Below are positions 1-64,000 of a DNA stretch of 64,000 bases, one piece after another. The position numbers were made by a program, and so were the translations under genes. The DNA comes from Candidatus Latescibacterota bacterium. Lineage in GTDB: Bacteria > Latescibacterota > UBA2968. Location: NCBI GenBank assembly GCA_022821275.1, contig JAJEDY010000093.1:1-64000 (forward strand), in the 5' to 3' direction. The notes under the pieces were generated by a model. The model did no database searches. It saw only the letters and a list, made by a program, of their open reading frames with translations, and was not told the DNA's origin. Position 1 is the first letter of the stretch. Each line of letters begins with the position of its first letter.

Positions 1-1575
1 CAGCGCATTCTTTGTAATCGTCGAAATCGACTCATCCACCGGTAGAGAACTTGGATAATTGATCGACCCCACCGAAAACACCTCTCCCCCGCTCTCGGTG
101 CGGTGATATACGATCTCCGCGCCTCCCTCATCGGGATTTAAGCCTTTGGCCAGCAGTTGTGTATTTTTTGGCGAACTCCCGGTCATCTTATCCGTTTCGT
201 GTCCAGACGCACCGCCCGGACACCGCATATGCAGACACTTCTCGCCAAAAATATCTCCCGTCTTCAGGCCTGTCCCCTCAAAGAAATCGTGCGCGCCATC
301 TACCACCCGATAAGGTGCGCCGGTCATAATACCTGTCTCCGAACAGGTTACACCCAGCAACTTCGCCTCTGACTCGTGAAACAAATGGAATCGACTCTCC
401 AATCCCAACTTCTGTAGATGGCTGAACCCCCCGCCTTTATCTCCATTTCGCACCACCATCGTATATTCATCCGCAAACACCACCTCGCAATTCAGACCAT
501 TCCCACCCAGATACATCAGCTTGCCACCCCGCTCAAACACCCAGGTCTTCAGCCTGTAGTACATATCCGCAGACCAATACTCCGGATGCGTGCTGATGAT
601 CAACACCCGGTAATCGTCCAAATTCAATACCCCGGAATGGAACTGCGTCTCCGCATAAAAATCGTATTCATATCCCTCCCGCTCCAACCACCCCAGCAAC
701 CGCCACTCCGCCGGGGCCACATGGCAATTCGACCTTCCCTCAATCGGATCGGTAATCCGCTCCCCCTCGGCAATAAAATTGATCGGCTCAGGCCGGTCGA
801 ACGACAGCGGGGCATATTCCTTTGAAGTAAAAAGTAAATGTCTGGGATCCGTATATCGCTTGAGATCCATTCGCGCATTCACGGTGGGCCTGGGCGGAAA
901 TTTCTCCGCGTGGATGTAATTGCTGCGCCCCCCAAAATTATTATACGCATTCCAGTTTATATTCGACGCCAGCACTGCAACATCGGCACCCGGCTTTGTC
1001 GGTGCGACAATCCACGGAAACGAAAAAAACACGCCTGATTCCGTTTTGGCATGCAGATAATACAATCCCGATCTTTCGGGTGCTGTTATATATTGCTTGT
1101 GCGTTGGGCTGGTATAACCCTGTGCATTCCATTGAATACCGGTCTGCGTATAATCCCCATCCGGCGTAATTTGCATCGTGGCCCGGGGACCGTGTTCATC
1201 GTACCATCCTATAGGACGCACCAACTCTTTCTGCCACCCATACCGCCACAACGATAGCTTGTACGCCTCCACCGCGTGTACCCTGAACTCTGACAACTGT
1301 CCGGACTGTACCCACTTTGGCCACATATATCCCAGCAATCCATCGGTCAACAGCCGAAACTGATAGGGAGCCTTAGTCGGTATCTCAAGCGGTACTGTTT
1401 TGAAGCCATAACCCGGCTTGTAAAGTGTCACCCTATACTTGCCGGAAGGCAGATCCGCATAAACCGCTCCGGTCGCCCGCGAACGCGCCTCAAATGACCC
1501 CGCCTCACCTTCAAACTCCAGCAGCACCTCTGGCACTGCCACATATCGCTCATCGCTCACATATCCAATCAGCAT
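1..1575 (-). CDS. N,N-dimethylformamidase large-subunit-like protein (3' end outside window)
   Basis: The minus-strand frame is open from an ATG at 1575 to the window edge (525 codons), so the C-terminus is missing. A purine-rich site (AAGGGG) lies about 6 bases before the ATG. The first ~85 residues form a small beta domain resembling a carboxypeptidase-regulatory fold, followed by a beta-rich part and then a segment with SNINWNAYNNFGGRSNY, SFDRP, LISTHPEYWS and GGKLMYLGGNGL. These are typical of the dimethylformamidase beta-subunit C-terminal family, a glutamine-amidotransferase-like fold. Members are common beside catabolic genes in polysaccharide- and amine-using bacteria; most are uncharacterised and formamidase activity should not be assumed. 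It follows the phosphoesterase gene in the same direction with a 60-base gap, so the two may be cotranscribed. No signal peptide is seen. Confidence 0.8.
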   Translation of the reverse strand, partial: MLIGYVSDERYVAVPEVLLEFEGEAGSFEARSRATGAVYADLPSGKYRVTLYKPGYGFKTVPLEIPTKAPYQFRLLTDGLLGYMWPKWVQSGQLSEFRVHAVEAYKLSLWRYGWQKELVRPIGWYDEHGPRATMQITPDGDYTQTGIQWNAQGYTSPTHKQYITAPERSGLYYLHAKTESGVFFSFPWIVAPTKPGADVAVLASNINWNAYNNFGGRSNYIHAEKFPPRPTVNARMDLKRYTDPRHLLFTSKEYAPLSFDRPEPINFIAEGERITDPIEGRSNCHVAPAEWRLLGWLEREGYEYDFYAETQFHSGVLNLDDYRVLIISTHPEYWSADMYYRLKTWVFERGGKLMYLGGNGLNCEVVFADEYTMVVRNGDKGGGFSHLQKLGLESRFHLFHESEAKLLGVTCSETGIMTGAPYRVVDGAHDFFEGTGLKTGDIFGEKCLHMRCPGGASGHETDKMTGSSPKNTQLLAKGLNPDEGGAEIVYHRTESGGEVFSVGSINYPSSLPVDESISTITKNAL

Positions 1576-1635
1576 ATTGTCCCCTTCTGTTCAGCGATCT
1601 ATCCGGCGTGTAACCTCCTGAACAAAATACGCCCG

Positions 1636-3714
1636 TCAGATCAGGTCCTGCACGCGCTCAAAATAGAAAAACCGCCCATCGTACGTCCCTAAAAACAAGC
1701 CGTCTCCCCACACACAGGGAGGTGCTGTAATTGGTGACCCGAACGCCGCACGCCCCCGGCATTCACCGGAAACGGCATCTAAGGCGTACAAACACCCATC
1801 ACAGCCACAAATCAGAAGACAATCCTCGAAATGGACCGGCGCAGCTAAAATGCTCCGCACGCCTCTGCGATAGGGAACCATATCCAGCAGACCTACCCCC
1901 GTCTGGAACTGCCACAGCAATGCTCCGGAATTGAAATCAAAACAGAGGGCCTCTCCCTCCGGTGTGGTAGCGTAGATCAGGCCATCCCGCACGAGCAGTC
2001 CGGTCGGATATCCGGCCGGGAGAATCGGCTTGTCCCACACGACCTCCCCCGAAATCGCCCGCAACGCGGTTAAATGCGACGAGTCTCCCCCACTTACCAG
2101 CAGATCCCCAGCCACAACCGGCGTGGGATATGGATACTCAACCCCTATCTGTTGTTCCCACACCACATTTCCGCTTTGCCGGTTCAGTGCCATCAGTCCC
2201 CGCCGCTGCACGAGCAGAATAAGCAGGTCCTCATAAACCTGAGGGCTTGCGTAGCACGCCCAATTATCGCTGTCTTCAACAGGTACATACCACTGCTGCT
2301 CTCCCGTCTTCAGATCAAAAGCTGCGTAACCGGCCTTTGCCCCTGCGTACAACGTCCCATCTGCAATAACCGGAGACGTGTAAATCCAGCGGTCGGGATA
2401 CTCGGGCAGATTCACATGCCACACCAGGCGGCCCGACGCCTCCTCCAGTGCATACACCCGTCCGGTAACCGACACCGCCGCGCAGATACCGTCATCTACA
2501 GCCACGCTATTTTTCACCGTCGCATCCGTGCGTGCATGCCACACCAGATCCCCACTACCCACTTCAATACAACAGACCCCGTTGGAGGTGGGATAGCCCT
2601 CGTCCCGCAGGCTCAGCAGCAGCCGATCTCCCGCCTGCACGGGTGCTGCGCGGTGCAGTCCCTCCGGAAGTTGTTGCTCCCAGCGCAGGTGCAGCCCTAT
2701 CTCCTCAAACGCAATCTCCACCGGCGTATCCCTGGAAGGCAGCGAGACGCCAGTGGATTTGTGCGCGCAGAGTTCCACTTCCGCCCCCTCTTCTCCGAAC
2801 CGCGCGACGCGGTAGCCCCTCGGCGATGTATCGATTCCGCCAAAACAGAACGCCGGAGTTGCGGCCACAACCATCTCTTTGTAAGAGAACACCTTGCTGG
2901 AATGACAGTGCCCGTGCAGTACCAGGCGGACATTATATCGGCTCAACGCCTCCAAAAATGAAACCGGCGGAGGCGTGTGAACCACCACCACGATCTCCCG
3001 ATCCGCAGGCTGTAGTGCCAAATCCGCCCAGAACCACACCTCCTTTCGCTCCTGGTCTGCAAGCGAAAAAAACGACTGCTCATTGGGATAAAACGCAAAA
3101 TGGCGTCCCCCCCAATCAAAGCTATAATACGAGGGACCGAGCACCGCATCGAAATTCCGGGTAAACGTATTGTCCGCTGAGCCCCCCTCGTAGCGCTCCT
3201 CGTTTCCGTCGTGCCCGCCGAACAGCGGGAAAACCGGCGTTGAAACCGTCTCCTGTGCCTCTCGAAAACGGGACAACTCGGCAAGCTCCCCCCTATTCGT
3301 GAGATCTCCGCTCACCACAATCAGATCCGGATCGGCTTCCCGGACAAGTTGCTGTAGTGCCTCGGCAAAAACCTCTCCAGATGTCAGCATATCCCCTTCC
3401 GTCACGACGTGTGTATCGGTAATCTGCACAAGCGTAAACTCCCGTGCAGCCCGCTCAGGCGCAGACGCAAGTCCAAAATCCACTCCATCATGTGCGCCCA
3501 TCCCGTTCCGTATAGACGAGTAGAATCCCGATATCGCCCGAAAACCATCTGGAACGGTCACAAAGACAAACCGGTGCACCTCCGGTTCCACCGCAAGTAC
3601 GTACCGGCCCTCCTCATCCGTCTGCACAATCTGCTCCCCATTGGAGACCAAAACGCCGCCCAGACCGCGTCCAGATAGTTCATCCATCACCCTGCCTCGA
3701 ACTTCAATCGTCAT
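1636..3714 (-). CDS. Metallophosphoesterase with N-terminal regulatory-like domain and C-terminal PQQ-type beta-propeller
   Basis: This 692-residue protein has three parts. Residues 1-80 look like a carboxypeptidase-regulatory/transthyretin-like domain (GRVMDELSGRGLGGVLVSNG). Residues ~90-310 carry calcineurin-like phosphoesterase motifs in order: ITDTH, GDLTNRG, GGHDGNEE, HTPPP and HGHCHS, which would bind two metal ions. Residues ~350-690 contain repeated blades (for example ALNRQSGNVVWEQQIG, ALDAVSGECRGRAAFGSP) typical of the PQQ/outer-membrane-assembly propeller. The ATG is preceded by AGAGGTGCGCT. No signal peptide is evident although propellers of this type are often extracytoplasmic. 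The substrate is unknown. It sits directly upstream of the dimethylformamidase-like gene. Confidence 0.88.
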   Translation of the reverse strand: MTIEVRGRVMDELSGRGLGGVLVSNGEQIVQTDEEGRYVLAVEPEVHRFVFVTVPDGFRAISGFYSSIRNGMGAHDGVDFGLASAPERAAREFTLVQITDTHVVTEGDMLTSGEVFAEALQQLVREADPDLIVVSGDLTNRGELAELSRFREAQETVSTPVFPLFGGHDGNEERYEGGSADNTFTRNFDAVLGPSYYSFDWGGRHFAFYPNEQSFFSLADQERKEVWFWADLALQPADREIVVVVHTPPPVSFLEALSRYNVRLVLHGHCHSSKVFSYKEMVVAATPAFCFGGIDTSPRGYRVARFGEEGAEVELCAHKSTGVSLPSRDTPVEIAFEEIGLHLRWEQQLPEGLHRAAPVQAGDRLLLSLRDEGYPTSNGVCCIEVGSGDLVWHARTDATVKNSVAVDDGICAAVSVTGRVYALEEASGRLVWHVNLPEYPDRWIYTSPVIADGTLYAGAKAGYAAFDLKTGEQQWYVPVEDSDNWACYASPQVYEDLLILLVQRRGLMALNRQSGNVVWEQQIGVEYPYPTPVVAGDLLVSGGDSSHLTALRAISGEVVWDKPILPAGYPTGLLVRDGLIYATTPEGEALCFDFNSGALLWQFQTGVGLLDMVPYRRGVRSILAAPVHFEDCLLICGCDGCLYALDAVSGECRGRAAFGSPITAPPCVWGDGLFLGTYDGRFFYFERVQDLI

Positions 3715-3783
3715 AGCGCACCTCTTTGTTGTCAGTTATAAGCAAAATACAATATTCACACCCTGAGGCAAAACAAACAATGA

Positions 3784-3812
3784 TTGCCTGCCATATAAAG
3801 ATTGTGCATAAT
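3784..3812 (+). promoter_or_regulatory. Predicted sigma70-type promoter for the sulfatase gene
   Basis: TTGCCT and CATAAT are separated by exactly 17 bases in the intergenic region, about 40 bases before the sulfatase ATG. Both hexamers have one or two departures from consensus. Position and spacing fit; this is a prediction only. Confidence 0.45.
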
Positions 3813-3853
3813 AGAATTGGAATCCAACGTGTAACCCCTACAAAGGAAGGAAA

Positions 3854-5443
3854 ATGAGTGAAAGACCTAATATTCTGTGGTTATCCTTAGAAGACACAAG
3901 CCCGCGATTTGGGTGTTATGGCGATGAAGTGGCGCGCACGCCAAATCTCGACAAACTGGCATCCGAGGGATGCCGGTATCCCAATGCATTTTCAACGGCG
4001 GGTGTATGTGCGCCGAGCCGCTCGGCAATTATCACAGGCATGTATCAAACGGCAATTGGCTCGCAGCACATGCGCACGCGCCACACCAATGCCCACGCGC
4101 CGCAAATGCCCACGCCCTATGATGCAGTACCGCCGCATTATGTGAAATGTTTTCCAGAATATTTGCGGATAGCCGGGTATTACTGTACGAACAACACAAA
4201 AACCGATTATCAATTTACCCCGCCAATTACTGCCTGGGATGAATTGAGCGCACAAGCCCACTGGCGCAACCGTCCCGATGGCACGCCCTTTTTTGCGGTA
4301 TTTAATCGCACCGTAACGCACGAAAGCGGCATGTGGCCAGAGAAACGCCCAGAAGTAGAGACCGATCCAGATTCGGTCACACTACCGCCCTATATCCCCA
4401 ACACCCCCAAAGCGCGACTATCATTAGCGCGACATTACGACAACATCGCCGACAACGATGCGTGGGTTGGCGAAATGTTGCAACAATTGGAAGACGATGG
4501 ATTGGCAGACAACACAATAGTATTCATCTGGAGCGATCACGGCGAAGGACTGCCTCGCGCCAAGCGATGGCCTTATGATGCGGGCATTCGCATACCCTGC
4601 ATCGTGCGCTGGCCGGGCGAATTGGAACCCGGCAGCGTCAATGAGCGGTTGGTGAGCATGATCGATCTGGGTCCGACCGTACTATCACTCGCCGGCGTAC
4701 AAATCCCAGCCCATCTCCAGGGCCAACCCTTTGTGGGACCACAGGAAAAAGACCGGGATTACATATTTGCAACGCGGGATCGTTACGACGAATCTTATGA
4801 CATGATGCGCGCCGTGCGGGATAAGCGATTCAAATACATACGAAACTACATGACGGAAAACCCGTATTTATTGTGGATCCCTTATCGCAATCGCCACCCC
4901 GCATTGCAGGAAATGTGGCGTCTCCATCTCGCGGGCGAATTAGAAGGTGTGCAAAATGTGATGTTTCAAAAACGCCCCGTAGAAGAATTGTACGACACGG
5001 AAAACGATCCATTTGAAACAAACAATCTCGCGGACGACCCCGCACACACCGAAACATTGAACCGCTTGCGCGGGGCACTGGACGACTGGCGCGAAAAATA
5101 CGACGTATGGGGCGATGTGCCCGAAGATCAGATGGTATTTCGCATGTGGCAGGGCACAGAGCAGCCGCAGACCGAATTGCCGGTTTTTGTGCCGATATGC
5201 GAAGAAAGTCCCGGCCGTGAAGCCGCGCCCGAAGGTGGAACTTTTAAGGGACCGATGATCGTACAATTTTACTGCGGCACACAGGGCGCATCAATGGCAT
5301 ATCAACTCGCAGGCGATGAACACTGGCGATTGTACACCGAACCCATTCCTCTGCCAAAAGGCGAGACCACAATTCGCGCAAAAGCTATTCGAATAGGATA
5401 CAAAGAGAGTGAGGAAGTGGAAGCGACTTTTGTCGTAACCTGA
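3854..5443 (+). CDS. Sulfatase (alkaline phosphatase superfamily) with C-terminal CHB_HEX-like domain
   Basis: This is a 529-residue type I sulfatase. The N-terminus has the metal-binding ED pair (residues 13-14) and the signature CAPSR at residues 52-56, whose cysteine is normally converted to formylglycine. SDHGEGLPRAKRWPYDAGIR near residue 230 supplies further active-site histidine and basic residues. After the sulfatase fold, residues ~455-529 (PEGGTFKGPMIVQFYC to IRAKAIRIGYKESEEVEATF) match the small chitobiase/hexosaminidase C-terminal domain found attached to many secreted enzymes. No signal peptide is visible, so the exported location usual for such enzymes is not supported by this start. 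The site AAGGAAGGAAA precedes the ATG. The pcm gene follows after 33 bases, probably in one operon. Likely role: hydrolysis of sulfate esters on a glycan or small molecule. Confidence 0.9.
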   Translation: MSERPNILWLSLEDTSPRFGCYGDEVARTPNLDKLASEGCRYPNAFSTAGVCAPSRSAIITGMYQTAIGSQHMRTRHTNAHAPQMPTPYDAVPPHYVKCFPEYLRIAGYYCTNNTKTDYQFTPPITAWDELSAQAHWRNRPDGTPFFAVFNRTVTHESGMWPEKRPEVETDPDSVTLPPYIPNTPKARLSLARHYDNIADNDAWVGEMLQQLEDDGLADNTIVFIWSDHGEGLPRAKRWPYDAGIRIPCIVRWPGELEPGSVNERLVSMIDLGPTVLSLAGVQIPAHLQGQPFVGPQEKDRDYIFATRDRYDESYDMMRAVRDKRFKYIRNYMTENPYLLWIPYRNRHPALQEMWRLHLAGELEGVQNVMFQKRPVEELYDTENDPFETNNLADDPAHTETLNRLRGALDDWREKYDVWGDVPEDQMVFRMWQGTEQPQTELPVFVPICEESPGREAAPEGGTFKGPMIVQFYCGTQGASMAYQLAGDEHWRLYTEPIPLPKGETTIRAKAIRIGYKESEEVEATFVVT

Positions 5444-5476
5444 CCGCAAGGGCTGGTTTCTCTAAACAGGAGGTAT

Positions 5477-6190
5477 ATGGTGCGCAGGATGCAAATTCTA
5501 CTGCTCTTATTAGTGGGTGTGGCGGTGATCTCTACATCGCATGCACAAGACCTCATGGAGCGATTGCGAGAACGTATGGTAAGGACACAAATTGAAAACC
5601 GAGGAATTAAAGACCCCGCTGTTCTGGAAGCGATGCGAAAAGTGGAACGCCATCGGTTTGTGCCCGACTCTTATGCTTCACGAGCTTATGGTGATCATCC
5701 ATTACCCATCGGCGAGGGACAGACCATTTCTCAGCCGTATATTGTCGCACTAATGACCGAAGTGCTGAATTTGAAGGAATCGGATAAAGTGCTGGAAATT
5801 GGGACGGGCTCGGGGTATCAGGCGGCGATCCTGGGCGAGTTGTGTGACAGCATCTACACCATAGAAATTGTAGAAGTGCTGGGCAAGCGCGCCGCAAATT
5901 TGCTCAACACATTGGGATATGAGAACATCGAAGTAAAAGTTGGCGATGGGTACAAAGGATGGCCAGAACACGCGCCTTTTGATGCGATTATCGTGACATG
6001 TTCACCAACGCAGGTACCCCAACCTCTTCAAGATCAACTCACCGAAGGTGGGCGCATGGTAATCCCGGTAGGAAGGCGCGATGCACAAGAACTCGTGCTA
6101 TTGACCAAGCAGGAAGGCAAATTACAACAGCAACACATTATACCTGTCAGATTCGTGCCAATGGTAGATTCCACCGGCGCGACGTATTAA
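5477..6190 (+). CDS. pcm: Protein-L-isoaspartate O-methyltransferase with signal peptide
   Basis: The 237-residue protein methylates isoaspartyl residues in damaged proteins using SAM. It has the hallmark sequences MVRTQIENRGI, VLEAMRKVERHRFVP, YGDHPLPIGEGQTISQP, the SAM motif VLEIGTGSGYQAAIL and IIVTCSPTQVPQPL. The usual bacterial enzyme is ~210 residues and cytoplasmic. Here an extra N-terminal stretch, MVRRMQILLLLLVGVAVIS followed by TSHAQ, reads as a cleavable signal peptide with an AxA-like end (SHA-Q), implying a periplasmic enzyme. A strong AGGAGG lies just upstream. It follows the sulfatase on the same strand and is convergent with the amidohydrolase gene, whose stop lies 2 bases away. 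Confidence 0.92.
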   Translation: MVRRMQILLLLLVGVAVISTSHAQDLMERLRERMVRTQIENRGIKDPAVLEAMRKVERHRFVPDSYASRAYGDHPLPIGEGQTISQPYIVALMTEVLNLKESDKVLEIGTGSGYQAAILGELCDSIYTIEIVEVLGKRAANLLNTLGYENIEVKVGDGYKGWPEHAPFDAIIVTCSPTQVPQPLQDQLTEGGRMVIPVGRRDAQELVLLTKQEGKLQQQHIIPVRFVPMVDSTGATY

Positions 6191-6192
6191 AC

Positions 6193-7032
6193 TCACCTCT
6201 CAATCCACTTATACGCAGCCTTTGAATTCTTCCAGAAGAATTTCTCCATCGCTTCCGGTCCCTTTTTCTCAATATAATGGGTGACAATATTAAGCACCGT
6301 CTCATAGGGTGCTGCGCGTTCGCACACGAGCCAATTGCTACCATAGACCAGGCGATCTTCACCAAAAGCATGCCATAACACATCGAGCGTGGGCACATAA
6401 TAAGCCGGATCATCGGGGGCGGGTTGTTGTGCTGCGCGTTCGACCATGCCAGACACCTTGCAATACACATTGGGGTATTTAGCAATGGTCTGGATACCCT
6501 GTACCCATTCGGAATCAGGTGCTTCACCCGTCACTTCCACATGCGCAACATGGTCGATAACAATGCGCAGACTGGGGATTTGCTCGGCAATAACAGCATT
6601 GATGGGCAACTGTTTGCCATTCGTCATCAAATCGAGTTGCAAATCGCGGTCGGCCAATTTTTGGAGTTGGGGCATAAGAGCTTCCTGATCTTCCAAACTG
6701 CCCCGCTGAAGACCCAGGCGAATCCCGCGATAGAGTGGATTGGCTGAAAAACGGTCGAGATTCTTCTCAAAATCTTCTGTCCTGGGATCCAGACTACCCA
6801 CAAACCCGACAATACAGGGATTATCTGCTGCGAGATCCAGAATCCACTGATTGTCTTCAACGAGCTTACTGGCTTCAACCACAACCGTCCCGGTCACACC
6901 CATCCTTTCAGTGCGTTCAACAAAGTGTTGCGGCAAAATGGGGCGATAGAGCAATTCATTGTCTTTGGGCGGCCAGGGAACGCCGCCGGGTCGGGTCGTA
7001 TCGTAAAAATGAACATGTGTATCAATGATCAT
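6193..7032 (-). CDS. Amidohydrolase (amidohydrolase_2 / TIM-barrel lactonase-like)
   Basis: The protein begins MIIDTHVHFYD, the metal-binding HxH motif of the amidohydrolase superfamily. Later matching features are VIDHVAHVE, the segment PNVYCKVSGM, and YGSNWLVCERAAPYE near the C-terminus. This is the pattern of COG3618 enzymes such as fuconolactonase-like or dicarboxylactone hydrolases. The start at 7032 is chosen because AAAGGA lies 7 bases before it; upstream in-frame starts at 7038 and 7053 are possible. The adjacent upstream gene (7056-7928) is a dehydrogenase of the 3-hydroxyisobutyrate family, suggesting a two-gene catabolic operon acting on a sugar acid or lactone. Substrate not deducible. 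Confidence 0.87.
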   Translation of the reverse strand: MIIDTHVHFYDTTRPGGVPWPPKDNELLYRPILPQHFVERTERMGVTGTVVVEASKLVEDNQWILDLAADNPCIVGFVGSLDPRTEDFEKNLDRFSANPLYRGIRLGLQRGSLEDQEALMPQLQKLADRDLQLDLMTNGKQLPINAVIAEQIPSLRIVIDHVAHVEVTGEAPDSEWVQGIQTIAKYPNVYCKVSGMVERAAQQPAPDDPAYYVPTLDVLWHAFGEDRLVYGSNWLVCERAAPYETVLNIVTHYIEKKGPEAMEKFFWKNSKAAYKWIER

Positions 7033-7055
7033 GGACATATCCTTTCCGATCAAAA

Positions 7056-7928
7056 TTATTTAATCCCCGCCATTTTCCTCAGCACTTCGACAATAGCGGA
7101 ATTGTCCTGTTCAGCAAGCCCGAGCGCAACGCCCGTGCGCAAAAGTTGGGCGTGAAGCCCGGTTACGGGCAAAGGCGTTTCCGTACGCGCGCCGAGATCG
7201 AGAATGAGTTCCACATCTTTTAAGTGCTGATCCAATGCAGCCTGAGTGGCAAAATCTCCGGTGATCATTTTTTCGCCTTTAATATCCATCACGCGAGAAT
7301 ACGCGCCTCCCATCTTAAAAACATCGAGCAAAACATCGATATCCACCCCAGTTTTTTGTGCGAGAACAAGCCCCTCGGCCAATACGAGACGGTTGAGACC
7401 GAGCACGAGATTGACAATGAGTTTGGCTTCGGCACCTTTGCCCGAAGGTCCCATGTGAAAAGTCTTAAGGGAAAAAGCTTCAAAAATATCTGTACACAGT
7501 TCAAAAACGGGTAACGTGCCACCGACCATCACGAGAACATCCGATTCTCGCACCTGCTTGCTGGAGCCAAGAATGGTCGCATCGAGAAAGCGAATGCTTC
7601 TGCTTTCAAGACGTTTGGCAAGCGCAGTTGACATCTGCGGATCGGCTGTGGTCGTATCCACGATAATTGCGCCGGGAGATACCGCAGACAAAATGCCCCT
7701 CGCGCCTGTAACCACATCGTTGACAACATAAGAGTCGGGAAGCGAAAGAACGATTCGACGCGCTTTATCGGCGACATCGGCTGGCGATTTGCAGGGCGTA
7801 AAACCGTCGCCTTCATGTGCTTTTATTCTTTCGGGATCAATATCATACCCTGCAATTTCTAAACCTTTGTCGCGAAAGCGTTCAACGAGTGCGGACCCGA
7901 CGAGTCCAAGTCCGATAAGACCGAGCAT
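7056..7928 (-). CDS. NAD(P)-dependent oxidoreductase, 3-hydroxyisobutyrate dehydrogenase family
   Basis: This 290-residue beta-hydroxyacid dehydrogenase starts with the Rossmann signature LGLIGLGLVGSALVERF. Supporting features are VDTTTADPQMS, the substrate-binding FLDATILGSSKQ, and the catalytic-lysine region GPSGKGAEAKLIVNLVLGLN. AGGAGG stands 4 bases before the ATG. Family members oxidise 3-hydroxyisobutyrate, tartronate semialdehyde, 2-hydroxy-3-oxopropionate or related acids. The neighbouring amidohydrolase and RraA-like genes make a sugar-acid or hydroxyacid pathway plausible. The gene runs divergently from the RraA-like gene across a ~206-base promoter region. Confidence 0.9.
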   Translation of the reverse strand: MLGLIGLGLVGSALVERFRDKGLEIAGYDIDPERIKAHEGDGFTPCKSPADVADKARRIVLSLPDSYVVNDVVTGARGILSAVSPGAIIVDTTTADPQMSTALAKRLESRSIRFLDATILGSSKQVRESDVLVMVGGTLPVFELCTDIFEAFSLKTFHMGPSGKGAEAKLIVNLVLGLNRLVLAEGLVLAQKTGVDIDVLLDVFKMGGAYSRVMDIKGEKMITGDFATQAALDQHLKDVELILDLGARTETPLPVTGLHAQLLRTGVALGLAEQDNSAIVEVLRKMAGIK

Positions 7929-8060
7929 GGGACCTCCTGTAAAAAAATAATTAAAACCGTATCGCGCACGGCTTAAGAATATGTCAAATCTTAAAACAAA
8001 CAGAACCAGTGCTTACAAAAATACTGTACAATCAGATTCTTGCCAAATAAGAAAATAGTG

Positions 8061-8088
8061 TTGAATCCCTGCGAGCATTGTTTATCTT
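8061..8088 (+). promoter_or_regulatory. Predicted promoter for the RraA-like gene
   Basis: TTGAAT and TATCTT are separated by 16 bases, 46 bases before the ATG at 8135, in the intergenic region between divergent genes. This is a sequence prediction with moderate hexamer matches. Confidence 0.4.
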
Positions 8089-8134
8089 AAGACCATAACA
8101 ATATGCCCAAAAACACTCACAACAGGAGCTATAA

Positions 8135-8884
8135 ATGAGTCTGGAACCCATTCAAACACCAGATATAGAACGTCCACCAAAAGCATTGATCGACGCGTTA
8201 TCACATATTGGCAGCGCCACAGCCAGTGGAGAATTATTTAAGCTGGGCATCCGCGACGCCCAAATTTTAGGACCCCATCCCCGAACACCGGGCAAATCAA
8301 TTTGTGGCCCGGCACTGACGCTACAATTTATGCCCAAACGAGAAGATCTGCATTCATCGGGCGAATATCAAGGCCCGGAAAGACAATTGCATCGTCATGT
8401 GCTATATCACACACAACCGGGCGATGTGGTCGTAGTCGATGCTCGGGGCGACTTGAGTAGTGGCGTTTTTGGCGAGATGATGCTAACCTATTTTTGCGGT
8501 CAGGGGGGGCAAGGTGCAATTGTCGATGGTTGTATTCGCGATTTTCCCCACGCGCAGGAATTAAACCTCGGCTTATGGCTTAAAGGAACAACGCCCAATT
8601 TCCACGCACAAACCAATATCTTTCCTCACGCCGTGAATATCCCGATAGCGTGTGGTGATACACTTGTAATGCCCGGTGATATTATTATTGCCGACGACGA
8701 CGGTGCCGTAGTAGTACCGATTAAACTCGCACCTGAATTGGCAGAAAAAGCGACCGAACACGCCGAATGGGAAGTCTTTAGCCGAATGAAACTCGCCGAA
8801 GGCGGCGACCTGCGGAAATATTATCCACTCACAGATGAAGCGCGGGTTGAATATGAAGCGTGGCAAAAAGAACAGAGAAGTTAG
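8135..8884 (+). CDS. RraA-family protein (HMG/CHA aldolase or oxaloacetate decarboxylase-like)
   Basis: The 249-residue protein has the RraA/aldolase fold sequence: ICGPALTLQF, VVVVDARGDLSSGVFGEMM, GAIVDGCIRDF and GDIIIADDDGAVVVP. The G-x-x-x-D-x-R-D/G active-site elements of HMG/CHA aldolases (the metal-binding aspartate and the GCIRD arginine) are present, favouring aldolase or decarboxylase activity over the RNase E-inhibitor role of E. coli RraA. AGGAGCTATAA precedes the ATG. The end of the gene runs into a heptamer-type repeat that begins at its stop codon. Neighbours suggest a role in splitting a hydroxy-oxo acid in sugar-acid catabolism. Confidence 0.87.
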   Translation: MSLEPIQTPDIERPPKALIDALSHIGSATASGELFKLGIRDAQILGPHPRTPGKSICGPALTLQFMPKREDLHSSGEYQGPERQLHRHVLYHTQPGDVVVVDARGDLSSGVFGEMMLTYFCGQGGQGAIVDGCIRDFPHAQELNLGLWLKGTTPNFHAQTNIFPHAVNIPIACGDTLVMPGDIIIADDDGAVVVPIKLAPELAEKATEHAEWEVFSRMKLAEGGDLRKYYPLTDEARVEYEAWQKEQRS

Positions 8885-9028
8885 AAGAGTGAAGTGTGAA
8901 GTAGGAAGAGCTGTAGCGGCGACCCGTTGTAAACCGCTCGTGGTCGCCCACTGGCACTGGTACACCGCGGGGACGGCGCGGGGTGGACTTCTCACTTTTT
9001 ACTTCTCACTTCTTACTTTTTACTTTCG
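8884..9028. repeat. Inverted pair of heptamer-type low-complexity repeats
   Basis: The left arm (8884-8911) is a run of GAAGTGTGAAGTAGGAAG type. The right arm (8987-9028) is the complementary CTTCTCACTTTTTACTTCTC type. The arms face each other around a GC-rich centre and could form an imperfect hairpin. The element lies between convergent genes. The right arm supplies the last codons and stop of the ROK kinase gene. Confidence 0.7.
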
Positions 9029-9956
9029 CGTGTCTGGCCGCGCCTAAAATCCCCGCGTCATCGCCCAATTCAGCAGAAACAATCTGCACGTATTCTTTTA
9101 CACCAACAGTACCGCGATCCCAAAAAGTTCGCATTGCCGGATCAAAAATCCAATCACCTGCCTGTGCCAATCCACCTGTTAGTGCAACGCGATCCACATT
9201 CAATACATTCACCAGACTCACCAGCCCCACACCGAGGAAAAAACCCGTCTCCTCAAACATCTGCATCGCAAAATCATCACCCACCTCTGCCGCTTGAAAA
9301 ATAACCTGTGTGGTCAAATCCTCGGCTTTCAGAGACGTCTCCGGCTTTTCCCCTTCAAGTCTTTCCAACGTACGGCGCACCATAGCCGTGGCAGATGCAT
9401 ACATCTCCAAACATCCAAAATTGCCACACGGACAGCGCGGCCCATTGTGGTCCACTGTAATATGCCCCACCTCGGCCGCATTGCCATTAAACCCGTGCAT
9501 AACCTTCCCCTCGCTAATCCATCCACCGCCAACCCCTGTACCCAGGGTCACGCACAAAAAGTGCTCAACACCTCGACCAGCCCCCAGCCATTGCTCGCCA
9601 TAAGCAGCCAAATTTGCATCATTATCCACCACCACGCCCAGACCGAGCAGCGCCTCCAGGCGATCCTTTAACCGCACACCGTGCATACACTGTAAATTCT
9701 CGGGCGATATGATCACACCTTCAAACGGATCTAATGGACCCGGCGCACCAACCCCGACACCCTGCACCTCTGACAGTGAAATCCCGCCATCCCGCGCAGC
9801 CGCACGCGCACATTCAACAATGCCTTCTACCACACCTTCGGCACCCAGATGCAATCGCGTCGGTCGTCGCGCTCTCCCCACAATCTCACCCGACGCTGTC
9901 ACAAGCCCCGCGCGCGTATTGGTGCCCCCTAAATCTATGCCAATCGTCAAACTCAT
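9006..9956 (-). CDS. ROK-family sugar kinase
   Basis: The 316-residue protein begins MSLTIGIDLGGTNTRAGLV, the ATP-binding signature of ROK kinases. The middle holds VVDNDANLAAYGE and a zinc-binding segment GHITVDHNGPRCPCGNFGCLE (CPCGNFGCLE gives the CxCGxxGCxE motif). This places it with glucokinase/N-acetylhexosamine kinase-type ROK enzymes rather than ROK repressors, as no N-terminal helix-turn-helix is present. Its ATG overlaps the eda stop codon (ATGA), so it is translationally coupled to KDPG aldolase. The final residues KVKSKK come from the repeat at 8987-9028 and are probably not functional. Confidence 0.92.
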   Translation of the reverse strand: MSLTIGIDLGGTNTRAGLVTASGEIVGRARRPTRLHLGAEGVVEGIVECARAAARDGGISLSEVQGVGVGAPGPLDPFEGVIISPENLQCMHGVRLKDRLEALLGLGVVVDNDANLAAYGEQWLGAGRGVEHFLCVTLGTGVGGGWISEGKVMHGFNGNAAEVGHITVDHNGPRCPCGNFGCLEMYASATAMVRRTLERLEGEKPETSLKAEDLTTQVIFQAAEVGDDFAMQMFEETGFFLGVGLVSLVNVLNVDRVALTGGLAQAGDWIFDPAMRTFWDRGTVGVKEYVQIVSAELGDDAGILGAARHAKVKSKK

Positions 9957-10594
9957 TTTTCCGCTCGCGCCTGTGCCACAGCATCTACAAACGACTTTGC
10001 CGTCGCCGCCAAAGAAGCCCAGTCTTTATTATCCACAGCCGTCTTATCGACCATCGCGCTGCCAGCCCCCACAGCCACCGCGCCATTTTTGATAAACTCG
10101 GGCGTTGTTTTGGCATCCACCCCACCTGTAGGCATGAGCTTCACCTGCGGCAAAGGACCCAGAATATCCTTAAAATAAGACGGACCTCCCACGCCAGCGG
10201 GAAACACCTTAACCACATCGGCTCCTGCTTGCCACGCCGTCAAAATTTCCGTGGGCGTAAACCCGGCGGGCATCACGGCCTTGCCATACCGCTTGCTCAT
10301 CTCAATCACCGCCGTATTCAAAATGGGACTCACCACATATTCTGCGCCGGATAGAATTGCTGCCCGCGCCGTCTCCGGATCGAGTACAGACCCCACCCCA
10401 ATAATCGTATCTTCCATCTTTGCCGACGCTTCTTCAATCACCTTCAGCGCACCCGGCACCGTCATCGTCACCTCAATCGCCACCACACCACCCTCGCGCA
10501 ACGCTTTTGACACATCCATCAACTGCGACGGATTATCTGCACGCAACACAGCGACCACACCGCAATCAATAATGCGATCTACAGTACTTGACAT
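9953..10594 (-). CDS. eda: 2-keto-3-deoxy-6-phosphogluconate aldolase
   Basis: The protein of 213 residues has the KDPG/KHG aldolase pattern: VVAVLRADNPSQ, the glutamate of GVVAIEVTMT, GVGSVLDPETA, FVVSP-like EYVVSPILN, AVMPAGFTPTEI, the Schiff-base lysine in DVVKVFPAG, and LMPTGGVD. It cleaves KDPG into pyruvate and glyceraldehyde 3-phosphate. The start at 10594 is preferred over an in-frame start 11 codons upstream because GGAGGAAAA lies directly before it and the upstream codons overlap a terminator hairpin. It follows the KDG kinase gene after a predicted terminator and overlaps the ROK kinase start. Confidence 0.93.
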   Translation of the reverse strand: MSSTVDRIIDCGVVAVLRADNPSQLMDVSKALREGGVVAIEVTMTVPGALKVIEEASAKMEDTIIGVGSVLDPETARAAILSGAEYVVSPILNTAVIEMSKRYGKAVMPAGFTPTEILTAWQAGADVVKVFPAGVGGPSYFKDILGPLPQVKLMPTGGVDAKTTPEFIKNGAVAVGAGSAMVDKTAVDNKDWASLAATAKSFVDAVAQARAEK

Positions 10595-10608
10595 TTTTCC
10601 TCCCCGCA

Positions 10609-10640
10609 AAATTAAACCTCTCTCCAAAATAGAGAGAGGC
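10609..10640 (-). terminator. Intrinsic terminator between kdgK and eda
   Basis: On the minus strand CCTCTCT pairs with AGAGAGG around a short loop and is followed by TTTAATTTT. It lies just after the kdgK stop and before the eda start, so it probably reduces read-through between the two genes. Confidence 0.6.
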
Positions 10641-10670
10641 GTTATGTTATTGGCGCATTCATCTCAGACT

Positions 10671-11714
10671 CTACCGTCTAATCCGCGCACTCTCACCCTT
10701 CATTGCACTCTCGGCTTCCTCACGCGTAGCCCAGTTCACATCCCCCGGGAACGTATGTGCCAGCGCCGAATAAGCCCCTGCGAAATCCACGATATCCTGC
10801 GCTGGCTCGCCCTCGAGCACCCCGGCAATAATACCCGCTGAAAAATTATCGCCACCACCCACGCGATCCACCATCTCCAAATCTTCATAAATGCGCGAAA
10901 AATAAAACTCACTGCCATCGTAAAGCAGCGTACGCCAGTCATTCAGCAACCCGGTCTTCGCAACGCGCAGAGTTGTGCCCACAAGCGTCACATTGGGATA
11001 TTGCGATACGGCCTTGCGCGCGACATCTTTATAACTCTCCGGATCCAGCGCGTCGTAATCGCCCGACGTGCCTTCGGCTTTAAGCCCCATCGTCTTTTCA
11101 AAATCCTCTTCATTGCCAATAAGCACCTGCACATGCGGAATACACTTTGCAATCGTCTCCTGTGCTTGTTCTGCGCTCCACAATTTGGATCTGAAATTGA
11201 GATCAAAACTCGTAGTCACACCTGCATTGCGGGCTGCTACCAGCGCTTCTACGGTGGCCTCTGCCGCACCTTCGGACAACGCGGGCGTAATCCCACTGAC
11301 GTGAAACCACTTGCTCCCTTCAAAAATAGGTGCCCAATCCACCATCCCGGACTTAATATTCATAATCGCGGTATGGCCTCTGTCATACGTCACCGCACTC
11401 GCACGCGGTCCCACCCCCACTTCCATGTGATAAAATCCATTGCGCTCAAGCCCCACACCATCAAAATCCGTCCACAAAATATTGGACATATCCACCCCGT
11501 GCTCGCGCCCCTTGTTGCGAATAATCCAACCCGTCCAATTATCGACCAACCGGGACACCCACGCCGCCGTCAATCCCAAATGCGCGCAACCGACTGCGAC
11601 ATTGTATTCTCCCCCACCGATCTCGACATCGAGTTTACTCGCATTCTCCAATCGGCGGTATTCTGGCGAAGACAACCGAATCATCGCCTCGCCAAAAGTC
11701 ACGACATCGTACAT
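10671..11714 (-). CDS. kdgK: 2-keto-3-deoxygluconate kinase (PfkB family)
   Basis: This PfkB-family sugar kinase (347 residues) starts MYDVVTFGEAMIRLSSPEY and shows VEIGGGEYNVAVGCAHLGL, the substrate-binding region, and the C-terminal signature VGGGDNFSAGIIAGVLEG with the catalytic aspartate in GGGDNF. The RLSSP start and overall pattern fit 2-keto-3-deoxygluconate kinases, and the KDPG aldolase gene directly downstream supports that: the pair converts KDG to pyruvate plus glyceraldehyde 3-phosphate. The start at 11714 has GGAGG 6 bases before it. A longer in-frame start at 11777 would translate an upstream repeat and is rejected. This is the exit route for unsaturated uronates released by heparinase-type lyases. 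Confidence 0.9.
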   Translation of the reverse strand: MYDVVTFGEAMIRLSSPEYRRLENASKLDVEIGGGEYNVAVGCAHLGLTAAWVSRLVDNWTGWIIRNKGREHGVDMSNILWTDFDGVGLERNGFYHMEVGVGPRASAVTYDRGHTAIMNIKSGMVDWAPIFEGSKWFHVSGITPALSEGAAEATVEALVAARNAGVTTSFDLNFRSKLWSAEQAQETIAKCIPHVQVLIGNEEDFEKTMGLKAEGTSGDYDALDPESYKDVARKAVSQYPNVTLVGTTLRVAKTGLLNDWRTLLYDGSEFYFSRIYEDLEMVDRVGGGDNFSAGIIAGVLEGEPAQDIVDFAGAYSALAHTFPGDVNWATREEAESAMKGESARIRR

Positions 11715-11730
11715 ATAGTCCTCCAAAAAA

Positions 11731-11828
11731 AGAAGTAAGAAGTGAGAAATGAGAAGTGAGAAGTCCCCCAACACCATCCCAGAGCGGGTGCTTCTTCACC
11801 CTTCACACTTCCTACTTCACACTTCATT
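11731..11828. repeat. Second inverted pair of heptamer-type repeats
   Basis: Left arm 11731-11764 repeats the pattern GAAGTGAGAAAT/GAAGTGAG; right arm 11791-11828 repeats CTTCACACTTCCTACTTCAC. The arms are roughly complementary and flank a short GC-rich centre. The element sits between two genes on the same strand and begins 1 base from the stop of the zinc peptidase gene. Same family as 8884-9028 and 60744-60814. Confidence 0.7.
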
Positions 11829-12509
11829 CTATTCATCCGATCCGCCCAAAAAACCCGCCATCCACAACAAGCGCAACAACTCCAAAATCGCCACCAGTGC
11901 TGATGCGACATAAGTCAGCGCGGCGGCATTCAAAACCTTGCGCGAAGCGGGGATCTCCTCAGGCGTCAAATATCCGCCATCTGCCAGAATCTGAATGGCC
12001 CGACTGCTCGCATTAAACTCAACTGGCAGGGTGACAATACTAAAAACCACAGCCGCAGAAAAGAACACAATACCCAAAAACAGCAGTTCAAATATGCTGA
12101 AAAGTGCCCCGGCAATAATGAAAATCCACGCCGCCTTCGATCCCAAATTAGCCACCGGAACCAGGCTCGTCCGAAGAGACAGGGGCACATATCCCTGCGC
12201 GTGTTGAAACGCATGCCCGGCTTCGTGAGCAGCCACGCCAATCGCGGCTAAGGAGCGATTTCCGTACACACTTTCCGACAGACGCAACATGCGATCTCTC
12301 GGATCATAGTGATCTGTCAAATGTCCATGCACAGGCTCCACACCCACGGGCAAACCGCCACGACGCAAAATATCTCGCGCAACCTGATCTGCCGTCGCAC
12401 CGCTTCGCGCAACAAATTCATCGTACTTGCGAAACGTGCGCTTCACCTTAAATTGTGCCCACAGCGTAATGGCTATTCCTATAAACATCACCATCAAACC
12501 TACCAGCAT
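11829..12509 (-). CDS. Membrane zinc metallopeptidase, YugP-like
   Basis: The 226-residue protein matches the YugP/Zn_peptidase_2 family. There is an N-terminal membrane helix (LVGLMVMFIGIAITLWAQF), the SGATADQVARDIL region, DHYDPRDRMLRLSESVY, the zinc motif HEAGHAFQHA near residue 105, and two or three further hydrophobic helices. The function of the family is not established. AGGAGG lies 8 bases before the ATG. It is downstream of fmt and yajC on the same strand, a housekeeping context. Confidence 0.9.
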   Translation of the reverse strand: MLVGLMVMFIGIAITLWAQFKVKRTFRKYDEFVARSGATADQVARDILRRGGLPVGVEPVHGHLTDHYDPRDRMLRLSESVYGNRSLAAIGVAAHEAGHAFQHAQGYVPLSLRTSLVPVANLGSKAAWIFIIAGALFSIFELLFLGIVFFSAAVVFSIVTLPVEFNASSRAIQILADGGYLTPEEIPASRKVLNAAALTYVASALVAILELLRLLWMAGFLGGSDE

Positions 12510-12530
12510 GACCAGTTCCTCCTGAAACAG

Positions 12531-12558
12531 TTGTCAGTTATCAGTTATCGGTTGTCAG
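12531..12558. repeat. Short heptamer tandem repeat (CAGTTAT type)
   Basis: The sequence TTGTCAGTTATCAGTTATC repeats a 7-base unit between the zinc peptidase and fmt genes. Related single units occur near 3727. Confidence 0.6.
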
Positions 12559-12574
12559 CCTTCGCGTCTCACCA

Positions 12575-13504
12575 TTAACCAAATTTTTCGCCAACCTCAA
12601 TGCGATATCCCCGCACAAAATCAGCGCCAGACATGCGTTTTTTACCTGCCGGTTGCACCTCGTCCAGCGCAAGAACGCCTTCACCTGTTCCCACAATAAG
12701 TCCGCGTTTCCCATCTGCGCCAATCACAGTACCCGCTTCTCCCTGCCCCGTGTCAACTGTTGCCCTGTGAACCTTCAACAGTTTATCGCGCCAGAGTGTA
12801 AACGCCCCCGGAAAAGGATTGGTTCCCCGAATGAGATTGCGAATATCTCCAGCATCTTTCGACCAATCAATCCCGCCATCTTCTTTCTCTAATTTTGGAG
12901 CGCGACTCACCCCTCCATCCTTCTGCGGCACGGGAATAACAGAACCATCTGCCATGCCATCAACAGCCCGAATGAGCAACTCTGCGCCCTTCACCTTCAA
13001 CCGCTCATACAGTTTACCCGCCGTCTCATCGTCCCCAATCGCCACCTTTTGCTGAATTAAAACATCGCCGGCATCCACGCGCGGCGACAGTTGAAAAATG
13101 GTCACACCAGTCTCAGTCTCACCATTGATAATCGCCCATTGAATCGGCGCTGCCCCGCGGTATTTGGGCAACAGAGATGGGTGGACATTCACAGATCCCA
13201 ATTTGGGAATCGCCAGCACAGAACGCGGCAAAATCAGAAAAGCCACCACTGCAAATAAATCCGGTTCCAGAGCCTGCAACTGCGCGTGAAAATTCTCATC
13301 TCCAAGCGATTCGGGTTGCAAAACCGGCACATCCAACCCCAGCGACACAACCGCAGCCTTCACATCGGTTGGTTGCATCTGCTGCCCCCGACCGCGTGGC
13401 CTATCTGGCCGCGTCACCACGCCCACAAGATCATGACCGCTTTGAGCCACACCCACAAGCGACGGCACCGCAAAATCGGGCGTGCCCATAAACACCACCC
13501 TCAT
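12575..13504 (-). CDS. fmt: Methionyl-tRNA formyltransferase
   Basis: The protein (309 residues) formylates initiator methionyl-tRNA using 10-formyl-THF. Diagnostic sequences are MRVVFMGTPDFAVPSL, VVTRPDRPRGRGQ, the formyltransferase core LILPRSVLAIP...SVNVHPSLLPKYRGAAPIQ containing the catalytic asparagine and histidine, and GVTIFQLSPRVDAGDVL. The C-terminal domain has IRGTNPFPGAFT and ends near GYRIEVGEKF. The start is placed at the ATG of MRVVF; an in-frame TTG two codons upstream is less likely. The gene follows yajC with 21 bases between, consistent with a tgt-yajC-fmt run. Confidence 0.96.
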   Translation of the reverse strand: MRVVFMGTPDFAVPSLVGVAQSGHDLVGVVTRPDRPRGRGQQMQPTDVKAAVVSLGLDVPVLQPESLGDENFHAQLQALEPDLFAVVAFLILPRSVLAIPKLGSVNVHPSLLPKYRGAAPIQWAIINGETETGVTIFQLSPRVDAGDVLIQQKVAIGDDETAGKLYERLKVKGAELLIRAVDGMADGSVIPVPQKDGGVSRAPKLEKEDGGIDWSKDAGDIRNLIRGTNPFPGAFTLWRDKLLKVHRATVDTGQGEAGTVIGADGKRGLIVGTGEGVLALDEVQPAGKKRMSGADFVRGYRIEVGEKFG

Positions 13505-13525
13505 CGCCAATCTTCACCTTTCTAA

Positions 13526-15116
<1,591 letters not shown>

Positions 15117-15224
15117 CTAAAAACAATCGCTAAGAAGAAACGCGATCAATATAACATCCCGTCTCTTATCCTGCAAGCCCGTAACACCCAAGTCCTTTTA
15201 GGCCTGTGCTTCCTTCTCTCTTCT

Positions 15225-16466
15225 TTACTTACTCTCCACTTCATTCACTGCTTCTTCAGCCAGCACAAAGACAAACCCCTGCTCTGCCAACTCGGGTAAC
15301 ATGCGTTGCAGTGCCTGTAGTGTATAGGGTTTTACATGCCCAATACCAATCACCGTGCCTTCATGCCGTGCGCGTTCAGCGAGTCTGTACAGTCGCTTGA
15401 CCACCGCATCCTCATCTTCGACAATATCCAAAAACATCGCATTGCGACCACTTGGAATACCCATATCCCGCGCGATTGCATAAGCTACTGATCGGGATGA
15501 CGTGACACTATCCACAAAAAAGAAACCCCGCTTTTCCACGACTCCCAACACCGTTTTCATCGCTGCAAAATTTTGTGTTAAGCGAGACCCCATGTGATTG
15601 TTCATCCCCTTTGCATGGGGCACGGATGCAAGAGCATTCTGAGTCAACTCCGCGATCTTTTCCGGCGCGTAATCCAAAAAAATCGCATTGGGACCTGGAT
15701 CGCGCGCTGGATAGTCTATCGGCTCCATAGGCAAATGAACCATCACGCCGTGATTTTTTTCAATCGCCTGTTGCGCTATCCAGGCCGTATGCTTCTCCCC
15801 GGGAAAAATCGAAAACGTAATCGGCTGTGGCAACTCACAAAAGGACAGAATCAAATCCCGTTCCTGATATCCAAAATCATCGATCACAATGGCAATGCGA
15901 CCCGCGAGGCGTTCGAGTTCTTTAATTTTCTCAAACCTGAATAAATTGGTCTGCTTATCATTCAACCCCACGCGAAGCCACAACTTATTACCCCGTCGGT
16001 CTTCGCTACCTTCAATGACTGCCCCACCCAATTCATGCGCCAGATGGGTCAAAGACAGATTGCAAAGAGCCAGTGGCAAAGCATCGGGCACTTTCGACTG
16101 CACTTCCCAACGCAAATGGGGATCCTCGCCTTTGGACAAACGCACCTCTTTAATCACTTCAGGAGGAACCCCCAGACCGATCAACACATTTTTTGCCTGC
16201 ACGACCATCGTATCGGCAAATGCGACAGTATCATTGGGACCGGCTTTCCATCTGGGCGTCTCTTCTACGGGACGTGCATATTCGACCGACTGTGGTCGCA
16301 AAAAATATGACCGCAGTCGCCAAAAATACGATCGCGGTAGCCAAAAATAGGCAGCCAATCCACCGGCGATCAGAATTATTATAACACAGGGCACAACCCA
16401 TAACCGACGAGATCGCCGCTTGCGAGCCATTTCCAATGGTCTTTTTTGAGACAAACGTTTCGCCAT
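15225..16466 (-). CDS. Divergent polysaccharide deacetylase family protein (YibQ-like)
   Basis: The 413-residue protein has a basic N-terminus and one membrane helix (LWVVPCVIIILIAGGLAAYF), then a periplasmic divergent polysaccharide deacetylase domain from about residue 190. That domain contains IAIVIDDFGYQ, HGVMVHLPMEPIDYP, GMNNHMGSRLTQ, FFFVDSVTSSRSVAY and GHVKPYTLQAL, as in YibQ-type proteins. Between helix and domain is a tandem repeat of the motif RSYFW/RSYFL encoded by a 21-base repeat at 16296-16350. The family probably acts on glycan strands, often near division or envelope genes; the substrate is unproven. It lies 10 bases downstream of the peptidase M50 gene. Confidence 0.9.
   Translation of the reverse strand: MAKRLSQKRPLEMARKRRSRRLWVVPCVIIILIAGGLAAYFWLPRSYFWRLRSYFLRPQSVEYARPVEETPRWKAGPNDTVAFADTMVVQAKNVLIGLGVPPEVIKEVRLSKGEDPHLRWEVQSKVPDALPLALCNLSLTHLAHELGGAVIEGSEDRRGNKLWLRVGLNDKQTNLFRFEKIKELERLAGRIAIVIDDFGYQERDLILSFCELPQPITFSIFPGEKHTAWIAQQAIEKNHGVMVHLPMEPIDYPARDPGPNAIFLDYAPEKIAELTQNALASVPHAKGMNNHMGSRLTQNFAAMKTVLGVVEKRGFFFVDSVTSSRSVAYAIARDMGIPSGRNAMFLDIVEDEDAVVKRLYRLAERARHEGTVIGIGHVKPYTLQALQRMLPELAEQGFVFVLAEEAVNEVESK
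16296..16350. repeat. 21-base tandem repeat inside the deacetylase gene
   Basis: About two and a half copies of a 21-base unit (core CAAAAATACGATCGCGGTAG) encode repeated RSYF motifs just after the membrane helix of the YibQ-like protein. Confidence 0.6.
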
Positions 16467-16475
16467 TCTACAGAC

Positions 16476-17453
16476 TCAGTAAATCTGGATCGGATCGGGA
16501 ATAAAACACAAAACAAAAATAGCCAGCGATGCGTATCCAATCCATCGCCGGGCGGGATCCAGTTCAACATCGAAATTTGCAAGCGGCGGATGATGCCTTC
16601 CCATCAGCGCAGCCAGCCCCAACCACACCAGCCAACCTACCCACCGGGAATCATACCAGGCCCTGAACACAGATTCTGCATCCCACCAGTGGTAAGGCGG
16701 TGCCAATAACCACATCAATGCCAGCCCCACCATTGTCGCCCGAGAAATTAACCGGTGTTTCTCACCAAAAATCGCATAGACAATATGCCCGCCATCAAAT
16801 TGTCCCATCGGCAACAAATTCAACACTGTTACAAACAACCCCAACCAGCCCGCAAAAGCCACGGGATGCAGCATCACATCATAACCCGTGGGCAGATCAC
16901 CGATAACCCCTATGCCCAACCCGCGCGACAACAGGGAATCGCCCAATGTCAACACGCCGCCTTCTGGCATATCGCGTACTGCAATTACTTCCGACATGTG
17001 CAGACCAACAATCAACGCAATCACAGACATCACAAACCCGGCAATAGGACCAGATGCGCCGATATCGATAAGCGCCCGCCGGTTCGGAATCTGAGATCGC
17101 AACTTGATCACTGCACCCAGAGTTCCAATAAACGATGGAAATGGAATAAAGTAGGGTAATGACGCGCGCACGCCCCACCAGCGCGAAGTCACATAATGCC
17201 CCATCTCGTGTACGCCCAAAATAATCAGCAATGTCGCGGAAAACGGCAAGCCATAGACCAGATAACGCGGATCGACCAGAATATACCAGCTATCGGGCAT
17301 GGAGACCATTTGCGGCGACATAAACATCCCCGCCACCGTCGTCGTGTACGCAGTTGCCAAAAACAGCCCAACATGCAGTCTCAAATTCTCCTGCGTCCTG
17401 GGCAAAGCCGTCTGCGAGGAAAAATACCGATTATCATTCAAATCGTCTGACAC
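16476..17453 (-). CDS. Site-2-type intramembrane metalloprotease (peptidase M50)
   Basis: The 325-residue multi-helix protein carries HEMGHYVTSRWWG, the HExxH zinc site in a membrane helix, and NLLPMGQFDGGHIVYAIFG, the second conserved motif with the NPDG-like metal ligand (here QFDGG). About seven hydrophobic segments are visible. The arrangement and length match the EGY/S2P-like branch of M50 peptidases with unknown substrates. The start is a GTG preceded by GGGAGCGATT. It is followed closely by the YibQ-like deacetylase gene. Confidence 0.9.
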   Translation of the reverse strand: MSDDLNDNRYFSSQTALPRTQENLRLHVGLFLATAYTTTVAGMFMSPQMVSMPDSWYILVDPRYLVYGLPFSATLLIILGVHEMGHYVTSRWWGVRASLPYFIPFPSFIGTLGAVIKLRSQIPNRRALIDIGASGPIAGFVMSVIALIVGLHMSEVIAVRDMPEGGVLTLGDSLLSRGLGIGVIGDLPTGYDVMLHPVAFAGWLGLFVTVLNLLPMGQFDGGHIVYAIFGEKHRLISRATMVGLALMWLLAPPYHWWDAESVFRAWYDSRWVGWLVWLGLAALMGRHHPPLANFDVELDPARRWIGYASLAIFVLCFIPDPIQIY

Positions 17454-17508
17454 AATCGCTCCCTATAAAACAGGTGAAACGACCACCTACCCCACCAGCC
17501 CTATTTTT

Positions 17509-17538
17509 CATCTGCGTGCATCTGCGTGCATCTGCGGA
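17509..17538. repeat. 10-base tandem repeat (CATCTGCGTG)x3
   Basis: Three head-to-tail copies of CATCTGCGTG (the last imperfect) occur between the M50 peptidase and PorV-like genes. It is related in sequence to the widespread ACAGATG-type intergenic repeat also present at 26214. Confidence 0.65.
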
Positions 17539-17546
17539 TCACACTT

Positions 17547-18431
17547 CTACCTTATCCCCACAGCAATGCGATGCGAATCGCCCAACCCCTGCGATGCGGG
17601 GACAAAAGCGTAATCCACTCGCAAGTTGCGTCGCGTGATACCCAGTCCAAAAGACAACATGCGCGTATCGTGCCCGGTTTGAATTCCACCGCGCAAAAAC
17701 AGCTTGCCCATAACCCCGTATTCCAAACCGAAATTTGTACCCTTATTGCCCACTGCTGGCAGGCGAAAATCGGCTGTTGCTATCCACGTGCGCCAGAACC
17801 ACGCCGCCCCCATGCGAAACACCCGGGGCAAAGGGATGCGCTCCTGGTCCAACCGCGCCATCCGTCCCAAATTTCGATACGACGCCCCCAGCATCAAGTT
17901 CTCTGACAGGCGATACAACGCGCCGCCATCTCCGCTCATTCCCCACGCACTCTCTGGCCCGATATTTTCATGCAATGCCCGAATCGAAAACCCCATATAG
18001 ATTCGCTGCCCTATCTTCTGTGCATAAGACAACCCCACACTGAGATCGTAAACGCTAAACGTGCCCGCAGGCGTCGCCGTCGGTTCGCGCCGCGCTTCCA
18101 ATCCCCCGGCCCCATAAACACCCAAATTCAGTGCAAGACCGCGTCTATCATTGCCATAAGCCCAGCCGCCATACCCCTGCTTGATCCCCTGGAATGATCG
18201 GTGGTGCGCCAGGATAAAATGTTTGCCCTGCATAGCCGCCACGCCTGCCGGATTCCAAAACGCCGCAGTCTGCTCACCCACCACAGCGGTCTGCGCCTCA
18301 CCCATCGCAGCAGCACGCGCACCAACCCCCTCGCGCAACAGCACAAAACCGGCCTTGTGTGCCGAAGCACTGGCCTCAGCAGAAAATAAGCAATATGTCA
18401 CAAGAAAAATACCGAAAACAACGCACTTCAC
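17547..18431 (-). CDS. PorV/PorQ-like outer-membrane beta-barrel protein
   Basis: A GTG at 18431 has AGGAGG 5 bases before it and gives a signal peptide (VKCVVFGIFLVTYCLFSAEASA), so this start is preferred over the longer frame. The mature protein of ~270 residues begins with the family pattern GFVLLREGVGARAAAMGEAQTA and NPAGVAAMQG, then alternating amphipathic strands (for example YGGWAYGNDRRGLALNLGVY) and ends IAVGIR, a typical barrel terminus. The family includes PorV/PorQ and related UPF0164 proteins, some linked to type IX secretion. No other type IX components are visible nearby, so the function remains open. Confidence 0.85.
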   Translation of the reverse strand: MKCVVFGIFLVTYCLFSAEASASAHKAGFVLLREGVGARAAAMGEAQTAVVGEQTAAFWNPAGVAAMQGKHFILAHHRSFQGIKQGYGGWAYGNDRRGLALNLGVYGAGGLEARREPTATPAGTFSVYDLSVGLSYAQKIGQRIYMGFSIRALHENIGPESAWGMSGDGGALYRLSENLMLGASYRNLGRMARLDQERIPLPRVFRMGAAWFWRTWIATADFRLPAVGNKGTNFGLEYGVMGKLFLRGGIQTGHDTRMLSFGLGITRRNLRVDYAFVPASQGLGDSHRIAVGIR

Positions 18432-18542
18432 AAAGACCTCCTGATATAGAAATGCTCCAAAACCCAGCGTACCGAATAAGAGTAAGCAAACGGGCAAAAT
18501 GTGTCAACCACCCATTAGTAAAATGGACCATCCCAAGCACAA

Positions 18543-18571
18543 TTGACAGTCTCTTATTTCCTGTTTAAATT
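18543..18571 (+). promoter_or_regulatory. Strong predicted sigma70 promoter for the FKBP gene
   Basis: A perfect TTGACA and TAAATT are 17 bases apart, 25 bases upstream of the ATG at 18596. Confidence 0.6.
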
Positions 18572-18595
18572 GTGCAGACACTCATAGGGGGCATC

Positions 18596-19030
18596 ATGGC
18601 ACAAGCAGAAATTGGCGACCGCGTCCAGATTTATTACAAGGGCATCCTGGAAGACGGAACCATAGCCGAAGGCACGCCTGAGAACGAACCATTTGAATTT
18701 ACAGTCGGAGACGAATCTGTAAAAGACATATTCACACGCCTTGTAAACGGCATGGAAGAAGGCGATTCTCGTACGGTGATCCTATCCCCGGAAGATGCGT
18801 TTGGTCCCTATAATCCGGACTTTGTAATCGAAGTTGCGCGATCAAAATTTCCTCCCGATGCACTCCTTGAAAAAGGAATGCGTATGGAAGTGCAGTCCGA
18901 CCCAAATGGTACACCCATCGAGGTATCCGTCAAAGAAATAACATCCCAAACAGTGACATTAGACGGTAATCATCCCTTTGCCGGTCAAGAAATCACCATG
19001 ACGATTCAGTTATTAGAGATCGTGGTTTAA
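18596..19030 (+). CDS. FKBP-type peptidyl-prolyl isomerase, SlyD-like
   Basis: The protein of 144 residues has the FKBP pattern of SlyD/FkpB: GDRVQIYYKGILEDGTIAEGT, FEFTVGDES, NGMEEGDSRTVILSPEDAFGPYNPDFV, then the inserted-flap region and VTLDGNHPFAGQEITMTIQL. The LDGNHPLAG-type motif is highly characteristic of SlyD. The histidine-rich metal-binding tail of E. coli SlyD is absent. Role: cytoplasmic prolyl isomerase/chaperone. The ATG at 18596 follows AGGGGG; an upstream in-frame ATG lacks a site. The gene marks the edge of an AT-rich island on its right. Confidence 0.93.
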   Translation: MAQAEIGDRVQIYYKGILEDGTIAEGTPENEPFEFTVGDESVKDIFTRLVNGMEEGDSRTVILSPEDAFGPYNPDFVIEVARSKFPPDALLEKGMRMEVQSDPNGTPIEVSVKEITSQTVTLDGNHPFAGQEITMTIQLLEIVV

Positions 19031-19091
19031 TTGTACGAACGCATTGCCAAAATAAAAAAATCATCTGTGAAACTTCTGGAGATCTCAAAAC

Positions 19092-19979
19092 ATGTCCTAT
19101 ATCCGCTGTTTCGACAATTACAGTTCCCCTTACTATGTACCTACTGAAAATCTACAAGGCTTGTTTACAGATCAGGCAGTTCAACCATTTGAAGCCATCT
19201 CTTCGTGGAGAAACCAAGTTGAAAATACAGACTTCGATTACCATAGAAAGGTAATTCTAGATCAGGGGAGAACCAATTTTGATGTACCGTTTGCAGGGCT
19301 TTCCCCAAAAGATAAAGTGATCCTTTATTGTGTCCATTATATGCCTATGCACCTTTTTTCTTCTTATCATATTTTCATGCAGTACCTCACCTCCGTAAGC
19401 AATAGAGTTGTATTCATTGACTTCGGTTGCGGTCCATTAACTTCAGGTATTGCGTTTTGGGCTTCTGCAAAACAGAGCGACATGATTTATTTAGGAATTG
19501 ATAGTTCGCGAGCGATGCTTAATAAGGCAAAAGAAATCAACCGATATGGACCGAATAAAAATGGGGAATCTTTCTTCAGAAATTTTCAAGTAATTGACAG
19601 CCACCATAAATTGATATCGTTATTGGACTATTACATAAAAAAAGGTGATAGGACACAGATCATATTTAACTTCTGTTACTTTCTCGCAAGCAAAACATTA
19701 GGCATATATGACTTGTCTGAGAGTCTTACTCAGATCGTAAAAAAATATCACCAGCATAAAATGTGCATGGTGTATCAGAATCCCTGTCCTCCAGAATCCA
19801 TGCCTATTGAAGAATCATATCTCCATGAGAATTGGGTAATTCTTAAAAAGCAACTCTCGGCATTTCGGATAACCCAATCAAATGTCGAGTCATTTCGTTA
19901 TAATCGCTTAATAGGTGGTTTACGCCGCAATGCCAAGGTTTATTGTGATATACTATCCAACGATCTATTACCGTTTTAG
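19092..19979 (+). CDS. SAM-dependent methyltransferase-like protein
   Basis: The 295-residue protein has a class I methyltransferase core in the middle: VVFIDFGCGPLTSGIAFW (motif I), YLGIDSSRAMLNKAKEINRYG (motif II acidic residue then helix), and IIFNFCYFLAS (motif IV region). There is no recognisable specificity domain, and the N-terminal 100 residues (SYIRCFDNYSSPYYVPTENLQGL) match nothing I know. The gene is more AT-rich than its left neighbours and precedes the AlkB-like gene by 18 bases on the same strand, so the pair is probably cotranscribed. The substrate could be nucleic acid, protein or a small molecule. Confidence 0.75.
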   Translation: MSYIRCFDNYSSPYYVPTENLQGLFTDQAVQPFEAISSWRNQVENTDFDYHRKVILDQGRTNFDVPFAGLSPKDKVILYCVHYMPMHLFSSYHIFMQYLTSVSNRVVFIDFGCGPLTSGIAFWASAKQSDMIYLGIDSSRAMLNKAKEINRYGPNKNGESFFRNFQVIDSHHKLISLLDYYIKKGDRTQIIFNFCYFLASKTLGIYDLSESLTQIVKKYHQHKMCMVYQNPCPPESMPIEESYLHENWVILKKQLSAFRITQSNVESFRYNRLIGGLRRNAKVYCDILSNDLLPF

Positions 19980-19997
19980 ACCATTGGAGATCTAACC

Positions 19998-20597
19998 ATG
20001 CAAGAACAATTAAGCCTCTTCTCCATATCACCAACGATTGCGACAATCCCTGGACTCTACTACGTGCCAGACTACATCAATGAAATCGAACATGATCGGC
20101 TACTCGTCCAGATTGACGAACAGCCGTGGCTCGACGATCTGAAACGTCGGGTTCAACATTACGGGTTCAAGTACGACTACAAAGCGCGGAGGGTAGCCCG
20201 TGATATGCGTATTGGTAAATTGCCTGAATGGTTGGAAGAATTAGCTGAGAAATTATGGAAAGATAGACACATGCCAGAAATCGCTGATCAGGTGATTGTG
20301 AATGAATACGAACCAGGGCAAGGGATATCAAGGCATATTGATTGTGAACCATGTTTTCAGGATACGATTGTTTCTTTGAGTTTGGGATCGGGCTGTTTTA
20401 TGGATTTCACAAACAAAGATAAGACAAAAAAAATTCCGGTTTGGCTTGCGCCAAGAAGCATTGTCGTCCTGAGCAATAAAGCAAGATATGAATGGTTGCA
20501 CGGTATTGCCGCCAGAAAATCGGATACGCGGAATGGGCATAAGGTAGCGCGAGAACGACGGGTATCGCTAACTTTTAGAAAGGTGATTATAGATTGA
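19998..20597 (+). CDS. AlkB-like 2-oxoglutarate/Fe(II) dioxygenase
   Basis: The 199-residue protein follows the AlkB-homologue pattern: IPGLYYVPDYINEIEHDRLL, YGFKYDYKAR (substrate loop), NEYEPGQGISRHID with iron ligands H113 and D115, IVSLSLGSGCFMDF, LAPRSIVVLSNKARYEWLHGI with H168, and RRVSLTFR supplying the 2-oxoglutarate-binding arginines. Family enzymes oxidatively demethylate nucleic acids or proteins. The pattern resembles the eukaryotic-like ALKBH branch (PRSxxVL and RRxSxTFR) more than E. coli AlkB. A methyltransferase-like gene lies immediately upstream. Confidence 0.88.
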   Translation: MQEQLSLFSISPTIATIPGLYYVPDYINEIEHDRLLVQIDEQPWLDDLKRRVQHYGFKYDYKARRVARDMRIGKLPEWLEELAEKLWKDRHMPEIADQVIVNEYEPGQGISRHIDCEPCFQDTIVSLSLGSGCFMDFTNKDKTKKIPVWLAPRSIVVLSNKARYEWLHGIAARKSDTRNGHKVARERRVSLTFRKVIID

Positions 20598-20772
20598 TTT
20601 TGGAAAATTGCTGAATATAACCGAGTCTGTTGCGACAATTCGAGTCCGCCCACGATTTAGTTCGCACGGCGGTGCTGAAATTCAAGAGAAGACTGCCCAG
20701 GAATTTATATTTTAACATCTCATTTACTTCAAGATAAGCATACAACCCGAAATATTTGAAAGGAGACCAACC

Positions 20773-21063
20773 ATGCAAACTCCAACAAGAGAATGGATAC
20801 ATAAGGCGGTGGATGGGCTTCCTGATCGAGAAACGGAACAATTAAAAGACTACCTCGAATTTCTAACATGGAAGGCCAAAAAGAAGAAATCATCTTCAGA
20901 ACAGATAGGAAAAAACTTGACTGCTCAACGCATTATCAAGGCAATGGAGAAACCGCCCTATGTCATGTCTGAGGAGATCGAATCACTTCTACAGGTAATT
21001 AAAGAAGCAAAGCAACCGACACAATTTGAGTCACCCTTTGAGCCAGATGGACAAGAAGATTAA
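20773..21063 (+). CDS. Small uncharacterised protein, possible antitoxin-like partner
   Basis: This 96-residue hydrophilic, helix-rich protein (DGLPDRETEQLKDYLEFLTW, KAMEKPPYVMSEEIESLLQV) has AAAGGAGACCAACC directly before its ATG. The N-terminal part resembles DUF2281-type or other small antitoxin-like proteins only loosely; I do not assign a family. The stop codon nearly overlaps the start of the next small gene. A truncated second copy of this gene lies beyond the Fic gene at 22749-22876, showing the locus has been duplicated. Confidence 0.6.
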   Translation: MQTPTREWIHKAVDGLPDRETEQLKDYLEFLTWKAKKKKSSSEQIGKNLTAQRIIKAMEKPPYVMSEEIESLLQVIKEAKQPTQFESPFEPDGQED

Positions 21064-21064
21064 T

Positions 21065-21247
21065 ATGAAGACGAAGAAGACATTTGATTGCGTTGAGATG
21101 AAACGCCGTGGCGCAGAACGAATCTACAATCAAGTAGCAAACATGACACTCAAAGAACAACTATCGTTCTGGCGAGAACGTACCGAGTTGCTACGAAAGC
21201 ATCAGCAAACGATAAAAATGAAAAGCAAGAGCCGATGCGAATACTGA
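21065..21247 (+). CDS. Small uncharacterised protein paired with the preceding gene
   Basis: This 60-residue basic protein begins MKTKKTFDCVEMKRRGAERI and contains MTLKEQLSFWRERTELLRK. Similar short proteins starting KTFD-V-MKR occur in small two-gene units in other bacteria, but I cannot name a characterised family. It starts one base after the stop of the 96-residue gene, indicating coupled translation. The tight pair of very small genes in an accessory island is compatible with a toxin-antitoxin unit, which is inference. Confidence 0.5.
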   Translation: MKTKKTFDCVEMKRRGAERIYNQVANMTLKEQLSFWRERTELLRKHQQTIKMKSKSRCEY

Positions 21248-21377
21248 AAAAATAAGGGCCGATATTCTGGCTCTGGAGTGGAAAACGGAGGGACTGTTGG
21301 GGGAAAATTCTCGGCGGGTAATGCAAGGTGGTGCCGTTATTGAACGCAGTGCTTTACAAGGACGGAATTTTTCTCCA

Positions 21378-21398
21378 TATTAAAGGTAGCCTTTAATA
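21378..21398. promoter_or_regulatory. Perfect 21-base palindromic operator candidate upstream of the Fic gene
   Basis: TATTAAAGG and CCTTTAATA flank a TAG spacer, a perfect 9-3-9 inverted repeat. A second half-site sharing GTAGCCTTTA occurs at 21426-21435. Both lie within 100 bases upstream of the Fic start and could bind a dimeric regulator, perhaps the winged-helix C-terminus of the Fic protein itself. Confidence 0.5.
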
Positions 21399-21477
21399 AA
21401 GACACAATCATGCGCCATGGTCAACGTAGCCTTTACTATGGCCCCGACAACCGCATATACGTAATGGAAAGTTTGCC

Positions 21478-22638
21478 ATGACAGACTATTTTTCGCCCTC
21501 GACGCGGGCAGGCCGTTACATTATGCAGCCGGAAGGTTACAGAGCTTTCCTTCCGGCGCCGTTGCCACCCGACCCGCCGATTCAGATCACTGGGATGATG
21601 CAAACGCTGCTGTCAGAGGCTGACCGTGTTCTCGGACGCCTAGATGGGTCAATCCAGACGCTGCCCAATCCGGACCTGTTTGTATATATGTATGTCCGGA
21701 AAGAAGCGGTGCTATCGAGCCAAATTGAAGGAACGCAAAGCTCCTTGCAGGACCTACTGGCTGCCGAAGCCAATATTTTCGCACCCAATCAACCTAAAGA
21801 TGTAGCCGAAGTAGTAAATTACGTAAGGGCGATGAATTATGGTCTCAGTAGGCTATCGGAACACCCCGTATCGGTTCAGTTGATACGTGAGATCCATGCT
21901 GAACTGCTGAGAGGTGTAAGAGGTTCTCAACTTACACCCGGTGAACTGCGAACCAGCCAGAACTGGATCGGATCCGCAGGCCAGTCGATTTACGACGCAA
22001 TATTTGTCCCTCCGCCACATCAGGAAGTTCCCGAGAAGCTATTTGAGTTGGAGAACTTTCTACAGGATGCAAAACTGCCACTCCTGATTAAGGTCGGTTT
22101 GGCTCATGCACAGTTCGAGACGATTCACCCTTTTCTGGACGGCAACGGCCGTGTTGGTCGGCTCCTTATCACCTTTCTACTCTGTGAGCAGAAGGTGCTT
22201 CAAAAGCCCGTACTCTACCTATCCTACTTCTTCAAACAGAATCGGCAACAATATTACGTGGAACTTCAATCTATACGAGATGCCGGGACTTGGGAGCAAT
22301 GGCTTATGTTCTTCCTGCACGGCATTGTGGAGGTAAGCAAGCAAGCGACCGACACCGCGCGCGGAATCATTGATCTACGTGAAGAGCACCGGAAAGTAAT
22401 CACCGAGAATTTCGGACGTGCAGCAAGCAACGGACATCGAGTCCTAGAAAATCTCTACGAACGCCCCATTATTTCGGTCAGCGACGTTCAGGAATTGACC
22501 GGGACCACGTACACGGCAGCCAACAATCTTGTCAACCGGTTGGCAACCAGCGGCATCTTGCACGAGTTCACCGGTCAGGCGCGCAACCGCAGATTCATGT
22601 ACAGGAGCTATATTAACCTGTTCCACGAAACTGAATAG
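21478..22638 (+). CDS. Fic-family AMP transferase with inhibitory helix and C-terminal winged helix
   Basis: The 386-residue protein has a Fic_N region with the auto-inhibitory motif S80-xxx-E84-G85 (LSSQIEGT), then the Fic core with the complete catalytic motif HPFLDGNGRVGR near residue 217, and a C-terminal winged helix (ISVSDVQELTGTTYTAANNLVNRLATSGIL). This is the layout of class II Fic proteins, which AMPylate target proteins and are restrained by the glutamate of the N-terminal helix. The gene is flanked by an intact and a broken copy of the same small ORF, suggesting it arrived within a duplicated segment. The palindrome upstream may mediate autoregulation. Confidence 0.92.
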   Translation: MTDYFSPSTRAGRYIMQPEGYRAFLPAPLPPDPPIQITGMMQTLLSEADRVLGRLDGSIQTLPNPDLFVYMYVRKEAVLSSQIEGTQSSLQDLLAAEANIFAPNQPKDVAEVVNYVRAMNYGLSRLSEHPVSVQLIREIHAELLRGVRGSQLTPGELRTSQNWIGSAGQSIYDAIFVPPPHQEVPEKLFELENFLQDAKLPLLIKVGLAHAQFETIHPFLDGNGRVGRLLITFLLCEQKVLQKPVLYLSYFFKQNRQQYYVELQSIRDAGTWEQWLMFFLHGIVEVSKQATDTARGIIDLREEHRKVITENFGRAASNGHRVLENLYERPIISVSDVQELTGTTYTAANNLVNRLATSGILHEFTGQARNRRFMYRSYINLFHETE

Positions 22639-22644
22639 GATGGT

Positions 22645-22674
22645 GATGGATTAACTTCGTTCTTCGAATCCATC
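22645..22674 (+). terminator. Possible terminator after the Fic gene
   Basis: GATGGATT and AATCCATC form an 8-base stem 7 bases after the stop codon, followed by TTTAGTT. The T-tract is weak. Confidence 0.35.
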
Positions 22675-22748
22675 TTTAGTTCGTGGATCCAAAACGAAGG
22701 CTTGTGTAATAGAGGATGCGATCCATGACCGCGCCCAGCACCTGGCGA

Positions 22749-22876
22749 ACAAGGCGGTGGACGCATTATCAAGGCAATGGAAAAACCGCCGTATGTCTCC
22801 TGTGAAGACATCGAATCACTTCTACAAGTTATCAAAGAAGCAAAGCAACCGACACAATTTGAGTCTCCCTTCTGAA
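22749..22876 (+). pseudogene. Truncated duplicate of the 96-residue small ORF
   Basis: Bases 22762-22872 match 20929-21039 almost throughout and encode KAMEKPPYV, ESLLQVIKEAKQPTQFESPF in the same frame, ending in a stop just after SPF. The preceding AAGGCGGTGGA matches the start of the same gene (20803-20813), so about 115 internal bases have been lost and no start codon remains for the full product. It is a decayed copy lying on the far side of the Fic gene. Confidence 0.75.
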
Positions 22877-22901
22877 CTATCTTCTGGAATCAGGTAAAAA
22901 C

Positions 22902-23423
22902 ATGTGGCGTCAATTGGGAATCATCGCGCTTGGTATCGCGCTATATGCGTGTGGCCCCGATGTTCAATTGGTAAAAGATGGACACGAAGAATACTATGTG
23001 TATTGGGATGACAGTCACAATCGGTATTTCAGGCATGGATTATACCAATCATTTTACGAAAGTGGTCGCCAGCGTTCGGTTGGCAAATACGAACAAGACA
23101 TAAAAGTGGGTGTTTGGACACACTGGTATGAAAACGGGCAAAAACAGGGAGAAATGGACTGGGTAGATGGCAAGCCCGAAGGCGTAGTAACAGAATGGTA
23201 CAAAAATGGACAACCAAAAAACATGGGAACGTGGGAAAATGGTGGGCGGCACGGTCTTTCGACCTGGTGGTATGAAAACGGACAAAAGCAAAAAGAAGTG
23301 AACTACATAGAAGGAGAACCCGACGGAATCTGGACGTATTGGGACTCGACGGGTGTGATAACCAAAAAGCAGTACTGGGATCGCGGTGCATTTTTACGGG
23401 TTGAAGAAGAAACGATTCGCTGA
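22902..23423 (+). CDS. YwqK-family repeat lipoprotein
   Basis: The 173-residue protein has a lipoprotein signal (IIALGIALYAC, lipobox LYAC) and then repeated GxWxxWYENGQKxxE units (VGVWTHWYENGQKQGEMDW, HGLSTWWYENGQKQKEVNY), a MORN-like beta-hairpin repeat. This is the YwqK family, described in Firmicutes as an antitoxin of the YwqJ toxin, though the repeat is widespread in surface proteins of Bacteroidetes-type bacteria. As an envelope lipoprotein with no toxin neighbour, an antitoxin role is not supported here. It ends 11 bases before polA. Confidence 0.85.
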   Translation: MWRQLGIIALGIALYACGPDVQLVKDGHEEYYVYWDDSHNRYFRHGLYQSFYESGRQRSVGKYEQDIKVGVWTHWYENGQKQGEMDWVDGKPEGVVTEWYKNGQPKNMGTWENGGRHGLSTWWYENGQKQKEVNYIEGEPDGIWTYWDSTGVITKKQYWDRGAFLRVEEETIR

Positions 23424-23434
23424 AAGGATCAAAA

Positions 23435-26200
23435 ATGGCAGACAAAACCCTGTATTTATTAGACGGCATGGCACTGGTCTATCGCGGGCATTTTGCAATG
23501 ATACGCAATCCGCGGATGACATCGAAAGGACTGAACACCTCGTCGTTATTCGTCTTTGCCAACACACTATTAGACATTTTGGGCAACACACAGCCCTCGC
23601 ATTTGGCCGTGGTCTTTGACACGCCAGAACCGACATTTCGGGACGAGATATACAAAGAATACAAGGCACAACGAGAAAAAATGCCCGAAGACATAGGCAG
23701 TGCGCTGCCCTACATCGATCAAATGTGTGAAGCGTTCAACGTGCCCGTCATCCGCAAACCGGGCTATGAAGCCGACGACGTAATTGGCACACTGGCAAAA
23801 ATAGCCGAAAAGGACGGCTTCACGACATATATGGTGACACCTGATAAAGACTACGCACAACTCGTCTCAAACAAGACCTTCATCAGCAAACCCGGACGCA
23901 CGGGCGACGGTGCTGAGATCCTGGGTGTGCCAGAAGTGCTGGAACAATGGGAAATTGAGCGCGTGGATCAAGTCATCGACATGCTGGGACTGATGGGTGA
24001 TTCGAGTGATAATGTACCGGGCATACCGGGCATAGGGCCAAAAACCGCACAAAAATTAATCGCGCAATACGGCAGTGTGGAGGGGTTACTCAACCACGTT
24101 GAGGAACTGAAAGGCAAACAAAAAGAAAATGTGGAGACATATCGAGAACAGGCTCTGCTATCAAAGGAATTGGTCACCATCCATCTCAACGTACCGTTGG
24201 ACTTTGGATTGGATAATCTCGCCGTAAAAAAACGAGACGAACAAAAACTGAAAACCCTGTTCTCAGAATTGGAATTCAGCACACTGGGCAAACGAATATT
24301 CGGAAATGATTTTAATGTAGATCAGCAACAGATCTCGCTCTTCGGCGAAGAAACATCACTGGCAGACGTATCAACACACAAAACCATTGCGGATGTCGAA
24401 CACGAGTACCACCTCGTGGATACGCCGGAAAAGCGCGCAACATTGATCGAAAAATTGGCGCAGCAAAAAGCATTTTGTTTTGATACAGAAACAACGGGAC
24501 TAAACCCGAGAACGTGTGAAATGCTCGGCCTTGCGTTTTCATTTCAACCACATACGGGATATTACGTGCCAATGCCAGAAGACCCGGATGAAAATAAGGC
24601 GGTATTGGAAGAATTTCGCGGAATTCTGGAAAATCCGGACACAAAAAAAATCGGACACAATCTCAAATTTGACCTCGCCGTCTTATTGTGGCAAAACATC
24701 AGGGTTCAGGGACCGGTTTTTGATACCATGCTCGCCGCTTATGTAACCGCACCCGAAATGCGTCGCGGCATGGATGCTCTGTCGCTGGCATTATTGGGTT
24801 ATGAACCCATTAAAATTGAATCTTTAATCGGAGAAAAAGAAAAGGGCAAAGAACAAAAAACCCTGCGCGAAGTCCCCCTGGACAAAGTAGCGGAATACGC
24901 GACCGAAGATGCGGACATCACCTTGCAACTGTCCGAAGTCCTGCGCCCTAAAATCAAAGAAATGGGACAGACGCGCGTCTTCGAAGACATAGAATGCCCG
25001 CTGGTATCTGTACTGGCACAAATGGAATACGAAGGCATTCGCATGGAAGCATCCGTTATCGAGGGACTCTCAGAAGATCTGAAAGATGAATTGGTCGCCA
25101 TCCAAAGGCGTATTTACGACCTGGCCGATGAAACATTTAACCTGAACTCACCCAAACAATTGGGCGATATCCTATTTGAAAAATTAAAACTGGACCCCAA
25201 CGCGCGACGCACAGCCAAGACAAAGCAATATCAGACAAGCGAATCCATTTTGCAGCGGTTGGCACACAAACACGAAATTGTAGAACAGATATTGATGTAC
25301 CGAACATATTCAAAACTAAAATCCACCTATCTGGATATGTTGCCGGGAACCATCTTTAAAAATACCGGGCACGTCCACACGCATTACGAGCAGGCCGTCA
25401 CAGCCACCGGGCGGTTGCAATCGCACGGACCGAACCTGCAAAATATTCCCATTCGCACGGAAAAAGGGCGCGAAATTCGCAAAGCCTTTGTACCTCGCAA
25501 TGAAAATTACACGCTCTTGTCAGCAGACTATTCGCAAATTGAATTGCGCGTAGCTGCCGAACTCAGTCGAGATGAAGAGATGCACAGGGCGTTTCGGGAA
25601 GGACTGGATATCCACGCGGCAACCGCGATGAAAATTTACGGATTGGATGAACGCGATGTAACCGACGACATGCGTCGGCAGGCAAAAACCGTAAACTTTG
25701 GCATTATTTATGGAATCTCTGCCTTTGGCCTGGCGCAACGCCTGAATATTCCGCGCTATGAAGCCGGTAATTTAATCGAGCAATATTTTGAGCAATTTCC
25801 CGGCGCAAAAAAATACATGGATGACACCATTGAATTTGCGAGAGAACACGGATATGTAGAAACCATGACGGGACGCAGGCGATATCTGCGGGATATCCAC
25901 TCGCGCAATGCCACCACGCGCAAAAGTGCCGAGCGCAACGCAATCAACTCGCGGATTCAGGGCACAGCGGCCGACATGATAAAAATTGCCATGCGCCGCG
26001 TCCAGGATGCCTTGTTTGAACGGGACTTAAAAACGCGCATGTTGCTACAAGTACACGACGAACTCGTCTTTGACATGCACAAAGACGAAGCCGATATCGC
26101 GATGCCCTTAATCGAAGATGCGATGAAAAATGCCCTGCCAATGTCCGTGCCAATCGTAGTGGAAATGGGCATGGGAAATACCTGGCTGGAAGCGCATTGA
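23435..26200 (+). CDS. polA: DNA polymerase I
   Basis: The 921-residue protein has all three domains. The 5'-3' exonuclease spans residues 1-290 (YLLDGMALVYRGHFAM, GYEADDVIGTLA, GDSSDNVPGIPGIGPKTA). The 3'-5' exonuclease lies at ~330-500 and retains its acidic residues (FDTETTGLNPR, IGHNLKFDLAVL, YATEDADITL), so proofreading is probably active. The polymerase domain follows with ATGRLQSHGPNLQNIPIR, LLSADYSQIELRVAAELS, RRQAKTVNFGIIYGIS, RRYLRDIHSRN and LLQVHDELVFD. AAAGGATCAAAA precedes the ATG. It follows the YwqK-like gene closely. Confidence 0.98.
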   Translation: MADKTLYLLDGMALVYRGHFAMIRNPRMTSKGLNTSSLFVFANTLLDILGNTQPSHLAVVFDTPEPTFRDEIYKEYKAQREKMPEDIGSALPYIDQMCEAFNVPVIRKPGYEADDVIGTLAKIAEKDGFTTYMVTPDKDYAQLVSNKTFISKPGRTGDGAEILGVPEVLEQWEIERVDQVIDMLGLMGDSSDNVPGIPGIGPKTAQKLIAQYGSVEGLLNHVEELKGKQKENVETYREQALLSKELVTIHLNVPLDFGLDNLAVKKRDEQKLKTLFSELEFSTLGKRIFGNDFNVDQQQISLFGEETSLADVSTHKTIADVEHEYHLVDTPEKRATLIEKLAQQKAFCFDTETTGLNPRTCEMLGLAFSFQPHTGYYVPMPEDPDENKAVLEEFRGILENPDTKKIGHNLKFDLAVLLWQNIRVQGPVFDTMLAAYVTAPEMRRGMDALSLALLGYEPIKIESLIGEKEKGKEQKTLREVPLDKVAEYATEDADITLQLSEVLRPKIKEMGQTRVFEDIECPLVSVLAQMEYEGIRMEASVIEGLSEDLKDELVAIQRRIYDLADETFNLNSPKQLGDILFEKLKLDPNARRTAKTKQYQTSESILQRLAHKHEIVEQILMYRTYSKLKSTYLDMLPGTIFKNTGHVHTHYEQAVTATGRLQSHGPNLQNIPIRTEKGREIRKAFVPRNENYTLLSADYSQIELRVAAELSRDEEMHRAFREGLDIHAATAMKIYGLDERDVTDDMRRQAKTVNFGIIYGISAFGLAQRLNIPRYEAGNLIEQYFEQFPGAKKYMDDTIEFAREHGYVETMTGRRRYLRDIHSRNATTRKSAERNAINSRIQGTAADMIKIAMRRVQDALFERDLKTRMLLQVHDELVFDMHKDEADIAMPLIEDAMKNALPMSVPIVVEMGMGNTWLEAH

Positions 26201-26213
26201 AAAGCAAAAAGCA

Positions 26214-26290
26214 ACCACAGATGAACACGGATGAAAGATACAAGACGTGAGACGACTGCCCCACTCACCAGCCCCCAGCCTCCAGTCCCA
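26214..26290. repeat. Composite intergenic repeat (ACAGATGAACACGGATG and CCAGCCCCCAGCC types)
   Basis: The interval between polA and the GNAT gene contains ACCACAGATGAACACGGATG, a repeat type seen between genes in many unrelated genomes. It is followed by CTCACCAGCCCCCAGCCTC-type sequence; the latter is the reverse complement of sequence at 60744-60780. Confidence 0.6.
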
Positions 26291-26304
26291 AAAATGGAAA
26301 ACAC

Positions 26305-26874
26305 ATGTTCAACTGGCTAAAAAAAATATTCGCCCCACCTTTAGAACGCCTGCCGCAACTCGAAATGTTTCGCGATAATCTCGATAACCTGCCCAAAATT
26401 CAACAAATTACCGGCTATGCCACGCGCACCTATCGTTCGGGTGACGAAGCCGCCTGGTGTCGCATCATGGAAGGCAATGTGGGCAGCAACTGGACAACGG
26501 AGAAATGCCGGGCGCAATTGATCAACGACCCCCGCTTCCAGGCTGAAAGCCTCTTTTTTATCACCCAAAACGACGTCCCCATAGCCAGCGCGTGTGCCTG
26601 GAAAACACCCGGTCAATCGCCGGAAACAGGCGAAGTTCACATGGTCGCTGCACATACAGACCACCGCGGCAAAGGACTCGGGCATTTGCTCAACGCCCTC
26701 GTCCTTCATCGCTTAAAAGATCTGGGCTATCAAAAAGCACATCTCAAAACCGATGACTGGCGCCTACCGGCCATCAAAACATACCTCGACGCGGGCTTCC
26801 AGCCCCTCAACACCCACGAAAGCCACCCCGAACGCTGGGAAGCCATCTTCGCCCAACTCGAAAAGAAAAAATAA
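26305..26874 (+). CDS. GNAT-family N-acetyltransferase
   Basis: The 189-residue protein has the GNAT fold: YRSGDEAAWCRIMEGNVG, then FFITQNDVPIASACAW, and the acetyl-CoA binding motif VHMVAAHTDHRGKGLGHLLNALVLHRL (with RGKGLG), ending in AIKTYLDAGFQPL. The acceptor substrate is not evident. It lies downstream of polA and is convergent with the TrpRS-like gene, the two stops being 7 bases apart. Confidence 0.88.
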   Translation: MFNWLKKIFAPPLERLPQLEMFRDNLDNLPKIQQITGYATRTYRSGDEAAWCRIMEGNVGSNWTTEKCRAQLINDPRFQAESLFFITQNDVPIASACAWKTPGQSPETGEVHMVAAHTDHRGKGLGHLLNALVLHRLKDLGYQKAHLKTDDWRLPAIKTYLDAGFQPLNTHESHPERWEAIFAQLEKKK

Positions 26875-26880
26875 ATTCTC

Positions 26881-27627
26881 TCACCCAATCAACGCTTTAT
26901 ACCCCATCCCCATCACCTCCTTGACGTGCTCCAGCGTGCGTTGTCCCTCAATACGCGCCCTCGAACCGCCCAGATTCAAAATATCGCGCACCAGACCGGG
27001 TTGTTCTTCAAAACCCTTGCGGCGTATCCGAAACGGCGTCATAATTTTGTTCTGACCATCCGTACCCTTCAAGCGCGTGCCATAAACGCCATCGGGAATG
27101 GGAAACACCTCGCCATAAATCCGATTAAAACGCGCAGCCACTTCCTGCGCCAGTTCAATATGGGGTCTTTGATCTGGCCCCACCGGCACATATCGCGGAC
27201 GAAAAAGCAAAATATCCGCCGCCTGAGACACCGGATACCCCACAAAACCGTAAGGCACCCGATTCCCCAACCCCATCTTACCCATCTCCTCCTTAACTGT
27301 TGGATTCCGCAACAAACGCGGCAACGTCACCAAATTGGAAAAAATCATAGTTAATTCTGCCAGTTGCGGCACCTGTGATTGCAAAAAACAAACGCTTTTT
27401 TTCGGATCAAAACCCGCCGCCAGATAATCCAGCACCATTTCCCTGACGTGGCGCTCCAGATCCGCTGTCCGATCCCGATGCGTCGTCAGCGCCTGATAAT
27501 CGGCAATCATAAAAAAACACTGAAACTCATCCTGCATCTCAAACCGATTCTTCAACGACCCGACATAATGCCCCAAATGCATTCTACCCGTCGGGCGATC
27601 ACCTGTTAAAACGATTGTGCGACTCAT
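26881..27627 (-). CDS. Tryptophanyl-tRNA synthetase-like protein lacking the KMSKS region
   Basis: This 248-residue protein is clearly TrpRS up to residue ~195: LTGDRPTGRMHLGHYVGSL (HIGH motif as HLGH), DYLAAGFDPKKS, FLQSQVPQLAELT, RLLRNPTVKEEMG, YPVSQAADILLF, PVGPDQRPHIELAQEVAARF and LKGTDGQNK. In normal enzymes (~330 residues) KMSKS and a helical domain follow. Here the frame jumps directly to sequence matching the TrpRS C-terminus (IRRKGFEEQPGLVRDIL, RARIEGQRTLEHVKEVMGM), so about 75-80 residues are missing in frame. AAAGGAACAGAC precedes the ATG. The upstream Trp-codon leader implies tryptophan-responsive expression. It is probably an auxiliary or divergent paralogue; a decaying gene is the alternative. 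Confidence 0.85.
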   Translation of the reverse strand: MSRTIVLTGDRPTGRMHLGHYVGSLKNRFEMQDEFQCFFMIADYQALTTHRDRTADLERHVREMVLDYLAAGFDPKKSVCFLQSQVPQLAELTMIFSNLVTLPRLLRNPTVKEEMGKMGLGNRVPYGFVGYPVSQAADILLFRPRYVPVGPDQRPHIELAQEVAARFNRIYGEVFPIPDGVYGTRLKGTDGQNKIMTPFRIRRKGFEEQPGLVRDILNLGGSRARIEGQRTLEHVKEVMGMGYKALIG

Positions 27628-27648
27628 GTCTGTTCCTTTCTTGAGCTG

Positions 27649-27813
27649 TTAAAAATCCATAATTTGCAAAAAAAAAGCGCGCCACCTTCCGGTAGCGCGC
27701 GGCACAAACAAAGATCGCCAGATATCCGGTGGTGGACATACGTCTCCCATCGCGCCTACCGACCACCAGCGTCCACCACTATTAAATAGCTCTGTCATCC
27801 CATTCAAAAACAT
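27649..27813 (-). other. Possible second Trp-containing leader ORF
   Basis: A 54-codon frame (MFLNGMTELFNSGGRWW...) carries adjacent Trp codons at 27763-27768, within the loop of a 9-base hairpin (27729-27737 with 27771-27779). The ribosome site is weak and the frame runs through the terminator, unlike a standard leader. It may be chance in G/T-rich sequence. Confidence 0.25.
27668..27700 (-). terminator. Intrinsic terminator directly upstream of the TrpRS-like gene
   Basis: On the minus strand GCGCGC-TACC-GGAA-GGTG-GCGCGC forms a long GC stem followed by nine T residues, 41 bases before the TrpRS-like ATG. Its 5' arm CGCGCTACC can pair alternatively with GGTAGGCGCG (27751-27760), with one bulged base, so it may be a conditional terminator. 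Confidence 0.75.
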
Positions 27814-27890
27814 CGCATATCTCAAAAAAGGTTGTTTCGGGTGGCTGGGAAGGGTTCCGCGAAATCCGCGAAATCCGCACCATCCGCGAT

Positions 27891-27921
27891 AAAAAAACCG
27901 CCGTCAAAAAGCCGACGGCGG
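27891..27921 (-). terminator. Attenuator terminator following the Trp leader peptide
   Basis: CCGCCGTC and GACGGCGG form a perfect 8-base stem on the minus strand followed by seven T residues, 42 bases after the leader stop codon. The 5' arm region CCGTCGGC (27911-27918) can alternatively pair with GCTGACGG (27951-27958), forming an antiterminator. Confidence 0.8.
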
Positions 27922-27962
27922 TCAATTCAGAATTTTTAAATAAAAACAATCCGTCAGCAAAC

Positions 27963-28067
27963 TCACAAAGCACCACACCACCACCAACTGCGGACAGTCT
28001 CAGACACACGGAGAGCCAGCACCCTATTGGGCGTCGCATCAGTCAAAATGTGATCGTGCATAGTCAT
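27963..28067 (-). CDS. Trp-rich leader peptide of a transcription attenuator
   Basis: A 34-codon frame begins MTMHDHILTD and ends SETVRSWWWCGAL before the stop. Three consecutive TGG codons stand at 27978-27986 (residues 28-30). GGGAG is placed 6 bases before the ATG, and a sigma70-type promoter lies 29 bases further upstream. The segment just before the Trp codons (TCCGCAG, 27988-27994) can pair with CTGACGGA after the stop (one bulge); that same segment pairs with the 5' arm of the downstream terminator. This is the classical ribosome-mediated attenuation layout of trp leaders. The next real gene downstream is the TrpRS-like gene. The peptide itself need have no function. Confidence 0.75.
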   Translation of the reverse strand: MTMHDHILTDATPNRVLALRVSETVRSWWWCGAL

Positions 28068-28085
28068 AACATACTCCCGTGATAT

Positions 28086-28137
28086 ATCGCCGATAAAAAT
28101 AACGACTTCAATACCCCAAGTCAAGCCGTTTGATTTT
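28086..28137 (+). repeat. 52-base direct repeat, copy A
   Basis: By eye this copy matches 30505-30556 at 43 of 52 positions, nearly all differences being transitions. The two copies bracket the GH-like and PhyH genes in the same orientation. Shared core: AAAATAACGAC, CAAGTCAA, CGTTTGATTTT. Confidence 0.8.
28096..28124 (-). promoter_or_regulatory. Promoter of the Trp leader (copy A of a duplicated promoter)
   Basis: On the minus strand TTGACT and TATTTT are 17 bases apart. It lies in the 52-base repeat 28086-28137, whose second copy is at 30505-30556 with the same promoter elements. Confidence 0.65.
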
Positions 28138-28138
28138 T

Positions 28139-29611
28139 TTAGCTCACGAACCGGAACGAGTAGAGCTTTGCCGACCGCATCACGACGCGAAGCCGCAACG
28201 GACCCCGATCCGTGGGGATCCGACGGCCAGCCCCCTGCCACGATACGCTTACCCTGATTGCGTTGGCGACAATCGTCTCACACGTCTTCAGCGTATAGCC
28301 TTCCACGGGACGCCCCTCCTCGTCCTGCAGCTCGACCAGCAGCCACCCGCCCCCGCCACAATCTACATTCAACTCGATCGCCTCGCCGTCGAACGCCAGC
28401 GGCGGTGTCACAAACTCTCCGCCAGAGAGAGACGCATCCGCCGAGACGAAACCGTCTCGCCTCAGGATCGCCCGGAACAGCCCGGTGTTCCAACCGTCGC
28501 GCACCTCATCATTGTGCCGACTTCCCCGCCCCGAATAGTAGATCCACATCTCGGTCTCGGTAAGCACGGGCCAGACATTGGCCATCACCATGCCACCCGA
28601 AGGTCCCCCATCCAACCCCCGACGGATAAACGGCTCCCGGTCTCCCTGATACGACCATATGACCCCGTCACGGCTCGTGAGAAGCCGGACGTCCATCGTT
28701 GCCGGGAAATCGGACGCTTCCCAGTGGTAGTAAGCGGCGGGCATCATGAAGTACGCATCATCCGCCTCGGGATGCTTATAGACCGCATTCGTGTAGTAAT
28801 CAACCTGCGGCCTGTCCATCGACCGGGGAGGCAGAGGGGCTTCCAGGTCCAGCGCATCCCCTTCCAGGACGATCAGCGTGGGCTGCGACCAGGTCTTGAA
28901 GTCAGGCGACGTGATCCGGCCAACGGACCGGTACCGCTTTCCGAGCTTCATTTCCGCCGCCTCGTCCCGACGCTGGGTTTCATGCACCCGCGTATAGCCG
29001 ACGTAGAGGTCCAGACTGTCATCCCAGAAGAAAACATTCTGAGTATCGCACATCTGGTTGGGCGGATTCGGCTGGCCCTCATCATACGTCCAATGGATCC
29101 CGTCGGGTGAATGCATGGCCCAAAGCCCCGGCAGAACACCGGCCTCGATCTCGTCATCCCTGGGATAGTACTTCGACCAGAGCCGGTAGCGCGAATCGGC
29201 GGGCGCGCGTTCGTCTATATAGACCGTCGCACCCTGCATGCTCTGGCGCTCATCCAGCGGAGCGACGATGTTGTTGGCGGTGCTACCCTGGAACGGGACG
29301 AGGTGCATTTCCGGCTTCTGCCAGAAAACCCCGTCTTCGGACTCCGCATAACAGAGACGGACTGCCCCTTCTTGCGGACCACCCGATTTCATCTGTGCGC
29401 CGTACCAGAGCCGGAAGTGCCGCTCCCCTTCCCGGATCACCGTGTTGTACCCCCCAATCCCGAGCTTCTCCCACGGCTTGTCCGCTCGAAGCACCGGCTC
29501 GGGGGACTGCACAGGCGGGTTCATGCGGAGGTTGATGCCAGAAGCCCGATCAAAGAAGCGCGCGTCGATAAAAAGCTGCTTCCGGTTCCCGACATGGACT
29601 GTATTAGACAT
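28139..29611 (-). CDS. Glycoside hydrolase-like five-bladed propeller protein (GH32/43/130-like)
   Basis: The protein (490 residues) shows repeated blade motifs: RLWYGAQM, RLCYAESEDGVFWQKP, LWAMHSPDGIHWTYDE, GRITSPDFKTWSQP, LLTSRDGVIWSYQGDREP and MWIYYSGRG. Such SxDGxxW blades occur in GH32/43/62/130-type sucrose, arabinan or mannoside enzymes and in large uncharacterised groups of Planctomycetes and Poribacteria. A C-terminal beta domain (GEAIELNVDCGGGGWLLVELQ) follows. The start at 29611 has GGGGGGT upstream. It lies 4 bases after the PhyH gene and forms a GC-rich two-gene unit with it. The promoter repeat follows immediately after the stop. Confidence 0.8.
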   Translation of the reverse strand: MSNTVHVGNRKQLFIDARFFDRASGINLRMNPPVQSPEPVLRADKPWEKLGIGGYNTVIREGERHFRLWYGAQMKSGGPQEGAVRLCYAESEDGVFWQKPEMHLVPFQGSTANNIVAPLDERQSMQGATVYIDERAPADSRYRLWSKYYPRDDEIEAGVLPGLWAMHSPDGIHWTYDEGQPNPPNQMCDTQNVFFWDDSLDLYVGYTRVHETQRRDEAAEMKLGKRYRSVGRITSPDFKTWSQPTLIVLEGDALDLEAPLPPRSMDRPQVDYYTNAVYKHPEADDAYFMMPAAYYHWEASDFPATMDVRLLTSRDGVIWSYQGDREPFIRRGLDGGPSGGMVMANVWPVLTETEMWIYYSGRGSRHNDEVRDGWNTGLFRAILRRDGFVSADASLSGGEFVTPPLAFDGEAIELNVDCGGGGWLLVELQDEEGRPVEGYTLKTCETIVANAIRVSVSWQGAGRRIPTDRGPLRLRVVMRSAKLYSFRFVS

Positions 29612-29615
29612 AGAG

Positions 29616-30461
29616 CTACCCCCCTTCTGGATGGCGACCACCCAGCAATTGAAGCAGGCGATCACTGGCAGACACCCGTGCATCTTCGGGAATGGGCACC
29701 CGGTTCATCCATCCGAACCGCCGGAATGCCCAGTCAACCGCGTACTGCGACTGCATCAGATACCGCGTGCGATCGGACCTGTTCGGCGCCCCCCGGTGCC
29801 AGCACTGCGGATCCTGCACGTAGATATCCCCCGCCTTGCAGAAAACAGATACGGGACCTTGCCCCTCAAACTCCGGATTCTCCTGACTATTTGGATCCTT
29901 ACCTGAAAGGTGGCTTCCGGGGACGTACTGTGTGGGACCGTGTTCGATCCGCTCGATATCGCTCAGCGCCATTTGCACGGTAATCCAGAGCACCGGCGGT
30001 CGAATACGGGGATCGTGGCGGGGCACGCTCTCCGGGACGGGAAAGTGAACCGCGCCATCCACGTGCCACCTTTCGATCGCCACGCCGGACTGGTTTCGCA
30101 GCACGTTCTGCCCACAGAACCGGCAATTGGGTCCAACGATCGCCTCTGCAAGACTCAGGATCGGTTCCCGAAGGAGCATCTCCCTGAAGATCCCGTCCAG
30201 CGCAATCGTATTCCGCAGGATAAACGGTCGATCCCCCTCGCCGTGCATTTGCACGTACCGGCGATCGTGCAAGCCGAGATCTTCCTCTTCCGCAAGCAGA
30301 GGATCGTCGAGAAGCGCATCCGTTCGGTCTCGCAGCGCCTGCATTTCACCTGCTTCGAGCACATCGGGGATATGCACGAAACCGTCCCTGTGGAAGCGGT
30401 CGATGATCCCCCGGGTGGTCTCTTCTCCAAATGGCTCGCCGGATTGGATCGGACTCGGCAA
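29616..30461 (-). CDS. Phytanoyl-CoA dioxygenase (PhyH) family protein
   Basis: This Fe(II)/2-oxoglutarate oxygenase of 281 residues has the family sequence DRFHRDGFVHIPDVL, the iron-binding HxD in ERWHVDGAVHFP, ALSDIERIEHGPTQYVPGSH, and the distal histidine in QDPQCWHRGAPNRSDRTRYL with the 2-oxoglutarate arginine. Bacterial PhyH proteins hydroxylate diverse small molecules; the substrate is unknown. A TTG at 30461 is the best start because AAGGAGG stands 6 bases before it; the longer frame has no site. The strong promoter at 30515-30543 lies ~55 bases upstream. It is cotranscribed with the glycosidase-like gene. Confidence 0.88.
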   Translation of the reverse strand: MPSPIQSGEPFGEETTRGIIDRFHRDGFVHIPDVLEAGEMQALRDRTDALLDDPLLAEEEDLGLHDRRYVQMHGEGDRPFILRNTIALDGIFREMLLREPILSLAEAIVGPNCRFCGQNVLRNQSGVAIERWHVDGAVHFPVPESVPRHDPRIRPPVLWITVQMALSDIERIEHGPTQYVPGSHLSGKDPNSQENPEFEGQGPVSVFCKAGDIYVQDPQCWHRGAPNRSDRTRYLMQSQYAVDWAFRRFGWMNRVPIPEDARVSASDRLLQLLGGRHPEGG

Positions 30462-30504
30462 TGGAATCCTCCTTGAGATGTACGTCCAAACGGAACCGAA
30501 ATGT

Positions 30505-30556
30505 ATCATCAATGAAAATAACGACCTCAACACCTCAAGTCAAAACGTTTGATTTT
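30505..30556 (+). repeat. 52-base direct repeat, copy B
   Basis: Second copy of 28086-28137. It carries the same TTGACT-17-TATTTT promoter on the minus strand (30515-30543), now driving the PhyH gene, and overlaps the last codons of the DCC-family gene. Confidence 0.8.
30515..30543 (-). promoter_or_regulatory. Promoter of the PhyH-glycosidase pair (copy B)
   Basis: Minus-strand TTGACT and TATTTT with a 17-base spacer, inside repeat copy B, upstream of the PhyH gene. Confidence 0.6.
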
Positions 30557-30962
30557 CTGTTTTCCCTGCCACGCGCTCCCCATAAGACAATTCACACGTC
30601 CCCGCATCGCACGCTACGCGACCTGAAAGGTGGCGATATCGCGCAATCAACGCGTATCCCGCCCGAAAAACGAGATTCAAAATCGGCACGCGGTACAACC
30701 AGGCAAACAGATGGAAGGGCGGCAGCCTGCGATAGATTTGATACACGGCATCCGCACCCACATAAATATCCTCTTTGCCCACCACCAGTCGCATACCCGT
30801 ATTAAAATCCGACGACGCCAGCTTTGGAAAATGGTCTTCAATCCCCTGCGTCTGCCTGGGCAAATAATCAAACTGACTGCGTTTGTCTTTCTTTTTCATA
30901 CGGCGAACACTCCAGATGCAAAAACGACATTCGCCGTCATATACAACAATCGGTTTTGCCAT
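30540..30962 (-). CDS. DCC-family thiol-disulfide oxidoreductase-like protein (DUF393)
   Basis: The protein of 140 residues begins MAKPIVVYDGECRFCIWSVRRM, the DxxCxxC motif that gives the DCC family its name. It continues with FDYLPRQTQGIEDHFP, MRLVVGKEDIYVGADAVYQI and a hydrophobic segment (FHLFAWLYRVPILNLVFRAGY), as in DUF393 proteins. The predicted activity is thiol-disulfide exchange; a physiological role is not established. The start at 30962 has GGAGG 4 bases upstream; the longer open frame is spurious. Its last codons lie in the promoter-bearing repeat copy B. Confidence 0.85.
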   Translation of the reverse strand: MAKPIVVYDGECRFCIWSVRRMKKKDKRSQFDYLPRQTQGIEDHFPKLASSDFNTGMRLVVGKEDIYVGADAVYQIYRRLPPFHLFAWLYRVPILNLVFRAGYALIARYRHLSGRVACDAGTCELSYGERVAGKTENQTF

Positions 30963-30981
30963 CACGCCTCCGCGAAAACGC

Positions 30982-32172
30982 CTAACTCCTCGGATAAAAC
31001 ACATCCACCAGAGTCTCCACATCATCCCATGCGCACGAAAAACGCTCTTCAAATCCACGATGTATATTGTGCTCGACCTCTGTCTCGTCGGGCAACGGAA
31101 ACACAATCGTCTCTCGATTGGCCTCAATAGACGCATTCACCGCCAGACTCATCTCCTGGTCCAACCGCCCCATCGCAGCACCGTAATCCGGCTCGCGATC
31201 TTCTCGAACAGCATTGGCGATACTCAACAACTCATCTGCCACGGCCACTTGCCCTTCACTCAGCGCATAATTTGCAAATGGATTCTCCCACGCAATTGCA
31301 CCACCGGGCAACTCATAGCGAATCTCGCGCAACACATTTACTCCATTTACCATTTCCGTCACGCGAACGGGTTCATAAGCCACACCCTGTGCGCCGGTTT
31401 CCAATTCATCCCTTGGCACAACATACACATTGCCATCCACAATGCTACCCGCTGTCCCGTCAATTTCATCCATACCCGCTTGCTTGCGCCCGAGTGAACG
31501 CGCGTGAATCACATTGGAATACACCATCAGCGCGGCCACATCATTGTCAAATTCCAAAAAACTCAAACTCCATCTTTCCAATTCATGATGCCGTTTCATG
31601 CGATCTATATGCGGAATCACAGACGTCGTATGGCTCAATCCAATCACCTGTTTGGGATTGCCGCCAGCCAGCACGCGCAACAAACTCATCCCGTGATACC
31701 CACCCTCGTGACATATCCGATAGATCCGTCCAATCTCTCCGATAACATCCGATACGAGCACCTTCTTCTTTAATCGCTCAAGCGGCGCACGATAATAATT
31801 CTCGGCAACCTCCAGATAAACGCCTGCATCTCGCGCCGCTCGAATCATCATATCTGATGCCGGTCGGGTCATCGCAATAGGCGTCTCCACAACCTGATGC
31901 ACACCCGCCTGTGCCAAAAAACAGCAAATCGCATGGTGCGCCACACCTGGCACCACCACATCGGCAACATCGATATCTTCATTATCGACCAGATCCCGCA
32001 CACTCGTATAAGCTGTTACCCCGTGTTTCGCAGCCAAACTCCGGGCTGTATCCTCATCCTTATCGCAAATGGCGACAAAGTCAAACACATCTGCCAACTG
32101 CACAATCACAGGCAAATGCGCTCCTGCGCCGCGCCGCCCGGCACCCACAAGTGCAATTTTGAGTCGATCCAT
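30982..32172 (-). CDS. Gfo/Idh/MocA-family oxidoreductase
   Basis: The protein of 396 residues starts MDRLKIALVGAGRRGAGAHL, an N-terminal Rossmann domain with GxGxxG, followed by DVVVPGVAHHAICCFLAQAGVHQVVETPIAMT, where the family EKP motif is replaced by ETP. It then has the C-terminal substrate domain with RICHEGGYHGMSLLRVLAGGN, containing the conserved histidine. Such enzymes oxidise or isomerise sugars, inositols or sugar acids with NAD(P). Loss of the EKP lysine is unusual, since that lysine contributes to catalysis and cofactor binding. GGAGGG precedes the ATG. The DCC-family gene follows 19 bases downstream. Confidence 0.87.
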   Translation of the reverse strand: MDRLKIALVGAGRRGAGAHLPVIVQLADVFDFVAICDKDEDTARSLAAKHGVTAYTSVRDLVDNEDIDVADVVVPGVAHHAICCFLAQAGVHQVVETPIAMTRPASDMMIRAARDAGVYLEVAENYYRAPLERLKKKVLVSDVIGEIGRIYRICHEGGYHGMSLLRVLAGGNPKQVIGLSHTTSVIPHIDRMKRHHELERWSLSFLEFDNDVAALMVYSNVIHARSLGRKQAGMDEIDGTAGSIVDGNVYVVPRDELETGAQGVAYEPVRVTEMVNGVNVLREIRYELPGGAIAWENPFANYALSEGQVAVADELLSIANAVREDREPDYGAAMGRLDQEMSLAVNASIEANRETIVFPLPDETEVEHNIHRGFEERFSCAWDDVETLVDVFYPRS

Positions 32173-32302
32173 AACATCCCTCCAATAAAGTTTGTTTTCG
32201 CCATTCTGCCAATGGTCTAACATCAATCTGCTTGCGGAATTTTTATCTTAACCTATCTTTGCGATAATTCAAACAATAATCAACACAAAAGAGGAGCAGG
32301 TC

Positions 32303-32719
32303 ATGTCGCAAAACAAAACCATTGGGGGTGGGGGCTTTCACCATGTAGCAATTCGCGCCCACGACTTTGAAGCATCCGTAAAATTTTATACCAAAGCCCT
32401 GGGATTTCAAAAAAAAATCACCTGGGGCGAAGACAAAAGACGCGCCATTATGCTCGATACAGGGGATGGGAATTATCTCGAAATTTTCGCCAATGGAACA
32501 GATGAACCCAAACCTGAAGGGTCCATCATCCACTTTGCACTACGCACCAGCGATTGCAACGCTGCCATCGAACGCGCCAGAGCAGCCGGAGCCGAAGTCA
32601 CCGTAGAGCCCAAAGACGTCGAAATCCCCAGCGAACCCCACAAGACCCCTGTACGCATCGCCTTTTGCAAAGGACCAGACGGCGAAATCATCGAATTTTT
32701 TCAAAACGAACTAACGTGA
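32303..32719 (+). CDS. VOC-family (glyoxalase/dioxygenase-like) protein
   Basis: The 138-residue protein has the vicinal oxygen chelate pattern: GGFHHVAIRAHDFEASVKFYTKALGF at the start, AIMLDTGDGNYLEIFANG in the middle with a metal-binding glutamate, IIHFALRTSDCNAAIERARAAGAEV in the second repeat, and FCKGPDGEIIEFFQ at the end. Metal ligands H, E, H and E can be placed. The substrate could be a lactoylglutathione-like or other small metabolite. GAGGAGCAGGTC precedes the ATG. It is transcribed divergently from the Gfo/Idh gene. Confidence 0.88.
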   Translation: MSQNKTIGGGGFHHVAIRAHDFEASVKFYTKALGFQKKITWGEDKRRAIMLDTGDGNYLEIFANGTDEPKPEGSIIHFALRTSDCNAAIERARAAGAEVTVEPKDVEIPSEPHKTPVRIAFCKGPDGEIIEFFQNELT

Positions 32720-32753
32720 TCAACTTACATCTGCCGGGGAAAAAGGAAAAATC

Positions 32754-33176
32754 ATGAACAAAATTATACCTGTTTTGTGTCTGATATTTGCAATCGCCGC
32801 CTGCGGTGACGACAACCCCGCCGACTCGGGCCAACCCGTCGTCAATGAAACATTTAATTTGCCGGCCGGATCAATTGAAGACTTTAGCTTTACCGTTGAC
32901 ACAGACGCACAGCTAAACGTCATTCTTCAAGGCGAATTTAGCGTTGAGAACGGCACGATTCAGATGGCCGTCATGGGGGAAGACGAATATCAAACCTGGA
33001 TAGAAGGGGGCACGCCCACTGTGCTCTACAGCCCGGGTGAAACATCTGGGGAAAGTTTCCGCTTACCCATTGATGATAGTGACACTTACTACATCGTTTT
33101 TCGCAACGCAGGTGCAAATACCGTAACAGTCAACGCAGAAATCTTCCTGCTCAGTACCTCCGAACCAGAGGTTTAG
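32754..33176 (+). CDS. Small secreted lipoprotein of unknown function
   Basis: The 140-residue protein has a lipoprotein signal (IIPVLCLIFAIAACGDD, lipobox IAAC). The mature part reads as a single beta-sandwich: ETFNLPAGSIEDFSFTVDTDAQLNVILQGEF and SDTYYIVFRNAGANTVTVNAEIFL. This pattern, a polar molecule domain ending in Y-x-V-x-F-x-N, resembles bacterial pre-peptidase C-terminal or emp24/GOLD-like domains. No enzyme motif is present. AAGGAAAAATC precedes the ATG. Confidence 0.8.
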   Translation: MNKIIPVLCLIFAIAACGDDNPADSGQPVVNETFNLPAGSIEDFSFTVDTDAQLNVILQGEFSVENGTIQMAVMGEDEYQTWIEGGTPTVLYSPGETSGESFRLPIDDSDTYYIVFRNAGANTVTVNAEIFLLSTSEPEV

Positions 33177-33320
33177 ACTACCCGAAAAAATGCCTTCCAG
33201 TGCTTATCGGATACGCGGCACCTGAAACGCATCTCTCTCCCAATTTTCCGATTGACGAGACAAGAAGAACAAGTTATAATTACCCTTGTTCATTATCAAT
33301 CACAGTTAAAAGAGGTATTT

Positions 33321-35027
33321 ATGAACATCCCCATGCACGACGTGCTCTTAGTAGGTGGAGGGGGTGCGGGCCTGCGTGCTGCAATCGCCGCATCTGAAAC
33401 GTATCGTGGCGCAGATATTGGCGTAGTCTCCAAAGTCTATCCCATGCGAAGTCACACCGTCTCCGCCGAAGGTGGCACGGCAGCAGTCATGCGCGAAGAC
33501 GACAACCTGGACCTACATGCTTACGACACCATTAAAGGCAGCGACTTTCTCTGCGATCAGGATGTGGTAGAAGCCTTTGTCAAAGAAGCCGTCGATGAAG
33601 TCATCCAATTAGAACACTGGGGGTGCCCCTGGAGCCGCGACGAAGACGGTCGCGTGAGCGTCCGCGCATTTGGTGGCATGAGTGTCAAACGCACGCTCTA
33701 TGCCGCCGACAAAACCGGCTTCCACATGCTGCACGCCCTCTTCCAAACATCTCTCAAATACGACGCCATTACCCGATACGACGAATGGTTTGTCACCTCT
33801 TTACTCGTCGAAGATGGCAGGGTATGCGGCGTCACGGCTCTCAACATCCGATCCGGCAACATTCACGCCATTGGCGCCAAGTCCGTCATTATATGCACGG
33901 GTGGCGCGGGCAAAATTTTTCCATTTACCACCAATGCCGCCATCAAAAACGGCGACGGAATGGCTCTGGCCTATCGCATTGGCTGTCCTTTAAAAGACCT
34001 CGAATTTGTACAATATCACCCCACGGGCCTGCCCGGCACGGGGATCTTAATGACCGAAGCCTCGCGGGGCGAAGGCGGCCACCTCGTCAACAGCCAGGGC
34101 GAGCGCTACCTCAGCGAATACGTCCCAGGCAAAATGGAACTCGGTCCGCGCGACATCTTATCTCGCTCCTTTATTCACGAAGAGCGCAAGGACAACGTCT
34201 TTAAAGGTCCCGATGGCAGCTACGTTCACCTCGACCTTCGGCACCTGGGTGAAAAAATCATTGACGAAAGACTGCCCTTTGTGCGCGAACTCACCCGAAA
34301 TTACGTCGGCATTGACCCCGTTTACGAACCCATCCCCGTGCGTCCGGTCGTCCACTACTGCATGGGGGGTGTGCATACCGACATCAATGGCGCAACACCC
34401 ATCCCCGGTCTTTATGCCGCAGGCGAAGCGGCTTGTGTTAGCCTCAACGGAGCCAATCGCCTGGGATCTAACTCACTGACCGAATGCCTCGTCTTTGGCG
34501 CGCGCGCAGGCCAGGTAGCCGCGCAACACGCCGCCGACACCGACTTTGCGGATTCGGCCTCAATGGCCAGGATGGCACAAGACGAGCAAAAACGCATTGA
34601 AACCCAATTCTTTGGCACCAACGGCAAAGAGCGCGTGGCCAATATCCGCGATGACCTCCGCAAAACCATGGAAGAAGGCGCGGGAATTTTCCGAACCGAA
34701 GACGCGCTCAAAACCACATGTGACACCATTCGCACCCTCAAAGAGCGCTACAAAAATATCGGCATAGACGACCACTCGCGCGTCTTCAATACCGACCTCG
34801 TCAATGCCCTCGAACTGGGTTACATGCTCGACGTCGCCGAAGGGCTCGCGCACTCGGCCCTCTTGCGACGCGAATCTCGAGGCTCGCACGCGCGATCGGA
34901 TTATGAAGAGCGCGACGACGAAAACTTCCTCAAACACTCTCTGGCCTATCAAACCGATGGCGACCCCCGCATCGAGTACTTGCCCGTAACACTCACGCGC
35001 TGGGAACCCGAAGAACGAACCTATTAA
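33321..35027 (+). CDS. frdA: Fumarate reductase/succinate dehydrogenase flavoprotein subunit
   Basis: The protein of 568 residues has the FAD-binding start [19 protein letters not shown] and the covalent-FAD histidine in [17 protein letters not shown]. It also has [21 protein letters not shown], the substrate-site segment [48 protein letters not shown] and [21 protein letters not shown]. The start at 33321 has AAGAGG upstream; a longer frame from 33252 is unlikely. It is first in a four-gene cluster with the iron-sulfur and two membrane subunits. The order A-B-C-D and the membrane subunits match E. coli-type fumarate reductase, though direction in vivo cannot be told from sequence. Confidence 0.96.
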
Positions 35028-35037
35028 AGGAAAATTT

Positions 35038-35790
35038 ATGAGCGATCACAAAACCATCAAAATCACGGTATTGCGCTATCGTCCCGAAGAAGAGGACGCG
35101 CCAACCGAACAGACTTACGAGGTTGAATTTCGCGACGACTGGGTCGTTCTCGACGCGCTCAATCACATCAAAGACCACATCGACGGCACGCTTTCATTCC
35201 GCTGGTCTTGCCGGATGGGCGTATGCGGCAGTTGCGGGATGATGGTCAATGGCGAACCCAAACTCACTTGTGCCGCAATGTTGCGCGACTACTATCCCAA
35301 AGAAGTGCGCGTGGAACCTCTGGTCAACTTCCCCATCGTGCGCGATCTCGTCACCGACATGACCGACTTTATGGACAAACTCAAAGCGGTCAAACCCTGG
35401 ATCATTCGAGAAGAAGAAAAACCCGTATCCGAAGGGGAATACCGCCAGACACCGGACCAACTCAAAGATTACAAGCAATTCAGCCAGTGCATCAACTGCA
35501 TGCTCTGTTACGCGGCCTGTCCAGTCTATGGTCTCGAACACGACTTCGTCGGTCCGGCCGCAATTGCATTGGGCCACCGATACAACCTCGATTCTCGAGA
35601 TGAAGGCATTCAACAACGCCAACACGTCATTGCCAGCAAAGAAGGCATCTGGGAATGCACGTATGTCGGTGAATGCTCCGTCGTTTGTCCCAAACATGTC
35701 GATCCCGCAGAAGCCATTCAACAGACCAAAGTGGCAACCACAACCAACCGTTTCAAATCGCTTGTCATGCCCTGGGGAAACAAAACATGA
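35038..35790 (+). CDS. frdB: Fumarate reductase/succinate dehydrogenase iron-sulfur subunit
   Basis: The 250-residue protein has the [2Fe-2S] ferredoxin domain ligands in [20 protein letters not shown]...C. It then has the C-terminal [4Fe-4S] and [3Fe-4S] ligands in [15 protein letters not shown] and [21 protein letters not shown]. It transfers electrons between the flavoprotein and the quinone-binding membrane subunits. The ATG follows frdA after 10 bases, and its stop codon overlaps the ATG of the next gene, so the operon is translationally coupled. Confidence 0.97.
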
Positions 35791-36221
35791 TGCTCGACTC
35801 CGAAACGACCAAAACCTATACGCGCCCCATATCCAAAGCCTGGTGGCTGCGCGACCGCGGACATTTTAATCGCAGATATTTCATGTTCTTGCTCCGCGAA
35901 CTCACAAGCGTATTCGTCGCCCTGTACGTCGTGCTCTTTATCTACGAAATTTTTCTCCTGACAAAAGGGCCAGACGCCCACGCAGCCTTCCGCGAATCCC
36001 TGAACTCAGGTCCCTGGATCGCATTTCACATCATCGCCCTGCTCTTTGCCCTGTACCACAGCTATACCTGGTTGGGACTAACGACCAAAATGCAGGCGGC
36101 TGGACGTGGCCTCGTCAAAATTGGCACAAAGACCCTGCCACCCATTCTTATCGCACTGGGATCTTATGGCGCGTGGATTGTTGCAACAATAATCATCGCC
36201 TACCTATTCCTAACTCTTTAG
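35787..36221 (+). CDS. frdC: Fumarate reductase membrane subunit C
   Basis: The 144-residue protein matches Frd[37 protein letters not shown], then [38 protein letters not shown] and a third hydrophobic helix ([23 protein letters not shown]). Three membrane segments are visible, as expected. The ATG at 35787 overlaps the frdB stop. It anchors the catalytic subunits and helps to bind quinone. Confidence 0.92.
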
Positions 36222-36236
36222 ATTGAGGATATCGCT

Positions 36237-36599
36237 GTGAATTACAAAGAACACAAAAGCGAACCCTTCTGGTGGGGCATGTTCTCGCAAGGCGGTGTTA
36301 TTGCCGCACTCCTCATACCCATCCACATTTTCCTGGGTGGAATCGCCGTACATTTGGGACTTATAGACGCCGAACTCATGTCGCATGAACGCCTGACCGG
36401 ACTGCTCCAAAATCCGTTGGTCAAACTCTACCTCTGTGTCCTGCTCATCTTCACCCTCTACCACGCGGCTCACCGAATCCGCTTCACCCTCGCCGAAATA
36501 GGATTGCACAGCCTCGCCAAAGTCCTGCCTTTTCTCTGTTATGGCGGCGCACTGGTAGGCACAGCGGTAGTCCTGTACATCTTGTGGGTATTGTTCTAA
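36237..36599 (+). CDS. frdD: Fumarate reductase membrane subunit D
   Basis: The 120-residue protein starts at a GTG 15 bases after frdC and matches FrdD: SEPFWWGMFSQGGVIAALLIPIHIFLGGIAVHLGL, then LMSHERLTGLLQNPLVKLYLCVLLIFTLYHAAHRIRF and a third helix. The presence of separate C and D subunits supports a type D complex without a cytochrome b556-style single anchor. It is the last gene of the cluster and is followed by a bidirectional terminator. Confidence 0.92.
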   Translation: MNYKEHKSEPFWWGMFSQGGVIAALLIPIHIFLGGIAVHLGLIDAELMSHERLTGLLQNPLVKLYLCVLLIFTLYHAAHRIRFTLAEIGLHSLAKVLPFLCYGGALVGTAVVLYILWVLF

Positions 36600-36616
36600 C
36601 CATATTAACAAAAAAA

Positions 36617-36660
36617 TAAAAAGCTCGGAGGAATTCTGATGAAGTTCATCCGAGCTTTTC
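36617..36660. terminator. Bidirectional terminator between frdD and the SGNH hydrolase gene
   Basis: AAAAGCTCGGA and TCCGAGCTTTT form a perfect stem with A/T tracts on both sides, between two convergent genes. Confidence 0.8.
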
Positions 36661-36682
36661 TTTTATCGCAAAAAACCGATTT

Positions 36683-37756
36683 CTATTTTGTCTTCTTTAT
36701 CCTTCTAATCTTTCTCACCTTTCTAACGGTCTCACCCCCATCACTTCCATCCAGCAGCGGCTTCAATCTTCCCGCAACGCGCTCTCCCATCTCGATCATC
36801 CCGTGGTCCCCCGGATGAATCAGATCCACCGTCAACCCACCGATATTACCCAACATTTCTGTCCCCTCAATCAAATGTGCATTTTCATGGGGACAACCAT
36901 CCACCGCATCTCGCAATGCCTGCCTGAAAGCCCGCGTCCTTTCGCGTTCTTCGGCATCGCCACAAAATTCTCTAAAATGCGGATAAATCGTAATACATCC
37001 CACGGGCCGATCGGGATTCGCACCTGCAATCGCATTTACCATATACGTCACGCGCTCGGAAAATTCCGACAGTGAAAATCCCGCCCCCATCATATTGACC
37101 GACAAAGCCAGCGTCGCCACATCCCAATCGTCGCGCGCGGCAATATAATCGGCCAATTCGCGTTCACAATAAGCCGATCCACCCACGCCCAAATTGATCA
37201 AATCCGCTCCCAAACGCCACGCCACCTGGCTCACATAGGTCAAATGCATAGCCGTAGCCGACGCACCGTGTGTAATCGACGTGCCATAGCTCAAATACCG
37301 TCGTTTTGGCAACTCATCAACCGTGGGCGGGCGAAGTCCTTCGCCCTCAATACTGTGATAGTGCAAACTGGTATTTCTCAGGACTAACCGCCATACCTCA
37401 CGCGAAAAAGGCAAATCCTGCACCGCCTCAGACTCAAGCGTCTTCAGTCTTGCAGGATAAGTCAATTCCAGCGTCCTTGGTTCCTTCCCAATTTGAAAAC
37501 GCTCTTTCCCTTGAAAAGGGCCAAAAAATGGAATCACTTCAGCCGATCCACCCGGGCTGGACAGCGTCACATTGACCGTGTTGCCCGCGCTCACAAAACG
37601 GATCTCCGACCCCGCCGGACTCAACATGCGTTCCTGGGCGCCCGCATTCAAACACAACCGCACATCTTCGGGCACGCGCTGCACCCGAAGCCCATCTCTC
37701 CCTTCAACATCTCGCAATTCAGCTACATTGTGAAATTCGACATTGTCGTGAATCAT
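36683..37756 (-). CDS. SGNH/GDSL hydrolase with N-terminal beta domain
   Basis: The 357-residue protein has an N-terminal jelly-roll-like region (residues 1-140) and an SGNH esterase domain: RYLSYGTSITHGASA (block I serine), ADLINLGVGGSAYCE (block II glycine), the block III-like LSVNMMGAGFS, and DLIHPGDHGMIEMG (catalytic D and H). Such proteins act as carbohydrate or acetyl esterases. The last ~15 residues (KVRKIRRIKKTK) are encoded by a low-complexity GA-rich repeat and are probably an accidental tail. No signal peptide is seen. It lies downstream of the GH172 gene on the same strand. Confidence 0.87.
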   Translation of the reverse strand: MIHDNVEFHNVAELRDVEGRDGLRVQRVPEDVRLCLNAGAQERMLSPAGSEIRFVSAGNTVNVTLSSPGGSAEVIPFFGPFQGKERFQIGKEPRTLELTYPARLKTLESEAVQDLPFSREVWRLVLRNTSLHYHSIEGEGLRPPTVDELPKRRYLSYGTSITHGASATAMHLTYVSQVAWRLGADLINLGVGGSAYCERELADYIAARDDWDVATLALSVNMMGAGFSLSEFSERVTYMVNAIAGANPDRPVGCITIYPHFREFCGDAEERERTRAFRQALRDAVDGCPHENAHLIEGTEMLGNIGGLTVDLIHPGDHGMIEMGERVAGRLKPLLDGSDGGETVRKVRKIRRIKKTK

Positions 37757-37771
37757 AAAAAAACCTCCTGA

Positions 37772-39295
37772 TTACTCTGCCTGGGGGACCAGAACGGCTC
37801 CATCGGCTGTTGTGGCCTGGAAAGCAAATGCCCAGCCGCCGTGATTGGAGCCCCGGTCGTTACTGAGCTTGAGCACGATGGAATTGGCACCTGCCTGAAG
37901 CGTCACCGGAATGCTCTGGGCGCGAAAAGCGTAGTGGTGACCCAGATCGAAAACCTCATCGTTTACGCGCAAAATCAAGGCGTCATCCCAGGCCACGCGC
38001 AGGTTTGTCGTCATATCCACAGGTGCATGTAAGACGCAGCGGGCAAGCGCCGCGCCCACATCGGTATTGCCCACACCCGGGCCCCAGGGCCGAAATACGT
38101 GGTTAAAATCGACAAATCCGTGGTGGGCGGCGCGTTTGACCCAACGCGCTACGTCCCGTCCCCGTTGTCGTGAGCCAGCGGTCAACCAGGCCGACTCTTC
38201 ACCGTGCAAACCATCAAACGTCGCTTCTAACTGAAAGGCCATCTCCGGGGACAAGGTCGTTTCCATCGCTTGACCGTTGTGATTGGCGAAAGGGCCGCAT
38301 AGCCACCATTCGCCGCTGGTCGGCAGCGGCAGATCATGGGTGCCGCGCGGCAGTTCGACACCGGGTAGCAGTTGCGACCAATCAGGCACGGCGAAAAACG
38401 GTCGCACGGCGTCCTGCTGGTACCAATAGACGGTAGAGCAGATATCGTTGGCCATACAGCCGAAGCGCATGTGAATCGATTGCTGGAAGGGAAGTGAGTC
38501 CTTTTCGAAGAAGCGGTAGCCCACCAACCGCTGCGCCGGGCGCGCCTGCCCCACATCGTCATGCACATAGTAAGGCATTGCAGCGTAGTGATGGGTTTCG
38601 GGCGGATGCAGGGCACCCCCGTAGCCGGCTCCAAAGGTATCCTCGCCCCCAATGCCGCGCAAAAAGACCGGATGTTCGCCCTCTCCATCGATGTAGATAT
38701 TCTCGGCCCCGCCGTGGCTCCAGCGATCGACATCATCGAGCAAACGCACGCCGTACACAAAGCCCAACAACTCTCCCGGCCCGTCGGCATCCAGCATCAG
38801 GAAGTCTTCACCGTAGCGCTGGGTCGGCATCTCTCGCCGCCAGCGGGCGCAGAAACGTCGCCGTTCGCTCAGCGTCTGATTGGGGTAGCGGTGCCAATCC
38901 ACCTGCAGGTAGGCGCGGTTCTCTTCGGGTCCGGCTTCAAACTCAATCCGAGCGGATCGGGCGAAGGGCATCTGGAAGTAGCAGTTGTAGCCAATCCAGG
39001 CCTTGACCGACAGGAAGTGGGTGTCTATCGGATACCAGCCCTGGCCGTGCATGACCCCAAAAAAGTCACCGACAGGCGCCTCAACATAGGGGATCGGCTC
39101 ATCATCAAAATAGATGCGAATAAGCACTTTGCGGCTGGTCATGGGTATGCGCTCTGGCCGCGACAGTACGACCCAAAGGTGCTGAATACAGCCTGGCCCA
39201 TCGAGTTCGGCATAGACGGCTTTTCGGTTCGCCAGCAAAGGTCCGGTCATACTGACGCGGTCGGGGATACCAACTTCGGGGAGCTGTAAATCCAT
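37772..39295 (-). CDS. GH172 (DUF2961) family glycoside hydrolase-like protein
   Basis: The protein of 507 residues matches the DUF2961 family, now GH172 (difructose-anhydride/fructofuranosidase and arabinanase enzymes). Motifs are AELDGPGCIQHLWVV, IYFDDEPIPYVEAPVGDFFGV, IGYNCYFQMPFARSARIEFE, IYIDGEGEHPVFLRGIGGEDTFGAGYG and RFFEKDSLPFQQSIHMRFG. The C-terminal ~120 residues form an extra beta domain. The start at 39295 has GGAG 7 bases upstream. It is transcribed with the heparinase-like gene (39329) upstream and the SGNH gene downstream, suggesting a glycan-degradation cluster. Confidence 0.88.
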   Translation of the reverse strand: MDLQLPEVGIPDRVSMTGPLLANRKAVYAELDGPGCIQHLWVVLSRPERIPMTSRKVLIRIYFDDEPIPYVEAPVGDFFGVMHGQGWYPIDTHFLSVKAWIGYNCYFQMPFARSARIEFEAGPEENRAYLQVDWHRYPNQTLSERRRFCARWRREMPTQRYGEDFLMLDADGPGELLGFVYGVRLLDDVDRWSHGGAENIYIDGEGEHPVFLRGIGGEDTFGAGYGGALHPPETHHYAAMPYYVHDDVGQARPAQRLVGYRFFEKDSLPFQQSIHMRFGCMANDICSTVYWYQQDAVRPFFAVPDWSQLLPGVELPRGTHDLPLPTSGEWWLCGPFANHNGQAMETTLSPEMAFQLEATFDGLHGEESAWLTAGSRQRGRDVARWVKRAAHHGFVDFNHVFRPWGPGVGNTDVGAALARCVLHAPVDMTTNLRVAWDDALILRVNDEVFDLGHHYAFRAQSIPVTLQAGANSIVLKLSNDRGSNHGGWAFAFQATTADGAVLVPQAE

Positions 39296-39328
39296 AGCAG
39301 ACTCCATTCTTATTTATGCCCTTGCACT

Positions 39329-41290
39329 TTAGTCTATCCGCACCCATGCCTCGCTTGAAGATAGATCGCGACCAAGCGACCATGTTTTCCCAAAAGCCTC
39401 AACAGTCAATTCAACGCGGTCATCCCCAGCGCGAAATACATCGGACAATTCGGCTGCAATGCCGGGAACATCTGTCCCGCGATAAGGCACAACCACAGTC
39501 AAAAACGCCGCAGATGCCTGCTCATTCAACGCGAAACGAAATGCTTTGCGCGGCATGCGCGAACCATAAGTCCATGCAAACCAGCCCTCTTCTTCTGCCA
39601 TTGTAGCTACACAATTTGCACCAGCCTGCACCAGCACATTCGCATCGTCAAATTGCGTAAAAGCGCGCTTTCCCGCCTCGTCAAACACCACATCGCCCGG
39701 CGCAAATTGGAAATGCAAATCCAGTTGACCGGGAACATTGCCAATCGCCTCGTCCAAAAACGCGAAAAACTGCCGATTGACAAACCACACCGAACGGCGG
39801 TGAACCAACCCCGGATACGATCCATTTTCCACAACCAACACATCGCTATCAGCCCCTTCCGACACCCACAACAAATGCCGCCCATCATCGGACGTATCAC
39901 CACCGTCCAGCGTCAGAGTCTGATGCACCGTTGTCTGCCGATGCCACGCGCGGCCTTCTGCATCGTGACCATAAGTGTAAAAACCCGTATCATTCATCAA
40001 CCAGCGCCCATAAGCGTACAATTCAAACGTCCCGTTATCCGGTTGATCATGGCTCGAAATAGCAGGCGGCGAACAATGCAGCGCCATGTGAATCTGATCG
40101 GGTCCCCAATCGTCGCGCATCACATACAAACCGGCCTCTTGAAATGCACGACTCTTTTGCTCTGGCAAAAACTCCCGATCCAGAGTCGCCCGTGCAGCGT
40201 ATTTGGGATCACCCAGAAATTCTGTAGCCTCGACAAGTGAGTCATAAAGTCCCCACTTTGAGCGATCATCCGTCTCCTTCAACGCACGCGACCCATCGCC
40301 AAACATCGGCGCACCCAAATCGGGCGACGCAATCCAAAAAATATAGTCGTGCATCAACCGCACGCGCGCTCGAAACGCCTCTGAAATCTCAATGCCAAAA
40401 GTATCCATACGGCCAAAAATTTCCACAGCATCCCGCAATACGCCTTGATGATACCCATAAGACCACTCCCGCTGAACGCCATCCGTTGTCGTCTGCGCCA
40501 AGAAATTCTCTTCGACCCGTTCCAGTGCCAATTCCATCCACTCACGCGATTCCACAAACTCCCGGAACGTATAGGCAATATTGATAAATCCCCGCTGTTC
40601 AAACACCGCCTTATTGTGAATCAACCCCATCGGAATCAGCTTTGTCTTAACCTGATGATCGTACAGACTTGCCAGCAGCAAACCGAGAAACTCGGGCGTA
40701 AATGCCTCGGCATGAACCAAACTGCGAAATGCCGAACAGATATTCGTCGCCCGAATACCCGTCTGAATATCCAGCCAGACAAACCCTCTCCAGTACGTAT
40801 AAACGGAATGGGTTTTGGTGTGAGTTTCCAGTGGATGTTTTGAAATCCAATCGGTCGTCATCTCCACAAATGTACGGGCGTATTTTTCATCGCGCGTCGC
40901 AGCATAAGCCTGTACGAGCGGTGCAGCCCAATAAAAACGGTACACAGCCGCAACCCATTCAATATCGCCGCGCGGATCCCATTCCCAATCAAAATCATCG
41001 CCATAGCGCGCCTCTTCATAGGGACCCCACTGAATAATGCGCTGACAAATTTTGTCGGCTGTTTCAAAATCGCCTTCCCCAGAAGCCTCATCCAATGGAT
41101 ATTTCGTCCGATAATAATCGCGCAATGCTGCAAGTGCGCCACTTCGATCCCCAGCATCCGCAGCCCGTTTTGCCGCCTCCAAACCCGTCAGATCTAATTT
41201 CTCCAAAATCCTTTCCGGATCAAACGATTCCAAAGGCATCTCGTGATCAATCTGATCCGCCCCTTTGGGATACTCCATTACTGAACTCAT
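39329..41290 (-). CDS. Heparinase II/III family protein
   Basis: The protein of 653 residues has an N-terminal alpha/alpha toroid (residues ~70-330, with YRFYWAAPLVQAYAATRDEKYARTF and WMELALERVEENFLAQTTTDGVQREWSYGYHQ) and a C-terminal beta-sheet domain beginning near LYVMRDDWGPDQIHMALHC and SHDQPDNGTFELYAYGRWLMNDTGFY. This is the layout of polysaccharide lyase families 12/15/17/21, which cleave uronate-containing glycans by beta-elimination. The SHDQPDNG loop carries the histidine and asparagine expected for substrate or metal binding. The start at 41290 has AGAGGG 7 bases before it. No signal peptide is visible. Products would feed the KDG kinase/KDPG aldolase route at 10 kb. Confidence 0.9.
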   Translation of the reverse strand: MSSVMEYPKGADQIDHEMPLESFDPERILEKLDLTGLEAAKRAADAGDRSGALAALRDYYRTKYPLDEASGEGDFETADKICQRIIQWGPYEEARYGDDFDWEWDPRGDIEWVAAVYRFYWAAPLVQAYAATRDEKYARTFVEMTTDWISKHPLETHTKTHSVYTYWRGFVWLDIQTGIRATNICSAFRSLVHAEAFTPEFLGLLLASLYDHQVKTKLIPMGLIHNKAVFEQRGFINIAYTFREFVESREWMELALERVEENFLAQTTTDGVQREWSYGYHQGVLRDAVEIFGRMDTFGIEISEAFRARVRLMHDYIFWIASPDLGAPMFGDGSRALKETDDRSKWGLYDSLVEATEFLGDPKYAARATLDREFLPEQKSRAFQEAGLYVMRDDWGPDQIHMALHCSPPAISSHDQPDNGTFELYAYGRWLMNDTGFYTYGHDAEGRAWHRQTTVHQTLTLDGGDTSDDGRHLLWVSEGADSDVLVVENGSYPGLVHRRSVWFVNRQFFAFLDEAIGNVPGQLDLHFQFAPGDVVFDEAGKRAFTQFDDANVLVQAGANCVATMAEEEGWFAWTYGSRMPRKAFRFALNEQASAAFLTVVVPYRGTDVPGIAAELSDVFRAGDDRVELTVEAFGKTWSLGRDLSSSEAWVRID

Positions 41291-41339
41291 AGCCATGCCC
41301 TCTCGCTTGACAATGTGAATATCGGCGTTTATCTGAGTA

Positions 41340-42059
41340 CTACGCCTTACCATTTGTTCCATACATATAATCCAGATATAATTTCTCCAAATCCTCATTC
41401 TCCAATTCAGCACGGGTGCGTTCCATGAGCAACTTTCCCTCCTTCATAATGCCTACCCGGTCAGCGAGAGAACGTGCTCTGAAAATATCGTGTGTGGACA
41501 TAAAAATGGCTTTGCCCTCGCCTCTCAATTCTTCGAGCAAATCCATAAACTCAGCACCGGCTTGAGGGTCTAAACCAGCGGTCGGCTCATCCAGAATAAC
41601 CGCAGGTGCATCTCGAATGATGACAATGGCAATACCCACCTTTTGTCGCATCCCTTTAGAAAACGCCTTGACCCGCTGCTCAAAGGCTTGCTCCTGTAAG
41701 CCCACGCGGTGCAAAATGCGATAATATCCATCGCGGTCAGTTTCTCTGCCAGCCAGACTCGCAAAAAAATCCAGATTCTGCCGCGCAGTAAAATTGCCAT
41801 AAAGCATGACATTTTCAGACAGATACGCGACATACTTCTTCGCCTCAAGCGGGTCTCTCGTCACATCAATGTCGTTGATCAGGGCCGTACCCTCCGTTGG
41901 CTCAATAAAGTTCAGCATCAAATTAATAGCCGTTGACTTGCCTGCCCCATTCGCACCCAGCAAACAGAAAATCTCCCCTGAGGGCACTTTCAGGTTCAAA
42001 TTGTCCAGTGCCAGGATATCATCTTCATACCGCTTTGAAAGTCCGATTGCTTCAATCAT
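41340..42059 (-). CDS. ABC transporter ATP-binding protein
   Basis: The 239-residue ATPase has Walker A GANGAGKSTAIN, signature FSKGMRQKVGIA, Walker B AVILDEPTAGLDPQ, and the switch histidine in FMSTHDIFRA. Its type matches ABC-2 family exporters (CcmA/GldA-like). The ATG at 42059 follows GGAGG by 4 bases; a GTG one codon upstream is possible. It closes an operon with a TolC-like protein and a hybrid membrane protein, and most likely energises the permease encoded at 45565-47097. Confidence 0.95.
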   Translation of the reverse strand: MIEAIGLSKRYEDDILALDNLNLKVPSGEIFCLLGANGAGKSTAINLMLNFIEPTEGTALINDIDVTRDPLEAKKYVAYLSENVMLYGNFTARQNLDFFASLAGRETDRDGYYRILHRVGLQEQAFEQRVKAFSKGMRQKVGIAIVIIRDAPAVILDEPTAGLDPQAGAEFMDLLEELRGEGKAIFMSTHDIFRARSLADRVGIMKEGKLLMERTRAELENEDLEKLYLDYMYGTNGKA

Positions 42060-42076
42060 CACGCCTCCTTATAGCC

Positions 42077-43735
42077 TTATCGCCGCGTCAGCTTAACACC
42101 GTACCACACCACGCCAATCACCAACCCGATCACACCGAGAATCAACATACTACTCAACAAGAGATTTGTGCGTGCGGTAACGTGAATGCGTACCGTCTTA
42201 TCCTGCGCCTCAACAGGTCTGTTATCTGTCATCGCCTGTGTCTGAATTTGAACCTCATAATCTCCTACGCCAACATCATCGGGCGGCATAAATGTCAGTT
42301 GAACAGCGCGTTCTTTTGAAGGCAACAGTTCTGAAATCACATCCGGCTCAACCATCGACCGCCAATTGGGTGGCATAAGGGCGCGAATCGCCACATTGTC
42401 CAAACGCCTCGTCCCGTCGTTATACACGTTCACTTCCATAGAAACTTCCTCCTCAATGCTGATCTCATGATAGAGATTCACAGCACGAACCTCAATTCGC
42501 CCCACGCCTCTCGGCACCAGTTCCAGCTTGACTTTACTCGCATTGAGCGTATCCAGTTCAGTCTCCGAAAACATACGTCCCTCAATAGGTTGCAACCTTC
42601 GCCAGACTTCTTGGGGCAGCACAAGGGCATAAAACGCAATGCGTTTGTCAATCGCCACATCAGCATCTGACCGTTCGGGCAAATACACTTGCAAAGACAG
42701 ATCGTGACTTGTCTCATTTTGCCGAAAATTGATCTGGCTCAAACGCGCCCCTGACCGCGTAAATTGCGCGTTAATTTGTCTGGGCAAGTTCACAACCGCC
42801 AATTGAAAAGCGGCTCTCCCACTCGAAAACCGCTCAACCCGCACCGCATAAGTCGCACTCTCACCCAGGTCTGCCTCTTGTGAAAACTGCATCACTTCCA
42901 GAATCGGAATCGCTTTCTCTGATTCGGCTTCTACTTTTACCGGCATTTGTTTGGTCACATCCAAATACTCCATCTGGATAGTAATCTGATCGGCCTCTTC
43001 TTCCAGAAGTTGAAAGGTGAGCGATTTTTCTTCGTATAATTTAAGCGACGGCACAATCTGATCATAGGGTTTGCCAATAATGGTTCCCCCCTGATAAATG
43101 GACACAATGATATTCTGAATCTCCAAAAGCGATGTCAGGCGTGCCTTTGACATATCCTGATCGAGAGCGTCCAAGCCTGCGATTTCTACGCCCGTTTCGG
43201 CCAACTCTGACGTTCCAGATAAATAGGTCTCTGCCTCCGACACATTAGACGAGTTCTTCAAGGTCACATCGACCATCCGCCGTCCATCGGGCAAAATATA
43301 CTTTTTCGCTTCCATTACTGAAATATGCGTGGCATCGCGTAAAAAATTCAGCTTTGTCTCGCGCAATGTCAACACGGCTTGCTTGTAAAGAACTGAAGCC
43401 TCTTCAAAGGCCTTTTGTGCGTCATTGAGTTCTTTCAGCGTGTAAATTTTTTCTTTAAACAACTCATCTGCAATCTCCAATTCCCTTTTCTTATTTTTCA
43501 GGTCTTCTCTGCGCCGGTCCAAATCCACTTCGGCTTTGCGAAGGCGCAATTCATTTAATAATTGAACTTTTGTTTTGCCTGTATTCGTTGGTGCTTTGAC
43601 ATCTTCTGTGCCTTCAATTTCCCCTATCCACACCATCACAAAGAACGCACAACCAACCTGTCTGCGTACCTGTCTGCTATTGAACAGGCGGACAACGCAC
43701 AGGCAGACGCCCCATATCGCACCTATCCTATTCAA
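42077..43735 (-). CDS. Hybrid membrane protein: adaptor-like coiled-coil hairpin plus NEW3-type domains
   Basis: The 552-residue frame has four parts. A hydrophobic stretch near residues 27-40 (GCAFFVMVWIGEI) may be a signal peptide. Residues ~55-135 form a coiled coil of the type in membrane-fusion-protein hairpins (LFKEKIYTLKELNDAQKAFE then LRETKLNFLRDATHISVMEA). A long beta-rich region ends with a NEW3-like immunoglobulin domain at ~430-520 (SMEVNVYNDGTRRLDNVAIR). One C-terminal helix (SSMLILGVIGLVIGVVWYGV) ends in a basic tail. The start is uncertain: a TTG at 43735 overlaps the TolC stop, and the first ~30 codons fall in a dispersed repeat (43651-43715). Position between TolC and ATPase genes supports an adaptor role. 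Confidence 0.78.
   Translation of the reverse strand: MNRIGAIWGVCLCVVRLFNSRQVRRQVGCAFFVMVWIGEIEGTEDVKAPTNTGKTKVQLLNELRLRKAEVDLDRRREDLKNKKRELEIADELFKEKIYTLKELNDAQKAFEEASVLYKQAVLTLRETKLNFLRDATHISVMEAKKYILPDGRRMVDVTLKNSSNVSEAETYLSGTSELAETGVEIAGLDALDQDMSKARLTSLLEIQNIIVSIYQGGTIIGKPYDQIVPSLKLYEEKSLTFQLLEEEADQITIQMEYLDVTKQMPVKVEAESEKAIPILEVMQFSQEADLGESATYAVRVERFSSGRAAFQLAVVNLPRQINAQFTRSGARLSQINFRQNETSHDLSLQVYLPERSDADVAIDKRIAFYALVLPQEVWRRLQPIEGRMFSETELDTLNASKVKLELVPRGVGRIEVRAVNLYHEISIEEEVSMEVNVYNDGTRRLDNVAIRALMPPNWRSMVEPDVISELLPSKERAVQLTFMPPDDVGVGDYEVQIQTQAMTDNRPVEAQDKTVRIHVTARTNLLLSSMLILGVIGLVIGVVWYGVKLTRR
43651..43715. repeat. Dispersed CCTGTCTGC/GCACAGGCAG repeat, copy 1
   Basis: Contains two copies of ACCTGTCTGC and the segment ACGCACAGGCAGAC. 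It shares CTGCCTGTGCGT, GTCCGC and GCAGACAGGT (on the opposite strand) with 57973-58040. It lies within the first codons of the hybrid adaptor frame. Confidence 0.55.
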
Positions 43736-45086
43736 AATACCCCATCACCTCCCTCAAATTTTCCAGCGCATTGATATAGGCATCCTGACTCTGAAACAGC
43801 CGCTCTTGTCCTGCAAAAAAGCGATCCCTAAATGTTTCAACCTGATTATCTGTCACCTGTCCCAGATCGCGCAAACGCTCCTGAATCTCAAGTCGTCTGC
43901 TGTCCATCTCGAGGCGTCGGGTATTGATCTGGCGTTGCAAAATCCGATCTTGAAGTGTCTGGTAGTGCTGCCGCACATCGCGCTCAACCTGCTCGCGTCG
44001 GTCTCGAAACGATGCCTGCACCTGATACAATCGCGCACGCGCAGCCCCGGTCTGTCCATAGCGAGAAAATCCCGAGAGAATGGGCATTGAAAATTGAAAA
44101 AGTGCGAACTTATTTGTGTCTCGCGTTATAAAACGCGAATCCAAAGGCAAATCACCCGTACGCAAAAGCAACACATCCGAAGAGGCGTCCAGACGATAGG
44201 TGCCCTGGCTGCGCGTCAGATCAAACCCCAGGACCTTATCCCCACTTTCCATGCCAACTTTTATTCCAATATCCGGCAAATAGTCCAACCGCGTCTCCTG
44301 AAACCTCCGTGAAACCTCCGCAACTTCCTCGCCCAGTCCTTCAATCTCTACATCGCGGCTCAGAGCTATTGCAACCGCATCTTCCAAATTCATCTCAAAA
44401 TCCTCAACCTCCCCAACCAACGCGACATCTTGCACCATATCGCGCCCCATCAACCGCAAGAGATCAAATGTCCGTCGTGCTTTTTGCTCCAACAAGACAC
44501 TGATCTGCGCTTCTTGTTCCAAAGAGTCTAATTGCGCTGTTAAGAGATCAAATTCTTTTGCCACACCGTGTTCGTATTTCACCCGAATGCGCCGCAATTT
44601 TTCCCGCACATTGTCGAGTACTTCGCGTCGATTTTCAATTTGCTTCCCTTTCACAATTGTTAGATAAAAATTGCGTCGTACCTGTGACAACACGCGCCGC
44701 GTCTGCCGCTCGTAGTCAAGCCTTGCTGACCGCATTCGCGACCGATACGCCACTTCTTCAGGTGCATCAGCCCCAAACTCCAACACGCGCTGTCGCGCAT
44801 GCAAAATGGCTTCATCGCGAAATAGATCACTGTCTATGTGTCGCAGGTCTGGCACATTGTACCGGGTTTCCAAATCCACTTTTGGAAAAAACCGGGATCG
44901 CACCACCCACTTATCGTAATCTATCTCCTCAACGCGCTGTCTGGCTGACAGCAGTGTTTCATTGTGCGCTCGCGCCAGTGTCAAACAGGTCTCAATGTCC
45001 AGTGCCCCGCCTTGTTGTGAATGACTAACAGGTGCCCATAACATCAGCAAAAATAAAAATGCCAAACGATTCAAAAGACGCACCAT
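43728..45086 (-). CDS. TolC-family outer-membrane efflux protein
   Basis: The protein of 452 residues has a signal peptide (VRLLNRLAFLFLLMLWAPVSHSQ) and the TolC repeat pattern: LDIETCLTLARAHNETLLSARQRV, then FPKVDLETRYNVPDLR, coiled coils (RREVLDNVREKLRRIRVKYEHGVAKEFDLLTAQLDSLEQEAQ) and a second half repeat ending YINALENLREVMGYFE. The YEHGVAKEFDLLTAQ segment is the conserved TolC helix turn. It would form the outer-membrane channel of an export system. The start at 45086 has GGAGGAAGGGTT upstream; the open frame continues to 45434 but that extension starts within a terminator hairpin. Confidence 0.93.
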   Translation of the reverse strand: MVRLLNRLAFLFLLMLWAPVSHSQQGGALDIETCLTLARAHNETLLSARQRVEEIDYDKWVVRSRFFPKVDLETRYNVPDLRHIDSDLFRDEAILHARQRVLEFGADAPEEVAYRSRMRSARLDYERQTRRVLSQVRRNFYLTIVKGKQIENRREVLDNVREKLRRIRVKYEHGVAKEFDLLTAQLDSLEQEAQISVLLEQKARRTFDLLRLMGRDMVQDVALVGEVEDFEMNLEDAVAIALSRDVEIEGLGEEVAEVSRRFQETRLDYLPDIGIKVGMESGDKVLGFDLTRSQGTYRLDASSDVLLLRTGDLPLDSRFITRDTNKFALFQFSMPILSGFSRYGQTGAARARLYQVQASFRDRREQVERDVRQHYQTLQDRILQRQINTRRLEMDSRRLEIQERLRDLGQVTDNQVETFRDRFFAGQERLFQSQDAYINALENLREVMGYFE

Positions 45087-45287
45087 AACCCTTCCTCCGC
45101 AGGAAGTCGTTGAAACCTGTGTCGATAACCGCATCAATCTTTCTGTCCCGATCTTCGCTTTCCTCCTTACACCCAGAAAGATAACAGCATCGCGGTATGC
45201 AGGCCGAGTATCATGCCTCACTGCCCCGTAGCGAGTTCCAAATCGGTGTGCATCCGTCAACATACCGTCAATATGTTCTGTCCGCAA

Positions 45288-45316
45288 AAGATACGCAATC
45301 GCATCGCGATTTTCAA
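45288..45316 (-). promoter_or_regulatory. Predicted promoter for the TolC-adaptor-ATPase operon
   Basis: Minus-strand TTGAAA and TATCTT with a 17-base spacer, about 200 bases before the TolC ATG and downstream of a terminator. Confidence 0.45.
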
Positions 45317-45394
45317 ACTCTAAAAAAATTCTTACTGACACTTTGAACTGCTTACTCTTGGGAACATAAAACATTACAAATTGAGCTTGAAAAT

Positions 45395-45429
45395 CAAAAA
45401 AGGTTGCGGGTGCATTGCCCGAAACCTTT
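45395..45429 (-). terminator. Intrinsic terminator after the ABC permease gene
   Basis: On the minus strand AAAGGTT-CGGG pairs with CCCG-AACCTTT (single-base bulges), followed by a T-run. It lies ~135 bases after the permease stop. Confidence 0.6.
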
Positions 45430-45564
45430 CTCATGTATTACAAGCGAGATTTTTTTGCTCATCAGTCAAATTTATGTTTGTACATCCACCAAAGTGATAT
45501 TCACACTACTTATCATAGATATTTTACACCGCTTATTACCTGGAGACTTCGCCTTCAAATTTAG

Positions 45565-47097
45565 TCAACGCACATCGTATTTTAGAAATGACACATACGT
45601 TCCAATAAAAAGCAGTAGGGATAAAAGGATGAGCAATAGGATGTCAACGATTGTCTCCTGCACAACAGAAGCAAGCGACATTTTTTGATATGTATAGACA
45701 GGAATTTCATGCAGATCGGGCTTTTCGGACTTTTCTGAAAAGGTATTTAGTAATTCACCGCCATCCCGAGACTCTACGATTATTCCCTCTATAATTTCCT
45801 CTTCTATAGCTCCATCAGATGCTACGCGTATTATTTTTCTATTTTTAATTTTTGTTTTCATAAATGCGATATATCGTTCTCTATATCCTTTTAATGACCT
45901 GATGAAATGCTCAAAACCACCCATTCCAGTATCAGTGAAGCTCGTCGTTGCATAGGTCATTGCCGAGGCAGGAGAAATGCGGGAGAGAGTGATGGCAAGA
46001 TTAGCCAAATTTTGTTGTCGTTGTTGGTATTCTCTCCCTATTCGAGCTTGTGCATCTTCAAGTTCCATGTCCCGTTGTTCCCCAATTTCTCTTCTTTTTT
46101 TTTGATATTCATCCCATCGCCTTTTACTGTGTTCACGCAAGGTTTTTATATCCATTTCTTCCATACTTAACCTAGTGGATTGGTCGCCCCGCAATTTCTG
46201 TTCAATCTGGTTATATTTTTGAAAAATATCGTTTGTTAATCGCGTTTTCTCGATAAGATATTGCTGACTTGAAGGTACCTGAATAAACTGAGCAGCAACG
46301 ATGATGCTACTCCTGGGGATAATGAGGACAGCTAATACCCAAATAAAAAGTGCAATCAAAAACGACACACTCGAACTCTTCGTACGAGCAGAAACAAAAG
46401 CACTCAAGAAAAAAAAGACCGTTAAATACAAGAAAAAAATAACAACTATAAACATTAGCCGCACATAGTCATCACTGTCAAAGTGAATATTAGGCAACAG
46501 AAGAACTACAGCCGTGCCCAAGAGTAGGGGAATTAGTAACGGAATGAATAAACTGATGAGTCCTCCGATCAATTTTCCCAAAATCAATGTGTCTCGCGGC
46601 ACAGGAAACGAGGCAATCAATCGGAGGGTGCCACCTTCTTTTTCTCCAGATAGCAGGTTATACGAGAAGACAATGGCTAAGAGACTGAGAACATTTTTAA
46701 AAATGAACATCAGATCGAGAGTGCCGAACAGCACAAAAATAGGATTGTTTTCAACATTGCTTCCCTGTAGTTGTGGTGTGCTGAACGAATTAATATTCAG
46801 ATTTCTTCCTATGTAATTTGCTATCCCGACACTAAAAATCGACAGCACTTCTGGCGGTTTGCTTATGCCTATACCCTTAGTATCAATTTCATTATACGTT
46901 TGTTGTGCTTGGAGTAAGTTCCTGTTGAGTTCCTGCATGCCATTGTAGTCCACTACAAGATCGCTATAATTGCGTACACTAAAATAAAAGCCGAGAAAAA
47001 TCAAAACAGAACCCAAGATACAGGCAATGACAAACGTTGAGTCAGAAAATCGCGCCAATAGTTCTTTTTCTATAATCATTTTTAGCACGGGATACAT
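45565..47097 (-). CDS. ABC-2-type transporter permease
   Basis: The 510-residue protein has an N-terminal membrane helix (FVIACILGSVLIFLGFYFS), an extracytoplasmic segment, five central helices (for example MFIFKNVLSLLAIVFSYNLL, LISLFIPLLIPLLLGTAVVL, LTVFFFLSAFVSARTKSSSVSF), a second large hydrophilic region (residues ~280-460) and a C-terminal helix. LSGEKEGGTLRLIASFPVPRDTLILGK is the conserved cytoplasmic motif of ABC-2 permeases related to DUF3526/GldF-like proteins. The ATG at 47097 directly adjoins its AAAGG; a GTG at 47088 has better spacing. It probably works with the ATPase at 41340. A strong hairpin terminator sits immediately upstream. Confidence 0.88.
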   Translation of the reverse strand: MYPVLKMIIEKELLARFSDSTFVIACILGSVLIFLGFYFSVRNYSDLVVDYNGMQELNRNLLQAQQTYNEIDTKGIGISKPPEVLSIFSVGIANYIGRNLNINSFSTPQLQGSNVENNPIFVLFGTLDLMFIFKNVLSLLAIVFSYNLLSGEKEGGTLRLIASFPVPRDTLILGKLIGGLISLFIPLLIPLLLGTAVVLLLPNIHFDSDDYVRLMFIVVIFFLYLTVFFFLSAFVSARTKSSSVSFLIALFIWVLAVLIIPRSSIIVAAQFIQVPSSQQYLIEKTRLTNDIFQKYNQIEQKLRGDQSTRLSMEEMDIKTLREHSKRRWDEYQKKRREIGEQRDMELEDAQARIGREYQQRQQNLANLAITLSRISPASAMTYATTSFTDTGMGGFEHFIRSLKGYRERYIAFMKTKIKNRKIIRVASDGAIEEEIIEGIIVESRDGGELLNTFSEKSEKPDLHEIPVYTYQKMSLASVVQETIVDILLLILLSLLLFIGTYVSFLKYDVR

Positions 47098-47102
47098 CCT
47101 TT

Positions 47103-47162
47103 AAAAAAAAACGAATGAATAGCTACTATCGCGGCCTAAATCCTAACCGCGATAGTAGCTAT
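47103..47162 (-). terminator. Perfect 16-base hairpin with T-run just before the permease start
   Basis: ATAGCTACTATCGCGG and its exact complement (47119-47134, 47147-47162) enclose a 12-base loop. On the minus strand a nine-T tract follows, adjacent to the permease ribosome site. No promoter is visible between it and the gene. Confidence 0.75.
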
Positions 47163-47359
47163 AGGATATGAAGCAGTGGGCAAAAACTGTGAGTGCTATT
47201 GATGGGTTGAATCTGCGCTCTTGGATAGCGAACCTGATGAACTGATGTCGCATGTCTGCGTGAGGCTACCGCACAAGCAACAGTGTACCACTGGCAAACA
47301 CTCAGAATAGCAACAGACTCTCAAGACACTTTCACCGAGGACTAATGGTCTCCATTATT

Positions 47360-47731
47360 TTAGCTTCCCTCCCCCTCCTCCACTACGACCGTTCCATCGG
47401 ATCTATGATAATGCCTTATAGGAACTGAACAATCTACGTCACCTGTTGCCCAAGACACTTTACCTGTTTTCTTGTTAACTGACATTCTAACATCCATCCC
47501 ATACGCTGCTCCCCCTAGACTGTCGTAACAGTTTTTGTCGGCTTTTTCCTTTAACGCGTTTCTCGCCTCCGTTTGAGTATCATGACTTCCCGTAAAGACC
47601 CCAAACTCGACAATTCTAAAAAGATCATGGGCCACGGCCCTGTTGGGCAACAACCAAGGCACCATCATCCCAGCCGAACACAAAATCGTACTGAGTTTCG
47701 GCACATTATCGGACAACCAGTTTACAATCAT
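47360..47731 (-). CDS. Small secreted protein of unknown function
   Basis: This 123-residue protein has GAGGAGGTTACATA directly before its ATG, supporting real translation. The N-terminus (KLSTILCSAGMMVPWLLPNRAVAHD) may be a weak signal peptide ending near AVA-H. The remainder contains two cysteines (KNCYDSL, DVDCSVP) and a segment KKTGKVSWATGDVDC, and I recognise no domain. It is AT-rich like its neighbours. It stands alone between the thioredoxin-domain gene and the permease. Confidence 0.55.
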   Translation of the reverse strand: MIVNWLSDNVPKLSTILCSAGMMVPWLLPNRAVAHDLFRIVEFGVFTGSHDTQTEARNALKEKADKNCYDSLGGAAYGMDVRMSVNKKTGKVSWATGDVDCSVPIRHYHRSDGTVVVEEGEGS

Positions 47732-47927
47732 TATGTAACCTCCTCAAAGATAATTAAAACGAAACAACTGCACAATCTACACACTTCTTCAGTTTGGGCC
47801 ATAATGCCCACAAGAATTAAATATCACCTCCTCTCCAGTGGATTTGGATTTTACCTGTTGACAATTCTCTACAACAGGCAAAACGCGCCCTTTCTGTACT
47901 ATCGATAAGAAAATCCGACTAATTCTC

Positions 47928-50132
47928 TTACCGACCACATCCGGGACTTACTGCTTCCGACGAATGGGTTAAACCTCCTTTCTGTTTATCAGTGATAAAA
48001 CTCTCAAATTCCTCATATTCCCAAACATCTGCCAGTTCACCGTTAATATAAAATGCAGGCGTACCTCGGACGTTTAAGGTGGATGCTTGTTTTACATCTT
48101 CTTTGATTTCGGAAGCATATTTACCAGTGTCTAAACAGCGATTGAATTGTATAGAATCAAGTCCTAATTTAGTGGCATATTGCTTCAAGTGACCCGGTTC
48201 TAATGCATCTTGTTTGGCGTATAAAATGTCGTGATATTCCCAGAACTTTCCCTGTTCTCGAGCGCATTCAGACGCTTCATGAGCTTTTTGAGCATTTTCG
48301 TGAAACGGCAATGGAAAATGTCGAAAAACGAGACGGGCTGTTTCAGAATAATTGGCCAATAATCTGTTCAATACTCGTCCAGCTTGAGCAGAATAAGGGC
48401 ACTGAAAATCACTGAAGACCACAATTGTAAAGGGCGCGTTTAGCGCACCGATAGATGGCAAGCCTTCATTACTCAGTTTGTAAACAGGTACCTCTGGTGG
48501 ATCGAAATATATCTCTATTTTTGCTTCATCAATCAATTTGTGAATGAACCTTTCTTTCCCATTCTCAAATTTTTTCTTCCCAGCAATGCGTTCCGCGACT
48601 GGCCAAAGGAGTTCTCTAAATGTTTTTCCTTCAATTGGGTCAATTTTCATCATACGCAGGATTTCATTTTCTCGGGCTTCATCGGACAACAAAGCCAATC
48701 TCGAGTTCTTAAGCATCGTGCTATGAAAGAGATCGAATTGTTCTTCGACTTGCACATATGACAGCGTAGTATCAATTTTTCGCAAGAATAAAGAGTCAAT
48801 AGTGGAGCCTGCTTTCTTTGTTGCATCTTCTAAAATAACAGGTTTGAAAATCTCTCGAATTTGTTCAACTTTGAGATCATAAATTTGCTTTGTATCAAGA
48901 TAAAAAAGATCGTCGCCAAAATCATCTTCTGTCACCATACCACCCTTAAATTTCGCGTAGATTCGTTTACCGCTATCATCTCTAAATATCTGGCTTAATT
49001 GCTGGTCACCTTGCAGTTCTAAAGTTACGCGCCTTGAAAGTTCGGAGAAATGGTCTTTGCTCCTCAATTTTATCGGTTTGGAATTTACAAAAATAGAAGG
49101 TGTACTATTAACCCCAAATCTACGGCCTTCTCTTATGTCTTGATGAACTCTATCTGCAAATTTACCGGAATCAAGGTTCTGTTTAAATTTTTCCAGGTCG
49201 AGGTCTAATTTCTGTGCATACGCGATCAAGTCCTCTTTTTTTAGTTTATCAAAGTTTTCAAATAATAGATCGCGGTATTCCCAGAATTTTCCCTGCGCTC
49301 GGGCGCATTCAGCAGCTTCATGCGCTTTTTGAGCATGACGATGATGGGGAAGGGGGAAGTGTCTAAACACAATCTTCAGCTTATTCTCAAACGCGGTTAA
49401 TAGCTGATTCATAACAACTGACAACTGACTACAATAAGAGCATTCAAAATCGCTAAATTCCACAATCGTAACAGGTGCGTCCGGAGACCCTTGCGTTGGA
49501 AATCCTTCAACAGAAATATCATATACTGGCGGATCGGGTTCTTCAAGATAGGTTTCTACGTGAAATTGGCTGTGTAATTTCATCATATATTCTCGTTCTG
49601 CTTTCATTTGATTTTGACCGGCTATTCGAACTCGAATGGCGTTCTTAAACTGCTCCTCAAAATTCCGTTGTGTATCTAAGTCAATACGCATCACTTCGAA
49701 TATCTTTTTCCACCGAGAATCGCTATCGAGATTCCTAAATTCCGATTGCTGATTGATAGAATCAAATATGTTCCTCATATCTTCTTCAACTTCAGAATCT
49801 TTGACAGCGGAAACATCAACTTCGAATTCAAAAATCTTGCTCACAGGAACACCCAATTCTTGGGCTTTGATGGCTAATAATTTTTCTCCAACAATTGCAT
49901 TAAGTCGATCCAATTTCAATTCATACAGTTCTTGCTGTGCAGGATAAATTTTGGTATGGTCAAGGTCATGTTCATAAATCAACCTATCATTGTATTTCGC
50001 GACCACTGTATCAAATTTTACTTGATGCCCATAAACGAAACCGCTTGGCAATTGTAACAGAAAAGACACCAAAATTGAGGTGAAAAAGAGCCTATAATCC
50101 CAAACAGGACATTGATATATCCTCTTGAGCAT
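47928..50132 (-). CDS. Tandem DsbA-like thioredoxin protein with SurA-N-like segments
   Basis: The protein (~734 residues) consists of two similar halves. Each has a helical part like the N-domain of parvulin/SurA proteins (TVVAKYNDRLIYEHDLD; YLDTKQIYDLKVEQIREIF) followed by a DsbA-type Thioredoxin_4 domain: SPDAPVTIVEFSDFECSYC...FRHFPLPHHRHAQKAHEAAECA, and ALNAPFTIVVFSDFQCPYS...FRHFPLPFHENAQKAHEASECA. The first active site is CSYC; the second is CPYS, missing its second cysteine. Cis-proline loops are TPS and TPA. A signal peptide (DYRLFFTSILVSFLLQLPSGF) fits a start at 50132; the frame is open to a GTG at 50222 next to the heparinase stop. Predicted periplasmic oxidoreductase or isomerase. 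Confidence 0.85.
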   Translation of the reverse strand: MLKRIYQCPVWDYRLFFTSILVSFLLQLPSGFVYGHQVKFDTVVAKYNDRLIYEHDLDHTKIYPAQQELYELKLDRLNAIVGEKLLAIKAQELGVPVSKIFEFEVDVSAVKDSEVEEDMRNIFDSINQQSEFRNLDSDSRWKKIFEVMRIDLDTQRNFEEQFKNAIRVRIAGQNQMKAEREYMMKLHSQFHVETYLEEPDPPVYDISVEGFPTQGSPDAPVTIVEFSDFECSYCSQLSVVMNQLLTAFENKLKIVFRHFPLPHHRHAQKAHEAAECARAQGKFWEYRDLLFENFDKLKKEDLIAYAQKLDLDLEKFKQNLDSGKFADRVHQDIREGRRFGVNSTPSIFVNSKPIKLRSKDHFSELSRRVTLELQGDQQLSQIFRDDSGKRIYAKFKGGMVTEDDFGDDLFYLDTKQIYDLKVEQIREIFKPVILEDATKKAGSTIDSLFLRKIDTTLSYVQVEEQFDLFHSTMLKNSRLALLSDEARENEILRMMKIDPIEGKTFRELLWPVAERIAGKKKFENGKERFIHKLIDEAKIEIYFDPPEVPVYKLSNEGLPSIGALNAPFTIVVFSDFQCPYSAQAGRVLNRLLANYSETARLVFRHFPLPFHENAQKAHEASECAREQGKFWEYHDILYAKQDALEPGHLKQYATKLGLDSIQFNRCLDTGKYASEIKEDVKQASTLNVRGTPAFYINGELADVWEYEEFESFITDKQKGGLTHSSEAVSPGCGR

Positions 50133-50223
50133 AATAGTGATTGCGTATTTTGAGGCCATACATAAACTCATTTCTTTAGAAGAATAGGACCATATCCCAG
50201 CGAGGATTCGGGTTGAAATCACG

Positions 50224-52341
50224 TTATATTTTGAATCGGGACCCTACTCTGATCTTTCTTTTTCCGAAGTAGAAAACACCTGTGCTGTTTGAATAGATGT
50301 TTTCAACTCGTCCATTCTTATTGACCACTAAAACTGTCATTTTTATTAAATCCTGGAAAACTGGTTTCTGAATTTGGAATGCCACAACATAACCACTCTG
50401 AAATTCAAGCAACCCTGAAGAACTGCTCTCGGCATCCATTGAAAAATCTAATTCTCTAACAGATAGAATTTCATCTTCACTTCTCTGGGGCATTAAAACG
50501 TAAGAAATTGCAACGCAACCTTTTGCATTTAAGCTGAAAATCGCTGTTGGAATGGGACGAATTTTAGCACCGCCATCGTAAAATTCCCAACCTTGTATTT
50601 GCGGCTCCTTCTGACCTTCCACTATATTAAGATCTAGGGCTTGTTTTGTAATAGGGTAAATCCCAAACTTACTCCCAGTTTTGTTGCGCGTACATATCCC
50701 TTTCGGGCTGTCTGTTTGTGTTGCGTATTCCGAATTCAAATGAAAAAGTGATTCATAAGTATGGGTAAGTTGATCCATTGGTTCAAGAATATCCGTCAGG
50801 ATCCAAAAACGACTTTTTAGAAAGAAAATTGACCGCGTATGTAGAACTTTTATTTTTTCTTCACCAAACCCGTCATTATAGCTTGCAGATACGAAATCGA
50901 AATCGTCATTCGTTATCCAGTTGGCACTACCTTTCTTGATCTTATATCCATGCGTTTCAGATGATTGTTGCCCCTGCCCATCTACAATCACTACGTTATG
51001 AGCTTGAGAAGAACGAGCATAAGCCTGCCAACTTGATGTCAGATCGCGCGTATAGTATCCCGGGTCTATAATATGTAGCTGTCCATGTGAATACACGATA
51101 ATACTTAGTTTATCCTCATGCCCATTTTGACCAATTGGACCAGCATCAAACAAAAGATACGAATCTTGTCCTTCTACAGAAGACCGCATGACATATTGCC
51201 CAGCATAAGGAAATGCTTTTGATTGTCTATTCGGGACAATGCCTTTTTTCCCTTTTGTTGCAATCCATTGAAAATCTTGACGTTTCGGAAAAAGTTGAGC
51301 ACCTCGTTGAAGTAATGGAAAAATATCCGTATATACGCCATTATTTATTGAAGGCATGATCCAGTCCGGCAACGACACATACAACCTGTAACTAAATATC
51401 TGTTGTAAACAAGCCATGAAGTCGATTGGAAATTTTTCCCCATTCCGAACCCCAAGATCAATAGAAGACAAAAGAGGTTTAAACGAGCTATCCGAGCTGG
51501 ACAGATCTGGCAAGGCCCCATCGGGATAAACGAGGGTACTAAAAAGTCTCATCATCCTATCCAAGGACAAAAGACGCAATTTTTCAGCATCCTTCAATTC
51601 TGGAAATAACACACCGATATAATAAATGCCACAGCATTCCTTTAATCGCCATTTGCTGTCTTCTTGTGAAAACTTAATGAGATGCTGAACTTGCTCCATC
51701 ATACTACACAACATTGTGCAAATAGCAGCAGAATCAAATAGAGGTGATTTTAGGAAAAAGTAAAAAGCCCAGGGCCAGGAATATGTCAGCCGATGTGCAC
51801 ATTCCAGTGTACGCCAGCAATTTGTAACGCCACTACCCATTTCGGCATTTTCATTCCAGGCTTTGCCATTGCCTTCTAAGGGGCTGAGTATTCTCTCACA
51901 CCAATCCGTCATTTGCCCAACAAAAGATTTAACATATCGCTCGTGACCAGTTTCTGAGAACGCTTTGCCAAGTACAACCCAGGATTCATGTCTTGCCAAC
52001 TGCCACGTTGTTTCTTTTAGATGATTTCCCGTAAATTCCCAATCTATATCTATACTCTTCTTGAAGTTGTATGTGGTGTCCAAAATCGTAAATTTGTTTT
52101 TGCAAATTCTATCGGCTTCTCTAAGAATAAAATCTTCACTAGCTCCCTCTGGTTCAATTTCCATATCGGAAAACCACCTGGGAACTGTACGGGTTCTGAA
52201 ATGCAAAGCGAGAGCATCCCGAGCCGATGTCCAATCTTCTACTATTATTTTTTGTTTCACTTCCTTTAGATCTGGCAGATCTAAATCCAGTAAATCAAAC
52301 AGGTCTTGAAGGCTTATTCTTGGACCAGTCATAAGTATCAA
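50224..52341 (-). CDS. Heparinase II/III family protein within a glycosyltransferase cluster
   Basis: The 705-residue protein has the toroid domain (WTSARDALALHFRTRTVPRWF at the start, RHESWVVLGKAFSETGHERY, WNENAEMGSGVTNCWRTLECAHRL) and the C-terminal beta domain (AYAGQYVMRSS-like PYAGQYVMRSSVEGQDSYLLFDAGPIGQNGHEDKLSIIVYSHGQ and IIDPGYYTRD). The GHEDKLS loop with its histidine corresponds to the heparinase signature. There is no clear signal peptide, as in Wzz/Wzy-linked heparinase-like proteins found in capsule or exopolysaccharide clusters. It overlaps the upstream glycosyltransferase gene by 4 bases, so it acts in the same pathway, probably trimming or modifying the glycan. Confidence 0.87.
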   Translation of the reverse strand: MILMTGPRISLQDLFDLLDLDLPDLKEVKQKIIVEDWTSARDALALHFRTRTVPRWFSDMEIEPEGASEDFILREADRICKNKFTILDTTYNFKKSIDIDWEFTGNHLKETTWQLARHESWVVLGKAFSETGHERYVKSFVGQMTDWCERILSPLEGNGKAWNENAEMGSGVTNCWRTLECAHRLTYSWPWAFYFFLKSPLFDSAAICTMLCSMMEQVQHLIKFSQEDSKWRLKECCGIYYIGVLFPELKDAEKLRLLSLDRMMRLFSTLVYPDGALPDLSSSDSSFKPLLSSIDLGVRNGEKFPIDFMACLQQIFSYRLYVSLPDWIMPSINNGVYTDIFPLLQRGAQLFPKRQDFQWIATKGKKGIVPNRQSKAFPYAGQYVMRSSVEGQDSYLLFDAGPIGQNGHEDKLSIIVYSHGQLHIIDPGYYTRDLTSSWQAYARSSQAHNVVIVDGQGQQSSETHGYKIKKGSANWITNDDFDFVSASYNDGFGEEKIKVLHTRSIFFLKSRFWILTDILEPMDQLTHTYESLFHLNSEYATQTDSPKGICTRNKTGSKFGIYPITKQALDLNIVEGQKEPQIQGWEFYDGGAKIRPIPTAIFSLNAKGCVAISYVLMPQRSEDEILSVRELDFSMDAESSSSGLLEFQSGYVVAFQIQKPVFQDLIKMTVLVVNKNGRVENIYSNSTGVFYFGKRKIRVGSRFKI

Positions 52342-53531
52342 ACCCGCGTTGATTGGCTGTAAATTTCAAGCCAGGCCTTTCGCTCTTTTTCTTCAGAGTA
52401 ATCTGTTTCTATTTTTTCCTGGGCATTTTTGCCAAAAAAATTTCGCTCAGATTCATCTTCAACCAAAATACCTATTTTGTCTGCCAACTCATCAGCGTCA
52501 TGGCTTGCTACCAAAAAGCCATCTCTTCCATCATCAATAACATCGCGATTCCCACATACATCAGTCGCAACAATCGGCAATCCACAAAACATAGCCTCCA
52601 AGAGTGCGTTTGGAGATCCTTCATGAAGCGAAGGAAAAACAAAAATATCCATCTCATGAAGCCATGCACAGATGAACGGATGTGGAATCCAGCCCGTGAA
52701 AGTGATATGGTTCCATAATTTTTCCTTTTTAAGCCACTTGATCCATTCCTTTTTTTCTTTTAAATCCGAAAATTCGCCCACCAACAGCAAGTGCAGGTGT
52801 GAATACCGCTTAACCAGCTTTGCAAATGCTTCAAAAAAATATTTGGTTCCCTTAACGTGACCTAAGCGCCCGGCTGTTCCGATAATCAATTTTTCTTTTG
52901 TCTTTAGAGTTAGAAAACGCTCTATAAATTTGCGGCTTGATCTTTTTTCATTCACAGCAAGGCGAACCAGGGAAACATTGGCAAATAACGAAGGATCGAG
53001 GGCATTGTGAATCACTGTTGCGTTTTCTATATTTCCTATGAGTCGCGCCTTATATAATAAATCAGAGTTTACGGATGTGACATAACACGCCTGTTCCAGA
53101 ACCCATTTCAATGTAGGGAGTCGTTCCGTGCTATAGCGCATAGACTCTACATCGCTCCCTCTCAGACTCACAATCAAAGGAACTCCAACTTCGCCTGCAA
53201 CAAGTGCCCCAATTTGCCCGGGAGGCAAAGCAAAAATACTGTGTATTATGTCAAATCCTTCTGACTCATTTAATCGTATAATATAATTTCCGACTTCCCG
53301 TTTTTCGCGGTGATCTCTATACGATGTATTCATCTTAGGAATCGTGCGATGTATCGTAACACCAGCTTCCTCGACAGGTTTAACCTGAGAGATATTTCTG
53401 TTAGGACCAGGCGCAATAACATGAATATTTAGACCCTGAGCAGATAGATTCCTGGCAAGCCTGAACGTAAAACTGCCCACTCCACCTCGGCCAAAAGGAG
53501 GAAATTCATAAGTAATCATACACACGTTCAT
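52338..53531 (-). CDS. Glycosyltransferase family 4
   Basis: The 397-residue GT-B enzyme begins MNVCMITYEFPPFGRGGVGSFTFRLA and has HVIAPGPNR, IVSLRGSDVESM, IIGTAGRLGHVKGTKYFFEAF, LLLVGEF, ITFTGWIPHPFICAWL and FPSLHEGSPNALLEAMFCGLPIVATDVCG with the donor-binding E-x7-E. It transfers a sugar from a nucleotide donor to a growing glycan. It is a close relative of the gene at 54717-55943, probably by duplication, since both share the start, GPNxN/R and EGSPNALLEAM blocks. Its end overlaps the heparinase-like gene start. Confidence 0.93.
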   Translation of the reverse strand: MNVCMITYEFPPFGRGGVGSFTFRLARNLSAQGLNIHVIAPGPNRNISQVKPVEEAGVTIHRTIPKMNTSYRDHREKREVGNYIIRLNESEGFDIIHSIFALPPGQIGALVAGEVGVPLIVSLRGSDVESMRYSTERLPTLKWVLEQACYVTSVNSDLLYKARLIGNIENATVIHNALDPSLFANVSLVRLAVNEKRSSRKFIERFLTLKTKEKLIIGTAGRLGHVKGTKYFFEAFAKLVKRYSHLHLLLVGEFSDLKEKKEWIKWLKKEKLWNHITFTGWIPHPFICAWLHEMDIFVFPSLHEGSPNALLEAMFCGLPIVATDVCGNRDVIDDGRDGFLVASHDADELADKIGILVEDESERNFFGKNAQEKIETDYSEEKERKAWLEIYSQSTRV

Positions 53532-53541
53532 CTAATATTGC

Positions 53542-54717
53542 TCACGCTCTTGTCTTTATGATTTCAGAAATAAGCTGTGCTGTCCTGTAAGCACCATTAA
53601 GTTGAATATTAGAGGCTACTGGCTTTCTGCACAAACTCTTCTGAATCTCTTTCGCCAGAATCTCTGGCGACAGTTTTTGCTCATCAATTTTAGTGGCGAG
53701 ACGCATGTTGACGAACTTCTCTGCTCGCAATTCTTGATCTCCCCCTGCCTTTGCAGGAACCAAAATAGCCTTAACTCGTTTTTCAAGAATATTCATACAG
53801 GTGTTATAACCTGATCGGCTGATCGACAAATCTGCTATTTCCATCCATTCGAGAAGATTTGGGGTAAATCTATGTACAATAATATCTTTCGTTCCTTGGC
53901 AATATGCACGAAGTTCGTTAAAAGATGCTGAACTCAAAAATTCACCACAAAAGATGACAAATTTGCTTTCCAGGTTTTTATCCAAGTATTTTTTGGCTTC
54001 AATACAGTTTCTCAAAAAATCCAGAGTGCCATAAGAATCAATTCCACTTCCAGCAGTTATAAGAATCACTCTCTCATCGGAAGACAAATCGATATGAGAG
54101 GGAAGGAAGCCTGTATCATTTTGACTCCAGGATTTTTTTTGAGAGACATAACCTGTATAATGAATTTCAATATCGATATGATGCCATGATGTGAAAAATT
54201 CCTCAACTTCACAGAATTTCGGATCGGCGTGGACAAATAGATGATCAAAATAAGTATTCAAGACTGTACTACATCTCATCATATAAGATTTTGTATATTC
54301 TGTTTTCTCTTTTGGAATATCTCTCAAAGAACATATAACGCACGTTCTTAATTGTTTTGAGAGTTTAATGGTATGCAGAACTGGGAACAATTCATCACGC
54401 AAATACCATCTGCCAAAAGGGAAAAATTCTATAATGAACACATCGGGATTAACTTCCTCAAATGTGGAATGAATGATTTGTTGACGCTGCGTGATGATAT
54501 TCGAGTAAATAGGACTGTCGGTTGACATTCCACCTTCGTCGAAATTAGGAAGGGTCCTTATTGTGACATGATCAGGATTCGAGTAATTAGAAAGTTCCCG
54601 ACCCCCATTAAGATAGAAAAGGTCATATCCCTCTAACGATTCAATGAGTTGACGAGTCCGGACATAATGTCCAATACCCCTAACATGATGACTGTAAAAC
54701 AAAATCCGAGGTCGCAT
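53542..54717 (-). CDS. MurG-like/GT28-type glycosyltransferase
   Basis: The 391-residue protein starts MRPRILFYSHHVRGIGHYVR, like the COG4671 group of predicted glycosyltransferases. Its C-terminal half has ILITAGSGIDSYGTLDFL and the GT28 nucleotide-sugar-binding signature (LSISRSGYNTCMNIL, ILVPAKAGGDQELRAEKF). The donor is probably a UDP-sugar. It overlaps the following GT4 gene by a single base (54717), showing a tightly packed operon. Confidence 0.9.
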   Translation of the reverse strand: MRPRILFYSHHVRGIGHYVRTRQLIESLEGYDLFYLNGGRELSNYSNPDHVTIRTLPNFDEGGMSTDSPIYSNIITQRQQIIHSTFEEVNPDVFIIEFFPFGRWYLRDELFPVLHTIKLSKQLRTCVICSLRDIPKEKTEYTKSYMMRCSTVLNTYFDHLFVHADPKFCEVEEFFTSWHHIDIEIHYTGYVSQKKSWSQNDTGFLPSHIDLSSDERVILITAGSGIDSYGTLDFLRNCIEAKKYLDKNLESKFVIFCGEFLSSASFNELRAYCQGTKDIIVHRFTPNLLEWMEIADLSISRSGYNTCMNILEKRVKAILVPAKAGGDQELRAEKFVNMRLATKIDEQKLSPEILAKEIQKSLCRKPVASNIQLNGAYRTAQLISEIIKTRA

Positions 54718-55943
54718 TATTGCAGATGTCTTTCTCCGGAAGTTTGATAAATTTCCAGTGTTCGATAATAGATATCTAACCAGATAGTAGATTCTCGCTC
54801 AGCAGAAAAATCATCCTCTATCGTCTTTAGAGCAGCCGTTGCTAATTTTTGGCGCAATTGAGAATTTTTAGCTAAAATTTCCAATCTTTGGGCAAGTGCC
54901 TCAGAAGATCCAGGAGAGACCAAAAGACCGTTTTCCTTATCTTTTATGACACCTTTGATGCCATCAATCCTGGATGCAACTATCGGCAACCCGATACCCA
55001 TCGCCTCCAGTAAAGCATTGGGCGATCCTTCATATAGAGAAGGAAAAGCAAAAATGTCCATCTCTTTGAGCCATGCAGAAACGTGCGCGTGAGGAACGGG
55101 ACCTGTGATTGTAACTTTCTTTTTTAATTTCAAATGTTTAATCTGCTGTTTTGTAATCGCCTCTTCATATTTACTTGTAAATCCGCCAACGAGAAGTAGG
55201 TGTGCTCTTGGGTAGGCTACTAACAGATCCTTAAAAGCCTCTAAAAGATGATTGAATCCTTTCTTGTGTCTTATAATTCCAGAAGTGCCGATCATTGGCG
55301 TGCTGACTTCTTTTATTTTTTTAAATTTTTGAAAAAATAAACGATAGCGCCAACTTTGTTTTTTTGAAAGCTCTGATAGCGCATCCAGTTCGAACATTGA
55401 CACATCCACAGCATTGTCAATCACTTGAGAAAAAGGCAGCGGAACAATTTTTTTCGCCACCTCCAAAAGTTCTGACGTGACGGACGTAACAAATGTGGCA
55501 TTCTGAAGCACCCATTTTAATGTGCCCAAATAAACAGGGCTAAAGCGCAATAACTCAATGTCATTTCCCCTTATACTCAATACCAGAGGACATTTAATTG
55601 CTTCAACCGCCCAAGAAGCTACGAAACCCGAAGGAAAAATGAAAAATCCATGTACAAGATCAAATTTTATCTCATCATTAAGACTGATCACATATTCTGT
55701 CGCTTCCTTAAGCTCGAGAGGATTAGCCTGAAGATAGTTACCTAAAGAAGGAAAAAGCCTATGCACAACAATTCCTTCTTCTGTGCTTGGCAAGATTTGA
55801 GAACCAACTCGATTATTGCCAGGAGCGATTACATGGACTTGTACACCAGCATTGATCAGATTCTTGGCAATCCTACAGGTCGCGGTTCCTACCCCACCTC
55901 GTATCATCGGTGGGTACTGAAATGTGACAAAGCAAATTTTCAT
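54717..55943 (-). CDS. Glycosyltransferase family 4
   Basis: The 408-residue GT-B enzyme has MKICFVTFQYPPMIRGGVGTATCRIA, HVIAPGNNRVGSQI, LVLSIRGNDIELL, MIGTSGIIRHKKGFNHLLEAF, HLLLVGGFTSK, VTITGPVPHAHVSAWLKEMDIFAFPSLYEGSPNALLEAMGIGLPIVASRI. All GT4 donor-site elements are present. It is paralogous to 52338-53531. It lies 3 bases downstream of the GT2 gene and upstream of the GT28-type gene on the minus strand. Confidence 0.93.
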   Translation of the reverse strand: MKICFVTFQYPPMIRGGVGTATCRIAKNLINAGVQVHVIAPGNNRVGSQILPSTEEGIVVHRLFPSLGNYLQANPLELKEATEYVISLNDEIKFDLVHGFFIFPSGFVASWAVEAIKCPLVLSIRGNDIELLRFSPVYLGTLKWVLQNATFVTSVTSELLEVAKKIVPLPFSQVIDNAVDVSMFELDALSELSKKQSWRYRLFFQKFKKIKEVSTPMIGTSGIIRHKKGFNHLLEAFKDLLVAYPRAHLLLVGGFTSKYEEAITKQQIKHLKLKKKVTITGPVPHAHVSAWLKEMDIFAFPSLYEGSPNALLEAMGIGLPIVASRIDGIKGVIKDKENGLLVSPGSSEALAQRLEILAKNSQLRQKLATAALKTIEDDFSAERESTIWLDIYYRTLEIYQTSGERHLQ

Positions 55944-55946
55944 ACC

Positions 55947-56978
55947 TCAAAGACCTTTAATTTTTCTTTTTAAAGAGCCTTTACAACAGGCTAATAGGAG
56001 CTTAAATCGGTCATCCTTGTCTATGTAATTCGTAAAATTCTTAAAATCCGAGTTTTGGAATCTGAAGAATGAATCTATTCCAAGAAATGAGGCTTTTTTG
56101 CATTGATAAAAAAAACGCCAGCTTAGCACTTGAGAAAAAACAGGTTCTGGATAGAATTTCTGCTTGTCATTGGATAATTTAAGCTGGTTTAACCAGAACT
56201 TCAATTGATCGAGAGATTCTCTATTGATTTTTGAAGAAAGACAGAGATGTTGATGTGCTTCTTCAACTTGAGAGGGGTCTAAAAGGCCACTTCTTTTTAA
56301 AATATTTTTTCTCACAGAATTTGAGAAGAACTTCTGCTCTCCTTGATGTTTTTTCCCAATTTGATTAGCATGTTCTCGGTATTTTATAAATGGTTCATCA
56401 ATATTGTGCATTTGGCATACCATCGCACATTTATCCCATAAATCCATATCCTGACCGTATTTGAAATAAGGATCATAATTAAGCTGATTCCTGGTTAATA
56501 CGTGCCTTCTAATCATAACGGAAGGATGAGCCAACGGCGTTTTGAAAAGCATAAAGCATTGGATCTCGTCGTGAGAAACAGGAAACTTTCGAACATATTC
56601 TCCAGATTCCTTCATTACAATTATCCAACTCCCACAGACGCCTACTTCAGGATTTTGAACCATAAATTCAAGCTGCCTCTCTAACCGCGAAGGCAAACAG
56701 ATATCATCACAATCTATTCGCGCTATGTACTCTCCTCTTGCTAATTTTAATCCTTTATTCAAGGAGCGGGTTAGACCAATATTGTCTCTATTCTTGATCA
56801 CTCTGATTCTCGAATCGTCATATCCCTCAATAATCTCAAGGCTATTATCAGAAGACCCATCATCAATAATTAAAAATTCAAAATTGGGTATTGTTTGCGT
56901 AAGAACGCTATCGATAGCGTCTCTTAGATGGTTTACACCATTATAAACAGACATTAAAACGGTGATTTTGAAATTCAT
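55947..56978 (-). CDS. Glycosyltransferase family 2
   Basis: The protein of 343 residues is a GT-A enzyme: MNFKITVLMSVYNGVNHLRDAIDSVL, FEFLIIDDGSSDNSLEII, IARIDCDDICLPSRLERQL (metal-binding DxD as DCD), VGVCGSWIIVM, TPLAHPSVMIRRHVL and DMDLWDKCAMVCQMHNI. The C-terminal ~130 residues are specific to this protein. The start at 56978 has GAGG 9 bases upstream. Its ATG overlaps the end of the CBM9-like gene, suggesting the order CBM9-like, GT2, GT4, GT28-type, GT4, heparinase-like. Confidence 0.93.
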   Translation of the reverse strand: MNFKITVLMSVYNGVNHLRDAIDSVLTQTIPNFEFLIIDDGSSDNSLEIIEGYDDSRIRVIKNRDNIGLTRSLNKGLKLARGEYIARIDCDDICLPSRLERQLEFMVQNPEVGVCGSWIIVMKESGEYVRKFPVSHDEIQCFMLFKTPLAHPSVMIRRHVLTRNQLNYDPYFKYGQDMDLWDKCAMVCQMHNIDEPFIKYREHANQIGKKHQGEQKFFSNSVRKNILKRSGLLDPSQVEEAHQHLCLSSKINRESLDQLKFWLNQLKLSNDKQKFYPEPVFSQVLSWRFFYQCKKASFLGIDSFFRFQNSDFKNFTNYIDKDDRFKLLLACCKGSLKRKIKGL

Positions 56979-56982
56979 CTTC

Positions 56983-57786
56983 TTATTCCTCAAATCCCAT
57001 CGCAACAAAGGCTCTGGGCCTCAGAAACTGCCATCCTCTTTGAAACCAAATTATCTCCGGCTCCACCCTTTCACCAACAATTTTTCTGGCAAAATTCCAT
57101 CCCCAATTTTTATTTTTTGGCACTTGAGATTGTAGTAAATCTTCAAACGCAATTCTTCCTTCTACGCTCCAATAGTCCTTTCCGATGCTTACCTCAGTCT
57201 TAAGACTTTTTGGATTCCATGCCTTAGGATCTGTGAAAGGCATTAACAATGGAATCATTTCTTCTGGTATTTCTTTATTTCTTATTTTTGCCTTCAATTC
57301 TATTGATATTTTACAGATATCGATAATTATATTTCCAGCATTAACATTAATCCTTAAAAAAGAATCTTGCATGTTGTCTGGCAAGATGTAGAGGGCAACA
57401 TTGTCGTCCTCTGTTATTTTCATTTTGTCGTGTACACTCATCGCTATCTTCAACGTTTCCGGATCAGGATCCCTGTTCAAAAAGGAAAAATACAGGTACG
57501 ATTTATCATACATCAACCTTACCTGGCTGCTGAGATCATCCTCAATAATTCTTCCGTCCGCGGTCGTGAATAGATTAAATACAGGAGCTTGATTCCATAC
57601 TTGATCTTCAAGTTTGCCATCAATTTCAGGAACATTTTCAACAAGTGGAATGATGAATTGTTCCTTGTGGGAGTACTCGGATATTTGTCCTTGTATATCC
57701 TGGACATTCCCGAAAAAAAATAAAATACTGCTCAACAGACTACCAGCAAGCATCCATCGGATATCAAGTATTCTCAATACTACCAC
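56983..57786 (-). CDS. Secreted CBM9/DOMON-like protein
   Basis: The protein (~267 residues from the GTG at 57786, which has GAGGAG upstream; an ATG at 57837 is an alternative) has a signal peptide (WMLAGSLLSSILFFFGNVQ) and a single carbohydrate-binding family 9-like domain. Its motifs are VPEIDGKLEDQVWNQAPVFN, VRLMYDKSYLYFSFLNRDPDP, DDNVALYILPD, and WSVEGRIAFEDLLQSQVPKNKNWGWNFARKI. Such domains bind glycans or occur alone in periplasmic proteins. It is the first gene of the glycosyltransferase operon. Confidence 0.83.
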   Translation of the reverse strand: MVVLRILDIRWMLAGSLLSSILFFFGNVQDIQGQISEYSHKEQFIIPLVENVPEIDGKLEDQVWNQAPVFNLFTTADGRIIEDDLSSQVRLMYDKSYLYFSFLNRDPDPETLKIAMSVHDKMKITEDDNVALYILPDNMQDSFLRINVNAGNIIIDICKISIELKAKIRNKEIPEEMIPLLMPFTDPKAWNPKSLKTEVSIGKDYWSVEGRIAFEDLLQSQVPKNKNWGWNFARKIVGERVEPEIIWFQRGWQFLRPRAFVAMGFEE

Positions 57787-57972
57787 AGATTCTTCTCCTC
57801 GTCGTAGTTGCATCATACTTACCCTGAAGTAGTTCATACCCAGTTGGCAATATCTTCAGCAAAATTGCTTATCTACTTCTACAAACACCCTTCCATGGGT
57901 TCATGTGCCACCCAAAAAACGCGTATCATATTACCTCGCTTCGTCACGGCAAGTTAGAATCCGAGTACTGAC

Positions 57973-58040
57973 GTTGTGCTGCCCTGCCTGTGCGTGTCCG
58001 CACTTTTGCCTGTGCGTAGCATGTAAACAGGCAGACAGGT
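57973..58040. repeat. Dispersed CCTGTCTGC/GCACAGGCAG repeat, copy 2
   Basis: Contains CTGCCTGTGCGTGTCCGC, a second CCTGTGCGTAGC, and AACAGGCAGACAGGTGC. It is related to 43651-43715 on the opposite strand. Confidence 0.55.
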
Positions 58041-58411
58041 GCATAAGGGGCATGTGCCCGCTCAAAATGAAAAACAGGAAAAGGGAATGAAGCACCCTGG
58101 TACAGATTAGCTTTAGCTGTGCGTTGAAAAGTACTGAGGAAAAATTGTGCGACGAGGAAGGATGGCGCGAATGCGAGAAATGCGGGATAGAAAGAAGGTC
58201 GGTAGAAAGAGGGTTTAAATCTACTACCCCCCCCCCCCTGAACTCATAAATATTTTAAAAACAACAATTTGTGTAATTTTTAGAGAGGCAAAGAAAGACT
58301 TCAGCCACGTTGTGGGAATGATAAATGGCTCCGCGATGGCGCGAAGATTTGAAAGATAAAAAGTCTGCATAAACCTATCCTTTGGATTACGAGACAAACT
58401 CTTAAAATTTC

Positions 58412-58440
58412 AATGCAAAATAAGCCCGTCTATTCGGGCT
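58412..58440 (-). terminator. Terminator downstream of the GH13 gene
   Basis: On the minus strand AGCCCG-AATAGA-CGGGCT is followed by TATTTT, ~110 bases beyond the GH13 stop. Confidence 0.6.
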
Positions 58441-58549
58441 GTCAAGCATTTTTTTATTTTAATCGGTATTCTGTGCACCTCGTATACCAGATACTCTGTA
58501 GGGCCCGAGGAAAGCCTCAGCAAAGACATCTATGGCTTAAAACGTATTA

Positions 58550-60679
58550 TCAACTTCTAAAAACCAACTTGATCACCACACTTTGAAGGGGTTGCAATTT
58601 CATCGACACACCTTCATCTGGCAACGCGATACCAGGGTCAGAATCCGAACCATGAAAAAAATCATAAGTATCGTACACAGGAACCCGGTCTATACGCTCC
58701 AAAAAAACATCTGGCAAGAGATGAATTGGACAGACAACTTCCCTGACAAAACGCGCATCCAGATTGTGCGCCACCAGCAATCCCGAATGCCGGGTATAGC
58801 GCGTATAGGCAAAAACGCGGTCTTCAGAATCGATATTGCGGTGAAAATACACATGCCCGGTTTGCAACTCAGACTGCTGGTTCACAAACTCGTGCAAAGC
58901 CTCATAAGCGGCAACGAGTTGTGAATGTGGTTCTCTATCTGCCCACTCGGGATGCAACAACGTAGATGCTTCAAAATCAGTACGCGCCTCCTCGCCCCAT
59001 TCTGTACCCCACTCTAAAGCATAGGCCAAATTCACATAACGCGCCGTACCCGCCGTCGCATCGATTAACGAACACTGGATATTGCGCAACAGAGCCAACG
59101 TCCGGGAACGATAGCGTTCTCGCCAAATTTTTGTCGCACGCGGGCTATCGTGATTCTCAAAATAAGCCATCGCCACAGTGCGCGGAGCAAATGTGCCAGA
59201 CGTGCGCTCTAAAAAATCGGCATACTGATTTCCGTACTCGGCATCCCGATGAAAATCCACCAGCAATGCGTAAATCATATCCACCGGAATATCCACCGCC
59301 TCGCTTAACTCGCACAGAGTCTCGCCCAAAACGAGCGCATCGGACTTAACCGCATTGATACGATTTTTAATCTGCTTCAAAAATGGCCGATCCACAGTCT
59401 GGCTCGCGTCAATACGCACCCCATCCAGATCACAGGTACGCATCCAAAAAGGCGCGATTCCCGACAGATAATTTTGCAAAGATCTGTTAAAAGGCAAATT
59501 GAGCAACGCCACATCTGAATAAACCAGCCATGCAATCTGATGAATTTTTGGCTGCCCCTGCTCATCCATCACATACCAGTCGGGATATTGTTCAATCAAC
59601 GGACAATCGCGGCTGGTCTGCATCAACACCAGATCGAAAATCACCAGCTTGCCCAGCGCGTGTGCCCGCCGCGTTAGCGCGCGCAATTCAGCGCGTCCAA
59701 TCAACTGTATTAGCGCATCGCGCCCGACCCAATCAATCAGCTCTTTAAACGTGCGAAAATTGTTAAAATCATCGACCTTGCGCAACCGCGACAACTGTCG
59801 CGCGCGCAATAAGGTCTGCAAATCCAAATCGACAATCAGCTCCTCCGACACCAGCGAAAGAAAATCCACCTCTTCTGGCGGCGTGACCAGAGCGGGATCA
59901 ATCCGATAAAAATCCCGCACGGCATAAACACTTCCCAACGTGCCTTTTCGCACATCATGTCCCGTGTGCAAATCGCCAAATCCGGGTTCAAAAAACGGGA
60001 GCAAATACACCACATCTGTCTGCATCTCTTCAAGACGCGATGTCACATCGCAAAATGTACCACTCACAAATTTTCCATCTGCATCCAGACGCGCGCCAAC
60101 CTTTCGCACACAGACTTCGGTAATTGAAAGACAGCGGCGAATCTGATCGGGACTGATCGCGATTACCCCATCTCGATTCAGTGCGATATCATTGACCGAA
60201 ATCCACGCTTTTGAAGCATCTGCCTCTGCCTTATCGTCAGCCGAAAACTCAACCGTATAGTGAAACACACCCGTCCGATCGATCTGAAATACATCCGACT
60301 CGAATACCAGATTATTCCCCGAAAGAACGGGCTGACCCACGCCATCCACAACGATATGCATAGCAACATAAAACCCTGCGCCCGCGCAAAACTCCCCCCG
60401 CTCATCAACAAAACCGCGATCATTCACGTCAGTCCACAAACGCGCTTCTACATCACCAGTGCGACAGGTAGCCAAATCGATATCCGAAACGAATAACTCA
60501 GCTCGAACACGCGCTTTTACTGCACTATCAGACATCAAAAATGCCCGAGCCATCACGGTATCATATCGAATACCATACAGCTCAATCGTCAGATTACCTG
60601 CCCAGACATCCGCGTTGTCATACGCCTGAACAGCATACCGCTCGTGCAATTTGTATTTAAATTCCAAACGCTTATCCAC
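58550..60679 (-). CDS. Alpha-amylase-family (GH13) protein
   Basis: The 709-residue protein has a long N-terminal beta region (residues 1-210) and a GH13 barrel. Barrel elements include TDVVYLLPFFEPGFGDLHTG, KLVIFDLVLMQTSRDCPL, the nucleophile region DLDGVRIDASQ, the acid/base region ALVLGETLCEL and AMAYFENHDSPRA, so the three catalytic carboxylates (D, E, D) appear intact. A C-terminal beta domain follows. It is related to maltosyltransferase/GlgE-type or other intracellular GH13 enzymes rather than secreted amylases, as no signal peptide is present. The start is a GTG preceded by GGGAGG. Exact specificity cannot be deduced. Confidence 0.85.
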   Translation of the reverse strand: MDKRLEFKYKLHERYAVQAYDNADVWAGNLTIELYGIRYDTVMARAFLMSDSAVKARVRAELFVSDIDLATCRTGDVEARLWTDVNDRGFVDERGEFCAGAGFYVAMHIVVDGVGQPVLSGNNLVFESDVFQIDRTGVFHYTVEFSADDKAEADASKAWISVNDIALNRDGVIAISPDQIRRCLSITEVCVRKVGARLDADGKFVSGTFCDVTSRLEEMQTDVVYLLPFFEPGFGDLHTGHDVRKGTLGSVYAVRDFYRIDPALVTPPEEVDFLSLVSEELIVDLDLQTLLRARQLSRLRKVDDFNNFRTFKELIDWVGRDALIQLIGRAELRALTRRAHALGKLVIFDLVLMQTSRDCPLIEQYPDWYVMDEQGQPKIHQIAWLVYSDVALLNLPFNRSLQNYLSGIAPFWMRTCDLDGVRIDASQTVDRPFLKQIKNRINAVKSDALVLGETLCELSEAVDIPVDMIYALLVDFHRDAEYGNQYADFLERTSGTFAPRTVAMAYFENHDSPRATKIWRERYRSRTLALLRNIQCSLIDATAGTARYVNLAYALEWGTEWGEEARTDFEASTLLHPEWADREPHSQLVAAYEALHEFVNQQSELQTGHVYFHRNIDSEDRVFAYTRYTRHSGLLVAHNLDARFVREVVCPIHLLPDVFLERIDRVPVYDTYDFFHGSDSDPGIALPDEGVSMKLQPLQSVVIKLVFRS

Positions 60680-60743
60680 ATATCCTCCCAGTAAAATGCG
60701 CTCCGGACAATATACGAAAGTTTATGGGGAAATCTCAATAAAA

Positions 60744-60814
60744 CAGGGGCTGGGGACTGGAGATTAGGGGCTGGTGGGTTGGGTGGTTTCTCACTTCACA
60801 CTTCACACTTCTTT
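60744..60814. repeat. Composite low-complexity repeat upstream of glnK
   Basis: GGGGCTGGGGACTGGAGATT-type sequence followed by TTCTCACTTCACACTTCACAC heptamers. The first part is the reverse complement of sequence at 26250-26285, the second is the same family as 8884-9028 and 11731-11828. Confidence 0.6.
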
Positions 60815-60916
60815 TGTAATACGCATTTAACAGATAAGAAATGGAAAAGAAATATATACCCAATATATTCAACCGTCAGTTTACGCCACCCCAACCATAT
60901 CAGGGAGGAATTCAGT

Positions 60917-61255
60917 ATGAAACTCATCACAGCAGTCATCCAGCCCCACAAGCTGGACGATGTGCGTGCAGCACTCGGCGACATCGGCATCCAGGGCATG
61001 ACCGTCACTGAAGCGCGCGGCTTTGGACGCCAAAAAGGACACCGGGAAGTCTATCGCGGTGCCGAATACGTCGTCGATTTTCTGCCCAAAGTCAAGCTGG
61101 AAATCGCCATCAATGACGATGAAGTTGACCGCGCCATCGATGCGATAGAGAACGCTGCCAAAACGGGCAACGTAGGTGATGGAAAAATATTCGTTGCGGA
61201 TTTGGGACAAGCTGTTCGCATTCGAACAGGCGAAACCGGGCCTGATGCGCTATAA
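60917..61255 (+). CDS. glnK: Nitrogen regulatory protein P-II (copy 1)
   Basis: The 112-residue protein begins MKLITAVIQPHKLDDVRAAL and has the P-II signatures TVTEARGFGRQKGHREVYRGAEY, with the uridylylation tyrosine at position 51, and NVGDGKIFVADLGQAVRIRTGE. It senses 2-oxoglutarate and ATP/ADP and gates ammonium channels. GGAGG precedes the ATG. Position just before amtB identifies it as GlnK-type. A very similar gene lies at 62764-63102, before the second amtB. Confidence 0.97.
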   Translation: MKLITAVIQPHKLDDVRAALGDIGIQGMTVTEARGFGRQKGHREVYRGAEYVVDFLPKVKLEIAINDDEVDRAIDAIENAAKTGNVGDGKIFVADLGQAVRIRTGETGPDAL

Positions 61256-61280
61256 CACAATCACATCTCAGGAGAATACA

Positions 61281-62603
61281 ATGATTAAACGCCATAACAT
61301 CTTCACCCTGCTCATCGGCCTGGCATTGTTGCTGGTCTTGCCCAACGCTGCTCTTGCCGACGAACTCAGCTCAGGCGACACAGCCTGGATGCTTACCTCA
61401 ACTGCCCTGGTGCTATTTATGACCATCCCCGGTCTCGCCCTCTTTTACGGCGGCCTGGTACGCACCAAAAATGTCTTGTCTGTTCTCATGCAATGTTTCG
61501 CTCTCACCGCCATCATGACCCTGGTCTGGGTTATCATTGGCTATAGTCTCGCCTTCAACACCGATGGCATGGAAGCCGGCACGACCAACATAAATTCCTT
61601 TGTCGGCGGTTTAGGCACCATGTTCTTATCCGGCGTGACCGCCAGCAGCCTGTCTGGCACCATTCCAGAAACCGTTTTTATCACCTTCCAGATGACCTTT
61701 GCCATCATCACCCCTGCCCTCATCGTCGGAGCTTTTGCCGAACGCATGAAGTTCTCGGCCATGATCGTATTTTCGATCCTCTGGTCCATCGTCGTCTATG
61801 CACCCATTTGCCACATGGCCTGGAGCGGCGACGGTTCCTTCTTTGGCGACATGGGCGTGCTCGACTTTGCAGGTGGTACGGTTGTACACATCAACGCGGG
61901 TATCGCAGCACTCGTCGCATGTATTGTCATTGGCAGACGTCAGGGCTATCCCGACACGCTTATGGCCCCTCACAGCCTGACAATCACCGTTATAGGCGCG
62001 TCCATGCTGTGGGTCGGCTGGTTCGGCTTTAATGCCGGAAGTGCCGTCGCTGCCGACGGAGCCGCAGGCATGGCCATGCTCGTCACACAGGTTGCCACCG
62101 CATCTGCAACACTGGGCTGGATAGCCGCCGAATGGATCAAACTCGGCAAACCCAGTATCCTCGGTGCAGTCACGGGTGCTGTTGCTGGCCTCGTCGCCAT
62201 CACCCCAGCTTCGGGCAGCGTAGGACCAATGGGCGCGATAGTCGTTGGCCTGGCATCTGGCGTCCTCTGCTTCTGGGCAGCCACCAGCCTCAAGCGCGCC
62301 TTAGGTTATGACGACTCCCTCGATGCTTTTGGTGTTCACGGCATAGGCGGTATCGTAGGTGCGCTCCTCACGGGTATCTTTGCCGCAGAAGGTCTCGGTG
62401 GACAGGGACTCAGTGCCGATTCTATCGGCGGACAATTCGTCGTACAGCTCATCGGCGTCGTCTTCACCATCGTCTATTGCGGTGTCTTATCCTTCATCTT
62501 GCTCAAAATCGTCGATGCCATTATTGGCCTGCGCGTCTCGCAAGACGAAGAAACCGAAGGACTCGATATCTCGCTCCACGACGAACGCGGCTACAACTAT
62601 TAA
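61281..62603 (+). CDS. amtB: Ammonium transporter AmtB (copy 1)
   Basis: The 440-residue protein has a signal peptide (FTLLIGLALLLVLPNAALA) and 11 expected membrane helices: TAWMLTSTALVLFMTIPGLALFYGGLVRTKN, the pore segment FVTFQMTFAI-like VFITFQMTFAIITPALIVGAFAERM, and the twin pore histidines in GGTVVHINAGIAALV and DAFGVHGIGGIVGAL. It conducts ammonia. GGAG precedes the ATG, 25 bases after glnK copy 1. The C-terminal tail (GLRVSQDEETEGLDISLHDE) is the part that contacts GlnK in other systems. Followed by a strong terminator. Confidence 0.97.
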   Translation: MIKRHNIFTLLIGLALLLVLPNAALADELSSGDTAWMLTSTALVLFMTIPGLALFYGGLVRTKNVLSVLMQCFALTAIMTLVWVIIGYSLAFNTDGMEAGTTNINSFVGGLGTMFLSGVTASSLSGTIPETVFITFQMTFAIITPALIVGAFAERMKFSAMIVFSILWSIVVYAPICHMAWSGDGSFFGDMGVLDFAGGTVVHINAGIAALVACIVIGRRQGYPDTLMAPHSLTITVIGASMLWVGWFGFNAGSAVAADGAAGMAMLVTQVATASATLGWIAAEWIKLGKPSILGAVTGAVAGLVAITPASGSVGPMGAIVVGLASGVLCFWAATSLKRALGYDDSLDAFGVHGIGGIVGALLTGIFAAEGLGGQGLSADSIGGQFVVQLIGVVFTIVYCGVLSFILLKIVDAIIGLRVSQDEETEGLDISLHDERGYNY

Positions 62604-62635
62604 AAACTGTCAGCCAAACCAAACACTTACCCCCA

Positions 62636-62669
62636 AGCGCACATCTTCAGGATGTGCGCTTTTTTTTTT
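62636..62669 (+). terminator. Intrinsic terminator between the two glnK-amtB pairs
   Basis: AGCGCACATC and GATGTGCGCT form a 10-base perfect stem, followed by nine or more T residues, 33 bases after the amtB stop. Confidence 0.9.
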
Positions 62670-62763
62670 CTTTGTATTTCAAAAATCGGATTTTATAATA
62701 TACAACCCCGGAATGGATCGAAAAGCGATCCTGACTATACACCTTATGAAGGAGGAGTTGAGT

Positions 62764-63102
62764 ATGAAACTCATCACAGCAGTCATCCAGCCCCACAAGC
62801 TGGACGATGTGCGCGCAGCACTCGGCGACATCGGCATCCAGGGCATGACTGTCACCGAAGCACGCGGTTTTGGACGCCAAAGAGGACATCGAGAAGTCTA
62901 TCGCGGTGCCGAATACATCGTCGATTTTCTGCCCAAAGTCAAGCTGGAGATCGCCGTTGACGAAGATGTCGTCAATCGCGCCATCGACGCGATAGAACAC
63001 GCTGCCAAAACGGGCAACGTAGGTGATGGGAAAATTTTTGTTACAGATTTGGGACAAGCTGTTCGCATTCGAACGGGTGAAACCGGACCCGACGCGCTTT
63101 AG
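62764..63102 (+). CDS. glnK: Nitrogen regulatory protein P-II (copy 2)
   Basis: The 112-residue protein differs from copy 1 at few residues, mostly in the segment LEIAVDEDVVNRAIDAIEHAA (copy 1 LEIAINDDEVDRAIDAIENAA) and at Y/I near the T-loop (AEYIVDF). The T-loop tyrosine 51 is kept. Its DNA is nearly identical to copy 1 over most of its length. It has its own GAAGGAGGAG ribosome site and lies after the copy 1 terminator, so it needs separate transcription or read-through. Confidence 0.97.
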   Translation: MKLITAVIQPHKLDDVRAALGDIGIQGMTVTEARGFGRQRGHREVYRGAEYIVDFLPKVKLEIAVDEDVVNRAIDAIEHAAKTGNVGDGKIFVTDLGQAVRIRTGETGPDAL

Positions 63103-63141
63103 AACCACAAAATATTGAGAAACCCTGGAGGGAACAGAAAT

Positions 63142-64000
63142 ATGAAACGCCACTCTTACATCTTAGCAAGCCTCATGCTCGTCTTAGGACTACCAGACCT
63201 CGCGCTTGCCGATGGACACGAACTCAACGGCAGCGACACAGCCTGGCTACTCACATCGACAGCACTCGTACTATTTATGACCATCCCCGGTCTCGCCCTC
63301 TTTTACGGCGGCCTGGTACGCACCAAAAATGTGCTCTCCGTCCTCATGCAGTGCTTTGCACTCACCGCAATATTGAGCGTCGTCTGGGTCATCATCGGCT
63401 ATAGCCTCGCCTTCAACACCAATGGCATGGAAGCCGGCCTGACCAACCTCAACTCCTTTATCGGCGGTCTGGGCACCGCATTCTTATCTGGTGTGACAGC
63501 CGATAGCCTATCTGGCACCATTCCAGAAACCGTTTTCATCACCTTTCAAATGACCTTCTTCATCATCACGCCTGCACTCATTGTCGGGGCTTTTGCCGAA
63601 CGCATGAAATTCTCAGCCGTACTCTTGTTCTCCGTACTCTGGAGCATTTTGGTCTATGCGCCCATTTGTCACATGACCTGGGGAGGTGACGGCTCCTTCT
63701 TTGGCGACATGGGCGTGCTCGACTTTGCAGGTGGACTCGTCGTACACATCAACGCGGGTATCGCAGCACTCGTCGCGTGTATTGTCATTGGCAAACGCCA
63801 GGGCTATCCCGACGCACAAATTTTGCCCCACAGCCTCAGCCTTACGGTCGTCGGCGCGTCTATGCTGTGGGTCGGCTGGTTCGGCTTTAATGCCGGAAGT
63901 GCCGTCGCTGCCGACGGAGCCGCAGGCATGGCCATGCTCGTCACGCAGATATCTGCCGCAGTCGCCACCTCCACCTGGATGTTTATCGAATGGATCAAGA
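63142..64000 (+). CDS. amtB: Ammonium transporter AmtB (copy 2, truncated by window end)
   Basis: The open frame starts MKRHSYILASLMLVLG with a signal peptide ending near LALA-D and runs to the window edge (286 codons). It shows TSTALVLFMTIPGLALFYGG, VFITFQMTFFIITPALIVGA and VVHINAGIAALVACIVIGK with the first pore histidine. It is a close paralogue of copy 1, with long stretches of identical DNA. GGAGG stands before the ATG, 39 bases after glnK copy 2. Confidence 0.96.
   Translation, partial: MKRHSYILASLMLVLGLPDLALADGHELNGSDTAWLLTSTALVLFMTIPGLALFYGGLVRTKNVLSVLMQCFALTAILSVVWVIIGYSLAFNTNGMEAGLTNLNSFIGGLGTAFLSGVTADSLSGTIPETVFITFQMTFFIITPALIVGAFAERMKFSAVLLFSVLWSILVYAPICHMTWGGDGSFFGDMGVLDFAGGLVVHINAGIAALVACIVIGKRQGYPDAQILPHSLSLTVVGASMLWVGWFGFNAGSAVAADGAAGMAMLVTQISAAVATSTWMFIEWIK

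Follow-up and report, generated by a model that had tools for sequence, protein, structure and literature searches.

We found that the 0.5-kb leader of trpS2, a gene for an auxiliary TrpRS product, very probably contains two ribosome-mediated Trp attenuators arranged in series on one transcript. The window analyzed here is a stretch of 64,000 nt from a Candidatus Latescibacterota genome of 5.66 Mb (G000; its relatives carry labels of the same form), and the positions of all features within it are given in Table 1. A preliminary description of this DNA had reported a promoter, a ribosome site, a 34-codon leader with three consecutive Trp codons, pairing segments 2 and 3 and a terminator, all of which are present on the minus strand as described, and had read them as ribosome-mediated Trp attenuation in front of a trpS-like gene, which appears to be the best reading in the light of the comparative evidence: orthologous leaders, whose comparison it had proposed, have kept their Trp codons as well as the ability to form the alternative pairings. 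The description of a single attenuator for a short TrpRS-like gene needs revision, since the attenuator it recognized is conserved but is the first of two in series, the second having been missed.

Table 1. Features of the trpS2 leader and gene in the window
Feature	Positions	Strand	Basis or remark
Promoter-like TTGACT-17-TATTTT	28096..28124	-	Consensus scan and alignment with relatives
Ribosome-binding site GGGAG, leader 1	28074..28078	-	Sequence; kept across the genus
Leader ORF 1, 34 codons, ATG at 28067	27963..28067	-	Sequence; frame-keeping indels
Attenuator 1 segment 2, GCTGACGG	27951..27958	-	Pairs with segment 3
Attenuator 1 segment 3, CCGTCGGC	27911..27918	-	Folding and pairing counts
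Attenuator 1 terminator and T-run	27891..27923	-	Stem 27923-27896, 12 pairs; conserved
Spacer between attenuators, 77 nt	27814..27890	-	Single copy in genome
Leader ORF 2 (MFLNGMTELFNSGGRWWSVGAMGDVCPPPD...), 54 codons, ATG at 27813	27649..27813	-	Extends beyond terminator 2
Trp-Trp codons of leader 2, doubling as segment 1	27763..27768	-	
Attenuator 2 segment 2, CCACCACCGG	27726..27735	-	Two alternative partners
Attenuator 2 terminator	27668..27700	-	Stem 27700-27677 and T9; covariation
trpS2, auxiliary TrpRS-II-type protein, 248 aa	26881..27627	-	PF00579, PDB matches

Attenuator 1 begins with a promoter-like site that is the sole sigma-70-type match in 600 bp in a consensus scan, a result that is weak alone given a chance mean of 0.7 matches. 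At the aligned position, nine genus members have TTGACA or TTGACT and G013 has TTGACA, while no promoter-like site was evident there in G008. The leader peptide, MTMHDHILTDATPNRVLALRVSETVRSWWWCGAL, has the C-terminal end SWWWCGAL and a TGA stop codon (27965-27963), and its three Trp codons, TGGTGGTGG, lie at 27986-27978. Because TGGTGGTGG is common by chance, with 133 occurrences in the genome, the case for attenuator 1 rests on conservation. Leader 1 was found in 11 of 11 genus genomes (R2, E-value of 4e-20 or better) and in two other genera, represented by G013 (1e-16) and G014 (2e-4); the latter match is weak by E-value, yet its sequence indicates that the element is real. The Trp leader, ribosome site and terminator are kept in the genus genomes as well as in G013 and G014, with in-frame WWW or WW (plus VW) present in leader 1 of 12 genomes. 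In relatives, the leader retains the Trp codons and stops beside or within segment 2, with ends such as ...VRGWWRAAVWVC*, ...LGWWSVPSRPGRL* and ...VTGWWWHNVMLRGQS*. Indels within leader 1 are multiples of three, which does not hold for those located 3′ of the stop codon. Conservation among the genus members is partly a reflection of close kinship.

These observations bear on the idea that the interval from 27891 to 28124 is merely the terminator of the upstream gene (28139-29683) accompanied by a chance short ORF. That gene lies on the same strand and ends 15 nt ahead of the promoter-like site, and WWW codons are frequent by chance; however, the element persists next to other neighbors, as the upstream sequence differs in G004 and a divergent 515-aa plus-strand ORF stands upstream in G013, and the Trp codons, stop position and frame-keeping indels of leader 1 are all conserved, which makes this explanation extremely improbable. 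The upstream gene itself encodes a 514-aa protein without a Pfam or NCBIfam match at an E-value of 0.001.

The folding of attenuator 1 points to a 2:3 antiterminator. When nascent RNA was folded with a ribosome positioned at the Trp codons and with segment 4 not yet transcribed, the mean probability of the 2:3 pairing was at least 0.96 in 12 of 12 genomes and 1.00 in the window. Among 10 genomes, 98.8% of the cells of the 2:3 helix are paired; the changes in the aligned set are one-sided only, with no two-sided changes. In other genera, different letters are able to fill the same 2:3 role (GGCCGAC:GTCGGCC in G013 and CAATCG:CGGTTG in G014). The preliminary description had suggested looking for covariation in this stem. 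It had also proposed a competing 1:2 pairing (27994-27988 with 27958-27951), and this half of the alternative fared less well than 2:3: the helix is bulged and has six pairs, and although most genus members can form it, covariation was absent in the genus alignment, and segment 2 pairs upstream with a probability of only ~0.05 in the ensemble predicted for the window. Given that the 1:2 pairing is weak, termination at attenuator 1 seems to rely on a ribosome sitting at the stop codon, and the role of the 1:2 hairpin as a protective element is doubtful.

A second Trp leader with its own terminator occupies 27813-27668 on the minus strand, between terminator 1 and trpS2. The start and the Trp codons share one frame in 17 leader 2 sequences, and the frame from ATG to WW is constant in all of the trpS2 leaders compared, G011 differing in the start codon used. 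This frame remains constant up to the Pro codons, with indels between the Trp and Pro codons being multiples of three, and drifts thereafter. Segment 2 of this attenuator encodes Pro-Pro-Pro and has two alternative partners, namely the Trp codons and CCGGAAGGTGG in the terminator; it would pair with the loop and 3′ arm of the latter and not with the 5′ arm, which is an unusual topology. Terminator 2 shows covariation, with five pairs changed on both sides and a score reached by 0 of 500 shuffles. The 2:4 pairing is possible in 94% of cells, with no two-sided changes within the aligned set, while the 1:2 pair counts are approximate, as the Trp codons are partly shifted by three columns in the alignment. 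With a stalled ribosome, the minimum-energy fold is antiterminator 2 in G011 and G012, and the terminator is favored at equilibrium in most others.

Leader 2 has no stop codon ahead of terminator 2, and a trailing ribosome could therefore itself disturb this terminator. We place no weight on the lack of a stop as a selected feature, since composition alone gives it with a probability of 0.23 to 0.55 per sequence, and we rejected start-stop coupling between leader 2 and trpS2, given that the frame past the Pro codons is not conserved.

Attenuator 2 is conserved more widely than attenuator 1 and lies nearer to trpS2. Its covariance model (R1) matches all genomes of family 1 and three of family 2; the strong matches (E-value of 6e-14 or better) sit before trpS2, except in G010, whose contig ends inside the element. 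When 84,980 species genomes were scanned for the exact pattern, the 10 places that matched were all in this lineage. R1 also gave weak matches (E-values from 1e-6 to 1e-2) in other parts of the phylum, which were set aside as resembling chance GC-rich hairpins, a judgment made from the sequence alone. The primary sequence of attenuator 2 is strongly conserved (CCACCACCGG ... ACCGGAAGGTGG), beyond what simple attenuators often show, and would fit a T-box or another RNA that senses tRNA-Trp or tryptophan directly. An Rfam scan that included the T-box gave no match at the gathering score or at an E-value of up to 1, however, and both the single frame linking an upstream start to the Trp codons and the multiples of three among the Trp-to-Pro indels speak for translation, so we regard a direct sensor as very unlikely and a ribosome-read leader as the better account of the gene-proximal element.

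Next, we considered how the two attenuators are joined. From the T-run of terminator 1 to the ATG of leader 2, the spacer measures 77-90 nt in G000, G002, G004 and G007, whereas five congeners have 14 nt; as 14 nt leaves no space for a promoter, both attenuators are expected to lie on one transcript. The spacer (27814-27890) has gained or lost a purine/pyrimidine-rich stretch that contains GCGGATTTCGCGGATTTCGCGG repeats. The spacer was also considered as a multicopy repeat of this genome, which its copy number rules against (Table 1). Two other layouts exist. In G014, a Tautomerase_2 gene (L042:1341-1721, minus strand) stands between the attenuators, and in family 2 the main trpS, with a Trp leader of its own, stands upstream of attenuator 2 and trpS2. 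Judging by these layouts, the back-to-back pair may have been derived by the loss or absence of a first cistron. Relatives of the G014 Tautomerase_2 gene are located elsewhere in the genome in other genus members.

According to the mechanism that we propose, a ribosome would translate the short Trp-containing ORF of each leader just behind RNA polymerase. With ample charged tRNA-Trp, the ribosome would clear the Trp codons and mask segment 2, allowing the terminator to form; at attenuator 1, masking would be due to a ribosome halted at the stop codon, which lies next to segment 2 or within it, and at attenuator 2, to a ribosome translating into segment 2 itself. When charged tRNA-Trp is scarce, the ribosome would stall on the Trp codons, leaving segment 2 free to pair with the terminator sequence, and transcription would proceed. 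Since the polymerase would face both gates in turn, leakage should fall and induction should sharpen.

The gene behind these gates encodes a protein whose best PDB match is the Deinococcus radiodurans TrpRS II (2a4m, 1yi8) and that carries the class I features PF00579 and a HIGH-like motif, MHLGH. Compared with its congeners, trpS2 of G000 lacks 84 residues (252 nt, in-frame), including KMSKS and the anticodon-recognising region that follows it. The identical 252-nt deletion is found in G004, where the copy is cut by the contig end, and in G005, whereas seven congeners have a 332-residue trpS2 with KMGKS. The target had been called TrpRS-like in the preliminary description; the protein is of the TrpRS-II type, the deletion was overlooked, and the product is not a normal TrpRS. 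A structural model of the truncated protein is predicted to have the TrpRS catalytic fold (mean pLDDT of 79; TM of up to 0.87 to TrpRS, query-normalised). We found no bacterial TrpRS paralogues without KMSKS in a literature search of open-licence papers. The presumed housekeeping trpS is located on contig C18 and has no leader of the attenuator 1 or 2 kind.

The loss of KMSKS raises the question of whether both attenuators, though real, are relics before a decaying pseudogene, with nothing being regulated in this genome. Degenerate-looking copies of trpS2 do occur elsewhere, with the HIGH region altered in G015 and G020 and three TAG stops interrupting the reading frame in G011, although its attenuator 2 is intact (L035, G011:C47, ~234746-235391, minus strand); the G011 copy is probably a pseudogene. 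On the other hand, the deletion is common to three separately listed genomes with its frame intact, leaders 1 and 2 are both intact, and the three truncated alleles show the mark of purifying selection: dN/dS is 0.05-0.08, with nonsynonymous changes (5/22, P = 2e-6; 3/20, P = 2e-7; 2/11, P = 4e-4) far below the neutral expectation, a signal to which recombination with full-length alleles may contribute silent changes, as G000 is placed differently in the trees built from trpS2, from main trpS and from the leader. In the family-2 pair G015/G017, dN/dS of trpS2 is 0.38 and the C-terminus is strongly kept. Taken together, a relic is unlikely, albeit less so than either of the alternatives discussed above, and we favor regulation of a gene that is still under selection.

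What the selected product does can be outlined only tentatively. Charging of tRNA by the truncated protein is unlikely. One possibility, which we hold to be somewhat less probable than its opposite, is that the double gate acts on a TrpRS-derived protein that is unable to charge tRNA and has been repurposed and placed under starvation induction, and that trpS2 has lost catalytic motifs in parallel in a second family of this order; in the family-2 copies, both the HIGH and the KMSKS region deviate from TrpRS, but in a different manner. Such a protein might be, for example, a regulator, a binder of tryptophan or a Trp analogue, or a protein acting together with the main TrpRS. For the full-length orthologues, the analogy with Streptomyces TrpRS1 and Deinococcus TrpRS II (PMC9437257, PMC1262725) makes the role of a spare TrpRS that resists stress or inhibitors plausible. 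The sequence ADYQALT of TrpRS2 has Gln at the place of the His in ADLHMLT of the main enzymes of family 2. A change of this His is linked to indolmycin resistance in other bacteria.

Leaders rich in aromatic codons also precede other genes. Upstream of trpE in G000 (L108 ~1230-1420, C20), a leader ORF, MMNAFATYFWYFWRRFDGRYYYYRRPSKSVVCPAF, in which codons for Phe, Trp and Tyr are abundant, is followed by a GC-rich hairpin and a T-run, possibly forming an attenuator responsive to more than one aromatic amino acid. The main trpS of family 2 (G020, G015, G018, G016 and G017; L017-L021) has a Trp leader that is conserved, ...GSW(W/R)W(H/Y)DFNRTGRLTAC, and a terminator lies immediately ahead of the gene. 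The occurrence of such leaders before trpE and main trpS, in the same genome and its relatives, supports the attenuation reading for trpS2. Ribosome-mediated attenuation is mainly known from proteobacteria and actinobacteria; here it would operate in a little-studied candidate phylum and before three kinds of genes (trpS2, main trpS and trpE). Where two attenuators that respond to one amino acid directly follow each other, nature would provide a test of the contribution of a second gate, and the gene found between the attenuators in G014 hints at the origin of such pairs. Moreover, a truncated TrpRS that is seemingly under selection behind Trp switches makes a synthetase function without tRNA charging directly testable.

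The mechanism is thus a known one, classical Trp attenuation, and what is unusual is its tandem form and its truncated target. The E. coli trp attenuator has a leader with tandem Trp codons, a stop near segment 2 and competing 2:3 and 3:4 pairings, and the trpS2 leader resembles it in its tandem Trp codons, a stop near segment 2 and competing pairings. It differs from the E. coli system in having a synthetase-like target instead of a biosynthetic one, in the weak 1:2 hairpin of attenuator 1, and in an attenuator 2 that has no stop before its terminator and whose segment 2 would pair with the loop and the 3′ arm of that terminator. The attenuators of the Salmonella mgtCBR leader read two unlike signals, ATP and proline supply, whereas both leaders described here carry Trp codons, each with its own intrinsic terminator. 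That tandem arrangement (PMC3641672) was the only one of amino-acid attenuators found in our literature search of open-licence papers. Attenuators have been predicted for the auxiliary trpS2 of Streptomyces avermitilis and described for actinobacterial trp operons (Seliverstov et al. 2005, PMC1262725), with the actinobacterial examples sharing a conserved gGCC-rGCy-GGCC triple (PMC1262725). Like the Streptomyces trpS2 leader, the one presented here combines a UGG-rich leader peptide, an antiterminator and an intrinsic terminator before an auxiliary trpS; unlike it, two attenuators of different sequence stand in series, in a different phylum and before a target without KMSKS. Since seven congeners are full-length, the comparison with the Streptomyces auxiliary trpS fits these congeners better than G000. 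Another close system in Streptomyces is TrpRS1 of S. coelicolor, which is inducible and resistant to indolmycin (Kitabatake 2002, as cited in PMC9437257). The closest solved relative, D. radiodurans TrpRS II, is likewise an auxiliary TrpRS alongside a main one, but it is full length and charges tRNA (PMC9437257), whereas the window protein is without the KMSKS stretch. GluQ-RS (YadB) and HisZ, as cited in the same paper, are synthetase-derived and without the usual tRNA-binding part, and trpS2 resembles them in keeping the synthetase catalytic fold after losing the part needed for normal charging.
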